NCBI RefSeq assembly: GCF_009831575.1
Contig: NZ_WUUT01000002.1
Coordinates: 124,001 to 188,000, forward strand
Origin: Halovenus carboxidivorans
Lineage (GTDB): Archaea > Halobacteriota > Halobacteria > Halobacteriales > Haloarculaceae
Length of the DNA stretch: 64,000 nucleotides
Direction of reading: 5' to 3'
Part shown: piece after piece, positions 1 to 64,000 of the stretch
How positions within the stretch are numbered: the first letter of the stretch is position 1
Layout of the letters: the number at the start of each line of letters is the position of its first letter
Notes under the pieces: model-generated
What the model saw: only the letters and a program-made list of their open reading frames with translations
What the model was told of the DNA's origin: nothing
The model's database searches: none
Translations under genes and position numbers: made by a program

Positions 1-612
1 AGCGAAGTGTACGGTGATCCTGAAGTCCACCCGCAGCCAGAGACCTACTCCGGAAACGTCAACATCCGCGGCGTTCGCGGCTGTTACGACGAATCGAAGC
101 GGTTCGGCGAGACGCTGACTGTGGCCTACAATCGCGAGTACGACCTCGACGTTCGGACGATCCGAATTTTCAACACCTACGGGCCTCGAATGCGCCCCAA
201 CGACGGGCGCGTCATCCCCACGTTCGTCTCTCAGGCGCTCCGTGGGGACAACCTCACGGTGTACGGTGACGGCCAGCAAACCCGGAGTTTCTGCTACGTC
301 GACGATCTCATCGAGGGACTCGTGACGCTCATGCGCTTCGATGATCTCCCCCACAGCGTCTACAACATCGGGAGAGAAAACGAACGGACCATCGAACAGC
401 TCGCTCACGATATCATCGACCTCACAGATACCGAGTCAGAGATCGTCTACGAACCGCTCCCCGAAGACGACCCGAGTCGGCGGAAACCGGATATCAGTCG
501 TGCGAAATCGGAACTGGGCTGGGAGCCCGAGATTCCCCTTCGAGAGGGTCTGAACGAAACGATTGCGTACTTCGATTCTGTCCTCGAGACGACTCGACAG
601 TCCGCGGAGTGA
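1..612 (+). CDS. NAD-dependent nucleotide-sugar epimerase/dehydratase (UDP-glucuronate decarboxylase-like), 5' partial
   Basis: C-terminal part of an extended short-chain dehydrogenase. The frame is open from base 1, which reads SEVYGDP, the usual active-site Ser/Tyr context of the family. The catalytic Tyr-x3-Lys pair follows in CYDESK, then the NTYGPRM and R-x-FCYVDD motifs typical of UDP-glucuronate decarboxylase and dTDP-glucose dehydratase relatives, which make activated sugars in the cytoplasm. The N-terminal Rossmann domain lies outside the window. The GTG at base 7 is not a real start. The gene converges with the glycosyltransferase that follows, which fits a glycan-assembly island. 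The exact sugar product cannot be decided; UDP-xylose synthase is the closest family by motif. Confidence 0.88.
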
Positions 613-622
613 CTGAGAACAC

Positions 623-1828
623 TCAATCGAGCATCTTCTGGAGTTGTGTGGTGACCCGGTCGACATCCACTGCGACATTCTCGTCAACCGACGGCGCCGC
701 TATCGCCCCGTACCCCAGTCCGAGTCCCGACGCCATGTGGTAGTAGACGGTCGAACGGACCCTCGATCCGAACAGTTCCACGACTGTCGCGTCCTCCGCG
801 AAGAGAATGTTCGTGAACCCCGACCCGTGGAGGCCGAACACCGCGTCGGCCTGTGAGAATAGCGATATCTGCTCGTCCACACTCAGATTCTCAAGGACGT
901 ACGACTCAAATCCGAGCGAGGAGAGGCCGTCGACGAGCGCCGATTCGTTCAACACCTCTCTACTGTTCGCCTCGCTTCGGGAGATGTACACACGCGATGC
1001 CCAGTCTCTCTCGACGGAGTCGGCGTTGGCCAGCATCCGCCGCCGGAGCCACCGGAGCGCGTTGATCGAGACGGCGTCGACCTCACGGCGAAGTGACGGA
1101 ACCACGACCCGCTCGAAACTCCGCGTCGAGCCGTCCCAGCGAATACAATCGTCTCGGTCGTATCCCGCGAGTTCGAGAGAGCGCTCCATCCACGACGGAA
1201 GCCGCTGTGGCACCACTAACTGAGGGACATCACCGGTCTCGGCGACGTACCGTTCGACCGCCTGGAGTTTCGGAAGCGCGTCAACGATCCAGTGGAAGTA
1301 CGTCCGTGCCCAGGAGTCGACGAGCGGACAGACGATGCGGTCGTCAACGTCGCCCGACCGCTGGCGATATCCGGAGACGAGATTTCGGAAGAGGTTGCGC
1401 TTGCAGTTGCCGTCACGAGCTGTCTCGTCACCGTGAGCGGTCGCCTCGAGAACGATATCGTTCTCTTGAGTTCGGACGACTGCGTCGGGACCGAACAGCG
1501 TCGCGTTCGGGAGATCACAGACGAACGGTCGGTCCAAACTGACCGTCCGATCCGTGCGCTGGATCGCTTTCGGCGGTGACCCACCGGGGAGCGGTTCGAC
1601 CAGTTCGTAGGTCTCAGACTCGTCGACCGGCCAGAGTCGGCCCCGTTGGCTCGCTCTCTCTACCAGTTCCTTGCGGTCGATCCAGTCGACGACTGCCGAG
1701 TTGAACACTGTCATATCTAGCGTGGCATGAGCCGCCTGATATAACCACCAGCCCATTCGCGAACGAGCGGCACTGGGAAGCCGCGCTCGCAGTTCGGGAG
1801 AACTCAGTATCCTGCGGACATCTTCCAT
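623..1828 (-). CDS. Glycosyltransferase family 61 (DUF563) protein
   Basis: 401 residues, ATG start. The middle and C-terminal half carry the family-61 pattern. FHWIVDALPKL lies about 40% along the chain, a VVVPSL..E segment follows, then R-V-YISR, and near the end QADAVFGLHGSGFTNILFA, the usual glycan-binding loop followed by VVELF. Such proteins transfer a sugar to an extracellular polysaccharide or N-glycan. No signal peptide or membrane segment is obvious. It sits between a nucleotide-sugar dehydratase and two sulfatase-like genes, so a role in decorating a surface glycan is inferred. Donor and acceptor are unknown. The start at 1828 is supported by the lack of a better downstream Met before conserved sequence. 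Confidence 0.8.
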   Translation of the reverse strand: MEDVRRILSSPELRARLPSAARSRMGWWLYQAAHATLDMTVFNSAVVDWIDRKELVERASQRGRLWPVDESETYELVEPLPGGSPPKAIQRTDRTVSLDRPFVCDLPNATLFGPDAVVRTQENDIVLEATAHGDETARDGNCKRNLFRNLVSGYRQRSGDVDDRIVCPLVDSWARTYFHWIVDALPKLQAVERYVAETGDVPQLVVPQRLPSWMERSLELAGYDRDDCIRWDGSTRSFERVVVPSLRREVDAVSINALRWLRRRMLANADSVERDWASRVYISRSEANSREVLNESALVDGLSSLGFESYVLENLSVDEQISLFSQADAVFGLHGSGFTNILFAEDATVVELFGSRVRSTVYYHMASGLGLGYGAIAAPSVDENVAVDVDRVTTQLQKMLD

Positions 1829-1893
1829 ACCTGAACACGGCCAACCCGTCAGAAAAACATTCTGGTGCTCTGGGACTCAGACCGCGCCACGGC

Positions 1894-3258
1894 TCAGTCG
1901 AGGTACCCCAGGCTTTCGAGTCGCTGGCGAGTCGACCCGTCGTAATCTATCGACCCGTCCGCCCCGGCCACGTTCGACTGCCTGAGTGTCGCGATAGTCT
2001 CTCGAAGATCCTCTTCGTACTCGGGGTCAGGTCTGGCGACAGTGACGTTCTCGCCGTCGAAGTCCACCCGTCCATCGCCCTGAATGGCTGCGATCTGATA
2101 CACAATCTCCTCGTCGACACCGAGCTTGCCGGACGGCGTCACCGGGACACCAGTTTCCGCGTCGTTGTGGATGAACTCGGTGATCGAACACTGGTGGTCG
2201 TCTACCTGCAGGAGTGACGTTCCCGAGAACGTCCCCGCATTGGGGTGGTCAAGCGCATCGAGTGTCGTCCGCGGGAGTGACCGGAGATTGACCGTCTTGT
2301 CGACCGTCCGCGGAGCGGACTCGTGGCCGAACACGAGCAGTGGGACGTGGATTCGTTCCTCGTCCAGGTCGTGGTCCCGACGGAACCAGTTGCCGTGGTC
2401 GGCGGTGACGACGACGAGGGTGTCCTGGTCGAGGAGTTCTCGAACGAGTGGTGCTACCTTGCGGTCGATGTCCCAGATTGCCGCCAGGTAGAGGGCATAC
2501 ATATCCTCCCCCTCATAGTCCGGTTCGTCTTTGATACGCTGGTGGATGTGTTCGCCTTTGACATCTATCGGGAGGGACTCACGATCCCACTCAGCGGCGA
2601 AGCGGTCGATTGCCTCGTCGCTGGCGTCGAGCGGTGCGTGCACCTCCATGAAGTTCGTGACTGCGAACGCGTCCTCGTCAGTGGAACTAACGAACTCGCT
2701 GACCCGTTCGCAGATGGTCTCCGCAAATCGACATTCCGTCGGGTCACGCTGCCGACCGCGAAGTTTGTAATCGATGCCGTTGGCCAGCGAGCGAATGGGC
2801 TTACCGTCGTCGAGAAGGTACGAACGTACTTTGGCGAGTCCGGAGTCGCTGTCGACGTGGTTGAAGGTGATGGGATCGGTCGCCTCGGGGAACGGCGACT
2901 CGTTCGTGAACTTGAGATCCTCTATCTCGTCGAATCCACGGTAGAGTCCGTTGAAGATGAAGGGGTTCGCCGAGATCATGTACGACTGGTGGGTGTCGGC
3001 TAGAGCCTCCGCGATGGTCGGATACCGGCCATCGAAGTACGGGTGCGCCTCGTGCATCCCCGTCGAGGAGGGTAGTTCGCCGGTGAAGAACGATCCGTGA
3101 GAGGAGGGACTCGTTGGCCCTGGCGCGTACGCATTCGTGAACGATATCGCTTCTTCCTCCGCAAGCGCTGCGAGTTGTGGCATCGTGTCGGGCCCATCCT
3201 CGGCAAACGGGGTCGCACTGAAAGAGAGTGAATCGATGATAAGCCAAGCGACGTTCAT
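1894..3258 (-). CDS. Sulfatase-like alkaline-phosphatase-superfamily hydrolase, formylglycine Cys absent
   Basis: 454 residues. The superfamily fold is recognisable from the N-terminal IIDS metal-site strand, the TSPSSHGSFFTG nucleophile region at residues 49-60, and the TADHG metal motif in the C-terminal half. True sulfatases carry Cys-x-Pro-x-Arg, whose Cys becomes formylglycine. Here Thr/Ser stands in place of Cys and Ser/His in place of Arg, so a phosphate-ester hydrolase or transferase role is at least as likely as sulfatase. No signal peptide is visible. It lies downstream of a second, different sulfatase-like gene, with a hairpin and its own AT-rich promoter between them. Substrate unknown; a glycan modification role is inferred from neighbours. 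Confidence 0.82.
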   Translation of the reverse strand: MNVAWLIIDSLSFSATPFAEDGPDTMPQLAALAEEEAISFTNAYAPGPTSPSSHGSFFTGELPSSTGMHEAHPYFDGRYPTIAEALADTHQSYMISANPFIFNGLYRGFDEIEDLKFTNESPFPEATDPITFNHVDSDSGLAKVRSYLLDDGKPIRSLANGIDYKLRGRQRDPTECRFAETICERVSEFVSSTDEDAFAVTNFMEVHAPLDASDEAIDRFAAEWDRESLPIDVKGEHIHQRIKDEPDYEGEDMYALYLAAIWDIDRKVAPLVRELLDQDTLVVVTADHGNWFRRDHDLDEERIHVPLLVFGHESAPRTVDKTVNLRSLPRTTLDALDHPNAGTFSGTSLLQVDDHQCSITEFIHNDAETGVPVTPSGKLGVDEEIVYQIAAIQGDGRVDFDGENVTVARPDPEYEEDLRETIATLRQSNVAGADGSIDYDGSTRQRLESLGYLD

Positions 3259-3281
3259 TGTCCTCTCTATTTATTGAACTC

Positions 3282-3291
3282 GTTAATAAAG
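3282..3291 (-). promoter_or_regulatory. Putative TATA box of the 1894-3258 gene
   Basis: On the minus strand this reads CTTTATTAAC, centred about 28 bases upstream of the ATG at 3258. That spacing fits a leaderless haloarchaeal transcript, and no Shine-Dalgarno-like sequence precedes the ATG. Confidence 0.4.
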
Positions 3292-3367
3292 TTTCGTTCT
3301 TCTGTAATAGATTGTTAGTGATTCTAAGATTTGCCGTGTGTTCGGAGAGCGCACCGAGGCGCTGTAG

Positions 3368-3388
3368 CGGAGTTCTGTGAGAACTCCG
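3368..3388 (-). other. Perfect hairpin between two sulfatase-like genes
   Basis: A perfect inverted repeat: a 9-base stem (CGGAGTTCT and its complement) around a 3-base loop. It lies after the stop of the upstream gene (3433-4713) and before the promoter of the downstream gene on the same strand. It could act in RNA 3'-end formation or processing. There is no T-run directly after it on the minus strand, so a simple terminator call is not secure. Confidence 0.45.
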
Positions 3389-3432
3389 TCCCACGTTCAC
3401 CGACGAAACCGGCACGAAGTCCGTACGAGGTG

Positions 3433-4713
3433 TCAGCGATAGCCGAGTTCTTCCAGTCGTCGCTCGACGTTTCCGTCGACCCCTACGTTGCCGGACGTGT
3501 TGTACTGGTCGAGGCCGTACGTGATGTCGTCGAGGAACTGGTGGAGTTCGTCACGGGCGTCTCTGGCGGCAGCGTCCGGTTCGGAGAGGGAATTTCTCTC
3601 TTCAGGGTCGGTGTCGAGGTTGTAGTACTCGACGGATTCCACCCTCGCTGGATTGTCCAGTGGCCGGCGTTCGATGACTTTCCGATCTGCCGTTCGAATC
3701 CCGGTGAAAACCGACTCTAGTTCGCCAGTGGACGGTTCGACCAAGAACGAAGTTTCGGTGGCGTCCGACTTCGCGGTACCCGCCCAGTCGTCTGGAACCG
3801 ACAGCCCGAGTTCCGAGAGTATCGCAGGTGCGATGTCGATGTGTCGGACCGGATTGGCGTCGACGTCGAGGTTTCGAGCGTAAAGCGGTACTGTGACACA
3901 CTCGTCGTAAAGACGGGTGTGTTCTAACCAGCCGTGATTGAATTCCTCGCCGTGGTCTCCGACGAGAACCACTATGGCGTCGTCGGGAACGAACGACAAC
4001 ACGGTCGAGAGTTGTTCGTCTAGTCGTTCGACGGTCTTGTAGTAAAGCGCTTCCAGTACGTCGACAACCCTGTCGGCGTCCGGAGAATCCAACAGACTGC
4101 GTTTCGACCCCCTCGTTAGTCGACGGTTGGCGCGGTACGCATCCAGTAGCCCCACGTCCAGCGCTTTTCGGAGACCCGGATAGTAGGGTGAGTGCAGTTC
4201 CATGAGGTGCAGCCAGCAGAACCGCGGCCCTGAACGGCTCTCGAACCACTTTCGTGCGAGTTGCGCGACTTCTGTCGCGGCCACGCGTGGCCGCTGTGCG
4301 AGGAGGTGAGAGTAGTAGTCGAGTTCGTAGACGACAGAACTGGCGTCCGGAAACCGCTCCAGGTCGCTGTTCCGCCACGTGTCGAAGTACTCTTGCCAAA
4401 CGTCCAGGTTTGGGTTCGATGCGGCGAACGCACCGGTCTCGTAGCCCTCGTCTGCGAGACGTTCTGGGAGGAGCGAGACGTCGTCGTCGACGTGGACATT
4501 TTCGACGGTGACCGGACCGTCGACCCGGAGCACATCGCTGTGGTAGTTAGCCGCCAGTATCCCTGGAAACGTCCAGAGCGTCGACGCCGCTTGCGTGACA
4601 GCATCGCCCACCGTCCAACCGTCGGCCGCCGTCTGCTCCCGAAGTGCCGACATCTGGTTCGGGGTGTCCGACCGCCAACAGTCGACCGTTATCAGGACTA
4701 TGTCCCGCTGCAC
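3433..4713 (-). CDS. Sulfatase-like alkaline-phosphatase-superfamily protein
   Basis: 426 residues starting MQRDIVLITVDCWRSD, the first metal-binding strand of the sulfatase/phosphatase fold. The C-terminal metal motif is VLVGDHGEEFNHG, followed by the conserved H-T-R-LYDE and VTVPLY segments. At the nucleophile region (about residues 42-52, ASTLWTFPG) there is no Cys-x-Pro-x-Arg, so formylglycine chemistry is not expected. The C-terminus reads RRLEELGYR, and the neighbouring sulfatase-like protein ends QRLESLGYLD, a shared tail seen in haloarchaeal members. No membrane segment is evident. It probably acts on a glycan or phospho-glycan made by this island; that is inference from context. Confidence 0.8.
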   Translation of the reverse strand: MQRDIVLITVDCWRSDTPNQMSALREQTAADGWTVGDAVTQAASTLWTFPGILAANYHSDVLRVDGPVTVENVHVDDDVSLLPERLADEGYETGAFAASNPNLDVWQEYFDTWRNSDLERFPDASSVVYELDYYSHLLAQRPRVAATEVAQLARKWFESRSGPRFCWLHLMELHSPYYPGLRKALDVGLLDAYRANRRLTRGSKRSLLDSPDADRVVDVLEALYYKTVERLDEQLSTVLSFVPDDAIVVLVGDHGEEFNHGWLEHTRLYDECVTVPLYARNLDVDANPVRHIDIAPAILSELGLSVPDDWAGTAKSDATETSFLVEPSTGELESVFTGIRTADRKVIERRPLDNPARVESVEYYNLDTDPEERNSLSEPDAAARDARDELHQFLDDITYGLDQYNTSGNVGVDGNVERRLEELGYR

Positions 4714-4765
4714 GTCCCCAACTGAGGACCGAAGAGAGTAATAAGGCTACCGACACGGTGGGTTG

Positions 4766-5926
4766 TCAGTGACTGTCCCCGGTGTCGCCATCATCGACGA
4801 AGGTGCCGTCACGGAGTTGGGATGGATAGTCGTCCGCATCGAGCAGTTCGGTATATATCTCGTTCATCGACGCTTCGGATCTCCCCTTCCGTACGGGCAC
4901 ACTGTCGTAGCAGTCCGGTTCATCATCGTCACCCAGGGTGTCGCCGACGAGCGTTTGCAATCCCGACAGGATCTCCCAGAGGGTGGTGTCTTCCGTATTC
5001 AGACGGATCGACTTTTTCACTCGATCAACGGTCGACCTGTCGTCGTCGAGAAACGCCTCGATCAGCCGCAGGTCCCGGTTGAACGACTCCATAGACAGCC
5101 CGTACCGTGATAGTCTGCTGTCGACTGATTCGCAGTAGTCGGCGAGTTCCCGCTGCAACTGTCGGTCCGAGATGCCGTAGTCGTCGAGGAACTGCTCGAC
5201 GGTCCCCCCCTCGGTGATGTCGTGGCGGCGCAAGTAGCTAGCCTGAAGCTGTCGTCCGAGGCTATTCGAGAAGTCTTCTGCCGCGATGTGTAGCTGTCCG
5301 TACTCGGGGTTGTACATCATCGGTCGCACGGGATTCGACCCGGTGCCGCTGTGGTAGTCCATCGTCGGTTCTCCGTCCCAGTACTCTTCTTCCTGTCGCG
5401 TCGAGTACTGGTACATGTCGTTCCAGCCGAACGCAGAGACCCAGATTGCCATCAGCGTCTCGTGAGGAGAGATCGGCGGCGGAAAGTCCAGCGGCGAGCG
5501 CTTGAACACTTCGGCCGATCTCGCCCGCTCGGCGTCGAGGACGAAGAACTGATCCATGACGCTTCCCGGTGGGTGTCGCTGGATGAAGTTTCGTGTCGAC
5601 GATTTGTACGCGACGGCGGCATCGAACTCCGTCATTTCGGTTCTGATTTCCTCGAACCCCTCCTCGGACAGTTGCCAAGCGTCGGCGTGCATATGCATGA
5701 CACTATCGACAGAATCGTTTCGGATCGCCGGTCTGCACGCCTCTCTAATCGTGTCGTATATGCGATAGCCCCTGTTCGCATCGTGGCGCAGTCCGGCCAT
5801 ATCGGGGTCGAAGGTAATCTGGTGGCCGTGCTGGAACGAATCGATATCGAGGTCCGCGACGTGCTGTTCTGCGTCAGGATGGTTCGAACCATAGTGTTCA
5901 GATAAGCTGATTCCACGCGAAGGCAA
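4766..5926 (-). CDS. Uncharacterised glycan-island protein, probably 5'-truncated by an IS6 element
   Basis: Up to 386 residues, but the only upstream start is a TTG at 5926 that lies inside the IS6 transposase remnant, so roughly the first ten codons are IS-derived. The native N-terminus is missing or unknown. Recognisable sequence begins near SEHYGSNHPDAEQH. Features include an MHMHADAWQL stretch near residue 75, a Pro-rich PPPISPHE segment and an acidic C-terminal tail. I do not recognise the family. There is no signal peptide, transmembrane segment or nucleotide-binding loop that I can point to. It is the last gene of the glycan island before the tRNA-Gly boundary and is probably inactive or shortened. 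Confidence 0.55.
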   Translation of the reverse strand: MPSRGISLSEHYGSNHPDAEQHVADLDIDSFQHGHQITFDPDMAGLRHDANRGYRIYDTIREACRPAIRNDSVDSVMHMHADAWQLSEEGFEEIRTEMTEFDAAVAYKSSTRNFIQRHPPGSVMDQFFVLDAERARSAEVFKRSPLDFPPPISPHETLMAIWVSAFGWNDMYQYSTRQEEEYWDGEPTMDYHSGTGSNPVRPMMYNPEYGQLHIAAEDFSNSLGRQLQASYLRRHDITEGGTVEQFLDDYGISDRQLQRELADYCESVDSRLSRYGLSMESFNRDLRLIEAFLDDDRSTVDRVKKSIRLNTEDTTLWEILSGLQTLVGDTLGDDDEPDCYDSVPVRKGRSEASMNEIYTELLDADDYPSQLRDGTFVDDGDTGDSH

Positions 5927-6186
5927 ATTTTCGTAACCACTCGTCAGCAGTTTCTGCTTCGGCGTTGCTGAAACAGTTTGAAAACGAAGAGGTTCGTCGT
6001 TTTACTTCTCGAAAGACACGTTCAGCGCTGTTGCGATCTCCGTGACGTTCGACGCGGAGATCGAGGCCGTGACGAGAACAAGCGTCTTTCAACGAATGCG
6101 AGCCGTCGATGAGAAACACAGCGTCGTCAACGTCGTGTTTCGCGCGGAGTGTCGCAAGAAATTGTTGTGCGAGAACGCTATTTGTG
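5898..6186 (-). pseudogene. IS6-family transposase, C-terminal fragment
   Basis: An open frame reads about 95 residues from NSVLAQQFLATLRAKHD at the tRNA boundary to the stop at 5898-5900. It includes DDAVFLIDG, ERHGDRNSAERVF and EVKRRTSSFSNCFS, which match the C-terminal third of the DDE catalytic domain of haloarchaeal IS6-type transposases (Asp in VFLIDG, Glu in RNSAERVFRE). The N-terminal two thirds, including the first catalytic Asp, are absent. The fragment begins where the adjacent tRNA sequence stops matching its own acceptor stem. It cannot transpose by itself. A full-length relative elsewhere in the genome would be needed to define its terminal repeats. Confidence 0.85.
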
Positions 6187-6254
6187 GCCGGCCGGGAATT
6201 GAACCCGGGCTATGAGCTTGGGAAGCTCATGTCCTACCACTAGACCACCGGCGC
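6184..6254 (-). tRNA. tRNA-Gly (anticodon CCC) with disrupted 3' acceptor end
   Basis: The cloverleaf reads on the minus strand from GCGCCGG at 6254. The D-arm is GTC/GAC, the anticodon stem TGAGC/GCTCA with loop TTCCCAA (anticodon CCC), and the T-arm CCGGG-TTCAATT-CCCGG. The 3' acceptor strand should be CCGGCGC but is CCGGCCA, so pairs 2-71 and 1-72 are C-C and G-A. Divergence starts at 6186, exactly where the IS6 fragment begins. The gene may be a pseudogene or make a poorly processed tRNA. Other tRNA-Gly species could read GGG codons. A TATA-like element, ATTTGTAAG on the minus strand, lies at 6284-6292. Confidence 0.85.
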
Positions 6255-6717
6255 TCGCCCCATGCGAAACATCCGTGGCAACGCTTACAAATCCTGTGGA
6301 TTGTGATCCGATGAGTCCGAAGCGATAACTCGAACTGACACATCCGTTGACCTCTCCCAGCGGTGACACCGCTGTGACAAGTACCACACCCTCTGAAACC
6401 CAAGTCGACACGGCGAAGGGTCGTCGCTCTCGTCGAGCCAGGACACAACTTGAATTTATACTGGTGTGTTTATAATCGAAATTTAAAACATTCAGCAACT
6501 TTTGGATAGATTTTAATCCCCGGTGTTTCAATGTGGACCGGGGCACGGTGTGGAATCGGGTCACAAGCGTGTCAGTGACACGGAGTAATCGGTGTCCCTA
6601 AGTCGTCAAGAGTGCATCCGCACACCACGCGGGGGATCAACGTATGCACGGATACCACTATCAGACCGAAGAGAGTACAGTTGTCGAACGACGCACGGGA
6701 ACTGAGGTCGGTCAGCG
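6255..6717. other. Long intergenic region between tRNA-Gly and lctP
   Basis: No convincing gene in 463 bases. Content that can be pointed to: the tRNA-Gly promoter element (6284-6292), an unusually AT-rich patch from about 6451 to 6525, and a short palindrome at 6568-6582. It must hold the lctP promoter, but no strong TATA box sits at the expected distance from 6718, so lctP may have a leader or start from the AT-rich patch. Confidence 0.6.
6568..6582. promoter_or_regulatory. Palindrome upstream of lctP, possible operator
   Basis: CGTGTCA-G-TGACACG is a 7-base perfect inverted repeat with one central base, 136 bases upstream of the lctP start. This size and symmetry suit a dimeric regulator, but no known haloarchaeal motif is matched and the distance is large. 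Confidence 0.3.
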
Positions 6718-8616
6718 ATGATCGACGCGATGACGCTGTCGACGGTCCTGTTACAGGCCGGTGACGGCGCGATTCCCGGTGCGAGCGAAGCAGGACCGAC
6801 GCAGTTGTTGCTCGCGGCGGTACCGCTGCTCATTACCGCGGTGTTGCTCGTCGGCTTCCTGTGGTCCGCGACGAGAGCGATGCCGATTGCGTGGGCGGCG
6901 GCGGTCGTAATCGCGCTGCTTGTCTGGGACGTCCCGCTCGATTGGGTCGCGGCGTCCTCAATCGTCGGTGTCATGACAGCCCTGGAGATTCTGTTCATCG
7001 TCGCTGGCGCGTTGATTCTGCTGTATACGATGTTGCAGGCCGGGGCGCTGGATCGGATCAACAAAGGGTTCGCCCGCGTCTCGGAGGATCGACGCGTCCA
7101 GATCGTCCTGCTGGGCTTTTTCATGGCGACGTTCATCGAGGGAGCCGCGGGATTCGGGACGCCCGCGGCGGTCGTCGCACCGCTGCTGCTGGGGCTCGGC
7201 TTCCCGGCGCTTGCGGCCGTCATCGCGGCGATCATCGGTCACATCATCGCGGTGACCTACGGCGCGGTCGGAACCCCGATCATCGTGGGGATCGAATCGC
7301 CGCTGTCCAGCGGTCGCTATCCGGCCGCAATCGCGGAAGGCGGCTTTGACAACGCCGCCGAGTACGCCGTCGAGGTGGCGGCGTGGGCGGCGACCTATCA
7401 CGCGCTGGTCGGCTTCATGATGCCGCTGATCGCCGTTGCGATGGTGACGTACTTCTTCGGCGAGGAGCGCTCGCTCGAACCGACCCGGGAGATGATCCCG
7501 CTGTGTCTGGTCGCGGGCATCTCCTTCGCCATCCCGTACTGGATCTCGGCGTGGTTCATCACCGCTGAGTTCCCGTCGCTGATCGGATCGATGGTCGGCG
7601 GTGCCTTCACTGTCAGTCTACTGCGTGCGGGCTACCTGCTGCCTGACGACGAGTGGACCTTCCCCGACCGAGACAGTTGGGCCGACCACTGGGTCGGTGA
7701 CATCGAACCCGGCGGCGAGGAGATGGCCCAGGACGGAAGCGAGGAGATGTCGCTGCTGAAGGCCTGGTCCCCGTACATCCTGCTGGTCGTGCTGCTGGTC
7801 ATCACGCGGGCAGTCGACGCAATCTCGAACCCGATCGGCAACCCCGAGAACGCCGTCGAGTTCACGATTTCGGGGCTCGGAACCTTCCAGGTGGGTGTCG
7901 TCCTGAACTGGAACGACATCCTCGGCTTCGGCGCTCTCGACGCTGGAATCGGACTCGTCAGTGTCCCCGGATTCTGGCTGCTCGTCTCCGGTATCGCCGC
8001 AATCGGCATCTTCAACATGTCCGGCGAGCAGGTCCGAGACGCCTGGGCCGAGGCGGGTCAGAAACTCGTCGCGCCGTTCATCGCGCTGATTTTCGTCATC
8101 GCGATGGTCCAGGTGATGCTCAACACCGGGACGTACTACGGCGTCGAGGGTCTCGCCGAGCAGACCGGCGAGGTTTCACTCTCCCCGGACAGCGACACCA
8201 TCTGGCGCAACGCCAACATGATCGAGGTGCTCGCGGTCGCCACCGCCGATGCGCTGGGTGACGTGTATCCGTTCTTCGCCTCGCTGATCGGTGCGCTCGG
8301 GGCCGCGATGACCGGGTCGAACACCGTCTCGAACATCACCTTCGCGCAGTTCCAGTTCACCGCCGCACAGCAGATCGGCGTGCCGACACAGATCGTCGTC
8401 GGCGCACAGGCTGTCGGCGGTGCGATCGGTAACCTGATCGCGATTCACAACCTCGTCGCCGCGCTGGCGACGGTCGGCCTCGTCGGGCAGGAAGGCCGCG
8501 TGATCAGGCTGAACCTGATCCCGGTTGCCTACTACGCCTTCTTCGTCGGGATCCTGGCGATGCTGTTCTCCTTCGTCGTGTTCCCGGATCTGTTCACCAT
8601 CCTGCCGCTGATCTGA
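6718..8616 (+). CDS. lctP: L-lactate permease (LctP/LldP family)
   Basis: 632 residues with about 13 hydrophobic membrane segments. Family hallmarks are GFFMATFIEGAAGFGTPAAVVAPLL near residue 140, AVTYGAVGTPIIVG near 180, and AMTGSNTVSNITFAQFQ near 530. It imports lactate or glycolate across the cell membrane, coupled to cation flow. The start could be ATG 6718 or the in-frame ATG at 6730. It is followed 142 bases later by a D-lactate dehydrogenase-type gene on the same strand, which makes lactate the likely shared substrate. A hairpin and T-run after the stop suggest it can be transcribed separately from that neighbour. Confidence 0.95.
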   Translation: MIDAMTLSTVLLQAGDGAIPGASEAGPTQLLLAAVPLLITAVLLVGFLWSATRAMPIAWAAAVVIALLVWDVPLDWVAASSIVGVMTALEILFIVAGALILLYTMLQAGALDRINKGFARVSEDRRVQIVLLGFFMATFIEGAAGFGTPAAVVAPLLLGLGFPALAAVIAAIIGHIIAVTYGAVGTPIIVGIESPLSSGRYPAAIAEGGFDNAAEYAVEVAAWAATYHALVGFMMPLIAVAMVTYFFGEERSLEPTREMIPLCLVAGISFAIPYWISAWFITAEFPSLIGSMVGGAFTVSLLRAGYLLPDDEWTFPDRDSWADHWVGDIEPGGEEMAQDGSEEMSLLKAWSPYILLVVLLVITRAVDAISNPIGNPENAVEFTISGLGTFQVGVVLNWNDILGFGALDAGIGLVSVPGFWLLVSGIAAIGIFNMSGEQVRDAWAEAGQKLVAPFIALIFVIAMVQVMLNTGTYYGVEGLAEQTGEVSLSPDSDTIWRNANMIEVLAVATADALGDVYPFFASLIGALGAAMTGSNTVSNITFAQFQFTAAQQIGVPTQIVVGAQAVGGAIGNLIAIHNLVAALATVGLVGQEGRVIRLNLIPVAYYAFFVGILAMLFSFVVFPDLFTILPLI

Positions 8617-8629
8617 CGGGAACGAACCG

Positions 8630-8660
8630 CCGTCTCACCGACGGTTCTCGACGCTTTTTT
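8630..8660 (+). terminator. Hairpin plus T-run after lctP
   Basis: CCGTC and GACGG pair around a 5-base loop, followed about 10 bases later by six T residues (8655-8660). Archaeal transcription commonly ends at T-runs. Confidence 0.5.
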
Positions 8661-8758
8661 GACGAGAATCGAAGCAACACAGAAGTGTGTACACGAGTAA
8701 AGCCAGCAAATGTCATGGGGAACGTACCTGTCGACGATGAGCGCGGAGGAGAGACGGT

Positions 8759-11700
8759 ATGAGTGACGCGAGAGATCCGGGGACCGACCCGGCCGCGGAT
8801 CCCCGAAGCGAGTACGAGTACACGAGTGACGAGGTCGAACGACCGGGGCTACTCGCAGACCTGCGGCGCCGCGTCGACGGCGAGGTCCGGTTCGACACGT
8901 ATACACGGAATCTCTACGCGACCGACGCCAGCGCGTACCAGCAACTTCCCGTCGGCGTCGTCGCGCCTGTTTCGACCGCGGACGTACAGGCCGTGATGGA
9001 GTACTGCGCCGCGGAGGGCATCCCCGTCTTGCCCCGCGGCGGCGGCACCAGTCTCGCCGGGCAGGCGGTCAACGAAGCGGTCGTGCTGGATTTCAAGAAA
9101 CGCATGCACGCCGTCGTCGACGTGGACCCCGACGCGGGCCTCGCCCGCGCCCAGCCCGGAATCACCCTCGCTCAACTCAACCAGACCCTCGAACCCCACG
9201 GGCTGAAGTACGCACCCGATCCGGCGTGGGGCGACAAGAGCGTCCTCGGCGGCTGTATCGGGAACAACTCGACCGGGGCACACTCGCTGAAATACCAGAA
9301 GGCCGACGGCTACCTCGAAGAGGTCGAGGTGGTCCTCGCGGACGGAACGGTGACGAGGTTCGGCTGGATGGATGTCGAGGAACTGCACGACCGGGCCGCA
9401 GACGTCACGGACGACGATCCCATCGAGGAACAGATCTACGCCGAGGTGTCGAGCATCCTCCGCGAAGAGAGCGAGGAGATCGAACGGCAGTATCCCGACC
9501 TCACCCGGAACGTCTCGGGATACAACCTGGACAAGTTGGTCGAGGATGCCCGCGAGCGCGGTGAGGTCAACGTCGGCCGCCTCATGGCCGGCAGTGAGGG
9601 CACCCTCGGGATCGTCACCGAGGCGGAAGTCTCGCTGGAGCCGATTCCGGCCGAGAAGTCGGTGGTGTTGCTCACCTACGACGACGTGCTCGACGCGATG
9701 CGGGACGTGGCACCGATCCTGGAGCACGATCCGGCGGCCGTGGAGGTGATGGACGACGTACTGCTCGATCTCGCGAGGGAGACGGCGGAGTTCTCCGAGC
9801 TGGTCGAGACGCTTCCCGAGGGGACCGACTCGACCCTTCTGGTCGAGTTCTACGCGGACTCTCCGGAAGCGGGCCAGCAGAAAGTCGCCGACCTCCTGGC
9901 TGATCGGCTGCCGAGTGCCACTCCCGAGAGCGGCCTCGCACCGACCGAAGGGGCGGCCGAGCGGAGCGGTGCAGACGTTCACGCGGTCGATGCGCTGGAG
10001 GCTTACGACGAAACCCGCCAGGAGAAGTTCTGGAAGATGCGCAAAGCGGGGCTCCCGATCCTGCTCTCCCGGACCGGCGACGACAAGCACTGGCCGTTCG
10101 TGGAGGACACCGCAGTGCCGGCGGAGAACCTCCCGGAGTACGTCGCGGACATCCAGGAGCTATTCGACGAACACGACACCTTCGCCTCATACTACGCCCA
10201 CGCCGGGCCGGGCGTGTTGCACATCCGGCCGCTGCTCAACCTCAAGGACGAGGACGGCGTCGAGACGATGCTTTCGATCTCGGAGTCGATCACCGACCTG
10301 GTGATCGAGTACGGCGGCTCGGTCTCGGGCGAACACGGGGACGGTCGGGCCCGCACCCGCTGGAACCGGAAACTCTACGGCGACCGGCTCTGGGAGCGGT
10401 TCCAGCGACTCAAGGACACGTTCGACCCCCAGGGGCTGTTGAACCCCGGGAACGTCTGCGGCGACCACGACCCCGCCGACCACCTCCGGTACGACGCCGA
10501 CTACGAGTTCGACGCGGGCTTCGAGCCGGATCTACACTGGGACAACGAGAACGGCTTTCAGGGGATGGTCGAACTCTGTCACGGCTGTGGCGGCTGTACG
10601 GGTCATCAGGAGACGACGGGCGACATCATGTGCCCGACCTACCGCGCGACCGAACAGGAGGAGATCACCTCCACTCGCGGCCGAGCGAACATGCTCCGCC
10701 GGGCGATGAGCGGCGAGTTGCCCGAGGATCCGACCTCCGAGGAGTTCATGACCGAGGTGCTGGATCTCTGTATCGGTTGCAAAGGATGCAAGCGCAACTG
10801 CCCGAGCGGCGTCGACCTCGCCAAACTCAAAACCGAGGTGGCCCACGAGCAGCACGACCGCGAGGGGATTCCGCTGCGGGATCGGCTGTTCGCCAACGTC
10901 GAGACGCTGTACAGTCTCGGGAGCACGTTTGCCCCCCTGTCGAACTGGGCGACGAGTCTCCCGGGGTCGGATCTCCTGATGGAGAAGGCGCTCGGAATCG
11001 CCCGCGAGCGGGACCTCCCGGAGTTCAAGCGCCGGAGCTTCCAGTCGTGGGCCGCGGACCGCAGCCCGCAGGTTCCGGCCGACCTCGCCGACCGGAAGGT
11101 GCTGGTGCTCGCGGACCCGTACACCAACTACACTCAGCCGGAGGTCGGGAAAGCCGCCGTCCACGCCCTCGAAGCCGCCGGCGTCCACGTCGAGGTGTCG
11201 ACGACGGTGACCGACAGCGGTCGGCCCGCACACTCGAAAGGGATGATCGACCACGCCCGGGAGACCGCCCGCGAGAACGTCGCTGCCCTCGCTCCGCGAA
11301 TCGAAGACGGCTGGGACGTCGTCAGCGTCGAACCCTCGGACGCGACGATGTACCGCTCGGATTACCTGGATCTGCTCTCCGGGCCGGCTGTCGAGACCGT
11401 CGCCGCGAACACCTACGACGTGATGGAGTATCTCGACCGGTTCGATCTGGTAGACGGCGTCGAGACCGACTCGGCGGAACGGCTCGCGTACCACGGCCAC
11501 TGCCACCAGACTGCGATCAAACGGGACCACCACGCCGTCTCCGTGCTCGAAACTGCCGGCTACGATGTCGAGGAAGTCGATTCGACCTGTTGCGGGATGG
11601 CCGGTAGTTTCGGTTACGAGGCCGAACACTACTCGATGAGCATGGCCGTCGGGGAGATGCTGTTCGAGCAGTTGCGCGACGTCGAAGCCGACGCCGTCGT

Positions 11701-11809
11701 CGCGCCGGGGACCTCCTGTCGCTCGCAGTTACTCGCCGAGGAGGGCCGGGACGGGAAACCGCCGCACCCGATCCAGAAGGTCGCCGCGGCCCTGCCCGGC
11801 GGGAACTGA
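8759..11809 (+). CDS. dld: FAD/Fe-S D-lactate dehydrogenase-type oxidoreductase (GlcD-GlpC fusion)
   Basis: 1016 residues in three parts. An N-terminal FAD-binding type-4 domain (about 50-280; PRGGGTSLAGQA is the pyrophosphate loop) is followed by a FAD-oxidase C-terminal domain that ends in SGEHGDGRAR and FDPQGLLNPGN. Then comes a ferredoxin-like region with CHGCGGC and CIGCKGCKRNC for two iron-sulfur clusters. Last are the CCG repeats, seen as GHCHQ and STCCGMAGSFG. This architecture fits a membrane-associated D-lactate or glycolate dehydrogenase that passes electrons to the quinone pool. It sits directly after the lactate permease. D-lactate is preferred as substrate; D-2-hydroxyglutarate or glycolate are alternatives. 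Confidence 0.93.
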   Translation: MSDARDPGTDPAADPRSEYEYTSDEVERPGLLADLRRRVDGEVRFDTYTRNLYATDASAYQQLPVGVVAPVSTADVQAVMEYCAAEGIPVLPRGGGTSLAGQAVNEAVVLDFKKRMHAVVDVDPDAGLARAQPGITLAQLNQTLEPHGLKYAPDPAWGDKSVLGGCIGNNSTGAHSLKYQKADGYLEEVEVVLADGTVTRFGWMDVEELHDRAADVTDDDPIEEQIYAEVSSILREESEEIERQYPDLTRNVSGYNLDKLVEDARERGEVNVGRLMAGSEGTLGIVTEAEVSLEPIPAEKSVVLLTYDDVLDAMRDVAPILEHDPAAVEVMDDVLLDLARETAEFSELVETLPEGTDSTLLVEFYADSPEAGQQKVADLLADRLPSATPESGLAPTEGAAERSGADVHAVDALEAYDETRQEKFWKMRKAGLPILLSRTGDDKHWPFVEDTAVPAENLPEYVADIQELFDEHDTFASYYAHAGPGVLHIRPLLNLKDEDGVETMLSISESITDLVIEYGGSVSGEHGDGRARTRWNRKLYGDRLWERFQRLKDTFDPQGLLNPGNVCGDHDPADHLRYDADYEFDAGFEPDLHWDNENGFQGMVELCHGCGGCTGHQETTGDIMCPTYRATEQEEITSTRGRANMLRRAMSGELPEDPTSEEFMTEVLDLCIGCKGCKRNCPSGVDLAKLKTEVAHEQHDREGIPLRDRLFANVETLYSLGSTFAPLSNWATSLPGSDLLMEKALGIARERDLPEFKRRSFQSWAADRSPQVPADLADRKVLVLADPYTNYTQPEVGKAAVHALEAAGVHVEVSTTVTDSGRPAHSKGMIDHARETARENVAALAPRIEDGWDVVSVEPSDATMYRSDYLDLLSGPAVETVAANTYDVMEYLDRFDLVDGVETDSAERLAYHGHCHQTAIKRDHHAVSVLETAGYDVEEVDSTCCGMAGSFGYEAEHYSMSMAVGEMLFEQLRDVEADAVVAPGTSCRSQLLAEEGRDGKPPHPIQKVAAALPGGN

Positions 11810-11827
11810 GCCGGACCGGACGGGCCA

Positions 11828-11833
11828 TTTTTT
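11828..11833 (+). terminator. T6 run between dld and nadE (terminator and/or TATA box)
   Basis: Six T residues lie 19 bases after the dld stop. The same stretch continues as TTTTTTATCGG, 24-29 bases before the nadE ATG, where a TATA box would be expected. It may serve both purposes. Confidence 0.4.
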
Positions 11834-11856
11834 ATCGGTCCTCCCGAAGATCCAGT

Positions 11857-12702
11857 ATGACCGAGACAGCCAGCGCCGACGCCCCGCTCGATTTGCGCCT
11901 CTCGGAGGCCGAACTCGAACAGCACCGCGGCCACATCACCTCGTTCATCACCGACCAGTACGAGGCCGCCGGTGCCGACGTGGCCGTCATCGCGCTCTCC
12001 GGGGGTATCGACAGTACACTCACGTCACATCTCGCCGTCGAGGCGCTCGGGACCGCGAACGTCTACGGACTCGTCCTCCCGAGTACGGTCAACCGCGAGC
12101 AGAACATGAGCGACGCCGAACGCGTGGCGAGCGAACTGCTTGATATCGAGTACGACGTGATCGAGATTCAGCCGCTCGTCGAGGCCGTCCTCGAAGCGAA
12201 CCCGAACGTCTCGATCGACGCGGGCGAGGACGACCAGACCCGGGTCGCCGTCGGGAATCTCCGGGCTCGGCTGCGCGCAGTCACGTCGTATTTCGAGGCC
12301 AACCGACGCAACGGGATCGTACTCGGGACGGGCAACAGAAGCGAGGCCGCCGTCGGCTACTTCACCAAGTACGGTGACGGAGCCGTCGACTGCCATCCGA
12401 TTGCGAACCTCTACAAGGGGCAGGTCCGCCAGCTCGCCCGTCACGTCGGCGTCCCCGAGGATCTGGCGGCAAAGACGGCCAGCGCCGAACTCTGGGCGGA
12501 TCAGACCGACGAGGACGAACTCGGACTCGATTACGAGACGCTGGATTCGATTCTCGCCTTGCACGTCGACGGACCGCTCTCCGCGACGGCCACCGCGCGG
12601 GAAATCGGCGTCGATACGGCGCTGGTCGAGGACGTGCGTGCGCTGTACGAGACCAGCGCTCACAAGCGGCAGGCACCGCCCGGGCCGGAACCGCTGTACT
12701 GA
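11857..12702 (+). CDS. nadE: NAD+ synthetase
   Basis: 281 residues, close to the size of single-domain ammonia-dependent NAD synthetases. The PP-loop motif SGGIDS is at residues 48-53. LGTGNRSE, the YFTKYGDGAVD segment and P-I-A-NLYKGQVR are the other conserved blocks that bind ATP and nicotinate adenine dinucleotide. It makes the last step of NAD synthesis in the cytoplasm using free ammonia, since no glutaminase domain is present. It is the only gene between dld and the convergent aEF-1beta gene. The T-rich element before it probably supplies its own promoter and leaves a leader of only a few bases. Confidence 0.95.
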   Translation: MTETASADAPLDLRLSEAELEQHRGHITSFITDQYEAAGADVAVIALSGGIDSTLTSHLAVEALGTANVYGLVLPSTVNREQNMSDAERVASELLDIEYDVIEIQPLVEAVLEANPNVSIDAGEDDQTRVAVGNLRARLRAVTSYFEANRRNGIVLGTGNRSEAAVGYFTKYGDGAVDCHPIANLYKGQVRQLARHVGVPEDLAAKTASAELWADQTDEDELGLDYETLDSILALHVDGPLSATATAREIGVDTALVEDVRALYETSAHKRQAPPGPEPLY

Positions 12703-12720
12703 GCCGTCGCTACCGGAGCG

Positions 12721-12725
12721 AAAAA
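12721..12725 (-). terminator. T5 run after the aEF-1beta gene
   Basis: On the minus strand five T residues follow the aEF-1beta stop by about 20 bases, in a GC-rich setting and in the 42-base gap between convergent genes. Confidence 0.35.
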
Positions 12726-12744
12726 CCCGCAGAAACCGTCTCGT

Positions 12745-13011
12745 TCAGAGGCGACCCACGTCTTCGACGGAGACGCTCTCGACGCCCTCGACGCCCTGGA
12801 AGGCCTCTTCGACGGCCTCGGTTCCGCCGGCTTCGTCCGGGACGATGACCGTCGGGATGAGCGCGGTCAGACCGAAGGCGACCTCGTCGCGGTCGAAGCC
12901 GTTGATCTTCGCGCCTTCGGGGAGGTTCTGTTCGAGTCGTTCCTGCAACTGATCCAGATCGATCTCCGGATCCTGCGGCATGACCTTGATTGCGGCTGCT
13001 ACTTTTCCCAT
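12745..13011 (-). CDS. ef1B: Archaeal translation elongation factor 1-beta
   Basis: 88 residues, the normal archaeal length. It starts [19 protein letters not shown] and continues with the conserved [17 protein letters not shown] and a C-terminal [14 protein letters not shown], which define the aEF-1beta fold. It acts as the nucleotide exchange factor for EF-1alpha. The upstream open frame extends further but contains the end of the zinc-ribbon gene, and the ATG at 13011 follows that gene's stop by two bases. The two genes therefore form one translationally coupled unit with the zinc-ribbon gene first. Confidence 0.95.
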
Positions 13012-13013
13012 GG

Positions 13014-13187
13014 TTATGGTCCTGTAAACCCACAGTCGGGGCACTGATAGAGGTTACTCTGTTTGCGACACGTTGCACAGCGGTGGATCTCGTGGCCGCA
13101 CTCCGGGCATGCGAACGAGGCCGCATTGGTCCCGGCAATGCGGATGCCACAGGAGATGCACTTCTGCTCCTGATCTGTCTGGCTCAT
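13014..13187 (-). CDS. Small two-zinc-ribbon protein (DUF1610-like) upstream of aEF-1beta
   Basis: 57 residues beginning [10 protein letters not shown]. Four Cys pairs are visible: CISCG, CPECG, CATC and CPDCG, enough for two zinc sites, with little other sequence. It belongs to the class of tiny haloarchaeal zinc-finger proteins found next to the aEF-1beta gene. The start at 13187 is the only Met before the first Cys pair. Two bases separate its stop from the aEF-1beta ATG, so co-expression is nearly certain. The molecular role is unknown; nucleic-acid or ribosome binding is a reasonable guess from the ribbon folds and the translation-factor neighbour. Confidence 0.88.
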
Positions 13188-13245
13188 GTACCTCTTTACC
13201 GTAGCCCCGGTTTTAACCCTTGCCAAGTCACTCGCAGAGGTACGG

Positions 13246-14151
13246 TCACCGCCGCGGCGACTCCTCGGAGTCGCCCCCGTCGCCGGGCCGTACCCCGACG
13301 GCCGGTTCGACCGGTTCGCCGCGTTCCCAGCGGTAGAACCCCTCACCGACGTTCGCGCCCGTCTTGCCCGCTTCGACGAGGGATTCGAGAATCTCCGGCG
13401 GCTCGAAACGCGGTCCGAGCGCCTCCGCGAGTTCCGCAAGTTCCTCTAACCGTCGGTCGAGGCCGGCGCGGTCGGCCTGAACGAGCGGCCCGTCCGAGTG
13501 GTCGTACCCCTCCTCCAGAATCGTGTCCACACTTTCGACGTCGGTGATCCCGTCGTCGATGGCCCGCATCGCCTCCACTTCGGCGGCGAGTCGTAGCCGC
13601 CGGGAGGCCATCCCGGGCGTGTCTCGGATCCGAACCGGGGTCGCCCCGAGTTCCGCGATGAACGACTCCGCCCGTTCGGTCGGCTCCGCCCCGGTCTGCT
13701 CGGGAACGAGCAGTTCGACGACCTCTGCGCCGGGCGCGTCGACGAAGTGCATCCCGAAGGCACGGTCGGGCTGTCGCAACCCCGCCGCCGCGGCCGTCAC
13801 CGGGACCGCCGGCTGGCTGGTCACGATCAGCGTGTCTCGGTCGACCGCGGACTCGACATCCGCGAACAGTTCCTGCAGTTGTTCGGTGTCGGCGGTCGCT
13901 GTCTCGATCACGATATCCGCGTCGGAGACCGCACCGCCGAGGTCCGTCGTTGCCTGTAGTTCGGAGAGCGCCTCCGCTCTGCGGTCCTCGCTCAGCTCTC
14001 CGGCATCGACGGCGTCGATGAGCAGTCCCTCGATATCGTCGACCCTGTCCGTCGCGTCGTCTGCCTGAAGGCTCACCGCGTGTCCGGCGCGCGCACACCG
14101 GGCCGCGATGTCCCGCCCCGCCCTTCCGGATCCGAGCACTGCAACGTTCAT
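13246..14151 (-). CDS. 3-hydroxyacyl-CoA dehydrogenase family protein
   Basis: 301 residues. The N-terminal Rossmann fold shows [16 protein letters not shown] (GxGxxG), then VIETATAD and FGMHFVDAP, equivalent to the usual FGMHFFNP of the family, followed by the C-terminal helical domain with [20 protein letters not shown]. These enzymes oxidise L-3-hydroxyacyl-CoA with NAD+. Several catalytic-context residues are less standard than in classic members: the usual N-P after the His is D-A-P, and the usual S-N is S-Q-P. A divergent substrate is therefore possible. It is monocistronic on the minus strand and divergent from a membrane-protein gene across a 202-base gap. The acidic, Arg-rich tail is not conserved-looking. 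Confidence 0.85.
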
Positions 14152-14353
14152 ACTCGCTCAGATCTGCCCGAGCACTGTAAGCCTTCGTGGCCGTTTCTGA
14201 TTGCTGATAGTTTCGGCGGCCGCGCAGAGATTCCCTCGCTCTGATAGGTCCGCCCAAACATAAAAGCGGCTCCGCGGAGAAGCATCCGGTATCGCACGGA
14301 CGGCGCGGGCTCCCGTCGGAGATGCGAGCGTCGGACACCCACACGGAGGTTAG

Positions 14354-15106
14354 ATGAGAATGACTGATGCTGGATCGATCGCGTTGTCGGTGGAGTTCGG
14401 GGTCCATCTCGTCGAAGGCGACCCGACGCTGACCTTCATCACGTTTCTCGGCGTCTCGTTGCTCGCCGCCCTCGGCCTGCGGTTTTCGTACTACGCCAAC
14501 CAGAACCGGCGACAGAGCCAGATCGAGTCACAGCGGGAGATCTGGCGGTATCTCCAGTTTATCGGAGCTCTCGGTGCGGTCTACGCCTCGGCCTGGCTTC
14601 TCGAAATCGTGAGTTCGATCCGGATCGGGCCGAAAAACGGGATCTGGCTGGCGATGATCCTCTTTCTCGTCCTCTCGTTGCGCCAGATCTCCGTGACCGC
14701 CGCCGGGGACGTCGGCGCGAACGCGACACAGATCGACCAGGCCGTGCGGCTCGGATTTATCGGCGGCATCGCCCTCTACGTCGTGCTGACGGTGGTGTTC
14801 GGCGAGTCCGGGCTCTCGGCTGTTATCCAGGGGCTCACCGGCGTCGGCTTTCTCGCGTACGGCGTCTTTTTCTTCCGACGGCAGATTTCGAGCACGCGAC
14901 TCCAGGGGACGATGCTCGACTCGCTGGTCCGGCATCTGCTCCCGGTGCTCACGTTCGGTGCGCTGGTCAGCGTCGCCGCGCTCGCGATTCCGCTGGGAAC
15001 CAACCGGACGATCGTCCTGCACGTCCAACTGGTCTTTCTGATTATGACCGCGACGGCACTGATGACGGCGACGATCAAACTTCGGCAGAATCTCGCGGGG
15101 CTGTGA
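14354..15106 (+). CDS. Uncharacterised multi-pass membrane protein
   Basis: About 250 residues with roughly seven hydrophobic segments (near 24-45, 67-88, 98-115, 136-152, 157-175, 197-215 and 222-240). The loops between them are basic or acidic as in haloarchaeal inner-membrane proteins. I do not recognise the family. The start could be ATG 14354 or ATG 14360. Upstream lies a 202-base divergent region shared with the hydroxyacyl-CoA dehydrogenase gene. No soluble domain, metal ligand cluster or transporter motif is visible, so no function is proposed. Confidence 0.75.
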   Translation: MRMTDAGSIALSVEFGVHLVEGDPTLTFITFLGVSLLAALGLRFSYYANQNRRQSQIESQREIWRYLQFIGALGAVYASAWLLEIVSSIRIGPKNGIWLAMILFLVLSLRQISVTAAGDVGANATQIDQAVRLGFIGGIALYVVLTVVFGESGLSAVIQGLTGVGFLAYGVFFFRRQISSTRLQGTMLDSLVRHLLPVLTFGALVSVAALAIPLGTNRTIVLHVQLVFLIMTATALMTATIKLRQNLAGL

Positions 15107-15251
15107 GTCCCCTCGACAACACTGTGGAGGGTGACTCTTCACCCCGTACTGCCATATCACCCGACGGGACCCAAATCCCTAGCCATTCTGATAAACAGTC
15201 TCCGCGAGAACGTCTGAAACGGCCGACAGCCGGCGGCACGGAGATATATTA

Positions 15252-15295
15252 GTGGCATAATACCACCTTATTTCGGTATAAGATAGGAGAGGGAT
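15252..15295 (+). promoter_or_regulatory. Putative gltB promoter with imperfect palindrome
   Basis: GTGG-CATAATA-CCAC at 15252-15266 is an imperfect palindrome, followed about 20 bases on by a TATA-like GGTATAAGATA (15285-15295). This would place transcription near 15315-15320, just before or at the first candidate start codons. A regulator-binding role for the palindrome is inference. Confidence 0.4.
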
Positions 15296-15340
15296 TTCAG
15301 GAATAGCCTGATATGGCTGCGGCCCATGTATACTGGTGAT

Positions 15341-18300
15341 ATGACAGACCGACGCATGGAGACTGGTCAGGACGGTCTCGCAGATCCCACGGACGCTCGG
15401 TCTAACTGTGGGGTCGGCGTCGTGATGGACCTCGACGGCGGGAGCAGCCACGAGGTCGTACGCGACGGACTCGAACTTGTAGAGTGTATGGAGCACCGCG
15501 GCACGACCGGTGCAGAGAAGGAGACCGGAGACGGTGCGGGTATTCTTCTGCAGATCCCCCACGAGTTCTTCGCTGGTGAACTCGACGTCGATCTCCCGGA
15601 CCCCGGCGAGTACGCCGTCGGGTCGCTCTTTCTCCCACAGGACGACGACGCCCGTGCGGACCTGAAATCTCGTATCGAGGATCTCTTCGACGAGGAAGGG
15701 CTCGACGTGCTCGCCTGGCGTTCAGTTCCGACGAACAACGACGGTCTCGGCCAGACGGCTCTGGACTCCGAGCCGGAGATCGAACAGGTCTTCGTCACGT
15801 CCCGGGAGGGGCTGAGCGGCGACGAGTTCAGCCGCCAGCTCTACGTCGGTCGAAGCGTCGTCGAAAACACGATCGAAGAGGAACAGCCCGAGGGCAGCGA
15901 GCGCTTCTACATCGTTTCCCTCGATCACAAGACGGTCGTCTACAAGGGACTGCTGAAAGCCGAACAGGTCGAGGACTACTATCCGGATCTGTCCGACGAG
16001 CGGATGCACTCGACCTTCGCGATGGTGCACGCTCGCTTCTCGACGAACACCCTCGGTGCGTGGCATCTCGCACACCCCTATCGGAACATCATCCACAACG
16101 GGGAGTTCAACACCATCCAGGGGAACATCAACTGGATGCGCGCCCGGGAGACGGACATCGAACACGAGGCCTTCGGCGAGGACATCGAGAAGATCAAGCC
16201 GATCATCGACGATCCGGAGCAGTCAGACACCGCGAGCGTCGACAACGCCCTCGAACTGCTGATGGAGTCCGGGCGCTCGCTTCCGCACGCGCTCCGAACG
16301 CTCATTCCCGAGGCCTGGCGCGGCGAGCAGAACAACGTCTCCGGCAAGCGCCGGGAGTTCTACGACTACCACGCCTCGCTGGTCGAGCCTTGGGACGGTC
16401 CGGCACTGGTCGCCGCCACTGACGGCGAACGCGTCGGCGCGGTGCTCGACCGAAACGGTCTCCGCCCCTGCCGGTACGACGTGCTCGAAGACAACACGCT
16501 CGTGATGTCCTCGGAAGTCGGCGCGCTCGATTACGACGAGAGCGAGATCCGCGAGCGCGGCCGTCTCCAGCCCGGTCAGTGTTTCCTCGCAGACCCCGAG
16601 GAGGGCCGAGTCGTTCCGGACGAGGAGGTCTTCGATGACCTCGTCGACGACAAGTACGGCGAGTGGGTCGACCAAGAGCAGGTCCGGATCGACGACATCT
16701 CCGAGAGCGACGACAACACGCCACAACACAGCGTCGACGAACTGCGCGCACACCAGGCCACCTACGGCTACACCTACGACGAGATCGATCACCTGCTGGA
16801 GCCGATGGCCGAGAAAGGGAAGGATCCGATCGGCTCGATGGGCGACGACACGCCGCTGTCGGTGCTATCGCAGTTCAACCGACCGCTGTTCACCTACTTC
16901 AAACAGCTGTTCGCGCAGGTCTCGAACCCGCCGCTGGATTACATCCGCGAGGAACTGGTCACGAGTCTCGAAACCCGACTGGGCAACCAGCGTAATCTCC
17001 TCGACGAGACGCCCGAACACGCCCGGCAACTCGTGCTCGACTCGCCGATCCTGACCGACCAAGAGATGGCCGACATCAAGGACCTCGGTGAGAACGGGAT
17101 GTCGACGGGAGTCGTCGACATCACCTACGACCCGGACGAACACGACCTCGAATCCGCCGTCGAGCGCGTCCGAGCGGACGCCTCCGAGGCGGCCGAGGAA
17201 CACGATGTCGTCGTCCTCTCTGACCGGACGAACGCCGAAAAGCGCGTCCCGATCCCGTCGCTGCTGGCGGTCGGCGGCGTCCATCACCACCTCGTCCGCA
17301 ACGGCCAGCGCAACCACATCGGGCTGGTGCTCGAATCCGGCGACCCGCGTGCGGTCCATCACTTCGCGACGCTGATCGGCTACGGTGCGGGCGCCGTCAA
17401 TCCGTACCTCGCTTACCAGACCATCACCGACCTCGTCGCCGGACCGGACGGCGCGGACCCGAGCAAGGCCATCGACGCCTACATCAACGCCGTCGAAGAC
17501 GGCCTGCTCAAGACGATGTCGAAGATGGGAATCTCGACCGTCGAGAGCTACCAGGGCGCACAGATCTTCGAGGCGGTCGGCCTCTCCTCGGATCTCATCG
17601 ACGAGTACTTCGAGGGGACGGAGAACCGGACGGAGGGAATCGGTCTCGACGAGATCGAGTCCGACCTGCTCGACCGCCACGAGGTCGCCTGGTCCGACGA
17701 CGCCGACATGGAGCGGGTCGGCGAGTACGAGAACCGGACCGGCGGCATCTACCACCAGTGGAACCCCGAGACGGTGAGCACCATCCAGCAGGCCGTCCGG
17801 CAGGGCGACTACGAGACCTACAAGGAGTTCGCCGAACTCGTCAACGACCAGCAAGAACAGCTCGCGACCCTGCGCGGACTGCTCGAGTTCGACGGCGAGG
17901 ACCGCGAGCCGGTGCCGATCGAGGAGGTCGAATCCGTCGACTCCATCGTCGAACGCTTCGAGACGGCGGCGATGTCGCTTGGGTCGCTGTCGCCGGAGAT
18001 GCACGAGAACAACGCCATCGCGATGAACCGCATCGGCGGCAAGTCCAACACCGGCGAGGGCGGCGAACCGCCCGAACGGTTCGGGACCGAGAAGGAGTCG
18101 CACACGAAGCAGGTCGCGTCGGGACGGTTCGGTGTCACCTCGACGTATCTGACCGCCGCGGACGAACTCCAGATCAAGATGGCACAGGGCTCGAAGCCGG
18201 GCGAGGGCGGCCACCTGCCCGGCAAGAAGGTCAACGAGATGATCGCACACGTCCGGTACTCCACCCCCGGCGTGGGACTCATCTCGCCGCCGCCCCTGCA

Positions 18301-19888
18301 CGACATCTACTCCATCGAGGACCTCAAACAGCTGATTCACGATTTGAAGGCCTCGAATCCGGAGGCGGACATCAACGTCAAACTCGTCGCGGAAGCCGGC
18401 GTCGGCATCATCGCCGCCGGTGTCGCGAAGGCCAACGCCGACGTGGTCCACATCTCGGGCGATTCCGGCGGCACGGGTGCCTCGCCGAAGACGAGCATCA
18501 AAAACGCCGGCGTCCCGTGGGAACTCGGCGTCGCGGAGGCCAACCAACTCCTCTGTGAGACTGGTCTCCGCGACCGGATCCGCGTGACGACCGACGGCGG
18601 CATGAAGACCGGCCGTGACGTGGCCATCGCGGCGCTGCTCGGTGCCGAGGGCTACACCTTCGGGACCGCGTCGATGGTCACCTCGGGCTGTGTGATGGCC
18701 CGGCAGTGTCACGAGAACACCTGTCCGGTGGGCATCGCGACCCAAAACGAGAAGCTCCGCGAGCGCTTCCCCGGCCAGCCACAGCACGTCATCAACTACA
18801 TGACCTTCATCGCGCAGGAACTGCGCGAGATCATGGCCGACCTCGGCTTCCGCTCGCTCGAGGAGATGATCGGCCGGGTCGACGTGCTCGACCAGCGCGA
18901 CGACATCAAACAGGAGAAAGCGAAGAAACTCGATCTCTCCTCGCTGCTGGTCGAGCCGGATCGACCGGACGGTGTCGACCGCTACAAGACCCAGGAACAG
19001 GATCACGAGGTCGACGAGCAACTCGACTGGGAGATCATCGAGGAGGCCAGCAGTGCGCTCGAACACGGCGAACCGACGACGCTCACCAAGGAGATCGAGA
19101 ACGTCAACCGCGCCGTCGGTGCGACGCTGTCGAACGAGATCTCCGAGCGCCACGGCGTCGAGGGGCTGCCGGAGGACACCTTGACCGTCCGATTCGACGG
19201 GACGGCCGGACAGAGCTTCGGTGCCTTTACCCAGGACGGCGTGACGATGGAACTGGTCGGCTCCGCGAACGACTACCTGGGCAAGGGCCTCTCCGGAGGC
19301 AAACTGATCGTCCGCCCGCCTGAGGAGGCCAGCTACGACGCGAGCGAGAACATCATCACCGGCAACGTCGCGCTGTACGGCGCGACCCAGGGCGAGTGCT
19401 ACGTCAACGGTGCCGCCGGCGAGCGCTTCGCCGTGCGGAACTCTGGGGTGAAAGGCGTCGTCGAGTCCGTCGGCGACCACGGCTGTGAGTACATGACCGG
19501 CGGTGCAATCGCCGTCCTCGGCGAGACGGGCAAGAACTTCGGTGCCGGGATGTCCGGCGGCGTCGCCTACGTCTACGACCCCGACGGCTCCTTCGCCGAC
19601 CGTGCCAACACCGGGATGGTCTCGCTGTCGGGTACCCTCGAAGAGAAAGACCGGGAGATGCTGACCCGCTTAGTCGAGAACCACGCCGCCTACACCGACT
19701 CGGCACGGGCCGAGGAACTGCTGGCGAACTGGGAGGAGGAGATCGAGAACTTCACGCGAGTGATGCCCGACGCGTACGCGGAGGTCATCGAGGACCGCGA
19801 GCGCGACGACGTTCGCAACGAACTCCCCGAACCCGCGACGCTCGAAGCGGGCGAACTCTCCCCGACGATGCACTCGAACGCGGATTAA
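15341..19888 (+). CDS. gltB: Glutamate synthase large subunit
   Basis: About 1515 residues with the full GltB order. The class-II glutaminase domain begins at NCGVGVVMD, and its Cys at residue 23 would be the N-terminal nucleophile after removal of a short propeptide. A central domain follows, then the FMN-binding synthase domain (LISPPPLHDIYS, SGDSGGTGASP, TDGGMKTGRDV). The 3Fe-4S cysteines are in SGCVMARQCHENTCP. Last is the beta-helix domain with GGKLIVRPP and GGVAYVYDP. It makes glutamate from glutamine and 2-oxoglutarate. ATG 15341 is chosen because it gives the usual short propeptide; ATG 15326 is possible. No gltD small subunit is adjacent, so the electron donor may be ferredoxin or a distant partner. 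Confidence 0.96.
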   Translation: MTDRRMETGQDGLADPTDARSNCGVGVVMDLDGGSSHEVVRDGLELVECMEHRGTTGAEKETGDGAGILLQIPHEFFAGELDVDLPDPGEYAVGSLFLPQDDDARADLKSRIEDLFDEEGLDVLAWRSVPTNNDGLGQTALDSEPEIEQVFVTSREGLSGDEFSRQLYVGRSVVENTIEEEQPEGSERFYIVSLDHKTVVYKGLLKAEQVEDYYPDLSDERMHSTFAMVHARFSTNTLGAWHLAHPYRNIIHNGEFNTIQGNINWMRARETDIEHEAFGEDIEKIKPIIDDPEQSDTASVDNALELLMESGRSLPHALRTLIPEAWRGEQNNVSGKRREFYDYHASLVEPWDGPALVAATDGERVGAVLDRNGLRPCRYDVLEDNTLVMSSEVGALDYDESEIRERGRLQPGQCFLADPEEGRVVPDEEVFDDLVDDKYGEWVDQEQVRIDDISESDDNTPQHSVDELRAHQATYGYTYDEIDHLLEPMAEKGKDPIGSMGDDTPLSVLSQFNRPLFTYFKQLFAQVSNPPLDYIREELVTSLETRLGNQRNLLDETPEHARQLVLDSPILTDQEMADIKDLGENGMSTGVVDITYDPDEHDLESAVERVRADASEAAEEHDVVVLSDRTNAEKRVPIPSLLAVGGVHHHLVRNGQRNHIGLVLESGDPRAVHHFATLIGYGAGAVNPYLAYQTITDLVAGPDGADPSKAIDAYINAVEDGLLKTMSKMGISTVESYQGAQIFEAVGLSSDLIDEYFEGTENRTEGIGLDEIESDLLDRHEVAWSDDADMERVGEYENRTGGIYHQWNPETVSTIQQAVRQGDYETYKEFAELVNDQQEQLATLRGLLEFDGEDREPVPIEEVESVDSIVERFETAAMSLGSLSPEMHENNAIAMNRIGGKSNTGEGGEPPERFGTEKESHTKQVASGRFGVTSTYLTAADELQIKMAQGSKPGEGGHLPGKKVNEMIAHVRYSTPGVGLISPPPLHDIYSIEDLKQLIHDLKASNPEADINVKLVAEAGVGIIAAGVAKANADVVHISGDSGGTGASPKTSIKNAGVPWELGVAEANQLLCETGLRDRIRVTTDGGMKTGRDVAIAALLGAEGYTFGTASMVTSGCVMARQCHENTCPVGIATQNEKLRERFPGQPQHVINYMTFIAQELREIMADLGFRSLEEMIGRVDVLDQRDDIKQEKAKKLDLSSLLVEPDRPDGVDRYKTQEQDHEVDEQLDWEIIEEASSALEHGEPTTLTKEIENVNRAVGATLSNEISERHGVEGLPEDTLTVRFDGTAGQSFGAFTQDGVTMELVGSANDYLGKGLSGGKLIVRPPEEASYDASENIITGNVALYGATQGECYVNGAAGERFAVRNSGVKGVVESVGDHGCEYMTGGAIAVLGETGKNFGAGMSGGVAYVYDPDGSFADRANTGMVSLSGTLEEKDREMLTRLVENHAAYTDSARAEELLANWEEEIENFTRVMPDAYAEVIEDRERDDVRNELPEPATLEAGELSPTMHSNAD

Positions 19889-19957
19889 CTGCCAGCGATC
19901 GGACAGATCTCCGTCGGAATCGGAGCGTTTTCACCCCTGTCGGTCGATGTCGTCAGT

Positions 19958-20929
19958 ATGGACGACGCACTCATTATCGGTGGCACCCGCTTTATCGGCC
20001 GCCATCTCGTCGACGAACTGCTCGATGCGGAGTACGACGTGACGCTGTTCAACCGCGGCACCCGGGAGAACCCCTTCGCGGACCACAACCGCGTCGACCA
20101 CTACACGGGCGACCGGACCAGCGGCGCGGCGCTGAAAGAGGCCAACGAAGCCGTCGAACCGGATCTCGTCGTCGATTGTGTGGCGTACTACCCCGGCGAG
20201 GTGAAACTGGCGGTCGAGGCCTTCGAGGACGTCGAGGCGTACGTCTACGTCTCCAGCGGTGCGGTCTACGAACCCGACGTCATCCCGAAACGGGAGGGCG
20301 AGACGCCGCTGGAACCCTGCTCGGGCGAACAGGCCGTCGACGACAGCCACGAGAGCTACGGGCCGCGGAAGGCCGAGGGCGATCGGATCGTCTTCGAGGC
20401 CGCCGAGAACGGGGTGAACGCGATGAGCGTGCGTCCGACCATCGTCTACGGCCCGCACGACTACACCGGCCGCTACCAGTACTGGGTCGACAGAATCAGC
20501 GAGTACGACCGCGTCCTCGTTCCCGGAGACGGGACGAACATCCATCACCTCGTCTCCGTGTACAACACGGTCCGGGCGATTCGGGCCGTCGGTGAGAACG
20601 GCACGCCCGGCGAAGCGTACAACGCCGGCGACCACCGGGTGCTCACACTTCAGGATCTACTCGAGGAGACCGCCGAGGCGGTCGGCACCGACCCCGAGTT
20701 CGTCGAGGTCAACGACCGCGAACTCGCAACCGCCGGCTTGGAGTCGACGGAGTTCCCGCTGTACAACCCCGACGTGCACGTGCTCTCGACGGCGAAGTTG
20801 GCGGACATCGGCTGGGAGCCCCTCTCACCGCGTGAGGCGATCGAACGGACCGTCGCGTGGTCCGGAGAACCGGAACGCGATCCGGGCCCCGACCGGGAGA
20901 CAGAAGAGCAGGTTCTGGACTCGCTGTGA
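19958..20929 (+). CDS. NAD-dependent epimerase/dehydratase family protein (extended SDR)
   Basis: 323 residues. The N-terminus MDDALIIGGTRFIGRHL carries the glycine-rich dinucleotide loop. YVYVSSGAVY and the catalytic pair in SYGPRKAEG (Tyr-x3-Lys) follow, then RPTIVYGPHDYTGRYQYW and a DGTNIHHLVSV substrate segment. These features match the atypical/extended SDRs related to NAD-dependent sugar epimerases and the chloroplast RNA-binding CSP41-like group. It is cytoplasmic and monocistronic. Sugar-nucleotide specificity cannot be read from the sequence. It converges on the following minus-strand gene across a 48-base gap. Confidence 0.88.
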   Translation: MDDALIIGGTRFIGRHLVDELLDAEYDVTLFNRGTRENPFADHNRVDHYTGDRTSGAALKEANEAVEPDLVVDCVAYYPGEVKLAVEAFEDVEAYVYVSSGAVYEPDVIPKREGETPLEPCSGEQAVDDSHESYGPRKAEGDRIVFEAAENGVNAMSVRPTIVYGPHDYTGRYQYWVDRISEYDRVLVPGDGTNIHHLVSVYNTVRAIRAVGENGTPGEAYNAGDHRVLTLQDLLEETAEAVGTDPEFVEVNDRELATAGLESTEFPLYNPDVHVLSTAKLADIGWEPLSPREAIERTVAWSGEPERDPGPDRETEEQVLDSL

Positions 20930-20977
20930 ACGGCACCGTTCAGACGGATCTGGAAGGCGCGCGAACTCGCGTCCGGG

Positions 20978-22060
20978 TCAGTCCAGGTCGTATCTGACGA
21001 CGCGTTCTCCGAACAGCGAGCCGAGATACAGCGACCCGTCCCGCGGCGTCGCCGAGGTGATACCAAACACGTCGGCGTCGGGGTCGTGGAGGCTGTCGAG
21101 TATCTCGCCGTCGGCGTCTAGCTGGAGGACGAGCCCGTACGGCTCCAGCGGCGCGGCCTCGATAACCGACTCCGGGAGCTTTCCGAGTTGCCGCTTGACC
21201 AGCGGGTGGGCGTGCAACGCTTCGAGGGCTTCCTGGCGGCGCGTCGGCACGGCGAGCCAGAAGGTGTCGTCCGCTCCCGCCTCGATGTTGTCCGGGTAGC
21301 CCGGCAGGTTGTCGGCGAACAGTTCCGACTCACCCTCGCGGTCGCCGTCGTAGTAGTACCGCGTCACCCGCGCCCGGGAGGTCTCGGTCACGAGCACCGA
21401 CTCACCGTCCGGGTGGGGGCAGATTCCGTTCGCGAAGCCGAGGTCGGACAGCACGACCCTCGTCTCCGCTGTCTCGGGATCGTACGCGAGCAGACGCCCC
21501 GTGTCCTGAAGTTCCAGTAGTTCGTCCTGGAAGATGTCGTGGACAGTCGCGTCGGTGAAGTAAATCGTCTCGTCCGGTGCAACGTACAGGTCGTCCGCGA
21601 AGGCAATCTCCCGACCGCCGGCCTCTTCGGTCAGCGTCCGGACCGTGCCGTCGGGGCTGATCGACAGTAACCCGGCATCTTCCGCACAGACGAACAGGTC
21701 TTCGCCGTCGAACTCCATACCGAGGGGTCGCCCGTCGGTTTCGGCAAACGTTTCCAGTTGCATCTCCCGGCCGTCCTCGACGGGATCGACCGTTCGGAGC
21801 ACCGCGCCGTCCTCCACTCCGGTGTACAGCCGTCCCCGGTCGTCGAAGGCGACATCCTCCGGCCCGTCACAGCGAACGACCGTTTCCGCGGCGCCCAACT
21901 TCCAGTTCTGCGCCAGTGCCCCGGTCAGTTCCGGGGGGTCCGGCGGATGCCACTCCCGGGGGTCGGTACGGGAGTCGACTCGACTCAGCGCGACCGCTAC
22001 CGTCCCGAGTATTGCGCTGACACTCAATAGCGGACGTCGCCGGATGAAGCGAACTACCAT
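20978..22060 (-). CDS. SMP-30/strictosidine-synthase-like six-bladed beta-propeller protein, membrane-anchored
   Basis: 360 residues. An N-terminal basic start and hydrophobic segment (about 8-25, RRRPLLSVSAILGTVAVAL) suggests a membrane anchor or uncleaved signal. The rest is propeller-like. GPEDVAFDDRGRLYTGVEDG, RPLGMEFDGEDLFVCAED, GFANGICPHPDGESVLVTE and LPGYPDNIEAGADDTFWLAV are the signature blocks of the strictosidine-synthase/APMAP group, in which the N and D residues hold a calcium or zinc ion. Members are lactonases or related hydrolases; substrate here is unknown. It stands alone, with a gene-poor stretch upstream. Confidence 0.85.
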   Translation of the reverse strand: MVVRFIRRRPLLSVSAILGTVAVALSRVDSRTDPREWHPPDPPELTGALAQNWKLGAAETVVRCDGPEDVAFDDRGRLYTGVEDGAVLRTVDPVEDGREMQLETFAETDGRPLGMEFDGEDLFVCAEDAGLLSISPDGTVRTLTEEAGGREIAFADDLYVAPDETIYFTDATVHDIFQDELLELQDTGRLLAYDPETAETRVVLSDLGFANGICPHPDGESVLVTETSRARVTRYYYDGDREGESELFADNLPGYPDNIEAGADDTFWLAVPTRRQEALEALHAHPLVKRQLGKLPESVIEAAPLEPYGLVLQLDADGEILDSLHDPDADVFGITSATPRDGSLYLGSLFGERVVRYDLD

Positions 22061-23676
22061 ACGTCCCTTCGTGTGAAGGCTGGACCAAGAGCATTTCCCC
22101 GGTCACGGCGTCCGCGTTGGACGCCCGAAACGGCCAGCACGGGAGACGCGAAATTCCGGTCCCGAATCGCTCGCTGAACCCCGGTGACCGGACTCGGACT
22201 TGATATAGTGATATATGGTTTATTTGTTCGACAAGGCCCACCAGTTGTGGGAACGTAACATCTTCATAACAATATCCTATCAACAAAAATGTAAAGATAT
22301 TTGAACAGATATGCGAGTTGTTTCGGACTATCGTGTGTTCTACAGACAGACGACAGCAGCGGACGATCCGAGCGAACGCATCGAAATAGATCCCCTCGAA
22401 TCCCAGTTTGTCGAATCACACTTCGATAATGAGCCGTCAGTCGTGTTCTTCCGGGGAAGGTACTGTCGTCCCGGTTCTCCACGGAGTTGGTTCCGAGTTT
22501 CCGGGAGGGCCTTACGCTACCGCGACGGAATTCAGGGTTCGGGGAGTCAGAGCACCAGAAGATCGATGCGACCCGTGGTCTGCGGGGTATCGTCGACGAA
22601 GTGGTCGGTTTCGATACTCGATCTCGGAAGTACCACCGGCCGATGAAGAAGGGGCTCACGCTCAGATATAACACTCGGCTGACGTCGAGTCGTTCGGACA
22701 GTCATTACCATTCGGATACAACGAAGTCCGACCGATCCCTCGCTCATCCGGTTACGCCGGAATCGGCGGCGGGCCGACCGACGACAGGTTCGTCTAGCCA
22801 CCTGTGAGACGGACCGAGCGAGCAGCGAGAGATCACCCCGTCCTCGCGCGTGACGGTATCACAGCGGAACCTCGACCGAAACCGACGACGCTGATGCGAT
22901 CCTCGAGACAGGACTCGGTAACACCCATTAGTTAGGCGACGTGGAGTCATCAGATTATTGCCCGGGAACGGTGGGGATATCAGTGATGTCAACAGAGCAT
23001 TCTTTCCGAGCCCCTGCTTCGCCGGAGTTGGTCCGGTCGTGCCGGTCTGTTGAATCCGCCGGCCCGAAAATCCGGTTATCGCTGATGTGTCGCTGCCTCA
23101 CACGGAGTGTCTGTGAGGGGGTGACGAATTGTTAGACCGGATGGAAGCGAGTCTCTCCCCGCAGTCGATGACCACCACAGCCGCGGGATACACAGACGAC
23201 GAACCAACTGGTAATTCACACGGGAAATCCATCACCGACGGTGTGGGCACTCGCCGCATGTCGAGCGGTCTGTCGAAATCCCTCGAACCGCATCAACCAA
23301 TTGCTGTGATCGAGTACGGAGCTGGCGACCATTCCGATATAGCCGCCCGGATATAAAACGCCTGTTTGGTCGCCATTCTCTTGTTGTTTCCAGGGGTTCG
23401 AGCGTGATATGGCTACGCGTCTTCGTTCGGATTATCAACACCAATCGTACGGATTGCAGTAGGTAGTGTTCGTCCCCTATCGTGACCCCTGCCAGCCACT
23501 GAGTGCGCAGCGAGCGATGGCACTTCGCCCGCCCGAATTTTTTAGCTGTGAACACGAAGTCGGTAAGCGTAATAGAACGATATTGTGTACTACATAGGAT
23601 AGCAGACACACAAATAAGGGCATTTAGCTGTGAGTCTGACAGTAGATTAATGTGGCCGGGGTGTGAGAGGGCGAAT
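22061..23676. other. Gene-poor, low-GC stretch upstream of the DUF5805-integrase pair
   Basis: About 1.6 kb with no gene I can support. Open frames here (for example 22311-22646 and 23129-23356 on plus, 22264-22674 and 23232-23609 on minus) have Arg/Ser-rich or shadow-like composition and lack the acidic bias of the neighbours. AT-rich patches occur near 22199-22310 and 23530-23665. No tRNA, rRNA or CRISPR pattern was seen. It may be the decayed cargo side of an integrated element whose integrase follows. Confidence 0.55.
23541..23633. repeat. Pair of 11-base direct repeats upstream of the DUF5805 gene
   Basis: TTTAGCTGTGA occurs at 23541-23551 and again at 23623-23633, 82 bases apart, ending 44 bases before the DUF5805 start. 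The pair could be regulator-binding sites or recombinase arm sites. Chance cannot be excluded for a repeat this short. Confidence 0.4.
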
Positions 23677-24084
23677 ATGAGCGGTGACGGCGAAGTCGAT
23701 ACCTCTCGAACGGTCGTCCAGACGTACGTTCCGGCCTACCAGCGTGATCTGTGGGACGACCACGCTGATCGGCTGGACATGTCACGCAGCGAGTTCGTCA
23801 AGACGATGGTCCAGGCCGGGCGACGAGAGATCGGAGACGATCCGGATCTACTCCCGGACGACGACCTGGCGGCGGAGTCGACCGAAGGAGAGGGCAAATC
23901 TCTCTCGGCGGAGATCACGTCGCTTCTCGACGACGAGGACGCACTGTCGTGGGACGAACTGCTGGCGGCGCTCACAGACGATATCGAGGCCCGACTGGAC
24001 GACACGCTCCAGGAGCTACAGGACAGGAATCAGGTGCGGTACAGCGGTCGTGAAGATGGCTACGTGCTGGTGGACGAATCATGA
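23677..24084 (+). CDS. DUF5805 protein, integrase partner
   Basis: 135 residues from ATG 23677. The N-terminal half contains TVVQTYVPAYQRDLWDDHADRLDMSRSEFVKTMVQAGRRE, which has the beta-strand then helix-turn-helix look of a ribbon-helix-helix DNA-binding domain. An acidic middle and a C-terminal winged-helix-like segment (LSWDELLAAL then QDRNQVRYSGREDGYVLVDE) follow. This matches the DUF5805 family that precedes tyrosine recombinases in haloarchaeal genomes. Its stop overlaps the integrase start by four bases (ATGA), so the two are translationally coupled. A role as an excision/integration accessory factor or repressor is inferred. The longer upstream open frame is not acidic and was not used. 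Confidence 0.8.
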   Translation: MSGDGEVDTSRTVVQTYVPAYQRDLWDDHADRLDMSRSEFVKTMVQAGRREIGDDPDLLPDDDLAAESTEGEGKSLSAEITSLLDDEDALSWDELLAALTDDIEARLDDTLQELQDRNQVRYSGREDGYVLVDES

Positions 24085-25091
24085 GTGAACTCGACCGTTC
24101 GGCCCAGAGCCACCTCGAGTACTTCATCGAAGATATCGCATACCAGGGGAAGACGGAACGGACGCAGGAGGCCTACGAGCGCGTGTTAGCGGATTTCGAG
24201 GCGTATCTCGACTCGCGGGGGTTGAGTGTCGAGGAGGCAAATCACAGAGACTGTATGGCGTATATCCATCAGCTCAGAGGAGATGTCGGCGAGAGCACGG
24301 TCGCCACCTACGCCTCCTACCTGAACCGGTTTTACGACTACATGGTTCGCGTCGCCGAGTTCGACGACAACCCGATGTCCGTCGTCGTCGAAGAGATGGA
24401 CGAACAGATCAACACTGACCCCGCACGCCGGGATATCTCGGTGCCTGCCATGCGGGGGTTCGTCGCGGAACTCTCCCATCCGCTGGAGCGTGCAGTGATC
24501 GTCACGCTTCTGAAAACGGGGATGCGGGCCGGTGAACTCTGTAATCTCGATCTACGGGATCTCTCGCTCGCGGACCGAGACGGCGAGCACAGACCCCGTC
24601 TCGACGGCCGGCCGAACTCGATATTCGTCGACGACACGCCCGCGGCAGGGTCCGTCTACAACGGCGAGCGGCGGACGGCCTCGAACAAGCGCAAGCGGGC
24701 GACGACACTCCCCGTCGACGGGGAACTCGCAGATGTGCTCGATACGTGGCTCCGGATCCGGCCCGACGCGACAACCGACGCTGATCCGCTGTTCGTCTCG
24801 ACGAGCGATAGCTGGGGACGGCGGCTGACTCCCGATATGGTCCATCACATGGTCGAACGCCGCGCACGGGAGCACGGCTGGTATCACGACGACGGCGGGC
24901 CGGAGGAAAACGTCACACCCCACTACTTCAGACACTTTTTCACCACACATCTCCGGGATCGAACGGGTGACCGCGGCGTGGTCAAGTACCTGCGCGGCGA
25001 TGTCGCAACCGACGTGATCGATACGTACACCCACGACTGGGGCGACCGCATCCGGACGGTATATCAGGACAATATCTACTCGCTACTGTAA
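24081..25091 (+). CDS. Tyrosine recombinase / site-specific integrase
   Basis: 336 residues. The N-terminal SAM-like core-binding domain spans about 10-105. The catalytic domain shows Arg149 in KTGMRAGELCNL, Lys203 or Lys205 in SNKRKRATTL, His281-x2-Arg284 in HYFRHFF, and Tyr316 in VIDTYTHDW. The usual Leu-Gly-His box before the Tyr reads LRGD, so its His/Trp position is not conserved. The protein cuts and rejoins DNA at a specific site through a 3'-phosphotyrosine. It overlaps the DUF5805 gene by four bases. It may belong to an integrated element or serve a resident chromosomal role; no flanking att repeat or tRNA is visible within 2 kb. Confidence 0.9.
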   Translation: MSELDRSAQSHLEYFIEDIAYQGKTERTQEAYERVLADFEAYLDSRGLSVEEANHRDCMAYIHQLRGDVGESTVATYASYLNRFYDYMVRVAEFDDNPMSVVVEEMDEQINTDPARRDISVPAMRGFVAELSHPLERAVIVTLLKTGMRAGELCNLDLRDLSLADRDGEHRPRLDGRPNSIFVDDTPAAGSVYNGERRTASNKRKRATTLPVDGELADVLDTWLRIRPDATTDADPLFVSTSDSWGRRLTPDMVHHMVERRAREHGWYHDDGGPEENVTPHYFRHFFTTHLRDRTGDRGVVKYLRGDVATDVIDTYTHDWGDRIRTVYQDNIYSLL

Positions 25092-25104
25092 CTCTGCGTT
25101 CGCC

Positions 25105-27543
25105 CTACTCTTCGACGACGATCGTCCCGACCATGCCGGCGGCCTCGTGAGGCACGCAGAAGTAGTTGTGCTCGCCCGGAGTATCGAAGGTTCTCACGTA
25201 GGACTGCCCGGACTGGACGGCACCGACTCCGTTCTCCCAGCCCTCACGAGCGGCGCTCTCGCTGTCGAAATCGCCCGACGCCCAGTACTCCGCGTCGCTC
25301 GGGATCGCCCCCTCGTAGGCGACGACGTTGTGCGGTTCGCCCGCCGCGTGCCGCCAGGCGACGGTGTCGCCCTGCCGGACCGTGAGTTCCTCGGGATCGA
25401 ACGCGACCGCCCGCATGTCGACGACGTGATCTGCGTCGTCTGGCACGCCCTCGACGACGTTCGGGCCCCCTTCGAGTTCTGGTTCTGACTCCTCCTCGCC
25501 CCCGCTACTCTCGGGATTTGCGGGAGCCTTGTCGGGTGCACCCGCGACCGCGAACTGCGCCTGGAGGCACGCCTCGGCGTAGGCCCTGACGTGTTCACTC
25601 GGGTTCTCGCCGCTTTCGAGCGCGCTGATGTACGATTCGAGTGCGCTCTCGTAGCTCTCGTAGCTTTCCTGGTCTGCCTCCTCGACGAGGTCATGTACGC
25701 GGGCCTCCTCGAAGTGTGCGAAGACGTCGCTGACGATCGATCCAGCGCCACCCGTCGCGCCGGCGCTTGCCGAAACGACCGCGTAGATCGCGTCGACACC
25801 GAGGCCGACCGCGGACTCCGCGCCGCTCGGGCCGGCTTCGATCTGTCCCTCGAAGTTCTCGTAGAGTCGGTGATCCGCCTCTTCGAGGGCTTCGTGGAAG
25901 CCGGCCGCACCGCTCTCGAAGTAGCCCAGAGCGTCGGTCATGACCGTCGACGCGCGCTCTGATTCACCCAGGGCTTCGAGAGCGGCGCCGTCCAGCGCGC
26001 GGCCGATGAGGTATCCGGCCTCTGCACCGCTTGCTGCTGCCGTCGAGGCGAGTTGCCGTTCGAAGGTTGCGAGCGTCTCGTGGACGCCAGCGACGTGTGA
26101 GGCCACTGCTTCGTCGTCTCCGTTTTCGATCGCCGTCGACAGCCCTTCGAGGTGGTCGTGCTCGAATGTGTCATAGAGCCCTTCGTCGGTTTCTTCGAGA
26201 GTTTCGTGGAAGCCGCCGGCGTCGGCCTCGAAGTCCGCGAAGACGTTCTGAACGAGTTCGAGCGCCCGATCCCGGCGCCCGAGGCGGTACTGTTCGTGGG
26301 CGTCAGCGACGCGAATCCGGGTGTAACTGGCCTCCAGCAAGGCCGACATGCTCCCCGACACGAGCGCGGCGATACCGGATCTGAGCGCCGAGTCGAGCGT
26401 CTCCAGTGCCGCCGTCGCGGCCTCGCTATCTCCGTTCTCGAAGGCCGTGACGAGATCTTCGAGCGCCCCCTCGAAGCTCTCGTAGCTCTCGTGGTCGGTT
26501 TCTTCGAGGGCGTCGTGCGCCCGAGCGGTCTCGAACCGTTCGAGGCCCGTCTGGACGGTCTCTACCGCCGCCTCTGTTGCGCCGTTTTCGGACAGAAGCA
26601 CCGCATCGCGGGCTCTGGCCCGGTACTCGTTCAGCGAAGCGGCGTGAGCGAACGCTTGGGTGGGACCACCCGCTGCTGCAGCCGCCGCGCCGTCCCAGCC
26701 CCGAGCCTGCAGAGCAGCCATGTGAATCGCGCCCGCGACAGACTCGTCTTCTGCCGCGTACAGGGCCTGCAGTGCTGCCCCGAAAGCGTCGTGTGCCGCC
26801 TGCGTCGCGGCCTCCCGGTCTTCGCTCTCAGCGGCACTCGACGCCTGACGAGCCGCGCTGACGAAGCTATCAGCGGCCCCTCGATCGACCTCTGCGACAC
26901 CGTCGTAGAGATTTTCCTCGAACCGAGCGGCGATCTGATCGAACTCCTGGGCCGCCGCGCCGTATTCGCCGAGTGAGAGCAAGATCAAGCCGTCCTCGAC
27001 GTGAGCTCCCATGACCAGAAGCGTCAGCGACGGTAGCAGGGATTCGTCGGCGAGCGTCGCCTGTGCGGAACGGAGGTTCTCGTCCGCCGTCCGCATCGCC
27101 TCGTGGGCGGCCTCTAGCTCCTCGTTTGCCACCGTTTCCCTGAGTCGTCCGAGAGCCTCCTCGAAGCCGTGGTAACTCGACTCCTCGGTCTGTTCGAGGG
27201 TTTCGTGGGCGTTGTTCTCTCCGGACGCGTTCTCGAACCGCTCGAAAATATCGGAGGCGACCGTCGCGGCGGAGTCGTACGCGCCCGCATGACCCAGGAT
27301 CACCGGATCGCGTAGTCGTGTCCGGATCGCGTTCCACTCCGACACAACGCCGACGTCGGCCGCCGCATAGGACGGTTCTGCCCCGGTCTGCTCGGATTCG
27401 CTATCCGACTGCTCGGTGGTCGATTCCGATGGCTGTTCCGACTGATTGTCCCCGTCGTCGGAGCTGCCCGAACAGCCTGCGAGTGATACGCCTGCGAGCG
27501 CGCTCCCCGATGCGAGGAGCAGTTGCCGTCTCGTCTGCTGCAT
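25105..27543 (-). CDS. Tat-exported lipoprotein: DUF5059-type repeats plus C-terminal cupredoxin domain
   Basis: 812 residues. The N-terminus has a Tat signal (TRRQLLL) and lipobox LAGC with Cys24, then a Ser/Glu/Gln-rich linker, so the protein is anchored outside the cell. About five imperfect helical repeats follow (roughly 65-680). Each is built round F-E-x-x-x-x-H-[ED]-x-LE[EQ]-x-[DE]-x3-Y and a following FE-x2-L segment. The last 110 residues are a plastocyanin/halocyanin fold with a type-1 copper site: EPHNVV supplies His, CVPHEAAGM supplies Cys, His and Met. Two DtxR-type palindromes flank its TATA box, pointing to metal-controlled expression. The repeats resemble DUF5059 and the helical domains of iron-uptake lipoproteins. 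Metal acquisition or electron transfer is inferred. Confidence 0.88.
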   Translation of the reverse strand: MQQTRRQLLLASGSALAGVSLAGCSGSSDDGDNQSEQPSESTTEQSDSESEQTGAEPSYAAADVGVVSEWNAIRTRLRDPVILGHAGAYDSAATVASDIFERFENASGENNAHETLEQTEESSYHGFEEALGRLRETVANEELEAAHEAMRTADENLRSAQATLADESLLPSLTLLVMGAHVEDGLILLSLGEYGAAAQEFDQIAARFEENLYDGVAEVDRGAADSFVSAARQASSAAESEDREAATQAAHDAFGAALQALYAAEDESVAGAIHMAALQARGWDGAAAAAAGGPTQAFAHAASLNEYRARARDAVLLSENGATEAAVETVQTGLERFETARAHDALEETDHESYESFEGALEDLVTAFENGDSEAATAALETLDSALRSGIAALVSGSMSALLEASYTRIRVADAHEQYRLGRRDRALELVQNVFADFEADAGGFHETLEETDEGLYDTFEHDHLEGLSTAIENGDDEAVASHVAGVHETLATFERQLASTAAASGAEAGYLIGRALDGAALEALGESERASTVMTDALGYFESGAAGFHEALEEADHRLYENFEGQIEAGPSGAESAVGLGVDAIYAVVSASAGATGGAGSIVSDVFAHFEEARVHDLVEEADQESYESYESALESYISALESGENPSEHVRAYAEACLQAQFAVAGAPDKAPANPESSGGEEESEPELEGGPNVVEGVPDDADHVVDMRAVAFDPEELTVRQGDTVAWRHAAGEPHNVVAYEGAIPSDAEYWASGDFDSESAAREGWENGVGAVQSGQSYVRTFDTPGEHNYFCVPHEAAGMVGTIVVEE

Positions 27544-27545
27544 GT

Positions 27546-27561
27546 TTTAGGCTTGCCTAAA
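27546..27561. promoter_or_regulatory. DtxR-type operator, proximal copy
   Basis: TTTAGGC-TT-GCCTAAA is a perfect 16-base palindrome starting three bases from the ATG of the copper-lipoprotein gene. It has the TTAGG...CCTAA shape bound by DtxR/IdeR-family metal-dependent repressors. Its position over the transcription start would block initiation. Confidence 0.75.
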
Positions 27562-27563
27562 TA

Positions 27564-27572
27564 GAATATATG
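27564..27572 (-). promoter_or_regulatory. TATA box of the copper-lipoprotein gene
   Basis: Minus-strand CATATATTC lies 21-29 bases upstream of the ATG at 27543, between the two DtxR-type palindromes. The transcript would be leaderless or nearly so. Confidence 0.6.
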
Positions 27573-27582
27573 TGTTTCGAAG

Positions 27583-27598
27583 TTTAGGCGGCCCTAAA
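27583..27598. promoter_or_regulatory. DtxR-type operator, distal copy
   Basis: TTTAGG-CGGC-CCTAAA is a palindrome with 6-base half-sites, the same half-sites as the proximal copy, 37 bases further upstream. It lies beyond the TATA box at the position where the B-recognition element or an upstream regulator would bind. Confidence 0.7.
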
Positions 27599-27835
27599 AC
27601 CGGCAAAACTCTCTGTCCTCCGGCGGTCCGGTATCGAGTGACCCTGTTCCCGGGGCGAGTAGTAGCAACTGTACCGTAATCGAACCGTTGGGACTGTCGG
27701 ATAACTACTTCGTAAACCACATAACGATATATCGAATCGCCAGCGTCGAGTGAATCGTTGGGTGTTACTCGAACTGTTCGAGGGGTACAGGTGCCAGGGC
27801 CGTTGTGGGCCAGTAATGCATCCGCCGGGAGTCGA

Positions 27836-28231
27836 TCAGTTCGGTTCCGGAAGATCCGGTCGGCCGGCCACGATGTCGGTCATCGAGAGAATTCCGACGA
27901 CCTCTCTGTCGTCCACGACGGGGAGATGGCTGATCCCTTCGGTAATCATCAACTCCGCTGCGGCCTCGACCTGCTTGTCTGTCGAGACGGTGTAGATGTC
28001 GGTCGTCATGCGATCGGCAACTGATTCGTTCGTCGCCTCCGGGCCGTCAGTCGCGATTTCGATGAAATCCGTCGAAGTGAGAATTCCTTCCGGACGGCAC
28101 TGGTCGTCGATCACGACGACCGACTTGATCCCCTGCTGTAACATCGCCTCCCCCACGTCTCCAACTCGGTCACCCGGGTTGACTGTCAACACCGGTTCTG
28201 TCATGAGTTGCTCGACAGGAGTGTCACCCAT
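27836..28231 (-). CDS. Two-CBS-domain protein
   Basis: 131 residues made of two CBS domains and almost nothing else. The first starts VEQLMTEPVLTVNPGD and ends GILTSTDFIEIA. The second starts VADRMTTDIYTVSTD and ends GILSMTDIVAGRP. Paired CBS domains bind adenosyl nucleotides and report energy state or ionic strength to partner proteins. No effector domain is fused and no obvious partner gene is adjacent. A 292-base non-coding gap separates it from the copper-lipoprotein start. The ATG at 28231 is the natural start. Confidence 0.9.
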   Translation of the reverse strand: MGDTPVEQLMTEPVLTVNPGDRVGDVGEAMLQQGIKSVVVIDDQCRPEGILTSTDFIEIATDGPEATNESVADRMTTDIYTVSTDKQVEAAAELMITEGISHLPVVDDREVVGILSMTDIVAGRPDLPEPN

Positions 28232-28337
28232 GTTGTCTATTCACGAACTCCGGGGGTAAAACAACTACCCTCGTCTCTGGCCGAGACAGGTGGCTCGCCT
28301 CCGGTGCGTTGAAGCCAGCAGACGCCGAAGGTCGAGT

Positions 28338-29354
28338 ATGATTGTCGAAGGGACGATCCTCCGTGGTCGGGAGTTCGAGCCCGTGGAGGGCCGGGTCGTC
28401 GTCGAGGACGGCGAGATCCTAGAGATCGACCGGCGGTCAGCCCACAGCGATGATATCGTCCTGCCCGCCTTCGTCAACGCGCACACGCATATCGGTGACT
28501 CGGTTGCGAAGGAGGCGGGGGAAGGGCTGAGCCTCGAAGAACTGGTCGCACCTCCCGACGGACTCAAACACAGACTGCTGAGAGCGGCCAGCCGCGAGGA
28601 ACTGGTCGAAGCCATGTCTCGGACGCTGTCGTACATGCAACGGGCCGGTACCAGCGCGTTCGTCGAGTTCCGGGAAGGGGGCGTGGAAGGGGTGCGAGCG
28701 ATCGAAGCGGCCCTCGATGAATACGAGATCGACGGTGTGATTCTCGGCCGCGGGACGACAGACGTGATAGCGGAGTCGGACGGGTTCGGTGCCAGCGGTG
28801 CCAACGACCGTGAGTTCAGCCACGAGCGGGCACAGACGGACGCGGCCGGGAAACTGTTCGGTATCCACGCCGGCGAGGCCGACAGCAGTGATATCAACCC
28901 TGCCCTCGACCTCGCTCCCGATTTCCTCGTCCACATGGTACACCCGGAACCGCTGCATCTCGAACGTCTCGCAGACAGCGAGATTCCGGTCGTCGTCTGT
29001 CCGCGGTCGAACGCCGTGACGGACGTGGGACTACCGCCAGTTCGGGATCTGCTCGACAGAACGACGGTCGCTCTCGGAACGGACAACGTCTTCCTGAACA
29101 GTCCGTCGATGTTCCGTGAGATGGCGTTCACTGCCAAACTGATGGACGTGTCGACGGTCGAGGTGCTGCAGATGGCGACGGTCAACGGCGCGGAGATCGC
29201 CGGGTTGAACGCCGGGGTGATCGAACCGGGACGGGACAGCGAGTTGCTCGTACTCGACGGCGACTCGGACAATCTCGCGGGCGCACGAGACCCCCGTCGC
29301 GCAGTCGTCCGCAGAGCCGGCATCGACGACGTAAAACGTGTAATCAGAAGCTAA
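28338..29354 (+). CDS. Amidohydrolase family protein
   Basis: 338 residues from ATG 28338 (MIVEGTILRGREFEP). The metal-dependent hydrolase barrel is shown by NAHTHIGDS (HxH metal ligands), GIHAGEA (His), VHMVHPEP (His) and LGTDNVFLN (Asp), in the order typical of the cytosine-deaminase/adenosine-deaminase-like subgroup. The flanking beta-sandwich is split between the N-terminus (GRVVVEDGEILEID) and C-terminus (IEPGRDSELLVLDGD). It probably deaminates or hydrolyses a cyclic amide or heterocycle in the cytoplasm; substrate unknown. An upstream in-frame ATG at 28290 adds a basic, Arg-rich stretch and was rejected. Confidence 0.87.
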   Translation: MIVEGTILRGREFEPVEGRVVVEDGEILEIDRRSAHSDDIVLPAFVNAHTHIGDSVAKEAGEGLSLEELVAPPDGLKHRLLRAASREELVEAMSRTLSYMQRAGTSAFVEFREGGVEGVRAIEAALDEYEIDGVILGRGTTDVIAESDGFGASGANDREFSHERAQTDAAGKLFGIHAGEADSSDINPALDLAPDFLVHMVHPEPLHLERLADSEIPVVVCPRSNAVTDVGLPPVRDLLDRTTVALGTDNVFLNSPSMFREMAFTAKLMDVSTVEVLQMATVNGAEIAGLNAGVIEPGRDSELLVLDGDSDNLAGARDPRRAVVRRAGIDDVKRVIRS

Positions 29355-29410
29355 CGGCGGCCTGGAACTGTCACCCACTATTAAGTCCGCGCACGGTGAC
29401 CGTTCAACCA

Positions 29411-29848
29411 ATGTACGACAATATCCTCCTGCCGACGGACGGTTCCGAGGGGATGGCGGCCGTCGTCGACCACGCCAGCGAACTGGCGGCGATCCACGAC
29501 GCGACCCTCCACGCCCTCTACGTCGCGAACACGGCGTCGATGTCGGACCTCCCGATGGAGTCATCCTGGGAGGGAGTCAGCAGCGCGCTCCGCAAGCAGG
29601 GTGAACGCGCCGTCGAATCAGTCGAGGAGACGGTCGACGACCAGCCGGTCGAGACGCACATCTCCGACGGGTCGCCGTCCAAGGAAATCGTCTCCTACGC
29701 GGAGGAAAACGACTGTGACGTGATCGCGATGGGAACGCACGGCCGGTCTGGCGTCGACAGACTGTTGCTGGGAAGCGTTGCGGAACGGGTCGTTCGGTCG
29801 TCACCGGTTCCTGTGCTGACGATCAGAGTCGGTGACGCCGACTCCTAA
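29411..29848 (+). CDS. Universal stress protein (UspA family)
   Basis: 145 residues beginning MYDNILLPTDGSEGM, the first beta-strand and loop of the Usp fold. The ATP-binding signature G-x2-G-x9-G-[ST] is present as GTHGRSGVDRLLLGSVAERV, followed by the closing VPVLTIRV strand. It therefore probably binds ATP and helps in stress survival, though partners are unknown. It is a stand-alone gene; its stop overlaps the convergent birA stop by four bases. A GTG five codons upstream is possible but the ATG fits the family start. Confidence 0.92.
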   Translation: MYDNILLPTDGSEGMAAVVDHASELAAIHDATLHALYVANTASMSDLPMESSWEGVSSALRKQGERAVESVEETVDDQPVETHISDGSPSKEIVSYAEENDCDVIAMGTHGRSGVDRLLLGSVAERVVRSSPVPVLTIRVGDADS

Positions 29849-30780
29849 CTGTCTGCCGGCCGGAGGTGTTCACAGTCGCCCGCCGAAACCTCCCGGGTTC
29901 CGGTGTCGGTCTCGACGATCAGGGTTCCGGGCACCGTGATATCGACCGCTTCCCCCACGATACGCCCGTCGGGCGTATCGACGCGGACCCGTTTGCCCAG
30001 CGTCGAGGAGAGGTCACGCCAGCCGTCCATCACCGTCTCCGGGCGTGCAGTCGAGAGTGTCCAGAACTCCTCGAGGAGGTGTTGTGTCACCGCTCGTCGG
30101 TCGACCGTGCCGACCTCGGACTGGAGCGATGTCGCCGGTTGGTCGCCCGGGAGGTCGGCGGGGTCGACGTTCGCGTTGAGACCGATACCGACGACGAGCC
30201 AGGAGATGCGGTCTGCCTCTCCCTCCATCTCGGTGAGAATACCCGCGAGTTTCCGCCCCCCGACTCGTACGTCGTTGGGCCACTTGATCGTCGCGTCAGC
30301 GCCACAGTGTCGGGCCGCGCGGGCAGTTGCGACGGCGGCCACCAGCGTGTACAACGGTGCGCGGGCGGGCGGCACCTCGGGCCGGATCAGGATCGACGCC
30401 CAGATCCCGCCGCTCGGGGAGACCCACTCTCGGTCCAGTCGCGCCCTGCCGCCGGTTTGGCGGTCCGCGACGACGACGGTATCTGACCGACCCGCCGCCG
30501 CGAGTTCGCGCGCACGCTCGTTCGTGCTTCCGATCTCATCGTGGTACTCGACATCCAGCGGTGCGTCCAACCCGTACTCGATCGCCGGACCGCCAAACTC
30601 CGGAACGGCTTCGAGCGTGTACCCGTCGGGACCGCTGTCGATCGTGAACCCCTCCTCCCGGAGCGCTTCGATGTGATTCCAGACTGCCGCACGAGAGATA
30701 TCCAGATCGGCGGCGAGATCCGGCCCGCTGACCGGCCCGTCAGCGACCGCATCGAGAACCTGCTTGCGCGTCGAGTGCAT
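29845..30780 (-). CDS. birA: Biotin-[acetyl-CoA-carboxylase] ligase with N-terminal HTH
   Basis: 311 residues. The N-terminal winged helix (about 1-60: MHSTRKQVLDAVADGPVSG, then ISRAAVWNHIEALREEG) is followed by the ligase domain. Its GRARLDREWVSPSGGIWASILIRP motif holds biotinyl-AMP, KWPNDV binds biotin and ATP, and a small C-terminal SH3-like domain ends the protein. It attaches biotin to carrier proteins such as acyl-CoA carboxylase and, given the HTH, may also repress biotin genes. It is single on its strand, convergent with the Usp gene. The ATG at 30780 begins at the HTH, as expected. Confidence 0.94.
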   Translation of the reverse strand: MHSTRKQVLDAVADGPVSGPDLAADLDISRAAVWNHIEALREEGFTIDSGPDGYTLEAVPEFGGPAIEYGLDAPLDVEYHDEIGSTNERARELAAAGRSDTVVVADRQTGGRARLDREWVSPSGGIWASILIRPEVPPARAPLYTLVAAVATARAARHCGADATIKWPNDVRVGGRKLAGILTEMEGEADRISWLVVGIGLNANVDPADLPGDQPATSLQSEVGTVDRRAVTQHLLEEFWTLSTARPETVMDGWRDLSSTLGKRVRVDTPDGRIVGEAVDITVPGTLIVETDTGTREVSAGDCEHLRPADS

Positions 30781-30878
30781 ACTCCCGGTATTCGCCCCAC
30801 CCTTACAGGCGTTTCTCTACGTTGGTCTCTCTCGTCGGCTGATAGGTCTCCGGGAGCGACCGACTGGAAAGGAAAGTC

Positions 30879-30886
30879 CTTTTATT
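30879..30886 (+). promoter_or_regulatory. TATA box of tRNA-Leu
   Basis: CTTTTATT lies 34-41 bases before the mature 5' end of the tRNA, consistent with a short 5' leader removed by RNase P. Confidence 0.5.
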
Positions 30887-30919
30887 CACCCGGGCAGAAC
30901 GGTGGAATGCACACGGAGT

Positions 30920-31004
<85 letters not shown>

Positions 31005-31131
31005 CTGGTCGTTCGCCGTTCCGACGCGAGATGCGTTGTACGGACGGCGGACAAAAGTGCGGGTGCACATCCCTTCAGGGATCAGCACCCACGCAACTTT
31101 TCACGGAGCTACTCCCCGAGAGAGCGCTCTG

Positions 31132-31512
31132 TCACTCCTGGTAGACCGCCTCGGCGGAAGTCCGGTTCGTCCCGAACGAGGTGATCGTGGCGTCGATACG
31201 GTCACCGACCGCGCTGTCCGGCGGACAGTCCTCGACGAAGATCACGAACCCCTCCTTCTTGCAGACGGCCTGTTTGCCGCCGGAGTGGTGGCTCCGAAAC
31301 TCCGTGATGCCGACGGTCACGGAGTCGCCAATCTCGACCGGCGGTTCGCGGTCGACGGCCGCGGCGTGGGCCTCCCGAGACTGTTCGCGCTCGATTTCGG
31401 ATTTCAGCTCCGATTTCTCGACCGCGTGGCCGCGCCGCTTCCCGATCGTGTAGAACAGAACAGCACCGGACAGAAACGAGCCGACTCCCACGGCGAGCAC
31501 AATCGTCTGCAT
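31132..31512 (-). CDS. Membrane-anchored TRAM-domain protein
   Basis: 126 residues from ATG 31512. A single N-terminal hydrophobic segment (about 3-23, IVLAVGVGSFLSGAVLFYTIG) is followed by a charged, Glu/Lys-rich linker. The C-terminal TRAM-like beta barrel (about 60-125) shows GDSVTVGITEF, GFVIFVEDC and VGDRIDATITSF. TRAM domains bind RNA, and small stand-alone TRAM proteins are common in haloarchaea. A membrane-tethered form would place RNA binding at the membrane surface; that is inference. Its coding strand runs toward the tRNA-Leu gene. The TTG three codons upstream is less likely as start. Confidence 0.82.
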   Translation of the reverse strand: MQTIVLAVGVGSFLSGAVLFYTIGKRRGHAVEKSELKSEIEREQSREAHAAAVDREPPVEIGDSVTVGITEFRSHHSGGKQAVCKKEGFVIFVEDCPPDSAVGDRIDATITSFGTNRTSAEAVYQE

Positions 31513-31559
31513 ATCGGTCAAACAGTATCCGCCCTGTTAGTTGTCACGGCCACGGGCGC

Positions 31560-32111
31560 TCACAGCGGGAACCGCTCGACGGTCGAGTACACCGGCCCGT
31601 CGTCGGTGAGTTCACTCTCCGTAAGCCGAATCTCCTCGAAACGGACCGTCCCGACGTCCGGGTCGCGGCTCTCGACGACATCCTGGACGAGAGCCTTGCC
31701 GCCGGCGTGGTCCATCCGGGCAATCGTGGCGTGGGGGGTAAACTCGTGGTCTTCCGGGTCGAACCCGATGGCCGTCGTCGCGTTCTCGATCGATTCGTGC
31801 AGGCGGGTGAGTCGGTCGCCGCCGTCGCGAACCCCGACCCAGACGACGCTGATGTAATCGAGGTGCGGAAAGACCCCGAGTCCGCCGATTTCGGCCTCGA
31901 ACGGACCCACGTCGGCGTCTGCGACGGCCTCCGAGAGGGCATCGGTGAGTTCGCCGAGGCGGTCGGGATCGGTGTCACCGAGAAACTTCAGGGTGATGTG
32001 AGCCTGTTGGGGGTCCGTGAACCGCAGGCCGTCGGCGTCCTCGAACAGCGATTGGACCGCCGCCACCCCCGAGGCGAGGCCGTCGAGATCGGCACTGACG
32101 AACAGTCGCAT
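31560..32111 (-). CDS. thpR: RNA 2',3'-cyclic phosphodiesterase (2'-5' RNA ligase family)
   Basis: 183 residues with the two HxT[LI] catalytic motifs of the 2H phosphoesterase family: HITLKFLGD near residue 38 and HATIARM near residue 127. It starts MRLFVSADLD, typical of ThpR/LigT. The enzyme opens 2',3'-cyclic phosphate RNA ends to 2'-phosphate and can reversibly join tRNA halves with a 2'-5' bond. It is divergent from the TPR gene across about 50 bases, which must contain both promoters. Length and motif spacing match the family; no extra domain is present. Confidence 0.93.
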   Translation of the reverse strand: MRLFVSADLDGLASGVAAVQSLFEDADGLRFTDPQQAHITLKFLGDTDPDRLGELTDALSEAVADADVGPFEAEIGGLGVFPHLDYISVVWVGVRDGGDRLTRLHESIENATTAIGFDPEDHEFTPHATIARMDHAGGKALVQDVVESRDPDVGTVRFEEIRLTESELTDDGPVYSTVERFPL

Positions 32112-32164
32112 ACTCGCAGTACGGTGACGCAGGTCTTAATGCCTACCCAACCGAAGCAGTAGGT

Positions 32165-32908
32165 ATGACTGACGAACCGGAGGATCACGAGTTCTCGGAG
32201 GGACAGGGGTTCGACGATCCCTACGAGGGCTTCGATATCGATCCCCCAGAACTCACCGTCGACACCGACGAGGTCGACCCGGTCGACTCCCGGGTCGTCG
32301 CGGATCTCCTCGACGACGACAACCTCGCGAAAGACGAGGTCGACGCCGCGAAACTGATCGACGTCGGACTGGACTATATTCGGATCAACCGCCACGAACA
32401 GGCGACAGAGACCTTCGAGCGGGCGGCGCGGTACGCCGACGACGACCGCGTCGAACAGGAGGCCTGGGTGAACAAAGGCGTTGCACACGCCGAACTGGAG
32501 GAGTACGACGCGGCAATCGGTGCCTACAAGGAAGCGATCCAGATGGACGAGGACTCCGAGCACGCGGCGACGGCCGAGACCAACCTCGCGTACGCGCTGT
32601 GGGAGTTCGGCCGCACCGAGGAGGCTCTGGAACACGCGGAGCGGGCCGTCGAGATCGATCCGCGGTTCGGCCAGGCCTGGTACAACCGCGGCTTTTTCCT
32701 CAACGAGCGCGGACTTGCCGAAGACGCTCTCAACGCCTTCAACAACGCGATTCGACTGGGATACCGGAGTGCCGATCTGCTCGAAGAGAAGGCGATCGCT
32801 CTCGAGAAGATGGGCGAGGACGAGCGCGCCGAAGAGGTCGCCGAGGAGGCCGAACAGATGCGCGCCGACAACGAGGAAGAGGTCATCGGGGACCAACTGA
32901 CGGAGTGA
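32165..32908 (+). CDS. TPR-repeat protein
   Basis: 247 residues. A very acidic N-terminal 75 residues is followed by about four TPR units from roughly 76 to 235. They are recognisable from AKLIDVGLDYIRINRHEQATETFERAARYA, AWVNKGVAHAELEEYDAAIGAYKEAIQM, NLAYALWEFGRTEEALEHAERAVEID and AWYNRGFFLNERGLAEDALNAFNNAIRL. TPRs form a superhelix that binds peptides or proteins; no partner is evident. The DUF424 gene begins three bases after its stop, so the two are in one operon. Confidence 0.92.
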   Translation: MTDEPEDHEFSEGQGFDDPYEGFDIDPPELTVDTDEVDPVDSRVVADLLDDDNLAKDEVDAAKLIDVGLDYIRINRHEQATETFERAARYADDDRVEQEAWVNKGVAHAELEEYDAAIGAYKEAIQMDEDSEHAATAETNLAYALWEFGRTEEALEHAERAVEIDPRFGQAWYNRGFFLNERGLAEDALNAFNNAIRLGYRSADLLEEKAIALEKMGEDERAEEVAEEAEQMRADNEEEVIGDQLTE

Positions 32909-32911
32909 GCG

Positions 32912-33211
32912 ATGGGCGAGCTACTGTTGAACGAGCGTGAGACCGGAAAGGGCCGGCTCGTGTCGGTCTGTGACGCCGGATTGATCGGGGAGACCTTCGA
33001 GAACGACGACCTCTCGCTGACGGTCAACGCCGAGTTCTACGAGGGCGAACCCGCAGACGAAGAGGCTATTATCGGCAGCCTCGCGAAGTGCTCGGTCGCG
33101 AATCTCGTCGGCACGGAGGCGGTGGCGCTCGCCGTCGAACACGGGTTCGTCGAGGAGGAGAACGTCCTCGATATCGACGGGACGCGACACGCCCAACTGT
33201 TGTGGATGTAG
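32912..33211 (+). CDS. DUF424 family protein
   Basis: 99 residues, matching the short archaeal DUF424 family: an N-terminal segment L-N-E-R-E-T-G, then VCDAGLIGETFENDDLSLTVNAEFYEG, then SLAKCSVANLVGTEAVALAVEHGFV. The family is widespread in archaea and often lies near translation or tRNA-related genes, but its role is not established. It follows the TPR gene by three bases. Its stop abuts the stop of the convergent SDR gene with no gap. Confidence 0.85.
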   Translation: MGELLLNERETGKGRLVSVCDAGLIGETFENDDLSLTVNAEFYEGEPADEEAIIGSLAKCSVANLVGTEAVALAVEHGFVEEENVLDIDGTRHAQLLWM

Positions 33212-33922
33212 TCAGGCCTCGCCGTAGACCGGGACTGCTGCGCCGCTGGTGACCGACGACGCCTCGCTGCAGAGAAACAGGAACACGGCAGCGATATCTT
33301 TCGGATCGACCCACTTCGAGAAGTCGCTGCCGGACATCATCTCCCGGTTCATCGGCGTGTCGATAACGCTCGGCATCACGGCGTTTGCCCGTACCGTGCC
33401 GAGATTCTCTTCGGCAATCGTCTCCGTGAGAATCCGGACGCCTGCCTTGGTCGCCCGATAGATGCCGTCGCCTTCGCCGCCTTCCAGCGACGAGCGCGCC
33501 GAGACGCTGACGATTGCCCCCTCGCTGTCCCGGAGATGCGGCAACGCGTGTTTCGAGGCCAGAAACATCGTCTTGAGATTGACATCGAACAGAAAGTCGA
33601 ACGTGTCTACGTCGGTCTCGTGGATCGGGTCGCCGCCGCGCCAGGTCCCGGCGACGTTCGCGAGGTAATCCAGTCCGCCGTGTGTGTCGACGATCTCCTC
33701 GATAGTCGACTCGACGGTCGACTCCTCGGTGAAATCGCCCTGGTAGAAGTCGATGCGGTCCGGATCGTCCAGCAAGAAGTCGTCGCTGTCCGGGCCGACG
33801 AGGTCGGCCCCGCAGACTGTCGCGCCCGTTTCGAGATACGCCTCGGCGATTGCGCTGCCGAGCGCACCGCCGACACCTGTGACCAGTACGACATCGCCGC
33901 TGAAGTCAAACTCGACTGACAT
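33212..33922 (-). CDS. Short-chain dehydrogenase/reductase
   Basis: 236 residues, a classic single-domain SDR. TGVGGALGSAIAEAYLETGATV is the nucleotide-binding loop, LDYLANVAGTW the NAG-equivalent (N-V-A-G), SVSARSS the catalytic Ser region, and IYRATKAGV the Tyr-x3-Lys pair. An acidic residue after the second strand (GADL) suggests NAD+ preference over NADP+. Substrate is unknown; 3-oxoacyl or sugar alcohol reductases are common in this group. It stands alone between the DUF424 gene (convergent) and aroA. Confidence 0.9.
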   Translation of the reverse strand: MSVEFDFSGDVVLVTGVGGALGSAIAEAYLETGATVCGADLVGPDSDDFLLDDPDRIDFYQGDFTEESTVESTIEEIVDTHGGLDYLANVAGTWRGGDPIHETDVDTFDFLFDVNLKTMFLASKHALPHLRDSEGAIVSVSARSSLEGGEGDGIYRATKAGVRILTETIAEENLGTVRANAVMPSVIDTPMNREMMSGSDFSKWVDPKDIAAVFLFLCSEASSVTSGAAVPVYGEA

Positions 33923-34028
33923 ACGAACCAGTTCGGGCGCGTCTCACATAGTCACTGGGGCGGTGTCGGTCTCTCGGGTCGGCCGAGTTCGACTCTGATC
34001 GAAGCGGCCGGCCTCTCTGCCGGCGAAC

Positions 34029-35315
34029 TCACTTCGAGACGGTCGCGCCGAGTTGGCTCAGCCTCTCGAAGAAGTCGGGGAAGGAGACGTCGACGTGTTC
34101 CGCGCCGGTAATCGTCGTCTCGCCGTCGGCGATCAGGCCGGCGATTGCCAGCGACATGATGATACGGTGATCCGCGCGCCCGTCCAGTGTCGCGCCGGAG
34201 AGTGTCGACGCCGAACCGTCGATTACGAGCGTTTCCCGTTCCTCGGTGACGCTCGCTCCCATCTTCCGGAGTGTCTCGGCCATCGCACTCACGCGGTCGG
34301 TCTCCTTGTAGCGGACGTGCTCGCAGTCGGTGATCGTGGTCGTCCCGTCGGCCGCGGCACCCAACACCGCAATCGTCGGCAACAGATCGGGAGTATCGGC
34401 CACACTGACTTCCACGCCCGAGAGCGAACTCTCCGCGGCGGTGAGTTCGCCGGCGTCCTCGTCCCAGGAGACATCTCCACCCATCTCGCGGATAATCTCG
34501 ACAATGGCCTGATCGCCCTGTGCGCTCGGATACGCTCCCGTGATCGTCAGCCCGTCCCGGGCGGCGAGCACCCCGGCCGCGAGGAGATAGGAGATCGAGG
34601 AGAAGTCCCCGGGGACGGTGTAGCCGTCGCCAGCGTCGTACTCCTGGTAGCCGCTGACAGTGAAGCCGTTTTTGCTCTTGCGGGCAGAGACGCCGAACTC
34701 GTCGAGGACTTCCAGCGTGATGTCGACGTAGGGAGCAGATTTGAGTTCGGTCTGCAGCGTGAGATCGATGCCGGCGTCAGTGACCGCGCCGGCCATCAGC
34801 AACGCGGTGATGAACTGCGAGGACACGTCACCCGGGATGGCCGCGCTGCCGCCGGTGATCGGTCCGCCGACCACGAGCGGGGCCTGCCCGTTCGAGCGGG
34901 TGCTTTCCGCTCGTCCGCCGAGTTGATCGATAGCTCGCAGCAGCGGGCCTTGCGGGCGCGAGCGAAGCGACTCGTCGCCAGTCAGCACAGTCAGTCCGTT
35001 CGCGAGACTGGCGGCGGCCGTCGTCAGCCGGATCGTCGTCCCGCTGTTGGCGCAGTCGATCACGTCCGCCGGGGTCTCCGGATCGCCGCCGAATCCCTCG
35101 ATGTCGAGCCGATTCGCGGACTCGTCGTGGTCGACACTGCCGCCGAAGGCCTCGACGGCGCGCATCGTCGCACGGGTGTCGGCGCTGATCAGCGGATCCG
35201 AGACCGTCGCCCCCTCCGCGTACCCGGCCGCCAGAATCGCCCGATGCGTGTAGCTTTTCGACGGCGGCGCCTGCGTTCGGCCGCCGACCGTCGACTGCGA
35301 GAGTGTCACGTCCAT
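34029..35315 (-). CDS. aroA: 3-phosphoshikimate 1-carboxyvinyltransferase (EPSP synthase)
   Basis: 428 residues from ATG 35315 ([26 protein letters not shown]), the normal family length. Conserved blocks: [58 protein letters not shown], and RYKETDR near the C-terminus, which together bind shikimate-3-phosphate and phosphoenolpyruvate. It makes EPSP in aromatic amino acid synthesis. A longer in-frame extension upstream is not conserved-looking and overlaps the divergent cinA-like gene, so it was rejected. The 88-base gap to that gene carries both promoters. Confidence 0.95.
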
Positions 35316-35403
35316 AGCTGTCGAGTTGTCGGCAGGGCTCTTGAGGCTGCCGGACCCGCCGGAGACCGCCGGTTTCATTTCGGTGACTCCCGAATGATCG
35401 ATT

Positions 35404-35910
35404 ATGACAGACGACGACGACCACGAGCTCGCCCGGCGAGCCGGGTCGGTACTCACCGAGGACGGCGCAATGGTCGCAGTCGCCGAATCGAGCACCGGCG
35501 GACTCGTCGGATCGAAGTTCACCGACGTGCCCGGTGCGAGCAGTTTCTTCGAGCGCTCGATTGTGACCTACTCCAACGATGCGAAACTGGATCTGCTGAA
35601 CGTCGATCTCGGGACCCTGGAGAAAACGGGGGCCGTCTCCGCGGAAATCGCCCGCCAGATGGCGAGCGGCGTCCGCGAGAACGCGGGGACGAAGTGGGGG
35701 GTCTCGACGACCGGTATCGCCGGCCCGAGCGGCGGCACCCCGGAGAAACCGGTCGGAACGGTGTTCATCGGAACCGCCTGCCTCGAGGACGGCGAGGAAA
35801 TCGTCTCCGCGACTCGCTACGAGTTCGACGGCGACCGACTCGAAAACAAAAACCAGTTCGCCCGGCAGGCGCTGCAGGATCTCATCGAGGCCGTCGAATC
35901 CCGAGAGTGA
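35404..35910 (+). CDS. CinA C-terminal-family protein (nicotinamide-nucleotide amidase-like)
   Basis: 168 residues, the stand-alone CinA C-terminal domain. Signature segments are [43 protein letters not shown] and [26 protein letters not shown]. Bacterial PncC of this family deamidates nicotinamide mononucleotide in NAD salvage. With nadE present in this window an NAD-recycling role is plausible, but the archaeal activity is not shown here. The N-terminal MoaB-like half of full CinA is absent. It is divergent from aroA; the following minus-strand nuclease gene ends five bases from its stop. Confidence 0.88.
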
Positions 35911-35915
35911 GACGG

Positions 35916-37277
35916 TCAGACGACGCCCTGGCTCACGAGCGCGAACAAGATGGTGACTAGTACTGTGACGGCGACGGCGCCCAGTAGCGGCTTGTTCTCC
36001 GCAGCCTTGCGATGGGGCGGCATCGCCTCGTACTCGGCGCGGAACTGCGCCAGGTTCGATTCGTCGAAGAAGTACTTCTCGCTGTAGAAGAACCGTTCGG
36101 TGACCGCACAGCCCGTACAGACCGGCTCTCCCGTGACTCGTTCCGTCTGGATGTGGTCGGGACAGTCGATGCTCCCGCAGTTCTCACAGTAGGTGAACGG
36201 TCCCTCGTCGCTCTCGCCGCACTGCTGGCAGCGATGGATACCGTCGTCGACGGTGAACCGCGACGGGCCGGCGGCGTAGTAGCCGTAGTGGTAACTGTAC
36301 GCGCCCAAATCGACGTTCGCCCGGATTCGAGGGACGTACACCGGCGTGATCGACTCGACGGAGATATCGGACTGGTTCGGCTCGCACGTTTTGGTGTAGG
36401 TGACGTTGTTGTCGCCGGTGTACTGCACCGTCGTCGTGTGCTCGCGCTGCAGTCGGTCGAGCGACCACTCCTTGTACTCGGTTTCTGTCCGACCGAACCG
36501 GCCCACGTCGAACTCGTCGAACGTGGGCGAGAGACGCTGCTCGTCCAACTCGATTCGGTGGTCGAGGTTGGACCCCACGAGGCGGCCCAGGGGCCGCGGG
36601 ACTCGCTCGGGGCCGTCCCGTGAGGCGTCGACGACGATCTGATCGCGCTCGCGAATCTGGTGTACGATCCCCACGCTCGTCTCGAAGGTGGCGTCGACGC
36701 TGGCGGTCACCGACACGACAGGGTGGAACCGCACCCACAACTCGGGATCCGGGACCGCGCTCGGTTCGATGTTCTCGATGTCTCGAAACGCGTCTTCGAC
36801 GGCCGCCTCGGGACCGCGGGCGGAGTCGTACGGCCGAAGCGTCTCCTCACAGAGGATTTCGATCCGGCCGTTGTACAGGTCCAGTCCGACCTCGTCAGCG
36901 AGCGACCGGAGGTCGGTACCGTCGAGCAAGTCGATGGGATACGGGTCGCCGGAGGCCGCCAGTTCCGCGACGTACTCCTCGGCCGGGCCGGTGAACCGCC
37001 CGGTCGTGGCGACGATGCCTCGCTTCGGGCCGTCGTAGTCGTAGGTCGCCACCGCCGAGTGAAGCTTCTGGACGACCGGTCTGCCCACGGTGTCCGTGTG
37101 TTTGCACTCGACGACCACCGCTCTGGCCTCTCCGTCGACGTGTTCTTCCATCAGGATATCTCTGCCTTCGTCGGCCGTCCGGGCGGCCTGCCTGACGTTC
37201 TCGTATCCGAGGTTCCGGAAGACGTCCTCCATCACGTCCTCGAACTCGAACCCCGAGAGGTCGTCGAGCAGCGTCAT
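35916..37277 (-). CDS. Mrr-like restriction-endonuclease-fold protein with zinc ribbon and C-terminal membrane segment
   Basis: 453 residues from ATG 37277. The N-terminal domain (about 1-115) is Mrr/PD-(D/E)xK-like. FEFEDVMEDVFRNLGYENV, then DEGRDILME and VVECKHTD, place the acidic and Glu-x-Lys residues of a nuclease site. KRGIVATTGRFTGPAEEYV is the typical following helix. The middle (120-330) is an unrecognised beta-rich region. Near 350-400 a zinc ribbon is made of CQQCGE, CENCG and CTGC. The last 20 residues (LLGAVAVTVLVTILFALVSQGVV) form a membrane helix. Cleavage of modified or foreign DNA at the membrane is inferred. It stands alone with no methylase or motor gene nearby. Confidence 0.83.
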   Translation of the reverse strand: MTLLDDLSGFEFEDVMEDVFRNLGYENVRQAARTADEGRDILMEEHVDGEARAVVVECKHTDTVGRPVVQKLHSAVATYDYDGPKRGIVATTGRFTGPAEEYVAELAASGDPYPIDLLDGTDLRSLADEVGLDLYNGRIEILCEETLRPYDSARGPEAAVEDAFRDIENIEPSAVPDPELWVRFHPVVSVTASVDATFETSVGIVHQIRERDQIVVDASRDGPERVPRPLGRLVGSNLDHRIELDEQRLSPTFDEFDVGRFGRTETEYKEWSLDRLQREHTTTVQYTGDNNVTYTKTCEPNQSDISVESITPVYVPRIRANVDLGAYSYHYGYYAAGPSRFTVDDGIHRCQQCGESDEGPFTYCENCGSIDCPDHIQTERVTGEPVCTGCAVTERFFYSEKYFFDESNLAQFRAEYEAMPPHRKAAENKPLLGAVAVTVLVTILFALVSQGVV

Positions 37278-37332
37278 CCGGTAGCCGACTCGGGGCGAAC
37301 CCACAAATAACTGTCCGACCTACGGACCGTCG

Positions 37333-37851
37333 ATGGACGAACACACCGACGCCGAGGGAGTCGACCCGCCGGCAGAGAACGTCCCGGGGTGGCTGCCGGA
37401 CCGAAACAGGTGGGAGCACGCCACGCTGCGGCGGGCGACTCTCCACGGCGTTGCCCTGTTCAACGACGCCGCGTACCACGAGGCCCACGACTGTTTCGAG
37501 GCCGAGTGGTACAACTACGGTCGAGGGACTGTCGAGAGCGCGTACGCACGCGGGATGGTGCAGGTCGCCGCCGGCGCGTACAAACACTTCGATTTTCGGG
37601 GCGAAACCGCGTCGAGCGATGGGGCACAGTCCGGTGACGACGCCGGCATGCGTAGTCTCTTCCGGACGGCACTCCAGTATCTCCGCGCACCGCCGAACCG
37701 CTTCTACGGCGTCGACCTGCTCGACGTCCGAACGACAGTGACGAACGCACTCGATTCGCCTCAGGTCCTCGACGGATGGCGAATCACTCTCGATGGAGCG
37801 ACTCCCGTCGCCGGAAGAGAATCGTACGAGTACGCCGACTCACTGGAGTGA
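37333..37851 (+). CDS. DUF309 family protein
   Basis: 172 residues. The helical DUF309 pattern is clear: [29 protein letters not shown], then [19 protein letters not shown] and a later [15 protein letters not shown]. The paired His and Glu residues in the first block look like a metal or substrate site. Function of the family is unknown. It is divergent from the Mrr-like gene across 55 bases and is followed by a 168-base AT-rich promoter region for the next operon. Confidence 0.85.
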
Positions 37852-37976
37852 CGACACAGGTTGATATAAAGATTCAGGCGGCCGGGACCAATTATTCATA
37901 TATTCATGGGTTTACCAGTAATACTGTTTGATCGTCTGATCGGTTGCCCTGGATGGTCAAAATAGTTGAATAAACT

Positions 37977-37986
37977 ACTTTTATGT
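37977..37986 (+). promoter_or_regulatory. TATA box of the phaB-like operon
   Basis: ACTTTTATGT lies 34-43 bases before the ATG at 38020 within an AT-rich 150-base stretch, giving a leader of about 10-15 bases. Confidence 0.5.
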
Positions 37987-38019
37987 CGGTGCGAGTTGAA
38001 CAGTGTACTGAGGGGAACA

Positions 38020-38763
38020 ATGTTACTGGAAGATAAGACTTGTTTGGTAACTGGCGGATCACGCGGGATCGGCCGTGGGATTGCGGAGGAACTGGGCGAA
38101 CACGGCGCGAACGTGGTCATTAACTACCGTTCCTCGGAGGATGCGGCATACGCCGCGCGGGACGTGATCGAGGACGGTCCGGGGACCGCCGTCGTGGCCC
38201 AGGCTGACGTGTCGAACCTCGACGAGGTCGAAGCGATGTACGAGGCGGTGCACAACGAGTTCGGCAACGTCGACGTGCTGGTCAACAACGCCGGTATCAC
38301 GATGGATACGACCTTCGACAAGATGACCAGAGAGCAGTGGGAGCAGGTCATCGACGTGAATCTCGGAGGAGTGTTTAACTGCACGAAGGTCTGTTACGAT
38401 GACCTGTGCGAAGCCGATGAAGGGCGGCTGATCAACGTTTCGAGCGTCGTCGGCCAGCAGGGGAACTACGGACAGGCGAACTACGCGACGACCAAGAGCG
38501 GACTGTTCGGATTTACGCGAACGATTGCGCTGGAGATGGCACAGGACGGCTCGACCGCAAACTGTGTCGCCCCGGGATTCGTCGAGACGGATATGCTCGC
38601 TGACGTGCCGGATCGCGTGCGCGAACAGATTCTCGAACGGATCCCGCTGGATCGCTTCGCCGAGGTGGAGGATATCACCGGTATCGTTCGGTTCCTCGCC
38701 AGCTCCGAATCCAGCTACATGACCGGACAGATCCTCGGCGTCAACGGAGGGATGGAGTGGTGA
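38020..38763 (+). CDS. phaB: SDR-family 3-oxoacyl/acetoacetyl-CoA reductase (PhaB/FabG-like)
   Basis: 247 residues from ATG 38020. TGGSRGIGRGIAEEL is the NADPH loop, VINYRSSE the second strand, NNAGIT the conserved Asn, NVSSVVGQQGNYGQANYATTKSG carries Ser and Tyr-x3-Lys, and RIPLDRFAEVEDITG ends the substrate-binding part. The GQQGNYGQ segment is the pattern of acetoacetyl-CoA reductases that make (R)-3-hydroxybutyryl-CoA for polyhydroxyalkanoate. The thiolase gene overlaps its end by four bases, which supports a condensation-reduction unit. No PHA synthase genes are in the window, so the PHA link is inference; FabG-type fatty-acid or acetoacetyl reduction in another pathway remains possible. 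Confidence 0.85.
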   Translation: MLLEDKTCLVTGGSRGIGRGIAEELGEHGANVVINYRSSEDAAYAARDVIEDGPGTAVVAQADVSNLDEVEAMYEAVHNEFGNVDVLVNNAGITMDTTFDKMTREQWEQVIDVNLGGVFNCTKVCYDDLCEADEGRLINVSSVVGQQGNYGQANYATTKSGLFGFTRTIALEMAQDGSTANCVAPGFVETDMLADVPDRVREQILERIPLDRFAEVEDITGIVRFLASSESSYMTGQILGVNGGMEW

Positions 38764-39929
38764 GCGACGTTCATATTGCCGGCGTCGGGATGACGAAGTT
38801 CGGAGCCTCGCCCGAGCGGACTGCCAGGGATCTGTTCGCGCAGGCGGCCGGCGAGGCCTTCGACGACTCGGGACTGGATCCCGATGCTGTCGAGGAACTG
38901 TTCTACGGCAACTTCATGGGGGAGTTCGCCGAAACGCAGGGCCATCAGGGACCGCTGATGGCCGATGCCGCCAGCGTCTCCGCGCCCGCGACCCGGATCG
39001 AATCCGCGTGTGCATCCAGCGGCGTCGCCGTCCGGTACGGCGTCAACCACATCCGCAGCGGCGCGGCAGATGTCGTCCTGGTCGGCGGCGCGGAGCGGAT
39101 GAAAAACCTCTCGACCCCCGAGGGGACACGGGCGCTCTCGGCGGCCGCCGACGCGCTCTACGAGGTCAAGGCCGGCGTCACCTTCCCCGGCGCGTACTCG
39201 CTGATGGCGAACAAGTACTTCGACGAGTTCGGCGGAACGCGGGAGGACCTCGCTCACGTGGCCGTCAAGAACCACGAACACGCCGTCGAGAACGACCTCG
39301 CACAGTTCAACCGCGCGATCAGCGTCGAGGACGTACTCGAAGCGCCGACGGTCAGCGCTCCCTTCGGACTGTACGACTGCTCGCCGATGAGCGACGGCGC
39401 GGCCGCCGCCGTCCTCGTCAGCGAGGCGTTCGCCGAGGACCACGGAATGGAGACGGACGTGAAGATCACCGGGGTCGGCCAGGCGTCGGACTCGCTGGCC
39501 CTGCAGGATCGAGTTTCGATTCCCGAGACCCCCGCCGCCGTCGAGGCCGGTGAGACCGCCTACGAGGACGCCGGCATCGAGCCATCGGACGTCGATGTCG
39601 CGGAGGTCCACGACTGCTTCACGATTGCCGAGGTGCTCGCGCTGGAATCGCTGGGCTTCTACGAACCCGGCGAGGCAATCACGGCGGCCCGCGACGGCGA
39701 GACGGCAATCGACGGCGAGCTACCGGTGAACCTCTCGGGCGGGCTGAAGGCGAAAGGTCACCCGGTCGGCGCGACCGGTTGTGCGCAGATATCGGAACTG
39801 ACGAAACTGCTCCGGGGTGACCACGTCAACAGCGACGCGGTCAGTGACGCCGAAATCGGCCTGACGCACAACGCGGGTGGCACCGTCGCGAGCTGTGTCG
39901 TCCACGTTCTCGAGGAGGTGGATGCATGA
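38760..39929 (+). CDS. Thiolase / acetyl-CoA acetyltransferase (archaeal SCP-x type)
   Basis: About 389 residues. The start is GTG, either 38760 (four-base overlap with the reductase stop) or 38757. The nucleophile is Cys84 in IESACASSGVAVRYG. The second active-site blocks are EVHDCFTIAE and KAKGHPVGATGCAQ, with the final HNAGGTVASCVVHVL. This is the archaeal thiolase type that works together with a DUF35 OB-fold partner encoded immediately downstream. It condenses two acetyl-CoA (or longer acyl-CoA) units. The gene overlaps both neighbours by four bases, a strong sign of one operon and probably one complex. Confidence 0.92.
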   Translation: MSDVHIAGVGMTKFGASPERTARDLFAQAAGEAFDDSGLDPDAVEELFYGNFMGEFAETQGHQGPLMADAASVSAPATRIESACASSGVAVRYGVNHIRSGAADVVLVGGAERMKNLSTPEGTRALSAAADALYEVKAGVTFPGAYSLMANKYFDEFGGTREDLAHVAVKNHEHAVENDLAQFNRAISVEDVLEAPTVSAPFGLYDCSPMSDGAAAAVLVSEAFAEDHGMETDVKITGVGQASDSLALQDRVSIPETPAAVEAGETAYEDAGIEPSDVDVAEVHDCFTIAEVLALESLGFYEPGEAITAARDGETAIDGELPVNLSGGLKAKGHPVGATGCAQISELTKLLRGDHVNSDAVSDAEIGLTHNAGGTVASCVVHVLEEVDA

Positions 39930-40309
39930 GCGACGCGCGCGACGAGGGGTACGACGACTTCCTCGACGCCGTCGAGGACGACGAGCCGTACTACCTCGAA
40001 GGGCCGGACGGCGACGGCTCACTGCCGCCGAAACGCATCGACCCGGCGACCGGGTCACAGGAGCTGACCGAACAGCCGCTCCCGGAGACGGGCGAGATCG
40101 AAACGTACACCCAGACACACGTCGCCGCGCCGGATTTCGCGGACGACGCGCCGTTCGTCGTCGCGGTTGCGGACTTCGGGCCGGTCAGCGTGACCGGCCA
40201 GATCCGGGGCATGGAGCCGAGTGATGTCGAAATCGGACAGGAAGTGCAGATCGGTGTCGACCGGACAGAGACGACAGACGAGCGGATCCTAGTCTTCGAG
40301 CCGGTCTGA
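39926..40309 (+). CDS. DUF35-type OB-fold protein lacking its zinc ribbon cysteines
   Basis: 127 residues, overlapping the thiolase stop by four bases. The C-terminal part (about 60-127: ETYTQTHVAAPDF, VVAVADFGPVSVTGQIRG) is the OB fold of DUF35 proteins that support archaeal thiolases and bring acyl-CoA substrates to them. Family members normally have a four-Cys zinc ribbon just before it. Here that region (about 30-58) keeps the LPPKRID spacing but the whole protein has no cysteine. It is therefore a degenerate-ribbon partner. It probably still docks to the thiolase, as the gene order is kept. Confidence 0.85.
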   Translation: MSDARDEGYDDFLDAVEDDEPYYLEGPDGDGSLPPKRIDPATGSQELTEQPLPETGEIETYTQTHVAAPDFADDAPFVVAVADFGPVSVTGQIRGMEPSDVEIGQEVQIGVDRTETTDERILVFEPV

Positions 40310-40323
40310 TCGGCTCGCTCTAT

Positions 40324-40980
40324 TTATTCGCTGGCCGGGTGAGTCGTTCCCCGCGCGAGGGTGTAGATGTTCTCCGCCTCCCCGGAGAGGCTGAACTGCG
40401 ACGGATCGGGGTACGAACCGAGAACGGCGATGAGATCACCCTCGTTCGTCAGCGTGCCGACGTGGATTCGAACGTCGACAGACTGTCCCGAAATTGTCTG
40501 GGTCGTCTCGTACTCCGTGAGATCGACCGACTGATCGAGCATCTGGACCGTCTCCGTCCCGACCTCGACGAGTCCCCCCTGCGGGTCGCCTCGGGCCGAG
40601 CGTTTGACCACCTCGCGGATCAGCTGTTTCTCACCGAACTGGTCGAACGGGTTCGCAGACTGCCCGGCGACGCTGACTGTCGGCGTGGTGAACAGCAGGA
40701 ATCCAGCGGCCCCGTCCGGCGCCGTTCCGGGCGTTTTGCTGTACTCGCTCAGCCAGTTCGTCAGCGAGATGTCTCGCTCCTGGTCGCCGAGGTTGACCGT
40801 CTGTTCGATGACCTGCTCGGCCGTGCGCTGGTGCGTGTATCCGGTCTGTGACTGTGCCGGTTCGAGTACCCGAGCAGGCTCTGCCTCACCTTCGATCGGG
40901 CCGCCGAACAGCGAACAGCCGGCGAGCGCGGCTGTCACGGCCCCCCCAGTCGTTGCTAATAGCTGCCGTCGAGTCCACAT
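40324..40980 (-). CDS. DUF6517-like Tat lipoprotein
   Basis: 218 residues with a Tat signal (TRRQLLATTGGAVTAALAGC) and lipobox Cys22. The mature part has ISLTNWLSEYSK, GFLLFTTPTVSVAGQSANPF and ETTQTISGQSVDVRIHVG, the arrangement of haloarchaeal DUF6517 secreted lipoproteins. It is anchored on the outer face of the membrane. No enzymatic residues can be named. It converges with the DUF35 gene; a 55-base gap separates it from the downstream FAH-family gene on the same strand. Confidence 0.82.
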   Translation of the reverse strand: MWTRRQLLATTGGAVTAALAGCSLFGGPIEGEAEPARVLEPAQSQTGYTHQRTAEQVIEQTVNLGDQERDISLTNWLSEYSKTPGTAPDGAAGFLLFTTPTVSVAGQSANPFDQFGEKQLIREVVKRSARGDPQGGLVEVGTETVQMLDQSVDLTEYETTQTISGQSVDVRIHVGTLTNEGDLIAVLGSYPDPSQFSLSGEAENIYTLARGTTHPASE

Positions 40981-41035
40981 GTCGGGTACGTGGCTGTTCA
41001 GGAGTTTATCTCTTTGCCTTCTTGCAACTGCGCCG

Positions 41036-41797
41036 TCAGTTCGGCACTGTCACCGTGTGCTCCAGTCGACCGACGCCCCCGATTTCGACAGTCACGGTAT
41101 CGCCGTCCGAGAGCGGACCCACGCCTTCCGGCGTCCCCGTCGCGATCACGTCGCCCGGTTCGAGCGTGAGATAGCTGGTTATCTCGGCGATCAGTTCGGG
41201 AATCGAGAAGATGAGATGCTCTCGGGTCGAGGACTGTCGGTTCTCCCCGTTGAGCCACAGGTCGATACTCGCGTCGGCGGGAACGTGCTCAGGATCCGCG
41301 ACGACCGGTCCGAGCGGCGCGGCGTTGTCGAAGGCCTTGCCGCGCACCCAGTTCTGCTCCTTTCGCTGGTCGTCTCGGTTCGAGAGGTCGACCACGCAGG
41401 TGAAGCCGTCGACGTACTCCATGGCCTCGCTCTGGTCGACGTTGCGACACTGCTGGCCGATCACGACGCCGAGTTCGGCCTCGTAGTCGATACGGTCCTT
41501 TCCCTCCGGCAGTCGCACGTCGCTGCCGTGGCTGGCCACGGCGTTCGGTGGCTTGAGAAACAGTAGCGGTCGGTCCGGAACCTCCGACCCCATCTCGTCC
41601 GCGTGGTCCGCGTAGTTACGACCGATACAGACGATTTTCGAGGGGTCGACCGGCGGGAGAATGTCGACATCGGCCGGGTCGTACTCCCTGTCGGCGAAGG
41701 TGAGGACACCGCCGTCGCCGGCGGTCTCGCCCTCGCGTTCGAGCCACTGGCCGGTTCTGACGCTCCCCGACGGATCGCGGAATCTGACGCGTTTCAT
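41036..41797 (-). CDS. Fumarylacetoacetate hydrolase family protein
   Basis: 253 residues from ATG 41797. The N-terminal cap is short; the catalytic domain runs from CIGRNYADHADEM, with FLKPPNAV, DYEAELGVVIG (the two acidic metal ligands) and FTCVVDLSNRD, to VIATGTPEGVGPL near the end. These are the Mg2+-dependent FAH/2-hydroxyhepta-2,4-diene-1,7-dioate isomerase motifs. Members hydrolyse or decarboxylate beta-diketo acids, for example acylpyruvates or oxaloacetate. The substrate is not determinable. It is single on the minus strand; the eight-residue in-frame extension upstream was rejected because MKRVRFRD is the usual start. Confidence 0.92.
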   Translation of the reverse strand: MKRVRFRDPSGSVRTGQWLEREGETAGDGGVLTFADREYDPADVDILPPVDPSKIVCIGRNYADHADEMGSEVPDRPLLFLKPPNAVASHGSDVRLPEGKDRIDYEAELGVVIGQQCRNVDQSEAMEYVDGFTCVVDLSNRDDQRKEQNWVRGKAFDNAAPLGPVVADPEHVPADASIDLWLNGENRQSSTREHLIFSIPELIAEITSYLTLEPGDVIATGTPEGVGPLSDGDTVTVEIGGVGRLEHTVTVPN

Positions 41798-41841
41798 ACC
41801 CGCCGGTTCAGGCGGCTCCAAATAATCTGTTGTGGTTCCGC

Positions 41842-42471
41842 TCAGGCGATGTCTCGGCTCGTGTCGATAGAGACCTCCTCGACCAGATCGAGCTTGATCG
41901 TATCGGAGGGAGCGCGGCCGCCGCGGAACTTGGGGATGGCCATCCGGTTTTCGACCTCGTCGCCGGAGACGTCCGTCTCCAAGTGAAAGACGACATCAGC
42001 GAAGTGTTCGGTGGTGTCCCGAAGCGGCGGAATGTCTCGGCCTTCGAGACAGTGGAGAATAGCCAGACTGTTCGTGTTGAAAATGTGGTTCTGGAGGTCG
42101 TTCATGAACGAGCGGAACCGCGACGGCGGCTCCTGGGACTCCAGTACGTCCAGCGGATCGACGATGAGATTCGAGGTCTCCGGGAGTGCGCTGATTAGCT
42201 TGCTCGCGTTGTCAAGCGGTGCCTCTCCGGAGATATGCCGGACCGTCGGATCACCGGTCTCCGTCGGCGTGTTCTCGATGCTGTCCGTGACGGCCTCTGC
42301 CGTCCGGTTCAGCGACAGCCACAGCGTTCCGCGGGTTGCGGTGAGCTCGTACAGAAACAGCTCCGCCTGGCTCGACGGCGGCGCGGACAGGGCGACCATG
42401 CTCCCCGCGGGGATCCCCCCGTCGAGCTTTCTGTCGAGAACGTCAATTCCCGTCCGCAACCGATCGGTCAT
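41842..42471 (-). CDS. RecA/RadA-superfamily protein with degenerate Walker A (HTR-like)
   Basis: 209 residues from ATG 42471. TGIDVLDRKLDGGIPAGSMVALS is the standard entry of KaiC/RadA-type domains. The expected P-loop, usually PPGSGKT, reads APPSSQAE at residues 30-37, with no Lys-Thr. A Walker-B-like strand (SNLIVDPLDVLE) and later beta strands are retained. It therefore looks like a non-hydrolysing paralogue that may sense or scaffold. Its coding strand and direction are shared with the MinD-like and HerA-like genes upstream. The six codons before ATG 42471 form an alternative start. Confidence 0.8.
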   Translation of the reverse strand: MTDRLRTGIDVLDRKLDGGIPAGSMVALSAPPSSQAELFLYELTATRGTLWLSLNRTAEAVTDSIENTPTETGDPTVRHISGEAPLDNASKLISALPETSNLIVDPLDVLESQEPPSRFRSFMNDLQNHIFNTNSLAILHCLEGRDIPPLRDTTEHFADVVFHLETDVSGDEVENRMAIPKFRGGRAPSDTIKLDLVEEVSIDTSRDIA

Positions 42472-42565
42472 CAATACCTTCCTATTCATTACCGACCGTT
42501 AAAGATTCCGACTCCCAGAGTATCAACAGCGAAAGTACCGCTGTGAGTACATCACGAGCGGCTTT

Positions 42566-43228
42566 TTACGGGTCTGATGAAATCCCGCCGCGGCGAGAAC
42601 GTCCCCGTCGAGGGGGGCCGGAGGTGAGGTGACCGGCCACCCTGGTCCAGGCCTGCCGGATCTGTGGATCCTCCAGCGGGGAGTCGACGGATCGGACGGT
42701 AACCAGGACTCGCCTGTCGGCGTGTGGGGCCGGTTCTGCGGGGGAGTCGGTCTCTCTGAGTACCGTCCCGACAACGTCCGTTCCGAGTTCGCGCGCCGTC
42801 CGCGCAGTCGTGTCGGCGTCGGCCAGTGACGCAGGCTGGTCCGTCGAGACGACGACGGCTCGGCTGGCGTGGCGCAACGGCCGAACAGCGTCGGGGCCGA
42901 CTCCCGGCGGACAGTCGAGGATGACGGGGTCGTGCCAGTCGGCCAGGCGGGCGAGGGCCGTGTCGACGTTCGAGCGGTCGCCGGCAGTGAGACACCGCAC
43001 CCCCGGTGCGGCGGTCGAGAACTGCCAGGCGCGTTCGAGAGCGGTCCCGCTCGCCAGGTCGTCGATACCTCCGGGAGCCTCGATACCGAGGAGGTGATGC
43101 AGGTCCGGCATATCGGTGTCACAGTCGACGAGAATCGGATCGCGTCCCTGTCGGGCCAGCGCGCGGGCGACGCCGACCGCCGTGGTTGTCTTGCCGCTGC
43201 CGCCCTTCCCGCCCGCGATTGCGAACAT
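42566..43228 (-). CDS. MinD/ParA-family ATPase
   Basis: 220 residues. The deviant Walker A K-G-G-x-G-K-T is at residues 8-14 (MFAIAGGKGGSGKTTTAVGVA). The switch I region LVDCDTDMPDLHHLLG and Walker B VILDCPPGVGPDAV follow, so the ATP sandwich-dimer site is complete. A basic, Arg-rich C-terminal tail (PPRRGRSRRGG) could bind DNA or membrane instead of the amphipathic helix of true MinD. Such proteins position chromosomes, archaella or chemoreceptor arrays in haloarchaea. It sits between a degenerate RecA-like gene (95 bases downstream) and HerA (33 bases upstream). Confidence 0.88.
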   Translation of the reverse strand: MFAIAGGKGGSGKTTTAVGVARALARQGRDPILVDCDTDMPDLHHLLGIEAPGGIDDLASGTALERAWQFSTAAPGVRCLTAGDRSNVDTALARLADWHDPVILDCPPGVGPDAVRPLRHASRAVVVSTDQPASLADADTTARTARELGTDVVGTVLRETDSPAEPAPHADRRVLVTVRSVDSPLEDPQIRQAWTRVAGHLTSGPPRRGRSRRGGISSDP

Positions 43229-43261
43229 GGAGTGGCGTGGTCGCCCGCTGGTATTTGAACC

Positions 43262-45115
43262 TCAGTCCCGGCCGTGGCGAGTGAGACAGTGCGGGAGCCC
43301 GATCAACTCCACCGGTTCGGAGTTGTCCGGCGAGTAGACCACCATCTGTCCTTTCTCCATGTACGGCACCTTGGATTCGAGGTTGGCGGGGATGTTGACC
43401 GCGCTGATCGCGTCCTCGTCGCCGAGGTTGAGCACGATGGTCGTGTTGATCTGCTTGAACACGGGGTCGGCGATATCCTGTGGATCCTGGGTGATGAGAA
43501 AGAGACCGAGTCGTTCCTTGCGGCCCTGTTTGGCCGCGTCGGTGAACTTCCCGATGACGCGCTTGGCCTGTACCGTGTCCGCGTCGGTCAGGAAGTTGTG
43601 CGCCTCGTCCATTCCGACGATCAGCGGCGTCTCCTTGATCCGGTCGTACTGCGGATCGTTCGAGAGTTTCTGATCGACCAGCAGCGAGGACAGCGCCAAC
43701 ACGACGGTCTCGGCCGCTCGGCTGTCGGTGATGTGATAGGTCGGGACGACGCTCAGTCTGCCCGGCCGGACGAACTCGTGGATCATCTCCGTGATCGGAC
43801 GGGCGTCGCCGTCGAAGACACCGCCGAACCCGCGGGCGCGACGGGAGACGGCATCGAAGGTCGCCTCGTGGACTCGGCCGCTCTCGTCGAGTTCCTCCTT
43901 GAGCGCGGGGTCGTCGAGAAACGAGAGGAACTGGTCGTACGTTCCGCCCTGGCCGTAGTTCTCGCGGAACCTGTCGAGTAACACGTGGACCAGGGCGTTG
44001 TACTGGTTCTCGTTGAGGCCGCTCCCGGCGATCAGCCAGGGGTTGTCGTGGACCATCGAGAACGGAATGGTGAACTCGACCTGTTCGGCGCGGTGGTGGC
44101 TCGCGGAGTACGACGCAGATCCGACCTTCGGAACGAAGGCAACGGTGTCGTCGTGGCCGCCGTGTGCGATTCCCTGGGTATCGAACTCGCGGGCGACCTC
44201 GTCGTCGTACTCCCCGTCGTCGTGCATCTGGGCGTACTCGTCCTGCGGGTCGAACTGGACGATGGCCGGCCGGACCGTTCGGTCACCGCCGCTCTCGATC
44301 GGATATCGCCGCTCGTCGTCGAGATACTGCCGCAGGATGTTCTTCGCGGCGTGGGTCTTCCCGGAGCCAGTCCCGCCGGCGATGAGAGTGTGTCGGAAGA
44401 TGAGCGGATCCCCGGCCTCGTAGTCGTCTTTCAGTCGGTAGTCGATCGTCGGCGGCTCTGCCGCGGTTCTGACTTTCTGGCCGCCGACAGCGAGATGACC
44501 CAGAAACACGCCGTCTTCGGGCATCTTCAGGCCGGTCTTGATCTCCGCCTTGTCGGCCGCCTGTTCGATCACCGTCTCCGGTTTCGGCACGCGGTCGGTC
44601 ATCCGCCGTTTCAGTTCACCGCCTTCCTCGTAGAGCACGGCGACGGGGTCGAGCGTCGCCATCAGTTTGAAGTCCTCCTCGTCGATGCCGTCGCTTCGCA
44701 TCGCGCGGCGGGCGTGAATCTCCGTCGCGTCGTCGGCGCGGTACTCCTGGCTGTACGCCAGCGCCTCGATCCGACAGAAGAGCCGTTCGCCGTCGGGATA
44801 CGGGGCGAGGAGATACGATCCGATCCGGACGTTCGAGCGATTGCCCGCAGTGATGTACGCACGCAGATCCGTGTCCTCCTCGTCTTCGCTGATCCGAAGA
44901 CCCGTCGACGCCGAGAGCACGCCGATACCGCGGTCGGTCCCGGCCGGCGTCGCCTCGTACGTCCGGAACTCGTCGTCAGTTGTCGAATCCGGCCCGCCGG
45001 TCGGCGTCGTCCTCTCCTCGGGGCCGTCGCCGGTGGCGGACGGGTCCGTTTCGGTGTCGTCGTCCGCCGTCGAGTCGTCAGTCAAATCGCTGCTGAAATC
45101 GCCGAGATCGGTCAT
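43262..45115 (-). CDS. HerA-like ATPase (DUF87 family)
   Basis: 617 residues from ATG 45115. A long acidic N-terminal tail (1-60) is followed by a HAS-barrel-like beta domain (about 60-210). The RecA-like motor has Walker A GGTGSGKTHAAKNIL at 247-254 and Walker B LIVGMDEAHNFL in the C-terminal half, then LFLITQDPQDI and the HerA C-terminal strand. HerA forms a hexameric DNA translocase, often with the NurA nuclease in end resection. No nurA gene is next to it here. The paralogue could instead serve DNA transfer or an unrelated translocation role. The in-frame extension to 45205 is not acidic and was rejected. Confidence 0.9.
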   Translation of the reverse strand: MTDLGDFSSDLTDDSTADDDTETDPSATGDGPEERTTPTGGPDSTTDDEFRTYEATPAGTDRGIGVLSASTGLRISEDEEDTDLRAYITAGNRSNVRIGSYLLAPYPDGERLFCRIEALAYSQEYRADDATEIHARRAMRSDGIDEEDFKLMATLDPVAVLYEEGGELKRRMTDRVPKPETVIEQAADKAEIKTGLKMPEDGVFLGHLAVGGQKVRTAAEPPTIDYRLKDDYEAGDPLIFRHTLIAGGTGSGKTHAAKNILRQYLDDERRYPIESGGDRTVRPAIVQFDPQDEYAQMHDDGEYDDEVAREFDTQGIAHGGHDDTVAFVPKVGSASYSASHHRAEQVEFTIPFSMVHDNPWLIAGSGLNENQYNALVHVLLDRFRENYGQGGTYDQFLSFLDDPALKEELDESGRVHEATFDAVSRRARGFGGVFDGDARPITEMIHEFVRPGRLSVVPTYHITDSRAAETVVLALSSLLVDQKLSNDPQYDRIKETPLIVGMDEAHNFLTDADTVQAKRVIGKFTDAAKQGRKERLGLFLITQDPQDIADPVFKQINTTIVLNLGDEDAISAVNIPANLESKVPYMEKGQMVVYSPDNSEPVELIGLPHCLTRHGRD

Positions 45116-45250
45116 TACTCCCACTAAACACCGCCACTGACAAACCCGTTTCCCCGCCGCCACCGCCGGCGGAGCCTGCCACCAACTCCGGGACGAGTTC
45201 GACACATGTCGTATATAGATTTAAGTTTTGTCGTAACATAATCATACGTG

Positions 45251-45406
45251 ATGACACCACAACCGTACGAGGGCGGCGGCGGAGCGGACCAGACAGACGG
45301 CACGGTACAGTTCGCTTGCCCGGATTGTTCGGAAGACCTCACGAGACGGGGAGCGGCGATTCCCTGCCCGGAATGCGGATACGTTCCCCGACAAGGCGCC
45401 GACTGA
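45251..45406 (+). CDS. Small zinc-ribbon protein (51 residues)
   Basis: A 51-codon frame from ATG 45251 to TGA 45404-45406, too short to stand out by length. It reads MTPQPYEGGGGADQ, then FACPDCSEDL and IPCPECGYVP, a CxxC...CxxC zinc ribbon with an acidic, Gly-rich N-terminus typical of haloarchaeal mini zinc-finger proteins. A TATA-like TTTAAG lies about 30 bases before the ATG. It is followed 67 bases later by the SafE-like gene on the same strand and is divergent from the HerA gene. Function unknown. Confidence 0.72.
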   Translation: MTPQPYEGGGGADQTDGTVQFACPDCSEDLTRRGAAIPCPECGYVPRQGAD

Positions 45407-45473
45407 CCAACGCTGATATCTGTCCACAGCCGTAAGGTACGGCCATGACCACAGGTTCCGGGGGGTGGCGGTG

Positions 45474-46277
45474 ATGGTTGCTCTGTTCGGGACAGATGTT
45501 CTGCTCTTTCTGCTGATCGGACTGCTGGCGGGAGCACACTGTATCGGGATGTGCGGGCCGCTGGTGACGATCTACGCGAAACAGATGGGCGGGACGCGAA
45601 CGGACGGCGGTGAGCCGGCGGCGGCGACCCCCGGCGGCCGCCGACGGGCCCATCTCACGCTGTACGAGGTCCGACAGCACGCGCTGTTCAACCTCGGCCG
45701 GACACTGAGTTACACCGTTATCGGGGCGCTCGTCGGGGCTCTCGGCGGCGCGGTTTTTCTCGGTGCGGGCGAACTCGCGGCGACAGCGAACACGGTCAGG
45801 GGGGTGTTCGGCGTCGTCATCGGCGCGTTCGTGATTCTCACAGGCGGCGTCTACGTGCTGGGCCGAGTCTCCGTCGGTGTCGGTCTCCCGGGGACCGAGC
45901 GCATCACGGCCTACCTGACGGGGGCCGTCGACCGTCTCGCGAACGGTCCCGGCATCGTCGGTCTCGGCGCAGTCCACGGCCTGCTCCCCTGTCCGATCCT
46001 GTATCCGGCGTATCTGTACGCGTTCTCGACCGGATCGCCGGTCGCCGGCGGCATCGCCCTGTTCGCGCTGGGCGTGGGAACGGTGCCGACGGTGTTCGCC
46101 TACGGGACGATCATCGAGAGCGTCGGTGCAACGCACCGCCAGCGACTCCACCGTGTCCTCGGTGGTCTGTTCGTCGTCCTCGGGTACGTCCTGTTCGCTC
46201 ACGGGCTGATGGCGCTGGGGGTCCACATCCCCCACCCGCGGCTCCCGTTCTGGGATCCGCTCGGTGCGCCGATCTAA
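45474..46277 (+). CDS. SafE/UreH-type membrane protein (DsbD-like transmembrane domain)
   Basis: 267 residues with six predicted membrane segments. The first holds GAHCIGMCGPLV and the fourth region GAVHGLLPCPILYPAY. These Cys/Met/Pro positions are the conserved pair of the UreH_2/DsbD-like family. Such proteins move electrons or metal (copper, nickel) across the membrane and are often annotated as sulfite exporter TauE/SafE family. A GGTRTDGGEPAA loop between segments one and two is cytoplasmic and basic. ATG 45474 is preferred to in-frame GTG codons at 45465 and 45471. The 9-codon mini frame 45445-45474 ends on this ATG. Confidence 0.85.
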   Translation: MVALFGTDVLLFLLIGLLAGAHCIGMCGPLVTIYAKQMGGTRTDGGEPAAATPGGRRRAHLTLYEVRQHALFNLGRTLSYTVIGALVGALGGAVFLGAGELAATANTVRGVFGVVIGAFVILTGGVYVLGRVSVGVGLPGTERITAYLTGAVDRLANGPGIVGLGAVHGLLPCPILYPAYLYAFSTGSPVAGGIALFALGVGTVPTVFAYGTIIESVGATHRQRLHRVLGGLFVVLGYVLFAHGLMALGVHIPHPRLPFWDPLGAPI

Positions 46278-46319
46278 CGGGCCGGAGATCCGCTGACGCG
46301 GTGGCTACGGCCGACCGAG

Positions 46320-46871
46320 TCAGGCTTCGACCGACTCCGTGGCCTCCTCGGAAACGTCCTGTACCTGTTCCTGGAACTCCTCGGCCTGCTCCTGCATCTC
46401 CTCGATCTGGGTGCCGATTTCGTCGACGGTTTCGACGGACTGATCTTCGAGTTCCTCGTGCGCGTCGTACAGCAGATCGAGTTGTTCGTCCAACATCTCC
46501 AGGTACTCCTGATTCATTTCGTCCGCCGCGCTCACCGCCTCGTCGAACTCCTCCGTCACGTTCTCGAACAGCTCCTCGTGGTTGTCCAGCAGTGTTTCGT
46601 ACTGCTCGTCGACGGTCGTCCGCAGTTCAGCTATCGTATCCTCCATTCCCGGGACGTTCGTCTCCAGCGCATCGAGAATGCCGTGAAGCAGGTCTCGGTT
46701 GACCTCGACCGCGTTTCGTTGGATCGACCGGGTTGCTTCCATGCTGTCCAGGGCCGTCTCACCGACACGCTGTTGTAGATCGAACGTCTGTTCGATTGCG
46801 GTCTGTCCCTGCTCGATGGATGTTCGTTGCAGTTCGAACGTCGTCTTGAGCGGCTGTGTGTAATCAACCAT
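46320..46871 (-). CDS. Phasin-like coiled-coil protein
   Basis: 183 residues, almost wholly helical and acidic, with no cysteine. The N-terminal 70 residues (MVDYTQPLKTTFELQRTSIEQGQ and QQRVGETALDSMEATRSIQRN) have the amphipathic Leu/Gln-rich pattern of phasins that coat polyhydroxyalkanoate granules. The C-terminal part (about 85-175) is a Glu/Gln-rich coiled coil with DEQLDLLYDAHEELEDQ. A strong TATA box lies 30-37 bases upstream. Together with the PhaB-like reductase and thiolase at 38-40 kb this suggests a granule-associated protein, but any coiled-coil scaffold would look similar. Single gene, convergent with the SafE-like gene. Confidence 0.6.
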   Translation of the reverse strand: MVDYTQPLKTTFELQRTSIEQGQTAIEQTFDLQQRVGETALDSMEATRSIQRNAVEVNRDLLHGILDALETNVPGMEDTIAELRTTVDEQYETLLDNHEELFENVTEEFDEAVSAADEMNQEYLEMLDEQLDLLYDAHEELEDQSVETVDEIGTQIEEMQEQAEEFQEQVQDVSEEATESVEA

Positions 46872-46900
46872 CGCTACAAGTGTTGTTTAGTTAACACTCA

Positions 46901-46908
46901 CTATAAAT
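46901..46908 (-). promoter_or_regulatory. TATA box of the coiled-coil gene
   Basis: Minus-strand ATTTATAG, 30-37 bases upstream of the ATG at 46871. It fits a short leader of a few bases. Confidence 0.55.
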
Positions 46909-47241
46909 TTTCCCCACACAGAGTCAGGGAAAACCAACTGATGGTGATAGGCGGGAATGCGATAACTACACGCCACGTAGCAGTAGGTATCCCGTCTGCA
47001 TCGCGTGACCGTCGGGACGCAGATAGAGCAGAGCGAATAGAGTTCGATACTGTGTGAAACAGTCGTCCCCGGTGGACACAGACGCCGATCCGATTTTCCC
47101 CGCACAACCGATTGTCGTTGGGACTCTGCCGACTCGACGCCGAGTAGTTAGCCGTCCCGACTTCGACGACACGCGTCGATTGAGTTCGTGCGTCTGCAGA
47201 GTTCACCGCGTGCCGCGGACGGGCGAGTCGGGTCAGACTGA
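46909..47241. other. Non-coding stretch between the coiled-coil and eIF2B-like genes
   Basis: About 330 bases without a supported gene. ATTTTCCCC[AG]CACA occurs twice, at 46907-46920 and 47093-47106, the first copy immediately upstream of the coiled-coil gene's TATA box. Apart from that repeat I see nothing. The 3' end of the eIF2B-like gene borders it. Confidence 0.45.
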
Positions 47242-48102
47242 TTACCGCTCGTCCGCCGATTTGATTCCTTCGTCAGTGATGATACTGTCGAGGAGTCTGG
47301 TCGGTGTCGCGTCGTAGGCGGGGTTTTCGATCTCGAAGCCCTCCGCCGGTTCGCGCATCACTTCACTCGCCACGCGGTGTTCGTTCTGGAAGGCGAACCC
47401 GCCGTCGACTAGTTTCGCTGACGAGCCGACGATGTCGACCGGGACTCCGGCATCGGCGGCCGCCGCCGCGATGGGATAGGTGCCCACTCGATTGTACAGC
47501 GTATCCTCGACCACGCAGGTCATCCCGAGCAGAACCCGGTCGACCGAGGAGAGCGCGTGGCCGCAGGCGCTGTCGACGATCAGCGTGGTGTCGACCGACT
47601 CGTACTCCGCGAGGCGTCGAGCCATCTTCCGCCCGATAAATCGCGGTCGCGCCTCCGTCACGTAGACGTCGAACGATTTCCCCTCCTCGACGGCACGAGT
47701 CACCGCGGAGAGCACCGTCGTCGAGTAATCGTGCGTGAGCAGAGTCTCCCCGTCCTCTAACTGTTCGGCCGCCAACTCGGCGGCGTTGCGCTTACCGGCC
47801 TCGACCTGTTCGATCACCTCGTCGATGATCGCGTTCGTCTCCGCCTGTGCCTGTTCGACAGTTTCGAAATCGAGTTCGGCGACGTGTTCGACGATCCGAC
47901 GCTGGGTGTTGTGCAGGGACGCGTGGGAGGGATTCGCTCGCTGGAGGGCTCTACTGTTCCGTTCGAGCGCGCGCTGATACTCCGCCACGGTCGGAAACTC
48001 CCGGTCGGTGATCTCTCGGAGCGCCCGGGCCGCTTTGACGGCCACGACGGAGGAACTGTGAGTCTGCATGTCCGCAATTTCGCCCGCAGTCTCGTCGATC
48101 AT
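47242..48102 (-). CDS. eIF2B alpha/beta/delta-like protein, R15P-isomerase catalytic residues absent
   Basis: 286 residues. The N-terminal helical domain is followed by the Rossmann-like domain with LLTHDYSTTVLSAV, VYVTEARPRFIGRKMA, SVDRVLLGMTCVVEDTLYNRVGTYPIA and VGSSAKLVDGGF. Ribose-1,5-bisphosphate isomerases carry Cys in the T-H-C-x-S loop and Asp in the G-A-D loop. Here these are Asp (THDYS) and Thr (GMT), so that isomerase activity is unlikely. The protein is closer to the eIF2B regulatory subunits. A role in translation initiation or nucleotide sensing is possible. The aIF-1A gene is the next gene upstream on the same strand, 113 bases away. Confidence 0.85.
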   Translation of the reverse strand: MIDETAGEIADMQTHSSSVVAVKAARALREITDREFPTVAEYQRALERNSRALQRANPSHASLHNTQRRIVEHVAELDFETVEQAQAETNAIIDEVIEQVEAGKRNAAELAAEQLEDGETLLTHDYSTTVLSAVTRAVEEGKSFDVYVTEARPRFIGRKMARRLAEYESVDTTLIVDSACGHALSSVDRVLLGMTCVVEDTLYNRVGTYPIAAAAADAGVPVDIVGSSAKLVDGGFAFQNEHRVASEVMREPAEGFEIENPAYDATPTRLLDSIITDEGIKSADER

Positions 48103-48215
48103 GTCTCACCATTCGAAGGGGCGCATAAAGTGGTTTCTGCCCTGGTGTGTCTCGGCGGAGACGGCGGCCGGGGGGCTCGCGACGCACAAGTAACCCGGAA
48201 AATCAGAGCGAGCGA

Positions 48216-48500
48216 TCAGTCGATGTGGCCTTCTCGCCGGAGCTGATCGGCGGCCTGGCTGTCGTAGCGCCACTCGATGTCGCCTTTCTCGTCCTGCCAG
48301 TCCCACGGGTCGACGAGGACGACATCGCCTTTTTCGATCCAGACGCGGTATTTCATCCGCCCTGGGATTCGTCCCATCCGTCGCTCGCCGTCTTCACACT
48401 GGAGGCTCACGTGATTTCCGCCGTCGTGGCTTTCGACCACAGCGAATAGCTCGTCGTCGTTGGGCATTCGGAGATTCTTGTGCCCTCGTTCTTCTGTCAC
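48216..48500 (-). CDS. Translation initiation factor aIF-1A
   Basis: 94 residues from GTG 48500 ([21 protein letters not shown]). The S1-like OB fold is shown by [52 protein letters not shown], the most conserved block of eIF1A/aIF-1A. It binds the ribosomal A site and helps start-codon selection. No ATG gives a better start: the first Met (MPNDDE) would drop the conserved R-N-L-R-like segment before it. Single-gene unit with its own promoter region of about 95 bases. Confidence 0.93.
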
Positions 48501-48594
48501 ACCTCTAGTAGGCCCCCCACGTATGTAAACCCCCGCGAGGTCGGTGGTACCCTTCCCCACGCCGTCGGTGCGTTCGATCGGTGACACGGCTACC

Positions 48595-49644
48595 TCATTC
48601 CGAGCGATCAGGATCGGTCTCGTCCGTCCGCTGGGGCCGCCCGCCCGGTTCGATGTCGGGAGTTCCACCGCGGACGCGCGGTGTCGGACTCCCACGGTAT
48701 CCTCCGGGCTGTGATCCGTCCATATCGACCTGTAGCTCCCCGCTGGTGTCGTCGAAGAACAGGTGGGAGTGGGGGTAGGCAATCTCGACGTCCGTCCCCT
48801 CGAACGCCTCCCAGACGTTCGTCTGGACCTTCGACTTGACGGTCTGTATCCGGTACGGCTCCGTCGCCCAGTACCGGAGCCGGAGCAGGACACCGTGGTC
48901 TCCGAACTCGCTGATCAGGCAGTCCGGTCCAGCGGGGTAGCGAGCGTTCCCGACTCTGATTCGCGGTCCGCCGGAGATGACGTCTTCGACGGCTCGGGCG
49001 CTGTCCTCGATTTTCTCCCGGGCCGCCGACAGATTACTCTCGTAGGTAATCAGGATGTCGAGGGACAGGCGGACCCGGGTATCCTCCGCGGAGTAGTTCA
49101 TCACGTCCCGCGACCGCATCTCGCCGTTGGGCACGACCAGAAAGGTGTTGTCGAGTGTGAATATTTTCGTGTACCGGAGCGTGATGTCCTCGACGAACCC
49201 CCGAGTACCGCGATCGGTCAACTCGATCATATCTCCGATCTCGTAGGGCTGATCGGCGAGCAGGAAGATGCCGCTGATGACGCTCCCGACGATCGGGGCG
49301 AGAATGACACCAACCACCGCCGAGAAGACCGTCACCGACAGGGCGATGTTCCCGAGATCGAGGCCGTTGATCCGCAGGAGGGTGAGTAGCCCGAAGATGT
49401 AGACGCCGACTCTGATTCCCGCCAGGGAAACGCGAGTCAGACTCGGTCGGTCCACGTACTGCGCGATTCGGCGGCTGAACACGCGGACGAGTAGCCGCGC
49501 TATCGCCCAGGTAAGCACGATGACCAGCATCGAGGCGACGAGATCGACCGCAACGTCAGGGACCTGACTCGGAAGCCAGCTCGGGCGCCCCACGGGGCCG
49601 ATGCGACCCGAGAATATCCCCACTATCTGTCCCAGCAGAGCCAT
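48595..49644 (-). CDS. Small-conductance mechanosensitive channel (MscS family)
   Basis: 349 residues. Three membrane segments lie in the first 140 residues (about 30-50, 78-95 and 100-130). The third includes the pore helix [31 protein letters not shown]. The cytoplasmic MscS beta domain follows: [34 protein letters not shown] helical C-terminal vestibule and a disordered Pro/Gly/Arg-rich tail of about 50 residues end it. It opens under membrane tension to relieve osmotic downshock. It converges on nothing close and is separated by 46 bases from the upstream NMD3 gene on the same strand. Confidence 0.92.
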
Positions 49645-49689
49645 GCCCGTCCAGAGATTGTCCCCGTAAAAAAGGGTTGTGTCCCGGTC

Positions 49690-50781
49690 TCAGTCCTCGG
49701 GGAGAATGTACAGTTCGTCGTCGCCGCGGAAGACACGGACCGTCTCCGCGGTCGTATCCACGAACGGCGGCCGAGGGACGGATTTCGTCTCGTAGGTCTC
49801 GGGATCGAGCACCTGTACGGCGTGTTCGTCCTCGACCGCGACGAGCGTCGTCTCCTCGGCCTCCGCTGCCCACCCGAGTCGCGTCGCATCGGGGGCGCTG
49901 CCGTCCTCGAAGGGCGTCTCGTACTGCTCGCCGTCTTTGAGTCGGGTTCCGCGCATCATCTCCCGGGCGCTCTCGACGAGCACCGGCCCGTCGCCGTCAC
50001 CGGGGTCGACCACCTCGCCGGGTCGGTACGGCGGCAGGCGAACGGCGAAGGTCACCCGATAGAGTTCGTTGCCGTCCTCGTCTTCGGTCACCAGCGTCTC
50101 GTGGTCGGTGAACTCGCCCCCGAGTTCGTCGGTCACCCGGCGGGCGATCTGTTCACCCAGCCGTGTCGTCGACAGCCGCATGTCGAGACCGCCTTCGACC
50201 TCGCTCACCTCGGTGATGAACGCCTCGCGGTCCCCTTTGTCTTCGAGTTCCTCGACCAGCGCGTGTGCGATCTCCTGGGCCCGTGCCTGCTCGTCCTCGG
50301 TCGGATCGCGGTCGACGGCTCGGAGCTGCACGACCCCGGCGTAAGAGCCGCCGGCGATGCGGCCACACCGCGTGCAGGTCTCGCGACCGATCTTCACCGG
50401 CACCGTCAGTTCCTCAGAGAGTGCCGTCTCCCGGAGCACGCCCGAAAACTGTACGTGCATCTTGATCGTCGTCTGGTCGACCTGTTCGGGGGCGACCTGC
50501 CAGGAGATGCCCGTCGCGTCGACGTGAACCGACAGCGCGTCGGTCAGTTCGTCGATAGCGATGTCGGTGTAATCCTCCGCGCCGACGTCGACCCAGCGAT
50601 TCCCCCGGTGGACCGCACCACACTGTGCGCAGACGCTGATCTCGATCCGGTCGGGAGCGTCCACGAGGTCGTATTCGTCGATATAACAGGCGTCGCAGAG
50701 TCGGTCCTCGCCCCGTCGGGGCTCTGTTTGTCGGTCGATCTGCTCCCCGCACCGCGGACAGAACGCCCCAGATCGGCTCAT
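49690..50781 (-). CDS. nmd3: NMD3-family protein (archaeal homologue of the 60S export adaptor)
   Basis: 363 residues from ATG 50781. The N-terminal zinc region has CPRCGEQ, CDAC, CAQCG and later CTRCGRI, the four Cys pairs of NMD3. A domain with QVDQTTIKMHVQFSGVL and EELTVPVKIGRETCTRCG follows, then the eL-like and C-terminal domains with VYRFTFAVRLP-like sequence. In eukaryotes NMD3 carries 60S subunits to the cytoplasm; archaeal homologues lack the export signals and probably help 50S maturation. In-frame extension to 51021 reads through the next gene and was rejected. A 118-residue gene lies 38 bases upstream on the same strand. Confidence 0.92.
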   Translation of the reverse strand: MSRSGAFCPRCGEQIDRQTEPRRGEDRLCDACYIDEYDLVDAPDRIEISVCAQCGAVHRGNRWVDVGAEDYTDIAIDELTDALSVHVDATGISWQVAPEQVDQTTIKMHVQFSGVLRETALSEELTVPVKIGRETCTRCGRIAGGSYAGVVQLRAVDRDPTEDEQARAQEIAHALVEELEDKGDREAFITEVSEVEGGLDMRLSTTRLGEQIARRVTDELGGEFTDHETLVTEDEDGNELYRVTFAVRLPPYRPGEVVDPGDGDGPVLVESAREMMRGTRLKDGEQYETPFEDGSAPDATRLGWAAEAEETTLVAVEDEHAVQVLDPETYETKSVPRPPFVDTTAETVRVFRGDDELYILPED

Positions 50782-50818
50782 ACAGACGATTCGCCGCTCG
50801 CGTTTGTAAACACCACGT

Positions 50819-51175
50819 TCACAGGTCGAGGTCGTCGGTCGTATCCAGCACGTCACCGCCGTCGACGGCATCGGAGAGGGACTCTTCGAGCAAATCCAGC
50901 CGATCCAGCATCTCCTCGCGCTGAGACGCCGCGACGGCCGCGGGGTCCGGCAGGCTGTCGCTCTCTCGGATCTCCGTTTCGCGCTCCTCGTCGAAGAAAT
51001 CGTCCGCCTCCAGCGCGGCAATCCGGTCTCGCCAGGCGCTCAGTTCGTCCCGACGGGCTTCGAGGGTATCGCGCTCGCGCGAGCGAACGGGTTCCAACTG
51101 CTCGACGCCGTCGGGCTCGTACACCTCGACGAGCTGGTTGAATTTCTTGATGTGTTTATTGCTCCGAGTGGGCAT
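50819..51175 (-). CDS. Uncharacterised haloarchaeal coiled-coil protein upstream of nmd3
   Basis: 118 residues, ATG at 51175: MPTRSNKHIKKFNQLVEVYEPDG, then an acidic Arg/Glu-rich helical middle (LEARRDELSAWRDRIAALEADDF) and an acidic tail ending TTDDLDL. I do not recognise a domain. Its composition, start codon and spacing (38 bases to nmd3, same strand) say it is a real gene, probably in one transcript with nmd3. Ribosome-assembly association is a guess from that position only. Confidence 0.75.
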   Translation of the reverse strand: MPTRSNKHIKKFNQLVEVYEPDGVEQLEPVRSRERDTLEARRDELSAWRDRIAALEADDFFDEERETEIRESDSLPDPAAVAASQREEMLDRLDLLEESLSDAVDGGDVLDTTDDLDL

Positions 51176-51266
51176 ATGCCTCTGTCATCGGACCGGACTC
51201 GTTTCAAGGTTGCGTGCGGACCGACCGGGGGCAGGTTCTTTTAACCGTACGAGCGAACTATCCGGT

Positions 51267-51887
51267 ATGGGACTGCTCAGCTCGGTCCGACAACTGCTGG
51301 GGATCACCGCCGAGAGGACGGCCACGCAGGGGGCCGACCCCGACGGTCTCTTCGAGATGAGCACCGCGACGCTGACGATGGAGGCGAACCTGGGCTTCGT
51401 TCCGACGGGGGAGGCGGCGCTCTGTTTCGGGGATGTCGATTCGACGGCGTTTCGTGACGCCGTCGAGGAGGTCCGGGAGATTCTAACCGTCGGTGAGTCG
51501 GGGACCGTCTCCGAGTTCGGAGAGGACGAGTACGGCTATCAGTGGATCGTACTCCGGGCCGAGGAGTTCGAGGAACTCGTCACTGGGATCCACTTCACTT
51601 CGGATACGCTGATCGAACGCCAGTACGGATCCCGGCTGCAAGCGGCAGTCTTCCCCTTCGAGGCGTCCGAGCGGGCGTCGCTCCCCTCCGGCGACCTCGC
51701 CTACTGGATCTACTCGTTTCGTCGCGGGGAGTTCTACCCCTTCGTCCCCGACGGCGCGCAGTCACGGGACCGGTCGACGGAACTGAAACTAGCGAGCGTT
51801 CTCGACGGCGAACTCACGGTTGAAGACGACCGCGAGTACTGGTATCCGCTCTGGCCGGACACGCCCGGCGGACGCCCCTGGGAGTGA
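51267..51887 (+). CDS. pspAB: PspA-associated protein PspAB
   Basis: 206 residues from ATG 51267 (MGLLSSVRQLLGITAERTA). Recognisable blocks are LFEMSTATLTMEANLGFVPTGEAALCFGDVDS, then YGYQWIVLRAEEFEELVTGIHFTSDTLIERQYG and FYPFVPDG near the C-terminus. These match the PspAB family found with PspA-type envelope-stress genes in archaea and some bacteria. No pspA or htpX gene is in this window, so the operon link is lost here. The longer upstream frame has no conserved start. Role in membrane-stress response is inferred from family only. Confidence 0.85.
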   Translation: MGLLSSVRQLLGITAERTATQGADPDGLFEMSTATLTMEANLGFVPTGEAALCFGDVDSTAFRDAVEEVREILTVGESGTVSEFGEDEYGYQWIVLRAEEFEELVTGIHFTSDTLIERQYGSRLQAAVFPFEASERASLPSGDLAYWIYSFRRGEFYPFVPDGAQSRDRSTELKLASVLDGELTVEDDREYWYPLWPDTPGGRPWE

Positions 51888-51951
51888 GCTGACTTTCCAG
51901 CAGTAACGAAACCCCCGGCTGTAGTTATCATTGTTGATTATCAGAACTTAC

Positions 51952-51960
51952 GTTTATGTA
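51952..51960 (+). promoter_or_regulatory. TATA box of the chemotaxis transducer gene
   Basis: GTTTATGTA lies 24-32 bases before the ATG at 51984, the spacing of a leaderless transcript. TTATCA repeats at 51926 and 51939 flank the region. Confidence 0.5.
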
Positions 51961-51983
51961 TCGGTCAAGAATAGTGTGGCGTA

Positions 51984-54311
51984 ATGTCACGGGTTGATCG
52001 AGGACGGAAGCGGCTACGGGGGCTGTACGACCGGGTACGGGGGAGATACGCGTTCAAGATCGGGCTCTCTATTCTGGTCGTCACCGTCTTGCTCGCCGGG
52101 GTCGGCTACGTCACCGTCACGACAGTCCAGGCGAACATCGAGGACGACGCCGAACAGCGACTCGCGGACTCCGCGGAGCGTGAGGCCGCGGGAATAGACG
52201 GCTTCATCGAGCAACGCGGCGGGGACGCACTCCGGCTCTCCTCCGTCGAGGGAATCGCGAGCTGGGACGAGCAGCGTCGACAGCGGGAACTCAACAGCGA
52301 ACTCGAACGGCTTCCGGATACCGTCAAGGCGATCCATTACGTCGACCTCGAAAACACCCGAGTCGAAACGAGCACCGACGAGGAGTGGGACGACCGGGAG
52401 TTCGACCGGGGGGAGTATCCGTGGGCGGTCGATCCGGTGACGCTGACCCCCGGGGAGACGAGGCCGTTCCAGCCCTACGAAGCGGACGGGGAGAAAGAAC
52501 TCGGATTCACGTCGCTGGTCAACGAACAGCAGTCTCACGCGATTGTCCTCGTGGTCGATCTGCGCGACCGGAGTGAACTGCTCCGCTCGCCCGTCGAGGG
52601 CGGGAACATCCAGGTCGTCACTCACGAAGATGGCTCGGTCGTCCTCTCTCAGGATTTCGACGAGATCAACAGCCAACACTTCCTGACGGACGAACTGGAC
52701 TTTCTGACCCGTGCGAACACGCGGACGCGGATCGACGAGGTTTCGACTGAGACCGATCAGGTCAACGGCTCGGAGATGATCGTCGCCTCCGCGCCGGTCG
52801 ACGGCGCCCGGTGGTCGGTCGTCGCCGCCGGACCGCGGAATACGATCTTCTCGACCGCTCAAGATGTCTCCCGGAACCTGCTGATTCTGATCGGTATCGC
52901 CGTCTTCGGCCTCGTCGCGGTCGGTGCCGGAATCACTCGCGACATCAACAGATCTCTCTCGCAGATGTCGACGTACGCGACGGAAATCGAACGCGGGAAT
53001 CTCGATGTCGATATCGACCAGTCCCGGACTGACGAGTTCGGCGGGTTAGCCGGCGCGTTCGCACGTATCCGAGACACGCTCAGCGAGCAACTCAGCGAGG
53101 TCGAAGAACAGGCGGCCGAGGCCGAACGCGCCCGGGAAGAGGCCGAACAGGCCGAACTCGACGCCCAGCGAGCGAAAGAGGAAGCCGAGGCGCTCAGTTC
53201 GCATCTCGAAGCGAAGGCCCAGGAGTACCGCGAGGAGATCCAGGCCGCCGCCGATGGAGACCTCACGCGACGACTCGATACCGACAGCGAGAGCGAAGCG
53301 ATGGCCGAGATCGGCCGGTCGGTCAACGAGATGTTATCCGATATCGAGGATCTGGTCGTGCAGATTCAGGATCTCGCGACCGAGGTCGACGGCCGGAGCA
53401 CGGAGGTCACGGAATCGACGGCGGAGATCCGTCGCTCCAGCACCGAAGTCGCGGACAGCATCGAGGAGATTTCCGCGGGAGCGGACTCCCAAAGCGAGAA
53501 ACTCACCCGGGCCGCGGCCGAGATGAACGACCTCTCGGCGACGGTCGAGGAGATCGCCTCCTCCTCGCGGGAGGTCGCACAGCGGTCGAGGGAGGCCGCC
53601 GAGGAGGGTGAACAGAGCATGGAAACGGCAACCGAAACCGTCGGCAAGATGGAAGCGATCGAGGCGAAGGCTGTCGACACCGCGACCGAGATGGAATCGC
53701 TACAGGCGGAGGTCCAGCGGATCGGTGAGATCGTCGACGTGATCGACGAGATTGCCGAACAGACGAATATGCTCGCGCTGAACGCCTCCATCGAGGCCGC
53801 ACGGGCCGGCGAGGCGGGCGACGGGTTCGGGGTCGTGGCCGACGAGATCAAATCGCTCGCCGAGGAGACCGCCGCGGCGACCCAGGAAGTCGAAGATGTC
53901 GTCACGTCTGTCGAGCAGTCGACCGAATCGGTTGCCGAGGATATGTTCGCGATGCGCGAGGAGGTCGAGGACGGTCGGCGGGCGGTCGACGATACGGTAC
54001 GCACGCTCGAATCGATCGCCAAGAAGATCGAATCGGCCAACTCCGGGATCCAGTCGATCAACGACGCCACCGACGAGCAGGCGACCTCGACACAGAACGT
54101 CGTGCAGATGGTCGAGGAGGCGAACGAAGTCAGCGACAGGACGGCCGAGGAATCGCAGAACGTCTCGGCCGCGGCCGAGGAGCAGACCAGCGCGATTCAG
54201 CAGATCTCGAACAGCGCCGACTCGCTCTCACAGCGGGCAGAACGACTCGGAGAGATCGCTGACCAGTTCGAGACCGAGGTGACGGCATCGGCCACGGCCG
54301 ACGACGACTGA
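51984..54311 (+). CDS. Methyl-accepting chemotaxis transducer (HTR-type)
   Basis: 775 residues. The first membrane helix is at about 24-46, followed by an extracellular ligand-binding region of about 240 residues with dCache-like composition, and a second membrane helix at about 295-318. HAMP (RSLSQMSTYATEIERGNLDVDI) follows, with a second HAMP-like segment near 430-450, a coiled-coil linker, and the signalling domain. The hairpin tip is IDEIAEQTNMLALNASIEAARAGEAGDGFGVVADEIKSLAEET. It reports an external stimulus to CheA/CheW. The ligand is unknown. Gln/Glu-rich helices on both sides supply methylation sites. Leaderless promoter just upstream; no che genes are next to it. Confidence 0.95.
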   Translation: MSRVDRGRKRLRGLYDRVRGRYAFKIGLSILVVTVLLAGVGYVTVTTVQANIEDDAEQRLADSAEREAAGIDGFIEQRGGDALRLSSVEGIASWDEQRRQRELNSELERLPDTVKAIHYVDLENTRVETSTDEEWDDREFDRGEYPWAVDPVTLTPGETRPFQPYEADGEKELGFTSLVNEQQSHAIVLVVDLRDRSELLRSPVEGGNIQVVTHEDGSVVLSQDFDEINSQHFLTDELDFLTRANTRTRIDEVSTETDQVNGSEMIVASAPVDGARWSVVAAGPRNTIFSTAQDVSRNLLILIGIAVFGLVAVGAGITRDINRSLSQMSTYATEIERGNLDVDIDQSRTDEFGGLAGAFARIRDTLSEQLSEVEEQAAEAERAREEAEQAELDAQRAKEEAEALSSHLEAKAQEYREEIQAAADGDLTRRLDTDSESEAMAEIGRSVNEMLSDIEDLVVQIQDLATEVDGRSTEVTESTAEIRRSSTEVADSIEEISAGADSQSEKLTRAAAEMNDLSATVEEIASSSREVAQRSREAAEEGEQSMETATETVGKMEAIEAKAVDTATEMESLQAEVQRIGEIVDVIDEIAEQTNMLALNASIEAARAGEAGDGFGVVADEIKSLAEETAAATQEVEDVVTSVEQSTESVAEDMFAMREEVEDGRRAVDDTVRTLESIAKKIESANSGIQSINDATDEQATSTQNVVQMVEEANEVSDRTAEESQNVSAAAEEQTSAIQQISNSADSLSQRAERLGEIADQFETEVTASATADDD

Positions 54312-54340
54312 GACGTGGCCGTCGTTCGCCCGCCGGCGGT

Positions 54341-55306
54341 TCACTCCAGTATCTCCGGGGCTCCGGAGACAAACGGCGAGCGATACGTCACCTGTGAGAG
54401 CACGCCGAGAGCCGTGGCCCCCACCAGCGTGGCTGTCTGTATCGAATCGAGCGTGAGTCCGAAGGAGATGCCGAAGATGAAGAGCATTCCGCCGAACATG
54501 ACCGAGAGAAATCGGCCGTGCGGTGAGATCAAGAGACCGAACCGCGTTCGCATCGAAGCGGGGGTCGTCTCCACGAGTCGGGCAATCCGTTCGACGTCGA
54601 CCGGTTCGTCGAGGTGCTCTGATACCCGTCCGGCGAGCCTGTACTGCACGCACGCGTCAGCGAGTTCTGTCGTCTCGATGCGTATCTCCCCGCCGTCTCG
54701 ACGTGGCGCGATGCTTTCTGTCCCCCGGACCGGGAGTGACGAACGGAGAGCGAGATAGGTCTGAAGTCGCTCCTCGGAGAACGTCGGGCGGAGATACATC
54801 TGCAGCGTGACGAGTACGCCCAGCGTACTCCAGGCGCTCCCGACGAGTACCAGCCCGATCACGACCCCTCCGGTCGCCGTATGATCTGCCGATACCGTCC
54901 ACCCGGGAACCACCTCCGCGACGGCCTCGGTCGCGTACCCGAGTGTTCCCGTAATCGGTAACCCCCAGACGACGACCGGGAGGACGATCGCCGCGTTGAG
55001 CCAGAGGACAGTCCGATTTCTGATCGAGCCCCAGCAGACCCCGGTCTCGTCGGTCTCGTCGGTCTGCTCCTCGAAGCGAAGGAGTACGTCCTGTATCACT
55101 CCCGCAGGGAGAGCGAGCGTGAGGTAGACAAGGACCGGCACACCGACGAGCACGACGAGCGGGTGGCGGGCCGACACGAGATCACTCCACCGAAGGGCGC
55201 CCAGACTGACGAGAACGACTGCCGCCTGTATCCCGACGAGTAACGGCACTGTCAGCCGTCTGTTGAGTCGTCGAGCGGCGGGTTCGAGGGCGGTGTCACG
55301 ACTCAT
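54341..55306 (-). CDS. Uncharacterised six-TM membrane protein
   Basis: 321 residues with about six hydrophobic segments. Two lie near the N-terminus (about 19-38 and 48-68), two in the middle (about 103-120 and 145-170), and a C-terminal pair (about 270-285 and 289-305). A soluble loop of about 85 residues in the second half (LPVRGTESIAPRRDGGEIRIETTELADACV) is acidic. I do not recognise the family. It converges with the transducer gene 30 bases away. An AT-poor 169-base spacer separates it from etfA. No transport motif can be named. Confidence 0.72.
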   Translation of the reverse strand: MSRDTALEPAARRLNRRLTVPLLVGIQAAVVLVSLGALRWSDLVSARHPLVVLVGVPVLVYLTLALPAGVIQDVLLRFEEQTDETDETGVCWGSIRNRTVLWLNAAIVLPVVVWGLPITGTLGYATEAVAEVVPGWTVSADHTATGGVVIGLVLVGSAWSTLGVLVTLQMYLRPTFSEERLQTYLALRSSLPVRGTESIAPRRDGGEIRIETTELADACVQYRLAGRVSEHLDEPVDVERIARLVETTPASMRTRFGLLISPHGRFLSVMFGGMLFIFGISFGLTLDSIQTATLVGATALGVLSQVTYRSPFVSGAPEILE

Positions 55307-55452
55307 TTGTGATCGGCGGAGCCGGCTGCGAGTTCTGCTTACACTTGGTTTTGAGCCATATGAGCATTTCCCAGCGGCTCGTGGAGACCGCGAGCGCGGC
55401 GCTCGATGCGGTCGGGGTTCGCGGACGACGGGGTACCAATCGACCGTGGTGT

Positions 55453-55458
55453 AAAAAA
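55453..55458 (-). terminator. T6 run after etfA
   Basis: On the minus strand six T residues follow the etfA stop (55476-55478) by 17 bases after a GC-rich segment. A likely 3' end for the etfBA transcript. Confidence 0.5.
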
Positions 55459-55475
55459 GGCGTAATCGGCGTGAG

Positions 55476-56432
55476 TTAGCCGCCGAACTCCTCGGTCAGG
55501 GCCGGAACAACGTCGAACAGGTCGTCGACGATGCCGTAGTCGGCGATGTCGTAGATCGGAGCGCTCGGGTCGTTGTTGATCGCGATGATCGTGTCAGCGC
55601 CTTTCATCCCGGCGACGTGCTGGACGGCACCGGAGATGCCGATTGCGATGTAGATGTCGGGCGTGACCTTCTTGCCGGACTGGCCGACCTGTCGCTCCTG
55701 GCCGAGCCAACCGTTGTCGACGATCGGTCGGGAGGCCGAGACGGTCGCGCCCAGGGCGTCGGCGAGTTCGTGGATGATCGGGAGGTTGTCCTCCTCCTCG
55801 ATGCCACGGCCGACGGAGACGAGCACGTCGGCCTCGGTGATGTCGACATCGCCCGAACCGACCTCCTCGAAGCCGTTGACGGTGGTATCGAGTTCGCTCT
55901 CGTCGATGTCGGCGTCGAAGGCCTCGATGGCGGCGTCGCCGGTGCCTTCCGCGGCGGGCCACTCGCCGGGTCGGACCGTCACGAAGGCCTCCTCTGAGTC
56001 CACCTCAACGGTTCCTTCGGTCTTGCCGGAGTAGAGTTCGCGGATGACCGAGAGACCGTCACCGGTCTCGAAGGCGACGGCGTCGGTGACCAGCGGGAGG
56101 TCGAGTCGCTCGGCGACGGCCGGGACGAAATCCAGACCGTTGACGGTGTTGCCCGCGACGACGTACTGCGCGTCGATCTCGTCGGCGAGCTGTTCGACCG
56201 CCTGCGTGTAGACGCCGTGGTTGAACTCCTCGCCGTACTCGACGGTGTGGACGGCGTCGACGCCCTCGCGGTTGAGGTCCTCGGCGTAGCTGTCGACGTC
56301 GCCGCTGATGACGGCGGCGTGAACGTCGCCGCCCGTGGAGTCGGCGAGCTCTCGGCCAGCCGTCAGCAGCTCGTAGCTCACGTCCCGGAGTTCGCCGCGG
56401 CGGTGCTCCGCGACGACGAGCACGTCGCTCAT
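55476..56432 (-). CDS. etfA: Electron transfer flavoprotein alpha subunit
   Basis: 318 residues. An N-terminal ETF domain (MSDVLVVAEHRRGELRDVSYELLTAGREL) is followed by the FAD-binding C-terminal half. Its signature runs through SRPIVDNGWLGQERQVGQSGKKVTPDIYIAIGISGAVQHVAGMKGADTIIAINNDPSAPIYDIADYGIVDDLF. It accepts electrons from acyl-CoA-type dehydrogenases. Its ATG overlaps the etfB stop by four bases. No ETF-quinone oxidoreductase (fixC-like) gene is in the window. Confidence 0.96.
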   Translation of the reverse strand: MSDVLVVAEHRRGELRDVSYELLTAGRELADSTGGDVHAAVISGDVDSYAEDLNREGVDAVHTVEYGEEFNHGVYTQAVEQLADEIDAQYVVAGNTVNGLDFVPAVAERLDLPLVTDAVAFETGDGLSVIRELYSGKTEGTVEVDSEEAFVTVRPGEWPAAEGTGDAAIEAFDADIDESELDTTVNGFEEVGSGDVDITEADVLVSVGRGIEEEDNLPIIHELADALGATVSASRPIVDNGWLGQERQVGQSGKKVTPDIYIAIGISGAVQHVAGMKGADTIIAINNDPSAPIYDIADYGIVDDLFDVVPALTEEFGG

Positions 56433-57214
56433 GCTCCCACCCCCTGCTCGCGCAGGAATTCAGCGAGCTGCCCGGCGGTCTCCTCGGGGCTGCCCTCGAA
56501 CAGCTCGGTGTCGCTCTCGCTTTCGGGCTCGACGAGCTCGGTCAGCTCGATTGCCGACTCCTCGAGTTCGACGCCGAGGTCGTCCGGACTCACGACGTCG
56601 AGGGGTTTGCTCTGGGCCTGGCGGATGCCGCGCAGGCTGGCGTAGCGCGGCTCGTTGATACCCGTCTGGATCGTCAGCACGGCCGGAGGCTCGACGTCGG
56701 TGAGCTCCTCGACGCCGCCCTCCAGTTCGCGGTGGACGCTCGCGACGCCGCTGTCGCGGTCCAGGTCGAGCTGGTTGACGACGGCCGCCCACTCGTAGCC
56801 GATCTTCTCGGCCAGGGCGACGCCCGTCGCGCCGATGGCGACGTCACCGGACTGGACACCCGACAGCACGAGGTCGGGCTCCTCTTCCTCGACGACGCCG
56901 GCCAGCAGTTCGGCCTTCTGGGAGGGATCGAGAATCGTCTTGCCCTCGAAGGAGTCGTCCCAGACACGGATGGCGCGGTCGGCTCCTTTCGCCAGGGCCG
57001 TCCGGATCGTCTCTTCGACGCGCTCGGCCCCGAACGTTACTGTGACGACCTCGATGTCGTCGTGCTCTTCGCTGAGTTGGACGGCCTCCTCGATGGCGTA
57101 GTCGTCCCACTCGTTGAGGTCGTAGGTGAGGTACTGATCGGCGATCGAGGTCCCGCTGATCTCGAACTCGTCGTCCGCATCGGCGACCTCTGTTACTGTT
57201 ACGAGGATCTTCAT
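56429..57214 (-). CDS. etfB: Electron transfer flavoprotein beta subunit
   Basis: 261 residues, start MKILVTVTEVADADDEFEISG. The signature ALAKGADRAIRVWDD and the following GVQSGDVAIGATGVALAEKIGYEWAAVVNQLDL block, then REL-E-GG-EEL, are the ETF-beta adenine-nucleotide-binding pattern. It forms the heterodimer with EtfA, encoded directly after it with a four-base overlap. A palindrome lies 71 bases upstream. The subunit uses AMP or a second FAD depending on subgroup; bifurcating members cannot be told apart by eye. Confidence 0.96.
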   Translation of the reverse strand: MKILVTVTEVADADDEFEISGTSIADQYLTYDLNEWDDYAIEEAVQLSEEHDDIEVVTVTFGAERVEETIRTALAKGADRAIRVWDDSFEGKTILDPSQKAELLAGVVEEEEPDLVLSGVQSGDVAIGATGVALAEKIGYEWAAVVNQLDLDRDSGVASVHRELEGGVEELTDVEPPAVLTIQTGINEPRYASLRGIRQAQSKPLDVVSPDDLGVELEESAIELTELVEPESESDTELFEGSPEETAGQLAEFLREQGVGA

Positions 57215-57284
57215 ACAGTATGGGTATTTTCGTACATCAGGTAAACATTTTCGATACGGCTGGAAACCGACGAGCAGTTTGTTT

Positions 57285-57296
57285 TTACCATGGTAA
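57285..57296. promoter_or_regulatory. Palindrome upstream of etfBA
   Basis: TTACCATGGTAA is a perfect 12-base palindrome, 71 bases before the etfB ATG and between etfB and the upstream same-strand gene. It could bind a regulator of fatty-acid or amino-acid oxidation; no known motif is claimed. Confidence 0.35.
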
Positions 57297-57411
57297 TTGT
57301 GATCCGGGTCGCGGCTTACACGAAACGGGATACTGTCGTTACGCGTGGTCGTTGCAAACCTTTCGAGGAGGAGACTTCTCTAACTCCGGGCCGGCGTCGG
57401 CGGACCGGGGA

Positions 57412-58581
57412 TCATTCCTCGGACTCGGTAATATCTTCCTCCGGGAACGAGATGAGGTTCTCGCGGCCGATCCGGAGTTTGTCGATGCGTCCCTCCTCCT
57501 CCATCGAGGACAGGAGTTGTGACACCTTCGCGTTCGACCAGTCGGTCTCCTTGACGATATCCGCCTGTTTCATCCGTCCCCCGTTCGAGGCTAACAGCCG
57601 CTCGACACGTTCTTCGTCGCTCAGCAGTTCCGTGTCGACATCTGTCGGAGGGTGTGTGCCCGCGGTGTTAGCCGATTCCGAATCCCCCGTCTCTTCCTCC
57701 GCTGGGTCTGTCGTGTCCCCCGTGGGAAGCAGCCCCCCCGCGCTCAGATCGGTCGGGAGTTCGATCTGGAGCTGGTCCCCGCGCGTCAGGAGAACCGCCA
57801 CCGCGATACCAATCGCAGCGACCGGGATGAGAATCCACGGGAAGACCCCCGAGCGTTCGGTCGGTCCGACTGTGCTGTTGTTCGTTCCGTTCCCGTTCAC
57901 ACCATTCCCGCCGTTCGTCCCGATGAACGTCGCTTGCAGTGAGGTCTCGTCGAACTGCGTCGGCCCCTCCCACATCAGCACTCCGTTTCTGGCCGGGACG
58001 GTCGAATCCCGGACGCCGTAGCCGGGCGGTGCGGAGATTCGCAGCGTCTGTGCCTCGCTCAGTTCGGACAACCAGAGTTCCCCGTTTTCCATCACCAGCA
58101 CGTCACGGTCGATCAGCAGCTGGTCGTTCCGTTTGAGCATGAAGTTTTCCCAGGTGAACACGACCGTAAACCGCCCGACGCCGTTCCGGATCTCGCTCTC
58201 CGTCGAGGTTTCACGGGCGAACCCCGTGATCTCCATGTCCCGGGCGGTCTGGCCGTCGACGCCGGCGATCCCGCGCTCGAAGGTACTGAACCCGAGCGGG
58301 GGAAGTTCGCCGGCCCTGAACTGCTCGGCGGTCGCTCGATACGCGTCTTTCTCGGCCTCCGTGTCGAGTGACACCGTCGTCGTGATGTTCCATCGGGCGT
58401 CGCCGTCTTCCTGTAGCTGGGCGGCAAAGTGCACCGGCGGCTCCCCACCGAAACTGTCGGTGGGCTCCTGATCGACGGAATCCTCTTGTGCGGCGGCTAG
58501 CCCCGCGACCGGGGCAGATGTGGCTAACGCCACGCTGACGAGGAGGAGGGCGACCACGGCAGCACGTGACGGCGGAGACAT
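57412..58581 (-). CDS. Membrane-anchored extracellular protein with cytoplasmic winged-HTH tail
   Basis: 389 residues from ATG 58581. A signal peptide (MSPPSRAAVVALLLVSVALATSAPVAGLAAAQ) is followed by an extracellular region of about 210 residues (HFAAQLQEDGDARWNITTTVSL and VGRFTVVFTWENFML). A low-complexity Gly/Asn-rich stretch and one membrane helix (about 245-265, WILIPVAAIGIAVAVLLT) come next. The C-terminal tail (about 320-385) is a winged helix: EERVERLLASNGGRMKQADIVKETDWSNAKVSQLLSSMEEEGRIDKLRIGRENLI. This is the arrangement of haloarchaeal membrane HTH regulators that link an outside signal to transcription. Neighbours upstream code for secreted and pilin-like proteins. Confidence 0.85.
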   Translation of the reverse strand: MSPPSRAAVVALLLVSVALATSAPVAGLAAAQEDSVDQEPTDSFGGEPPVHFAAQLQEDGDARWNITTTVSLDTEAEKDAYRATAEQFRAGELPPLGFSTFERGIAGVDGQTARDMEITGFARETSTESEIRNGVGRFTVVFTWENFMLKRNDQLLIDRDVLVMENGELWLSELSEAQTLRISAPPGYGVRDSTVPARNGVLMWEGPTQFDETSLQATFIGTNGGNGVNGNGTNNSTVGPTERSGVFPWILIPVAAIGIAVAVLLTRGDQLQIELPTDLSAGGLLPTGDTTDPAEEETGDSESANTAGTHPPTDVDTELLSDEERVERLLASNGGRMKQADIVKETDWSNAKVSQLLSSMEEEGRIDKLRIGRENLISFPEEDITESEE

Positions 58582-58756
58582 ACTCGGCAACTCGGCCCCT
58601 GTCGGGAAAACCCTTTCCATAAAACGTCATACGGCTTTATGAACTGTCTCGGGGGCGTTCGTGGCGTCTGAGCCGTTCGGCGTCTCCGGAAGAAACCACG
58701 GGATAATCGGGGGAGCCACTGGGTTTTTATACGTATGCAGAAAACTGTACTGTGAG

Positions 58757-59416
58757 ATGAACTCGGCCCTCCGGTGTGTGAGCGCGCTGCTGGCGATCTG
58801 TCTGCTCTGCGGTGGTGGGGCACCCGTCGGGGGTGAGTTGGCCGCCCAGGAGTCGACTGCGAATCAGGGGACGATTACCCCGAACTCGAACGGCACCAAC
58901 TACCTCTCACCCATCACTCCCGTCTCTGAGTCCTACGAACGAGTTCGTGCCGACGCATCCAGCGCCGCCGGCATCAGCGCCCAGATGATCCACAGCGAAT
59001 TCGACAGGCGGACGTTCGACGAACAGCTGTCCGCAGCGAACCAGAGCCGATCCGAGGCGATTGCGGACGCGCAACTGGATCGCATCGAAACCCGGTTCGA
59101 GCAACTCGCCCAGCGCCAGGAGGAACTCCACGAGAATCAGGTCGGTGATGCGGGCCAGCGTTCGATCGCCGGGACGGTGACGAACGCCTCGGAGTCCCTC
59201 GAAGTCACCCTCGGGCTGACGCACGCGTCCGGGCCGCTACGCGTGACGGTGACGGACGACAGCGGGGCCGTCAGCAACGCGACCGTCAGAATCGACGGGG
59301 CGTTCGTCGGGACAACTGACAGCGACGGCAGACTGTGGACGATTCAGCCGCGGAACGGATTCGAGGTGACGGCCGAAACGGGCGACGGCGAGGCGGTCTC
59401 GATCTCGTTCCCGTAG
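58757..59416 (+). CDS. Secreted coiled-coil protein (DUF7096-like)
   Basis: 219 residues from ATG 58757. A signal peptide (MNSALRCVSALLAICLLCGGGAPVGG) is followed by TNYLSPITPVSESYERV, a helical region (about 65-130, DEQLSAANQSRSEAIADAQLDRIETRFEQLAQRQEEL) and a C-terminal beta-sandwich-like domain ending GFEVTAETGDGEAVSISFP. The NYLSP motif plus helical part resemble a haloarchaeal secreted family usually encoded beside a membrane HTH regulator, as here, with which it is divergent. It is followed 31 bases later by a pilin-like gene. No enzyme role is visible. Confidence 0.78.
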   Translation: MNSALRCVSALLAICLLCGGGAPVGGELAAQESTANQGTITPNSNGTNYLSPITPVSESYERVRADASSAAGISAQMIHSEFDRRTFDEQLSAANQSRSEAIADAQLDRIETRFEQLAQRQEELHENQVGDAGQRSIAGTVTNASESLEVTLGLTHASGPLRVTVTDDSGAVSNATVRIDGAFVGTTDSDGRLWTIQPRNGFEVTAETGDGEAVSISFP

Positions 59417-59447
59417 GTTGAAATACTGGTTCGGGTCCACCCACCGT

Positions 59448-59903
59448 ATGGAACGGGCCGCGAGTTCGGTCGTCGGCGTCGTCTTGCTGTTGGGAATCAC
59501 AGTCGTCGGGGCCGCGACCGTCGGGTTGGCCGTGAATTCGACGACCGAGACTGCCCCGACGATGGCCTCGTTCGATCTCGCGGTGGACGCCGAGACGAAC
59601 TCGCTCACGCTCACACACCGGGGCGGCGATCCGGTCGACCTGACGCAGGCGGAGTTTCACGTCACGGTCGATGGCGTACCGTTAGAGAGTGACCCGCCGA
59701 TCCCCTTTTTCGCTGCTGTTGGGTTCCGTTCCGGTCCGGACGGACCGTTCAACGCCGCGAGCCCGAACACGTGGCACTCGGGCGAAACCGGACGGTTCCG
59801 GATCGCAGGGACGAACGATCCGACAATCGCTCCGGGGTCGGCGGTCACCGTACGGGTCGTCGTCGACGGAACAGAAATCGCCAAGGTAACTGCGACGGCC
59901 TGA
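59448..59903 (+). CDS. Type IV pilin-like protein
   Basis: 151 residues from ATG 59448. The N-terminus is MERAASSVVGVVLLLGITVVGAATVGLAV, a short basic segment followed by a hydrophobic helix, as in archaeal type IV pilins and archaellins. It is a good candidate for cleavage by a PibD-type prepilin peptidase, though the exact cleavage box is not canonical. The rest is a beta-rich acidic domain (LTLTHRGGDPVDLTQAEFHV and FRIAGTNDPTIAPGSAVTVRVVVDGTEIA) typical of haloarchaeal DUF1628-type pilins. Probably in one transcript with the upstream secreted gene. Converges with the M32 peptidase gene eight bases away. Confidence 0.85.
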   Translation: MERAASSVVGVVLLLGITVVGAATVGLAVNSTTETAPTMASFDLAVDAETNSLTLTHRGGDPVDLTQAEFHVTVDGVPLESDPPIPFFAAVGFRSGPDGPFNAASPNTWHSGETGRFRIAGTNDPTIAPGSAVTVRVVVDGTEIAKVTATA

Positions 59904-59911
59904 CGGGCCGA

Positions 59912-61411
59912 TTAGAAGCCGTACAGGTCGCCGTATTTGTCTTCGGCGTACTCGAGGAAGTGGCTCGCGGAGAGTTCCTCGCCGGTCGCGCGCTCGATCA
60001 GTTCGGGCGTGGTGTACCGGCAGCCGTGCTGGTGGATCTCCTCGGTGAGCCAGCCGGCGATCGGATCGAACTCGCCGCGTTCGATCATCCCGTCGAGGTC
60101 GTCGAACTCCGAGCGGATGGTGGCGTCGATCTGCGCGGCCAGCAGTGATCCGAGCGAGTAGGTCGGGAAGTAGCCGAAGTTGCCGTAGGTCCAGTGGATG
60201 TCCTGCAGACAGCCGTTTCTGTCCTCCTCGGGAACGACGCCGAGGTACTCTTCCATCTTCTCGTTCCAGACCTGCGGAACCTCGCTCACTTCGAGATCGC
60301 CCCGGATCAGATCGCGCTCGATCTCGAATCGGAGGACGATGTGCATGTGGTAGGTGAGTTCGTCGGCTTCGACCCGGATGAGATTGTCCTCGTAGACCTC
60401 GTTTGCGGCCTCGTAGAACTCCCGGGCGCTGGCGTCGACGCCGAGGTGATCCTCGACGGCCGATCCGAAGTACCGCCAGAACGGCAGGGTTCGACCGACG
60501 TGGTTCTCCCAGAAGCGGGACTGCGACTCGTGGACGGTCATGTCCCGACTCTCGCCCAGCGGGGTGCCGTACTCCTCGTCGGGGAGACCGAGCGTGTACC
60601 TCGCGTGGCCGAACTCGTGGATCGTCGAGCCGACGGCGTCGAGCGGGTCGTCGGGTGAGAACCGGGTCGTGACGCGAGCGTCGAACTGCGTCCCGGTCGA
60701 GAAGGGATGCGGCGCGGTGTCGAGACGGCCGCGACTCCAGTCGTAGCCCAGTTCGTCAAGCGCCTCTCTGACGAGCGCCTCCTGATCGCTCTCGTCGTAC
60801 TCGCCGTCGAAGGGGTCTGCGAGTTCGGCGTCGCTCTCGCTGACCTGTTCGATCAGCGCGGGGAGTTCGGACTTGAGTTCGCCGAGAATCTCCTCGATGG
60901 TCTCGATGTCGAGATACGGTTCGTAGTCCTCGACGAGCACCTCGTAGGGGTCGCGGTCGGGATCGATCTCCGCGGCGTACTCGCGGCGGAGTTCGACGAG
61001 TTCTTCGAGCGGTTCCTCGAACTTCGAGAAGTCGGACTCGGCTTTTGCCTCCTCCCAGACGGGCATAGCGTTCGAGCTGACCTCCGAGAGCTGTTCGACA
61101 AGCGCCTCGGGGACCTCGCTCGCACGCTCGTGTTCGCGTTTGATCTCGCGAACGACCGCTTGACGCTCCCCGGAGACCGAGCCGTCGAGTTCGTCCAGCC
61201 ACTCCGCGAGCTGGTCGTCGGTGAGTAGCTCGTGTTCCAGCGTCGATAGCGTCGACGACTGCTTCGAGCGGGCGGGAGTCCCCTCGTCGGGCATCATCAC
61301 CTGCTGGTCCCAGCTCAACACCCCGGCGGCGTCGCCGACGTAGTTGTACTGCCGTACGTGATCGAGAAACGCCTCGTAGGCCTCCGAATCTGTCGTCTCT
61401 TTGCTGGCCAT
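59912..61411 (-). CDS. M32-family metallocarboxypeptidase
   Basis: 499 residues from ATG 61411, the full M32 length. The zinc site is HEFGH (STIHEFGHARYTLGL) in the middle, with the distal Glu in HESQSRFWENHVGR about 25 residues later. The start MASKETTDSEAYEAFLDHVRQYNYVGDAAGVLSWDQQVMMP is the conserved N-terminal helix pair. The enzyme removes C-terminal residues from peptides in the cytoplasm with a Co2+ or Zn2+ ion. The extension to 61474 is basic and not used. It lies 63 bases after the end of the frameshifted M20 gene on the same strand. Confidence 0.95.
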   Translation of the reverse strand: MASKETTDSEAYEAFLDHVRQYNYVGDAAGVLSWDQQVMMPDEGTPARSKQSSTLSTLEHELLTDDQLAEWLDELDGSVSGERQAVVREIKREHERASEVPEALVEQLSEVSSNAMPVWEEAKAESDFSKFEEPLEELVELRREYAAEIDPDRDPYEVLVEDYEPYLDIETIEEILGELKSELPALIEQVSESDAELADPFDGEYDESDQEALVREALDELGYDWSRGRLDTAPHPFSTGTQFDARVTTRFSPDDPLDAVGSTIHEFGHARYTLGLPDEEYGTPLGESRDMTVHESQSRFWENHVGRTLPFWRYFGSAVEDHLGVDASAREFYEAANEVYEDNLIRVEADELTYHMHIVLRFEIERDLIRGDLEVSEVPQVWNEKMEEYLGVVPEEDRNGCLQDIHWTYGNFGYFPTYSLGSLLAAQIDATIRSEFDDLDGMIERGEFDPIAGWLTEEIHQHGCRYTTPELIERATGEELSASHFLEYAEDKYGDLYGF

Positions 61412-61474
61412 ACACGTCGTTCGATCCGCCAGCCCATCAACGCATCGCCAGCGGAACTTCGTCCCAGCAGACAC

Positions 61475-62556
61475 TCAGAGCAACCGACTCCCGAACCGCT
61501 CGGCGCTCTCGCGGTATATCTCGTAACACCGTTCGAGAACGGCAACCGAGACGCTCTCGTCTGCGGTGTGGGCTTGCCCGGGTTCGGCGGGACCGCAGAC
61601 AACACAGGTTGTCCCCGCGTCGGCCAGCCACCCGGCATCGGTCGCGTGCGGCTTGCTGACTCGCTGTGGCTGGGCCTGCTGGGCAGTCGCCGCCGCGTCG
61701 ACGACCAGATCCGCGAAGTCGGGATCGTCGCAGGCCATCGGCGGGAGGTCCTGCTCCACCTCGACCGAGATGCCCTGTCGATCAGCCAGGTTCGAGAGCG
61801 GAACCCGTTCGCCGGGAACCGTCCGTTCGTCGACGGTGATCGAACACGAGTCGGGAACGACGTTCCAGGCCGTCCCGCCCTCAATCTCCGTGACGGCCAG
61901 CGATCCGGAGACGCTCCGTCCGAGTACCGTCGTCTCCGGGACAGCCAACTCGCGGATCGCCTCGACGGCCTCGACACCACGGTAGATCGCGTTCGTGCCG
62001 GCGTCCGGTTCGCTCGCGTGCGCTCGCACCCCCGCCGCGTGTACGGTGCTCGCCCGTCGCCCCTTGTGGGCAACGGCGACATCAGTGACCCCCTCTGCGG
62101 AGTACCCCGTCGATCCCTCACCGACGATGGCGTACGCCGGACAGAACCCGTCGTCGATTGCACCGCGTGCCCCGCGGCCGCCGGTCTCCTCGCCGACGAA
62201 CGAGGCGAAGACGAGTTCGCCGCCGGAGAGCGTTGCGTCCCGGAACGCACACATCGCGGCGGCGACAGCCCCTTTCATATCGGCAGTCCCGCGGCCGTAG
62301 AGACGCCCCCCCGCCGGTCGACGGCGTATCGCCCGTCGTCCAGTTGTTCGCCGGCCGGCGGCACCACGTCGTGGTGGCCGACGAGCGCGAGTTGCCGGCC
62401 GGAGCCGCGACTCGCGAGCACGTTTCCGTGGCGGTCCCGGGTGACGCTCCCGTCGGTGTGGTCCCGGAGCCATCGCTCGATGTAGTCGCCCGCCTCGGTT
62501 TCGTCGTCGTGGCTCGGAATCTCGACGAGAGAGCGGGTGAGTTCGGGGAGATCCAT
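61475..62556 (-). pseudogene. M20-family metallopeptidase, frameshifted in a G7 run
   Basis: N-terminal part (62275-62556 frame) reads MDLPELTRSLVEIPSHDDETEAGDYIERWLRD, then LALVGHHDVVPP, the first metal-ligand loop. The rest, in another frame, reads RLYGRGTADMKGAVAAAM, FVGEETGGRGARG and further to the C-terminus, so the Glu and remaining metal ligands are intact. The two frames meet at the seven-C run 62306-62312 (G7 on the coding strand). Adding one G restores a protein of about 360 residues, the normal length of ArgE/DapE/carboxypeptidase G2 relatives. Either the gene is inactivated, or phase-variable, or a base was lost in sequencing. Start ATG 62556; a GTG at 62568 is also possible. Confidence 0.88.
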
Positions 62557-62674
62557 ATCGGCGTTCACTCGCGACGCCGGCTAAAGCCCTCCGGTCGTCG
62601 TAGGCGCTCGCTCTCCGCGCGGATCGCTCGGGGAAAACAGTCATACGTGAACCGTACCAACGACACGCAACGGA

Positions 62675-64000
62675 ATGGAGGGCGAGTTGCTCGGGCAGAT
62701 GGTGGAGGCCGTCGGCGTCGGAGTCGGCGCTTACGACGAGACCGGCGCCTACGTCTACGTCAACCAGGCCTACGCCGACATGCTCGACACAGACAGAGAC
62801 TCGCTGATCGGGACACGTATCTGGGAGGTCAACGACGCCGTCGACCCGGACCGGTTCGAGGAGTACTGGAACTCCTACGACGACGGGGAGACCCGGACCG
62901 CCGAGGCCGTCCACGAGTTCGGATCGACGGCGCTCGACGTGCAGACGATCACGACTCGCATCGAGACGCCCGACGGCCGGTTCAACGTCGGAACGATCCA
63001 GGACATCTCGATTCAGAAACGGCGGGAACGACAGCTGAGTCGGCTACATGCGGTGACTGACGAGCTGATCGAAGCCGGATCAGTCGACGAGATTGCGAGG
63101 GTAATCACCGAGACCGCGGAACAGATTCTCGATTTCAACCGGACGGTCGTGAGGGTGGCGACAGACACCGGTGAACTCGAACCGGTACTGGTGACCGACG
63201 GAGCGCGGACGGATTTCGGAGACTGCTGGGCATACGACGCCGACGAGGAGACGGCCGCTGTCCGCGCCTTCGAGGAGGGTGAAACGGTCGTCGTCGAGGA
63301 TGTCACCACCCTCGACGACGGCTACGACCGCGGGGATACCGCGGCGGTTCTGTACGTCCCAATCGGGTCGTACGGGCTGATCAGTATCACCCATCACGAG
63401 CCCGGTGCCTTCGACGAGACCGACCTCGACCTCGCGTCGATCCCGGCCTCGAACGCCGAGACGGCGTTCAGACGGCTCGAAAACGAGCGCGATCTCAGGC
63501 GGCAGAACGAGCGTCTGGAAGCGTTCGTGGATGTCATAACCCACGACATCCCGAACCACCTCACCGTCGCCACGACTCGGGTCGACCTCGCCCGACAGAC
63601 CGGCGACCTCTCGCATCTCGATCAGGTGGCGAACGCCCACGACCGCATCGAATCGGTCATCTCGGACATGCATACGCTGGTCAACTACGGCGACCGGATC
63701 GAGTCAGCAACGTGGGTGCGACTGTCCGATATCGTCACCGGCTGCTGGGAGAACTGCCGAGAGGAGGAGTCGAACGGGACCCTCGAGTTCGACGGGGCCG
63801 GATACATCCGGGCCGACGAGAGCCGGCTCAAACAGCTCCTCGAAAATCTGTTCTGGAACGCGCTCAGCCACGCCGGACCCGATCCGACGGTCCGGGTCGG
63901 CCTGCTCCCCGATGGCTTTTTCGTCGAGGACGACGGACCCGGGATTCCGGAGTCACAGCGGGAGAAGGTGCTCTCTCCCGGCTTCAGCGAGGCAGACGAC
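62675..64000 (+). CDS. PAS-GAF sensor histidine kinase, 3' partial
   Basis: 442 codons from ATG 62675 to the window edge, no stop. A PAS domain (about 5-115; GVGVGAYDETGAYVYVNQAYADML) is followed by a GAF domain (about 125-270; LIEAGSVDEIARVITETAEQILDFNRTVVR). The phosphoacceptor helix has VITHDIPNHLTVA with His290. The ATPase domain shows the N-box NLFWNALSHA and G1 box VEDDGPGIPESQ. No membrane helix, so it senses a cytoplasmic or diffusible signal. Autophosphorylation on His290 is expected; its response regulator is not visible. The remaining G2/G3 boxes lie beyond base 64000. Confidence 0.93.
   Translation, partial: MEGELLGQMVEAVGVGVGAYDETGAYVYVNQAYADMLDTDRDSLIGTRIWEVNDAVDPDRFEEYWNSYDDGETRTAEAVHEFGSTALDVQTITTRIETPDGRFNVGTIQDISIQKRRERQLSRLHAVTDELIEAGSVDEIARVITETAEQILDFNRTVVRVATDTGELEPVLVTDGARTDFGDCWAYDADEETAAVRAFEEGETVVVEDVTTLDDGYDRGDTAAVLYVPIGSYGLISITHHEPGAFDETDLDLASIPASNAETAFRRLENERDLRRQNERLEAFVDVITHDIPNHLTVATTRVDLARQTGDLSHLDQVANAHDRIESVISDMHTLVNYGDRIESATWVRLSDIVTGCWENCREEESNGTLEFDGAGYIRADESRLKQLLENLFWNALSHAGPDPTVRVGLLPDGFFVEDDGPGIPESQREKVLSPGFSEADD

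Follow-up and report, generated by a model that had tools for sequence, protein, structure and literature searches.

A haloarchaeal copper lipoprotein with helical units remotely related to the outer domain of FTR1 permeases is preceded by a double DtxR-type operator

Results

The window analyzed here is a 64,000-nucleotide stretch of Halovenus carboxidivorans DNA. On its minus strand, positions 25105..27543 encode an 812-residue Tat lipoprotein that was identified by its open reading frame, Pfam matches, alignment and structure model as the orthologue of HVO_1228/hcpE and hcpG. From the N to the C terminus, the protein consists of a signal peptide with a lipobox, six helical units (~600 residues), an acidic linker and a type-1 copper domain. 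The signal peptide and its lipobox LAGC (aa 1-24, 27472..27543, minus strand) end at the predicted lipidated residue, Cys24. As a preliminary description of the locus had proposed, the sequence MQQTRRQ...SLAGCS has the features of a haloarchaeal Tat lipoprotein, namely a twin-arginine motif and then a lipobox of the form [LVI][AST][GA]C; residues R5, R6, A22, G23 and C24 are invariant in an alignment of 24 orthologues. Residues 66-674 belong to the DUF5059 family (PF16502; E 3.9e-182, 607.7 bits against a cut-off of 25), with positions 2-619 of the 619 in the Pfam model covered. The 3.25-Mb Halovenus carboxidivorans genome has one copy of this family, and orthologues were found in about a quarter of the haloarchaeal genomes sampled (41 of 145). 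The protein of the window is a diverged family member, with about 44-50% identity to the aligned orthologues. The gene family is already known (HVO_1228/hcpE, HFX_RS06015/hcpG), and the combination of DUF5059 and Copper-bind domains, which had been thought new as a reductase joined to a binder, is not new but annotated in many haloarchaea.

Upstream of the lipoprotein gene, 290 bp are intergenic. Downstream, a XerC/D-like integrase gene is convergent with it and ends 14 bp away; window positions 23700-25091 hold this gene and a small DNA-binding-like open reading frame, end-to-end with the lipoprotein gene, which suggests the boundary of a mobile segment. An operon with a transporter was ruled out, as the neighbours are not conserved among 20 orthologue regions. 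A Pfam scan of the lipoprotein for the FTR1 membrane domain (PF03239) gave no match.

The C-terminal part of the protein (aa 708-812, 25108..25422, minus strand) is a type-1 copper domain with the plastocyanin fold. It matches Copper-bind (PF00127) over residues 708-811 with an E value of 2.3e-18 (66.9 bits against a cut-off of 21.2), and its model aligns with the plastocyanin fold of 2plt with a Z of 14.4 and an rmsd of 1.1; in a fold search with the whole-protein model, the list was filled by plastocyanins. The copper set read from the sequence beforehand as EPHN, CVPH and AGM proved to correspond to H738, C796 with H799, and M804, all invariant in 24/24 orthologues. Two further models scored below their cut-offs: halocyanin TIGR03102 (38.8 bits against an NCBIfam cut-off of 93.8) and plastocyanin TIGR02656 (69.1 bits against 87.85). 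The domain is like halocyanins and plastocyanins in its fold and its H/C/H/M ligands, but unlike them it is borne on a 600-residue helical array. A short natural form of 506 residues, present in two haloarchaeal genomes (L065 in G085 and L066 in G077), retains the operator, three helical units and the copper domain, with the axial Met of the copper site changed to His or Gln.

The helical array was divided into units using the alignment of 24 orthologues together with an AlphaFold2 model (mean pLDDT 85.7). Five repeats had been claimed previously; we found six, all on the minus strand. Unit 1, delimited by alignment and model, spans aa 61-165 (27049..27363) and carries E104, H113, E117, Y124 and E128. 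Unit 2 (aa 167-264, 26752..27045) is degenerate in Halovenus carboxidivorans, with Y213, A217, A224 and V228 replacing H, E, Y and E, most of which are retained in other orthologues. The same set recurs in unit 3 (aa 296-394, 26362..26658; E338, H343, E347, Y354, E358), unit 4 (aa 398-498, 26050..26352; E439, H446, E450, Y457, E461), unit 5 (aa 501-580, 25804..26043; E543, H550, E554, Y561, E565) and unit 6 (aa 582-667, 25543..25800; E612, H617, E621, Y628, E632); unit 4 additionally has the invariant residues H464 and H483. The helices of a unit are A (about 23 residues), B (17), C (10), D (20) and E (22). The E/H/E/Y/E set comprises a Glu that ends helix B, a His of helix C with a Glu four positions later, and the Tyr and Glu of a YxxFE motif. 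A shared core had been noticed earlier and does exist, although the form then given, F-x-H-E-x-LE[EQ], is better written as FE-x(3-8)-H[ED]xxE-x6-YxxFE. Across the 24 orthologues, 72 of the 607 residues of the helical region are invariant; in units 1, 3, 4, 5 and 6 the same is true of 24 of the 25 E/H/E/Y/E positions, and the last is kept in 23 of 24 sequences. The sixth unit and the invariant E/H/E/Y/E set are additions of the present analysis.

These conservation data bear on a reading in which the protein is an ordinary halocyanin, with the non-binding repeats as a structural spacer to raise its copper domain across the S-layer. A lipid anchor followed by a long helical array and a C-terminal electron carrier would suit such a spacer, as would a unit number that varies and falls to three in the 506-residue form. 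Against this, the E/H/E/Y/E residues are kept invariant in five of six units despite about 45-50% identity, and the iron-type regulation described below would be left unexplained. We therefore consider a plain spacer very unlikely.

Each unit is predicted to be a four-helix bundle. When units 3-5 were modelled alone, as the preliminary description had recommended for a single repeat, they were confidently predicted as helical bundles (pLDDT 94.4). Two units that were tested each align as a single up-down four-helix bundle of the kind found in PsbQ, with an rmsd of 2.3-2.6 over about 97-99 residues to PsbQ-like bundles, and these matches are generic. A fold search with units 3-5 returned generic four-helix bundles only (PsbQ, vinculin, SMBP), with a best Z of 8.6, which is below the meaningful level for helical bundles. 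Imelysin/EfeO and FTR1 outer domains were absent among the matches listed for this search, an absence that excludes nothing. The R3-R5 profile, run against solved structures, gave matches at chance level only; neither profile nor fold searches found a significantly similar solved structure for the helical part. Weak Pfam matches to TarH, DUF5667 and SMBP were dismissed as helical-bundle noise.

Profile comparison related the units to a known family. A six-unit profile (144 sequences) was aligned with nine outer units of FTR1 permeases, drawn from cytochrome c/FTR1 proteins and FetM with its three tandem copies, and hhalign returned a probability of 89%, a P of 2.2e-6 and a score of 37.4, with an alignment spanning 87 of 105 columns. 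In controls, the maximum score of 100 column shuffles was 15.4 and that of the reversed alignment 10.2, while the best decoys reached 20.6 among 284 unrelated haloarchaeal proteins and 20.3 among 52 unrelated profiles. Units 1, 3 and 4 were also matched singly to the FTR1 outer units (P 8e-7, 5e-7 and 1.3e-5). When the FTR1 set was split into disjoint subsets, cytochrome c/FTR1 proteins only (31.1) and FetM plus Priestia (25.8), both beat every decoy with the register unchanged; taken one at a time, the Priestia FTR1 units did not match significantly. Of the five conserved positions, two are Glu in DUF5059 and FTR1 alike, and FTR1 has Glu in place of the His. The profile homology runs along the whole unit, as expected of a member of the FTR1 N-terminal extracytoplasmic unit. 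These comparisons, made with few FTR1 sequences, indicate a remote homology between the DUF5059 units and the extracytoplasmic domain that long bacterial FTR1 permeases carry. The earlier idea of a copper carrier joined to a ligand-binding repeat array gains structural support, with an array that is remotely homologous to an iron permease domain. We know of no Pfam name for the FTR1 outer unit.

The same evidence can be set against a reading in which the ligand of the repeats is a different one (copper, a siderophore, heme or a further protein) and the lipoprotein serves a copper or electron-transfer economy when iron is limiting, for example by replacing an iron-containing carrier. Copper carriers are known to take the place of iron proteins in iron-limited cells. 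The copper-binding protein SMBP (3u8v) is a weak fold match, with a probability of 0.97 but an E value of 2.0, and one family member weakly matches the SMBP family PF16785. A simple carrier, however, would have no need of 600 bundle residues, the units have a remote relative in an iron permease, and an invariant Glu/His/Tyr set without Cys or Met suits hard iron better than Cu+. Overall, we judge a different ligand unlikely, and we infer from the conserved residues that the E/H/E/Y/E clusters probably bind iron.

We then consider the promoter. Two exact 16-bp palindromes of the form TTTAGG-N4-CCTAAA lie 37 bp apart and in phase upstream of the gene, just where two DtxR-type operators had been recognized earlier. 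The proximal operator, TTTAGGCTTGCCTAAA (27546..27561, unstranded), is separated from the start codon by 2 bp, and the distal operator, TTTAGGCGGCCCTAAA (27583..27598, unstranded), lies just upstream of a TATA-like stretch (ATATAT; 27565..27572, minus strand) that was read from the sequence in the AT-rich segment between the two. Haloarchaeal transcripts are usually leaderless, and the operators would therefore bracket the TATA box; flanking of this element is a classic repressor position. At fewer than three mismatches, the pattern TTTAGGN4CCTAAA occurs in the window only at these two operators. From base composition, ~0.0008 exact copies would be expected in 64 kb and 0.04 in the genome, whereas ten were found genome-wide against none for the reversed pattern; with the palindrome trimmed by one base per end, the genome has 14 copies against one for the reversed control. 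The proximal site was found in all 74 distinct orthologue promoters with at most two mismatches (none in 49, one in 24 and two in 1), and the distal site in 68 of 74, 33-37 bp further upstream and mostly with one mismatch. Both sites were present in 21 of 3700 control windows from the same loci, a background that is overstated because these windows partly overlap the real promoters.

Elsewhere in the genome, exact sites precede a gene for an extracellular solute-binding protein of the ferric-type ABC class and its permease (L012), one gene for a Peripla_BP_2 binding protein in each of L014 and L016 and, also in L016, an oxidoreductase-FecCD-ABC operon. The Peripla_BP_2 gene of L014 has the same double site in the same 37-bp register (C2:52967 and 53004). 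The lipoprotein promoter thus shares a conserved TTAGG/CCTAA palindrome with iron-uptake genes, as in a DtxR iron regulon. Five matches to DtxR-type repressors in this genome exceed the cut-off. Another exact site precedes a frame-disrupted gene for a DtxR-family helix-turn-helix protein (L013:6202-6640; G000:C1:709201-709640). Its place directly after the operator suggests autoregulation, although in the assembly the gene is either broken or wrongly sequenced. Separately, the exact operators at L012:6905, L012:13894 and L015:6083 precede glycosyltransferase-like genes or lie beside an aminopeptidase/sensor-kinase pair, genes that have no evident link to iron.

Published work on Haloferax bears on this assignment. 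In Haloferax mediterranei, genes resembling those above, for an FAD-dependent oxidoreductase, an iron ABC permease, an ATPase and binding proteins, are reported as the iron-uptake set, with SirR as its presumed regulator (PMC11218638). An endA knock-down study in Haloferax volcanii places HVO_1228 among the ten most up-regulated genes (log2 4.2), with iucA, iucB, iucD and ferric binding proteins rising alongside it (PMC7714728). Conversely, a study of a cas1/fen1 double mutant reports HVO_1228 at -2.92 and iucA at -2.43, with a ferric binding protein also down (PMC9051519). In the accessible text of neither study is HVO_1228 interpreted as an iron gene (PMC7714728, PMC9051519). Halocyanin goes unmentioned in the main text of an iron-starvation proteome of Haloferax, and HVO_1228 was not found among the proteins that its accessible part lists as changed at least 10-fold (PMC11349517). 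Across genomes, IucA/IucC co-occurs with the lipoprotein in 18 cases against 10.7 expected (Fisher P 0.003, phylogeny ignored); the link to siderophore synthesis is weak because this P ignores phylogeny and the Halovenus carboxidivorans genome itself has no IucA/IucC. Taken together, the operators conserved in 74 promoters, their presence at iron ABC genes and the co-regulation with siderophore genes in two published transcriptomes strongly support the control of the gene by a DtxR-family iron-responsive repressor, as first suggested from the two palindromes.

Discussion

On balance, we lean towards the view that the protein is an iron-starvation surface lipoprotein whose FTR1-type bundles would bind iron, whose copper site would accept electrons and which would feed the co-regulated ABC importers. 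We predict that in iron-replete cells an Fe2+-loaded DtxR-family repressor occupies both palindromes flanking the TATA box and keeps the gene off, and that at low iron the gene is de-repressed together with the ferric and siderophore ABC importers. In each intact bundle, of which there would be five to six per protein, the E/H/E/Y/E residues would form a putative iron site. The plastocyanin-type copper site could then act as a one-electron acceptor that converts captured Fe2+ to Fe3+, which might be handed to the co-regulated Fe3+ or siderophore binding proteins. Such a hand-over is suggested because no FTR1 permease was found in the haloarchaea sampled: the permease is absent from the 59 haloarchaeal genomes searched (Halovenus carboxidivorans and 58 others), and among the matches listed for 295 genomes of the phylum, none of the FTR1 proteins belongs to the order that includes Halovenus carboxidivorans. 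It is possible, and we put it forward tentatively, that the system represents FTR1-type, oxidase-dependent iron capture working without an FTR1 permease, in which six iron-site bundles and a copper ferroxidase or acceptor, united in one lipid-anchored chain, would pass Fe3+ to ABC importers.

The copper site might instead work as a reductase, supplying electrons to Fe3+ or an Fe3+-siderophore held by the repeats and so releasing Fe2+ for uptake. Siderophore-bound Fe3+ can generally not be reduced by type-1 copper, whose potentials are too high for this, and the co-regulated importers are of ferric or siderophore types, without a ferrous permease. FetP, the partner of the repeat-bearing FetM, has been credited with both Fe2+ binding and Fe3+ reduction (PMC7285068), and halocyanins donate electrons in haloarchaea (PMC11218638); in contrast, ferrous oxidase activity has been proposed or measured for the cupredoxin partners of FTR1-type systems (PMC11966278). 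Since type-1 potentials are high and the co-regulated importers ferric, we infer that a ferroxidase is the likelier direction and give the reductase a low probability. Thus, of the combined reductase and binder envisaged in the preliminary description, the putative binder array has structural support and the reductase is the less likely half.

Several known systems resemble the proposed ferroxidase lipoprotein in part. In long FTR1 permeases (FetM, cytochrome c/FTR1 and Priestia proteins), the outer unit aligns with that of DUF5059 in a single register, across about 80-87 columns that include the helix B Glu, a Glu replacing the His, and the YxxFE Glu. Like the DUF5059 array, it can be tandem, with three copies in a FetM-type permease (L142, 718-2604) and two in the Priestia protein (L175, 808-2274). 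Unlike these permeases, the lipoprotein has no permease membrane domain, has six units where they have one to three, and carries a copper domain where FTR1 systems use either cytochrome c or FetP as a separate partner. EfeO is similar in that an extracytoplasmic cupredoxin is fused to an iron-related, all-helical domain in an iron-regulated protein; however, its domain order (cupredoxin, then M75/imelysin) is reversed, imelysins have GxHxxE where the lipoprotein has HxxxE, and its partner is an FTR1 permease, which is absent in the sampled haloarchaea. The A1 or A3 profile aligned with a single E. coli EfeO by hhalign gave P values of 0.25-0.54, no support for an EfeO/imelysin homology, and M75 was not among the Pfam matches of the lipoprotein and its family members. 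With respect to regulation, TTTAGG-N4-CCTAAA at iron-uptake genes of the same genome is shared with the DtxR/SirR/Idr regulons, whereas two sites bracketing the TATA box in a class-wide 33-37 bp register are not.

The class-wide double operator and the relation to the FTR1 outer domain are additions of the present analysis. In the literature searched, we found no earlier interpretation of the lipoprotein gene as an iron-uptake gene and no assignment of an iron-oxidising or iron-binding surface protein in the haloarchaeal class. The link between the repeats and the outer domain of FTR1/FetM provides a testable function for DUF5059 and for the outer domain alike, and suggests that the latter could serve as an independent iron-binding module, present in several copies and linked to a copper site. 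If this is true, the repeat would be a shared iron-handling domain of FetM, long FTR1 permeases and DUF5059 proteins.
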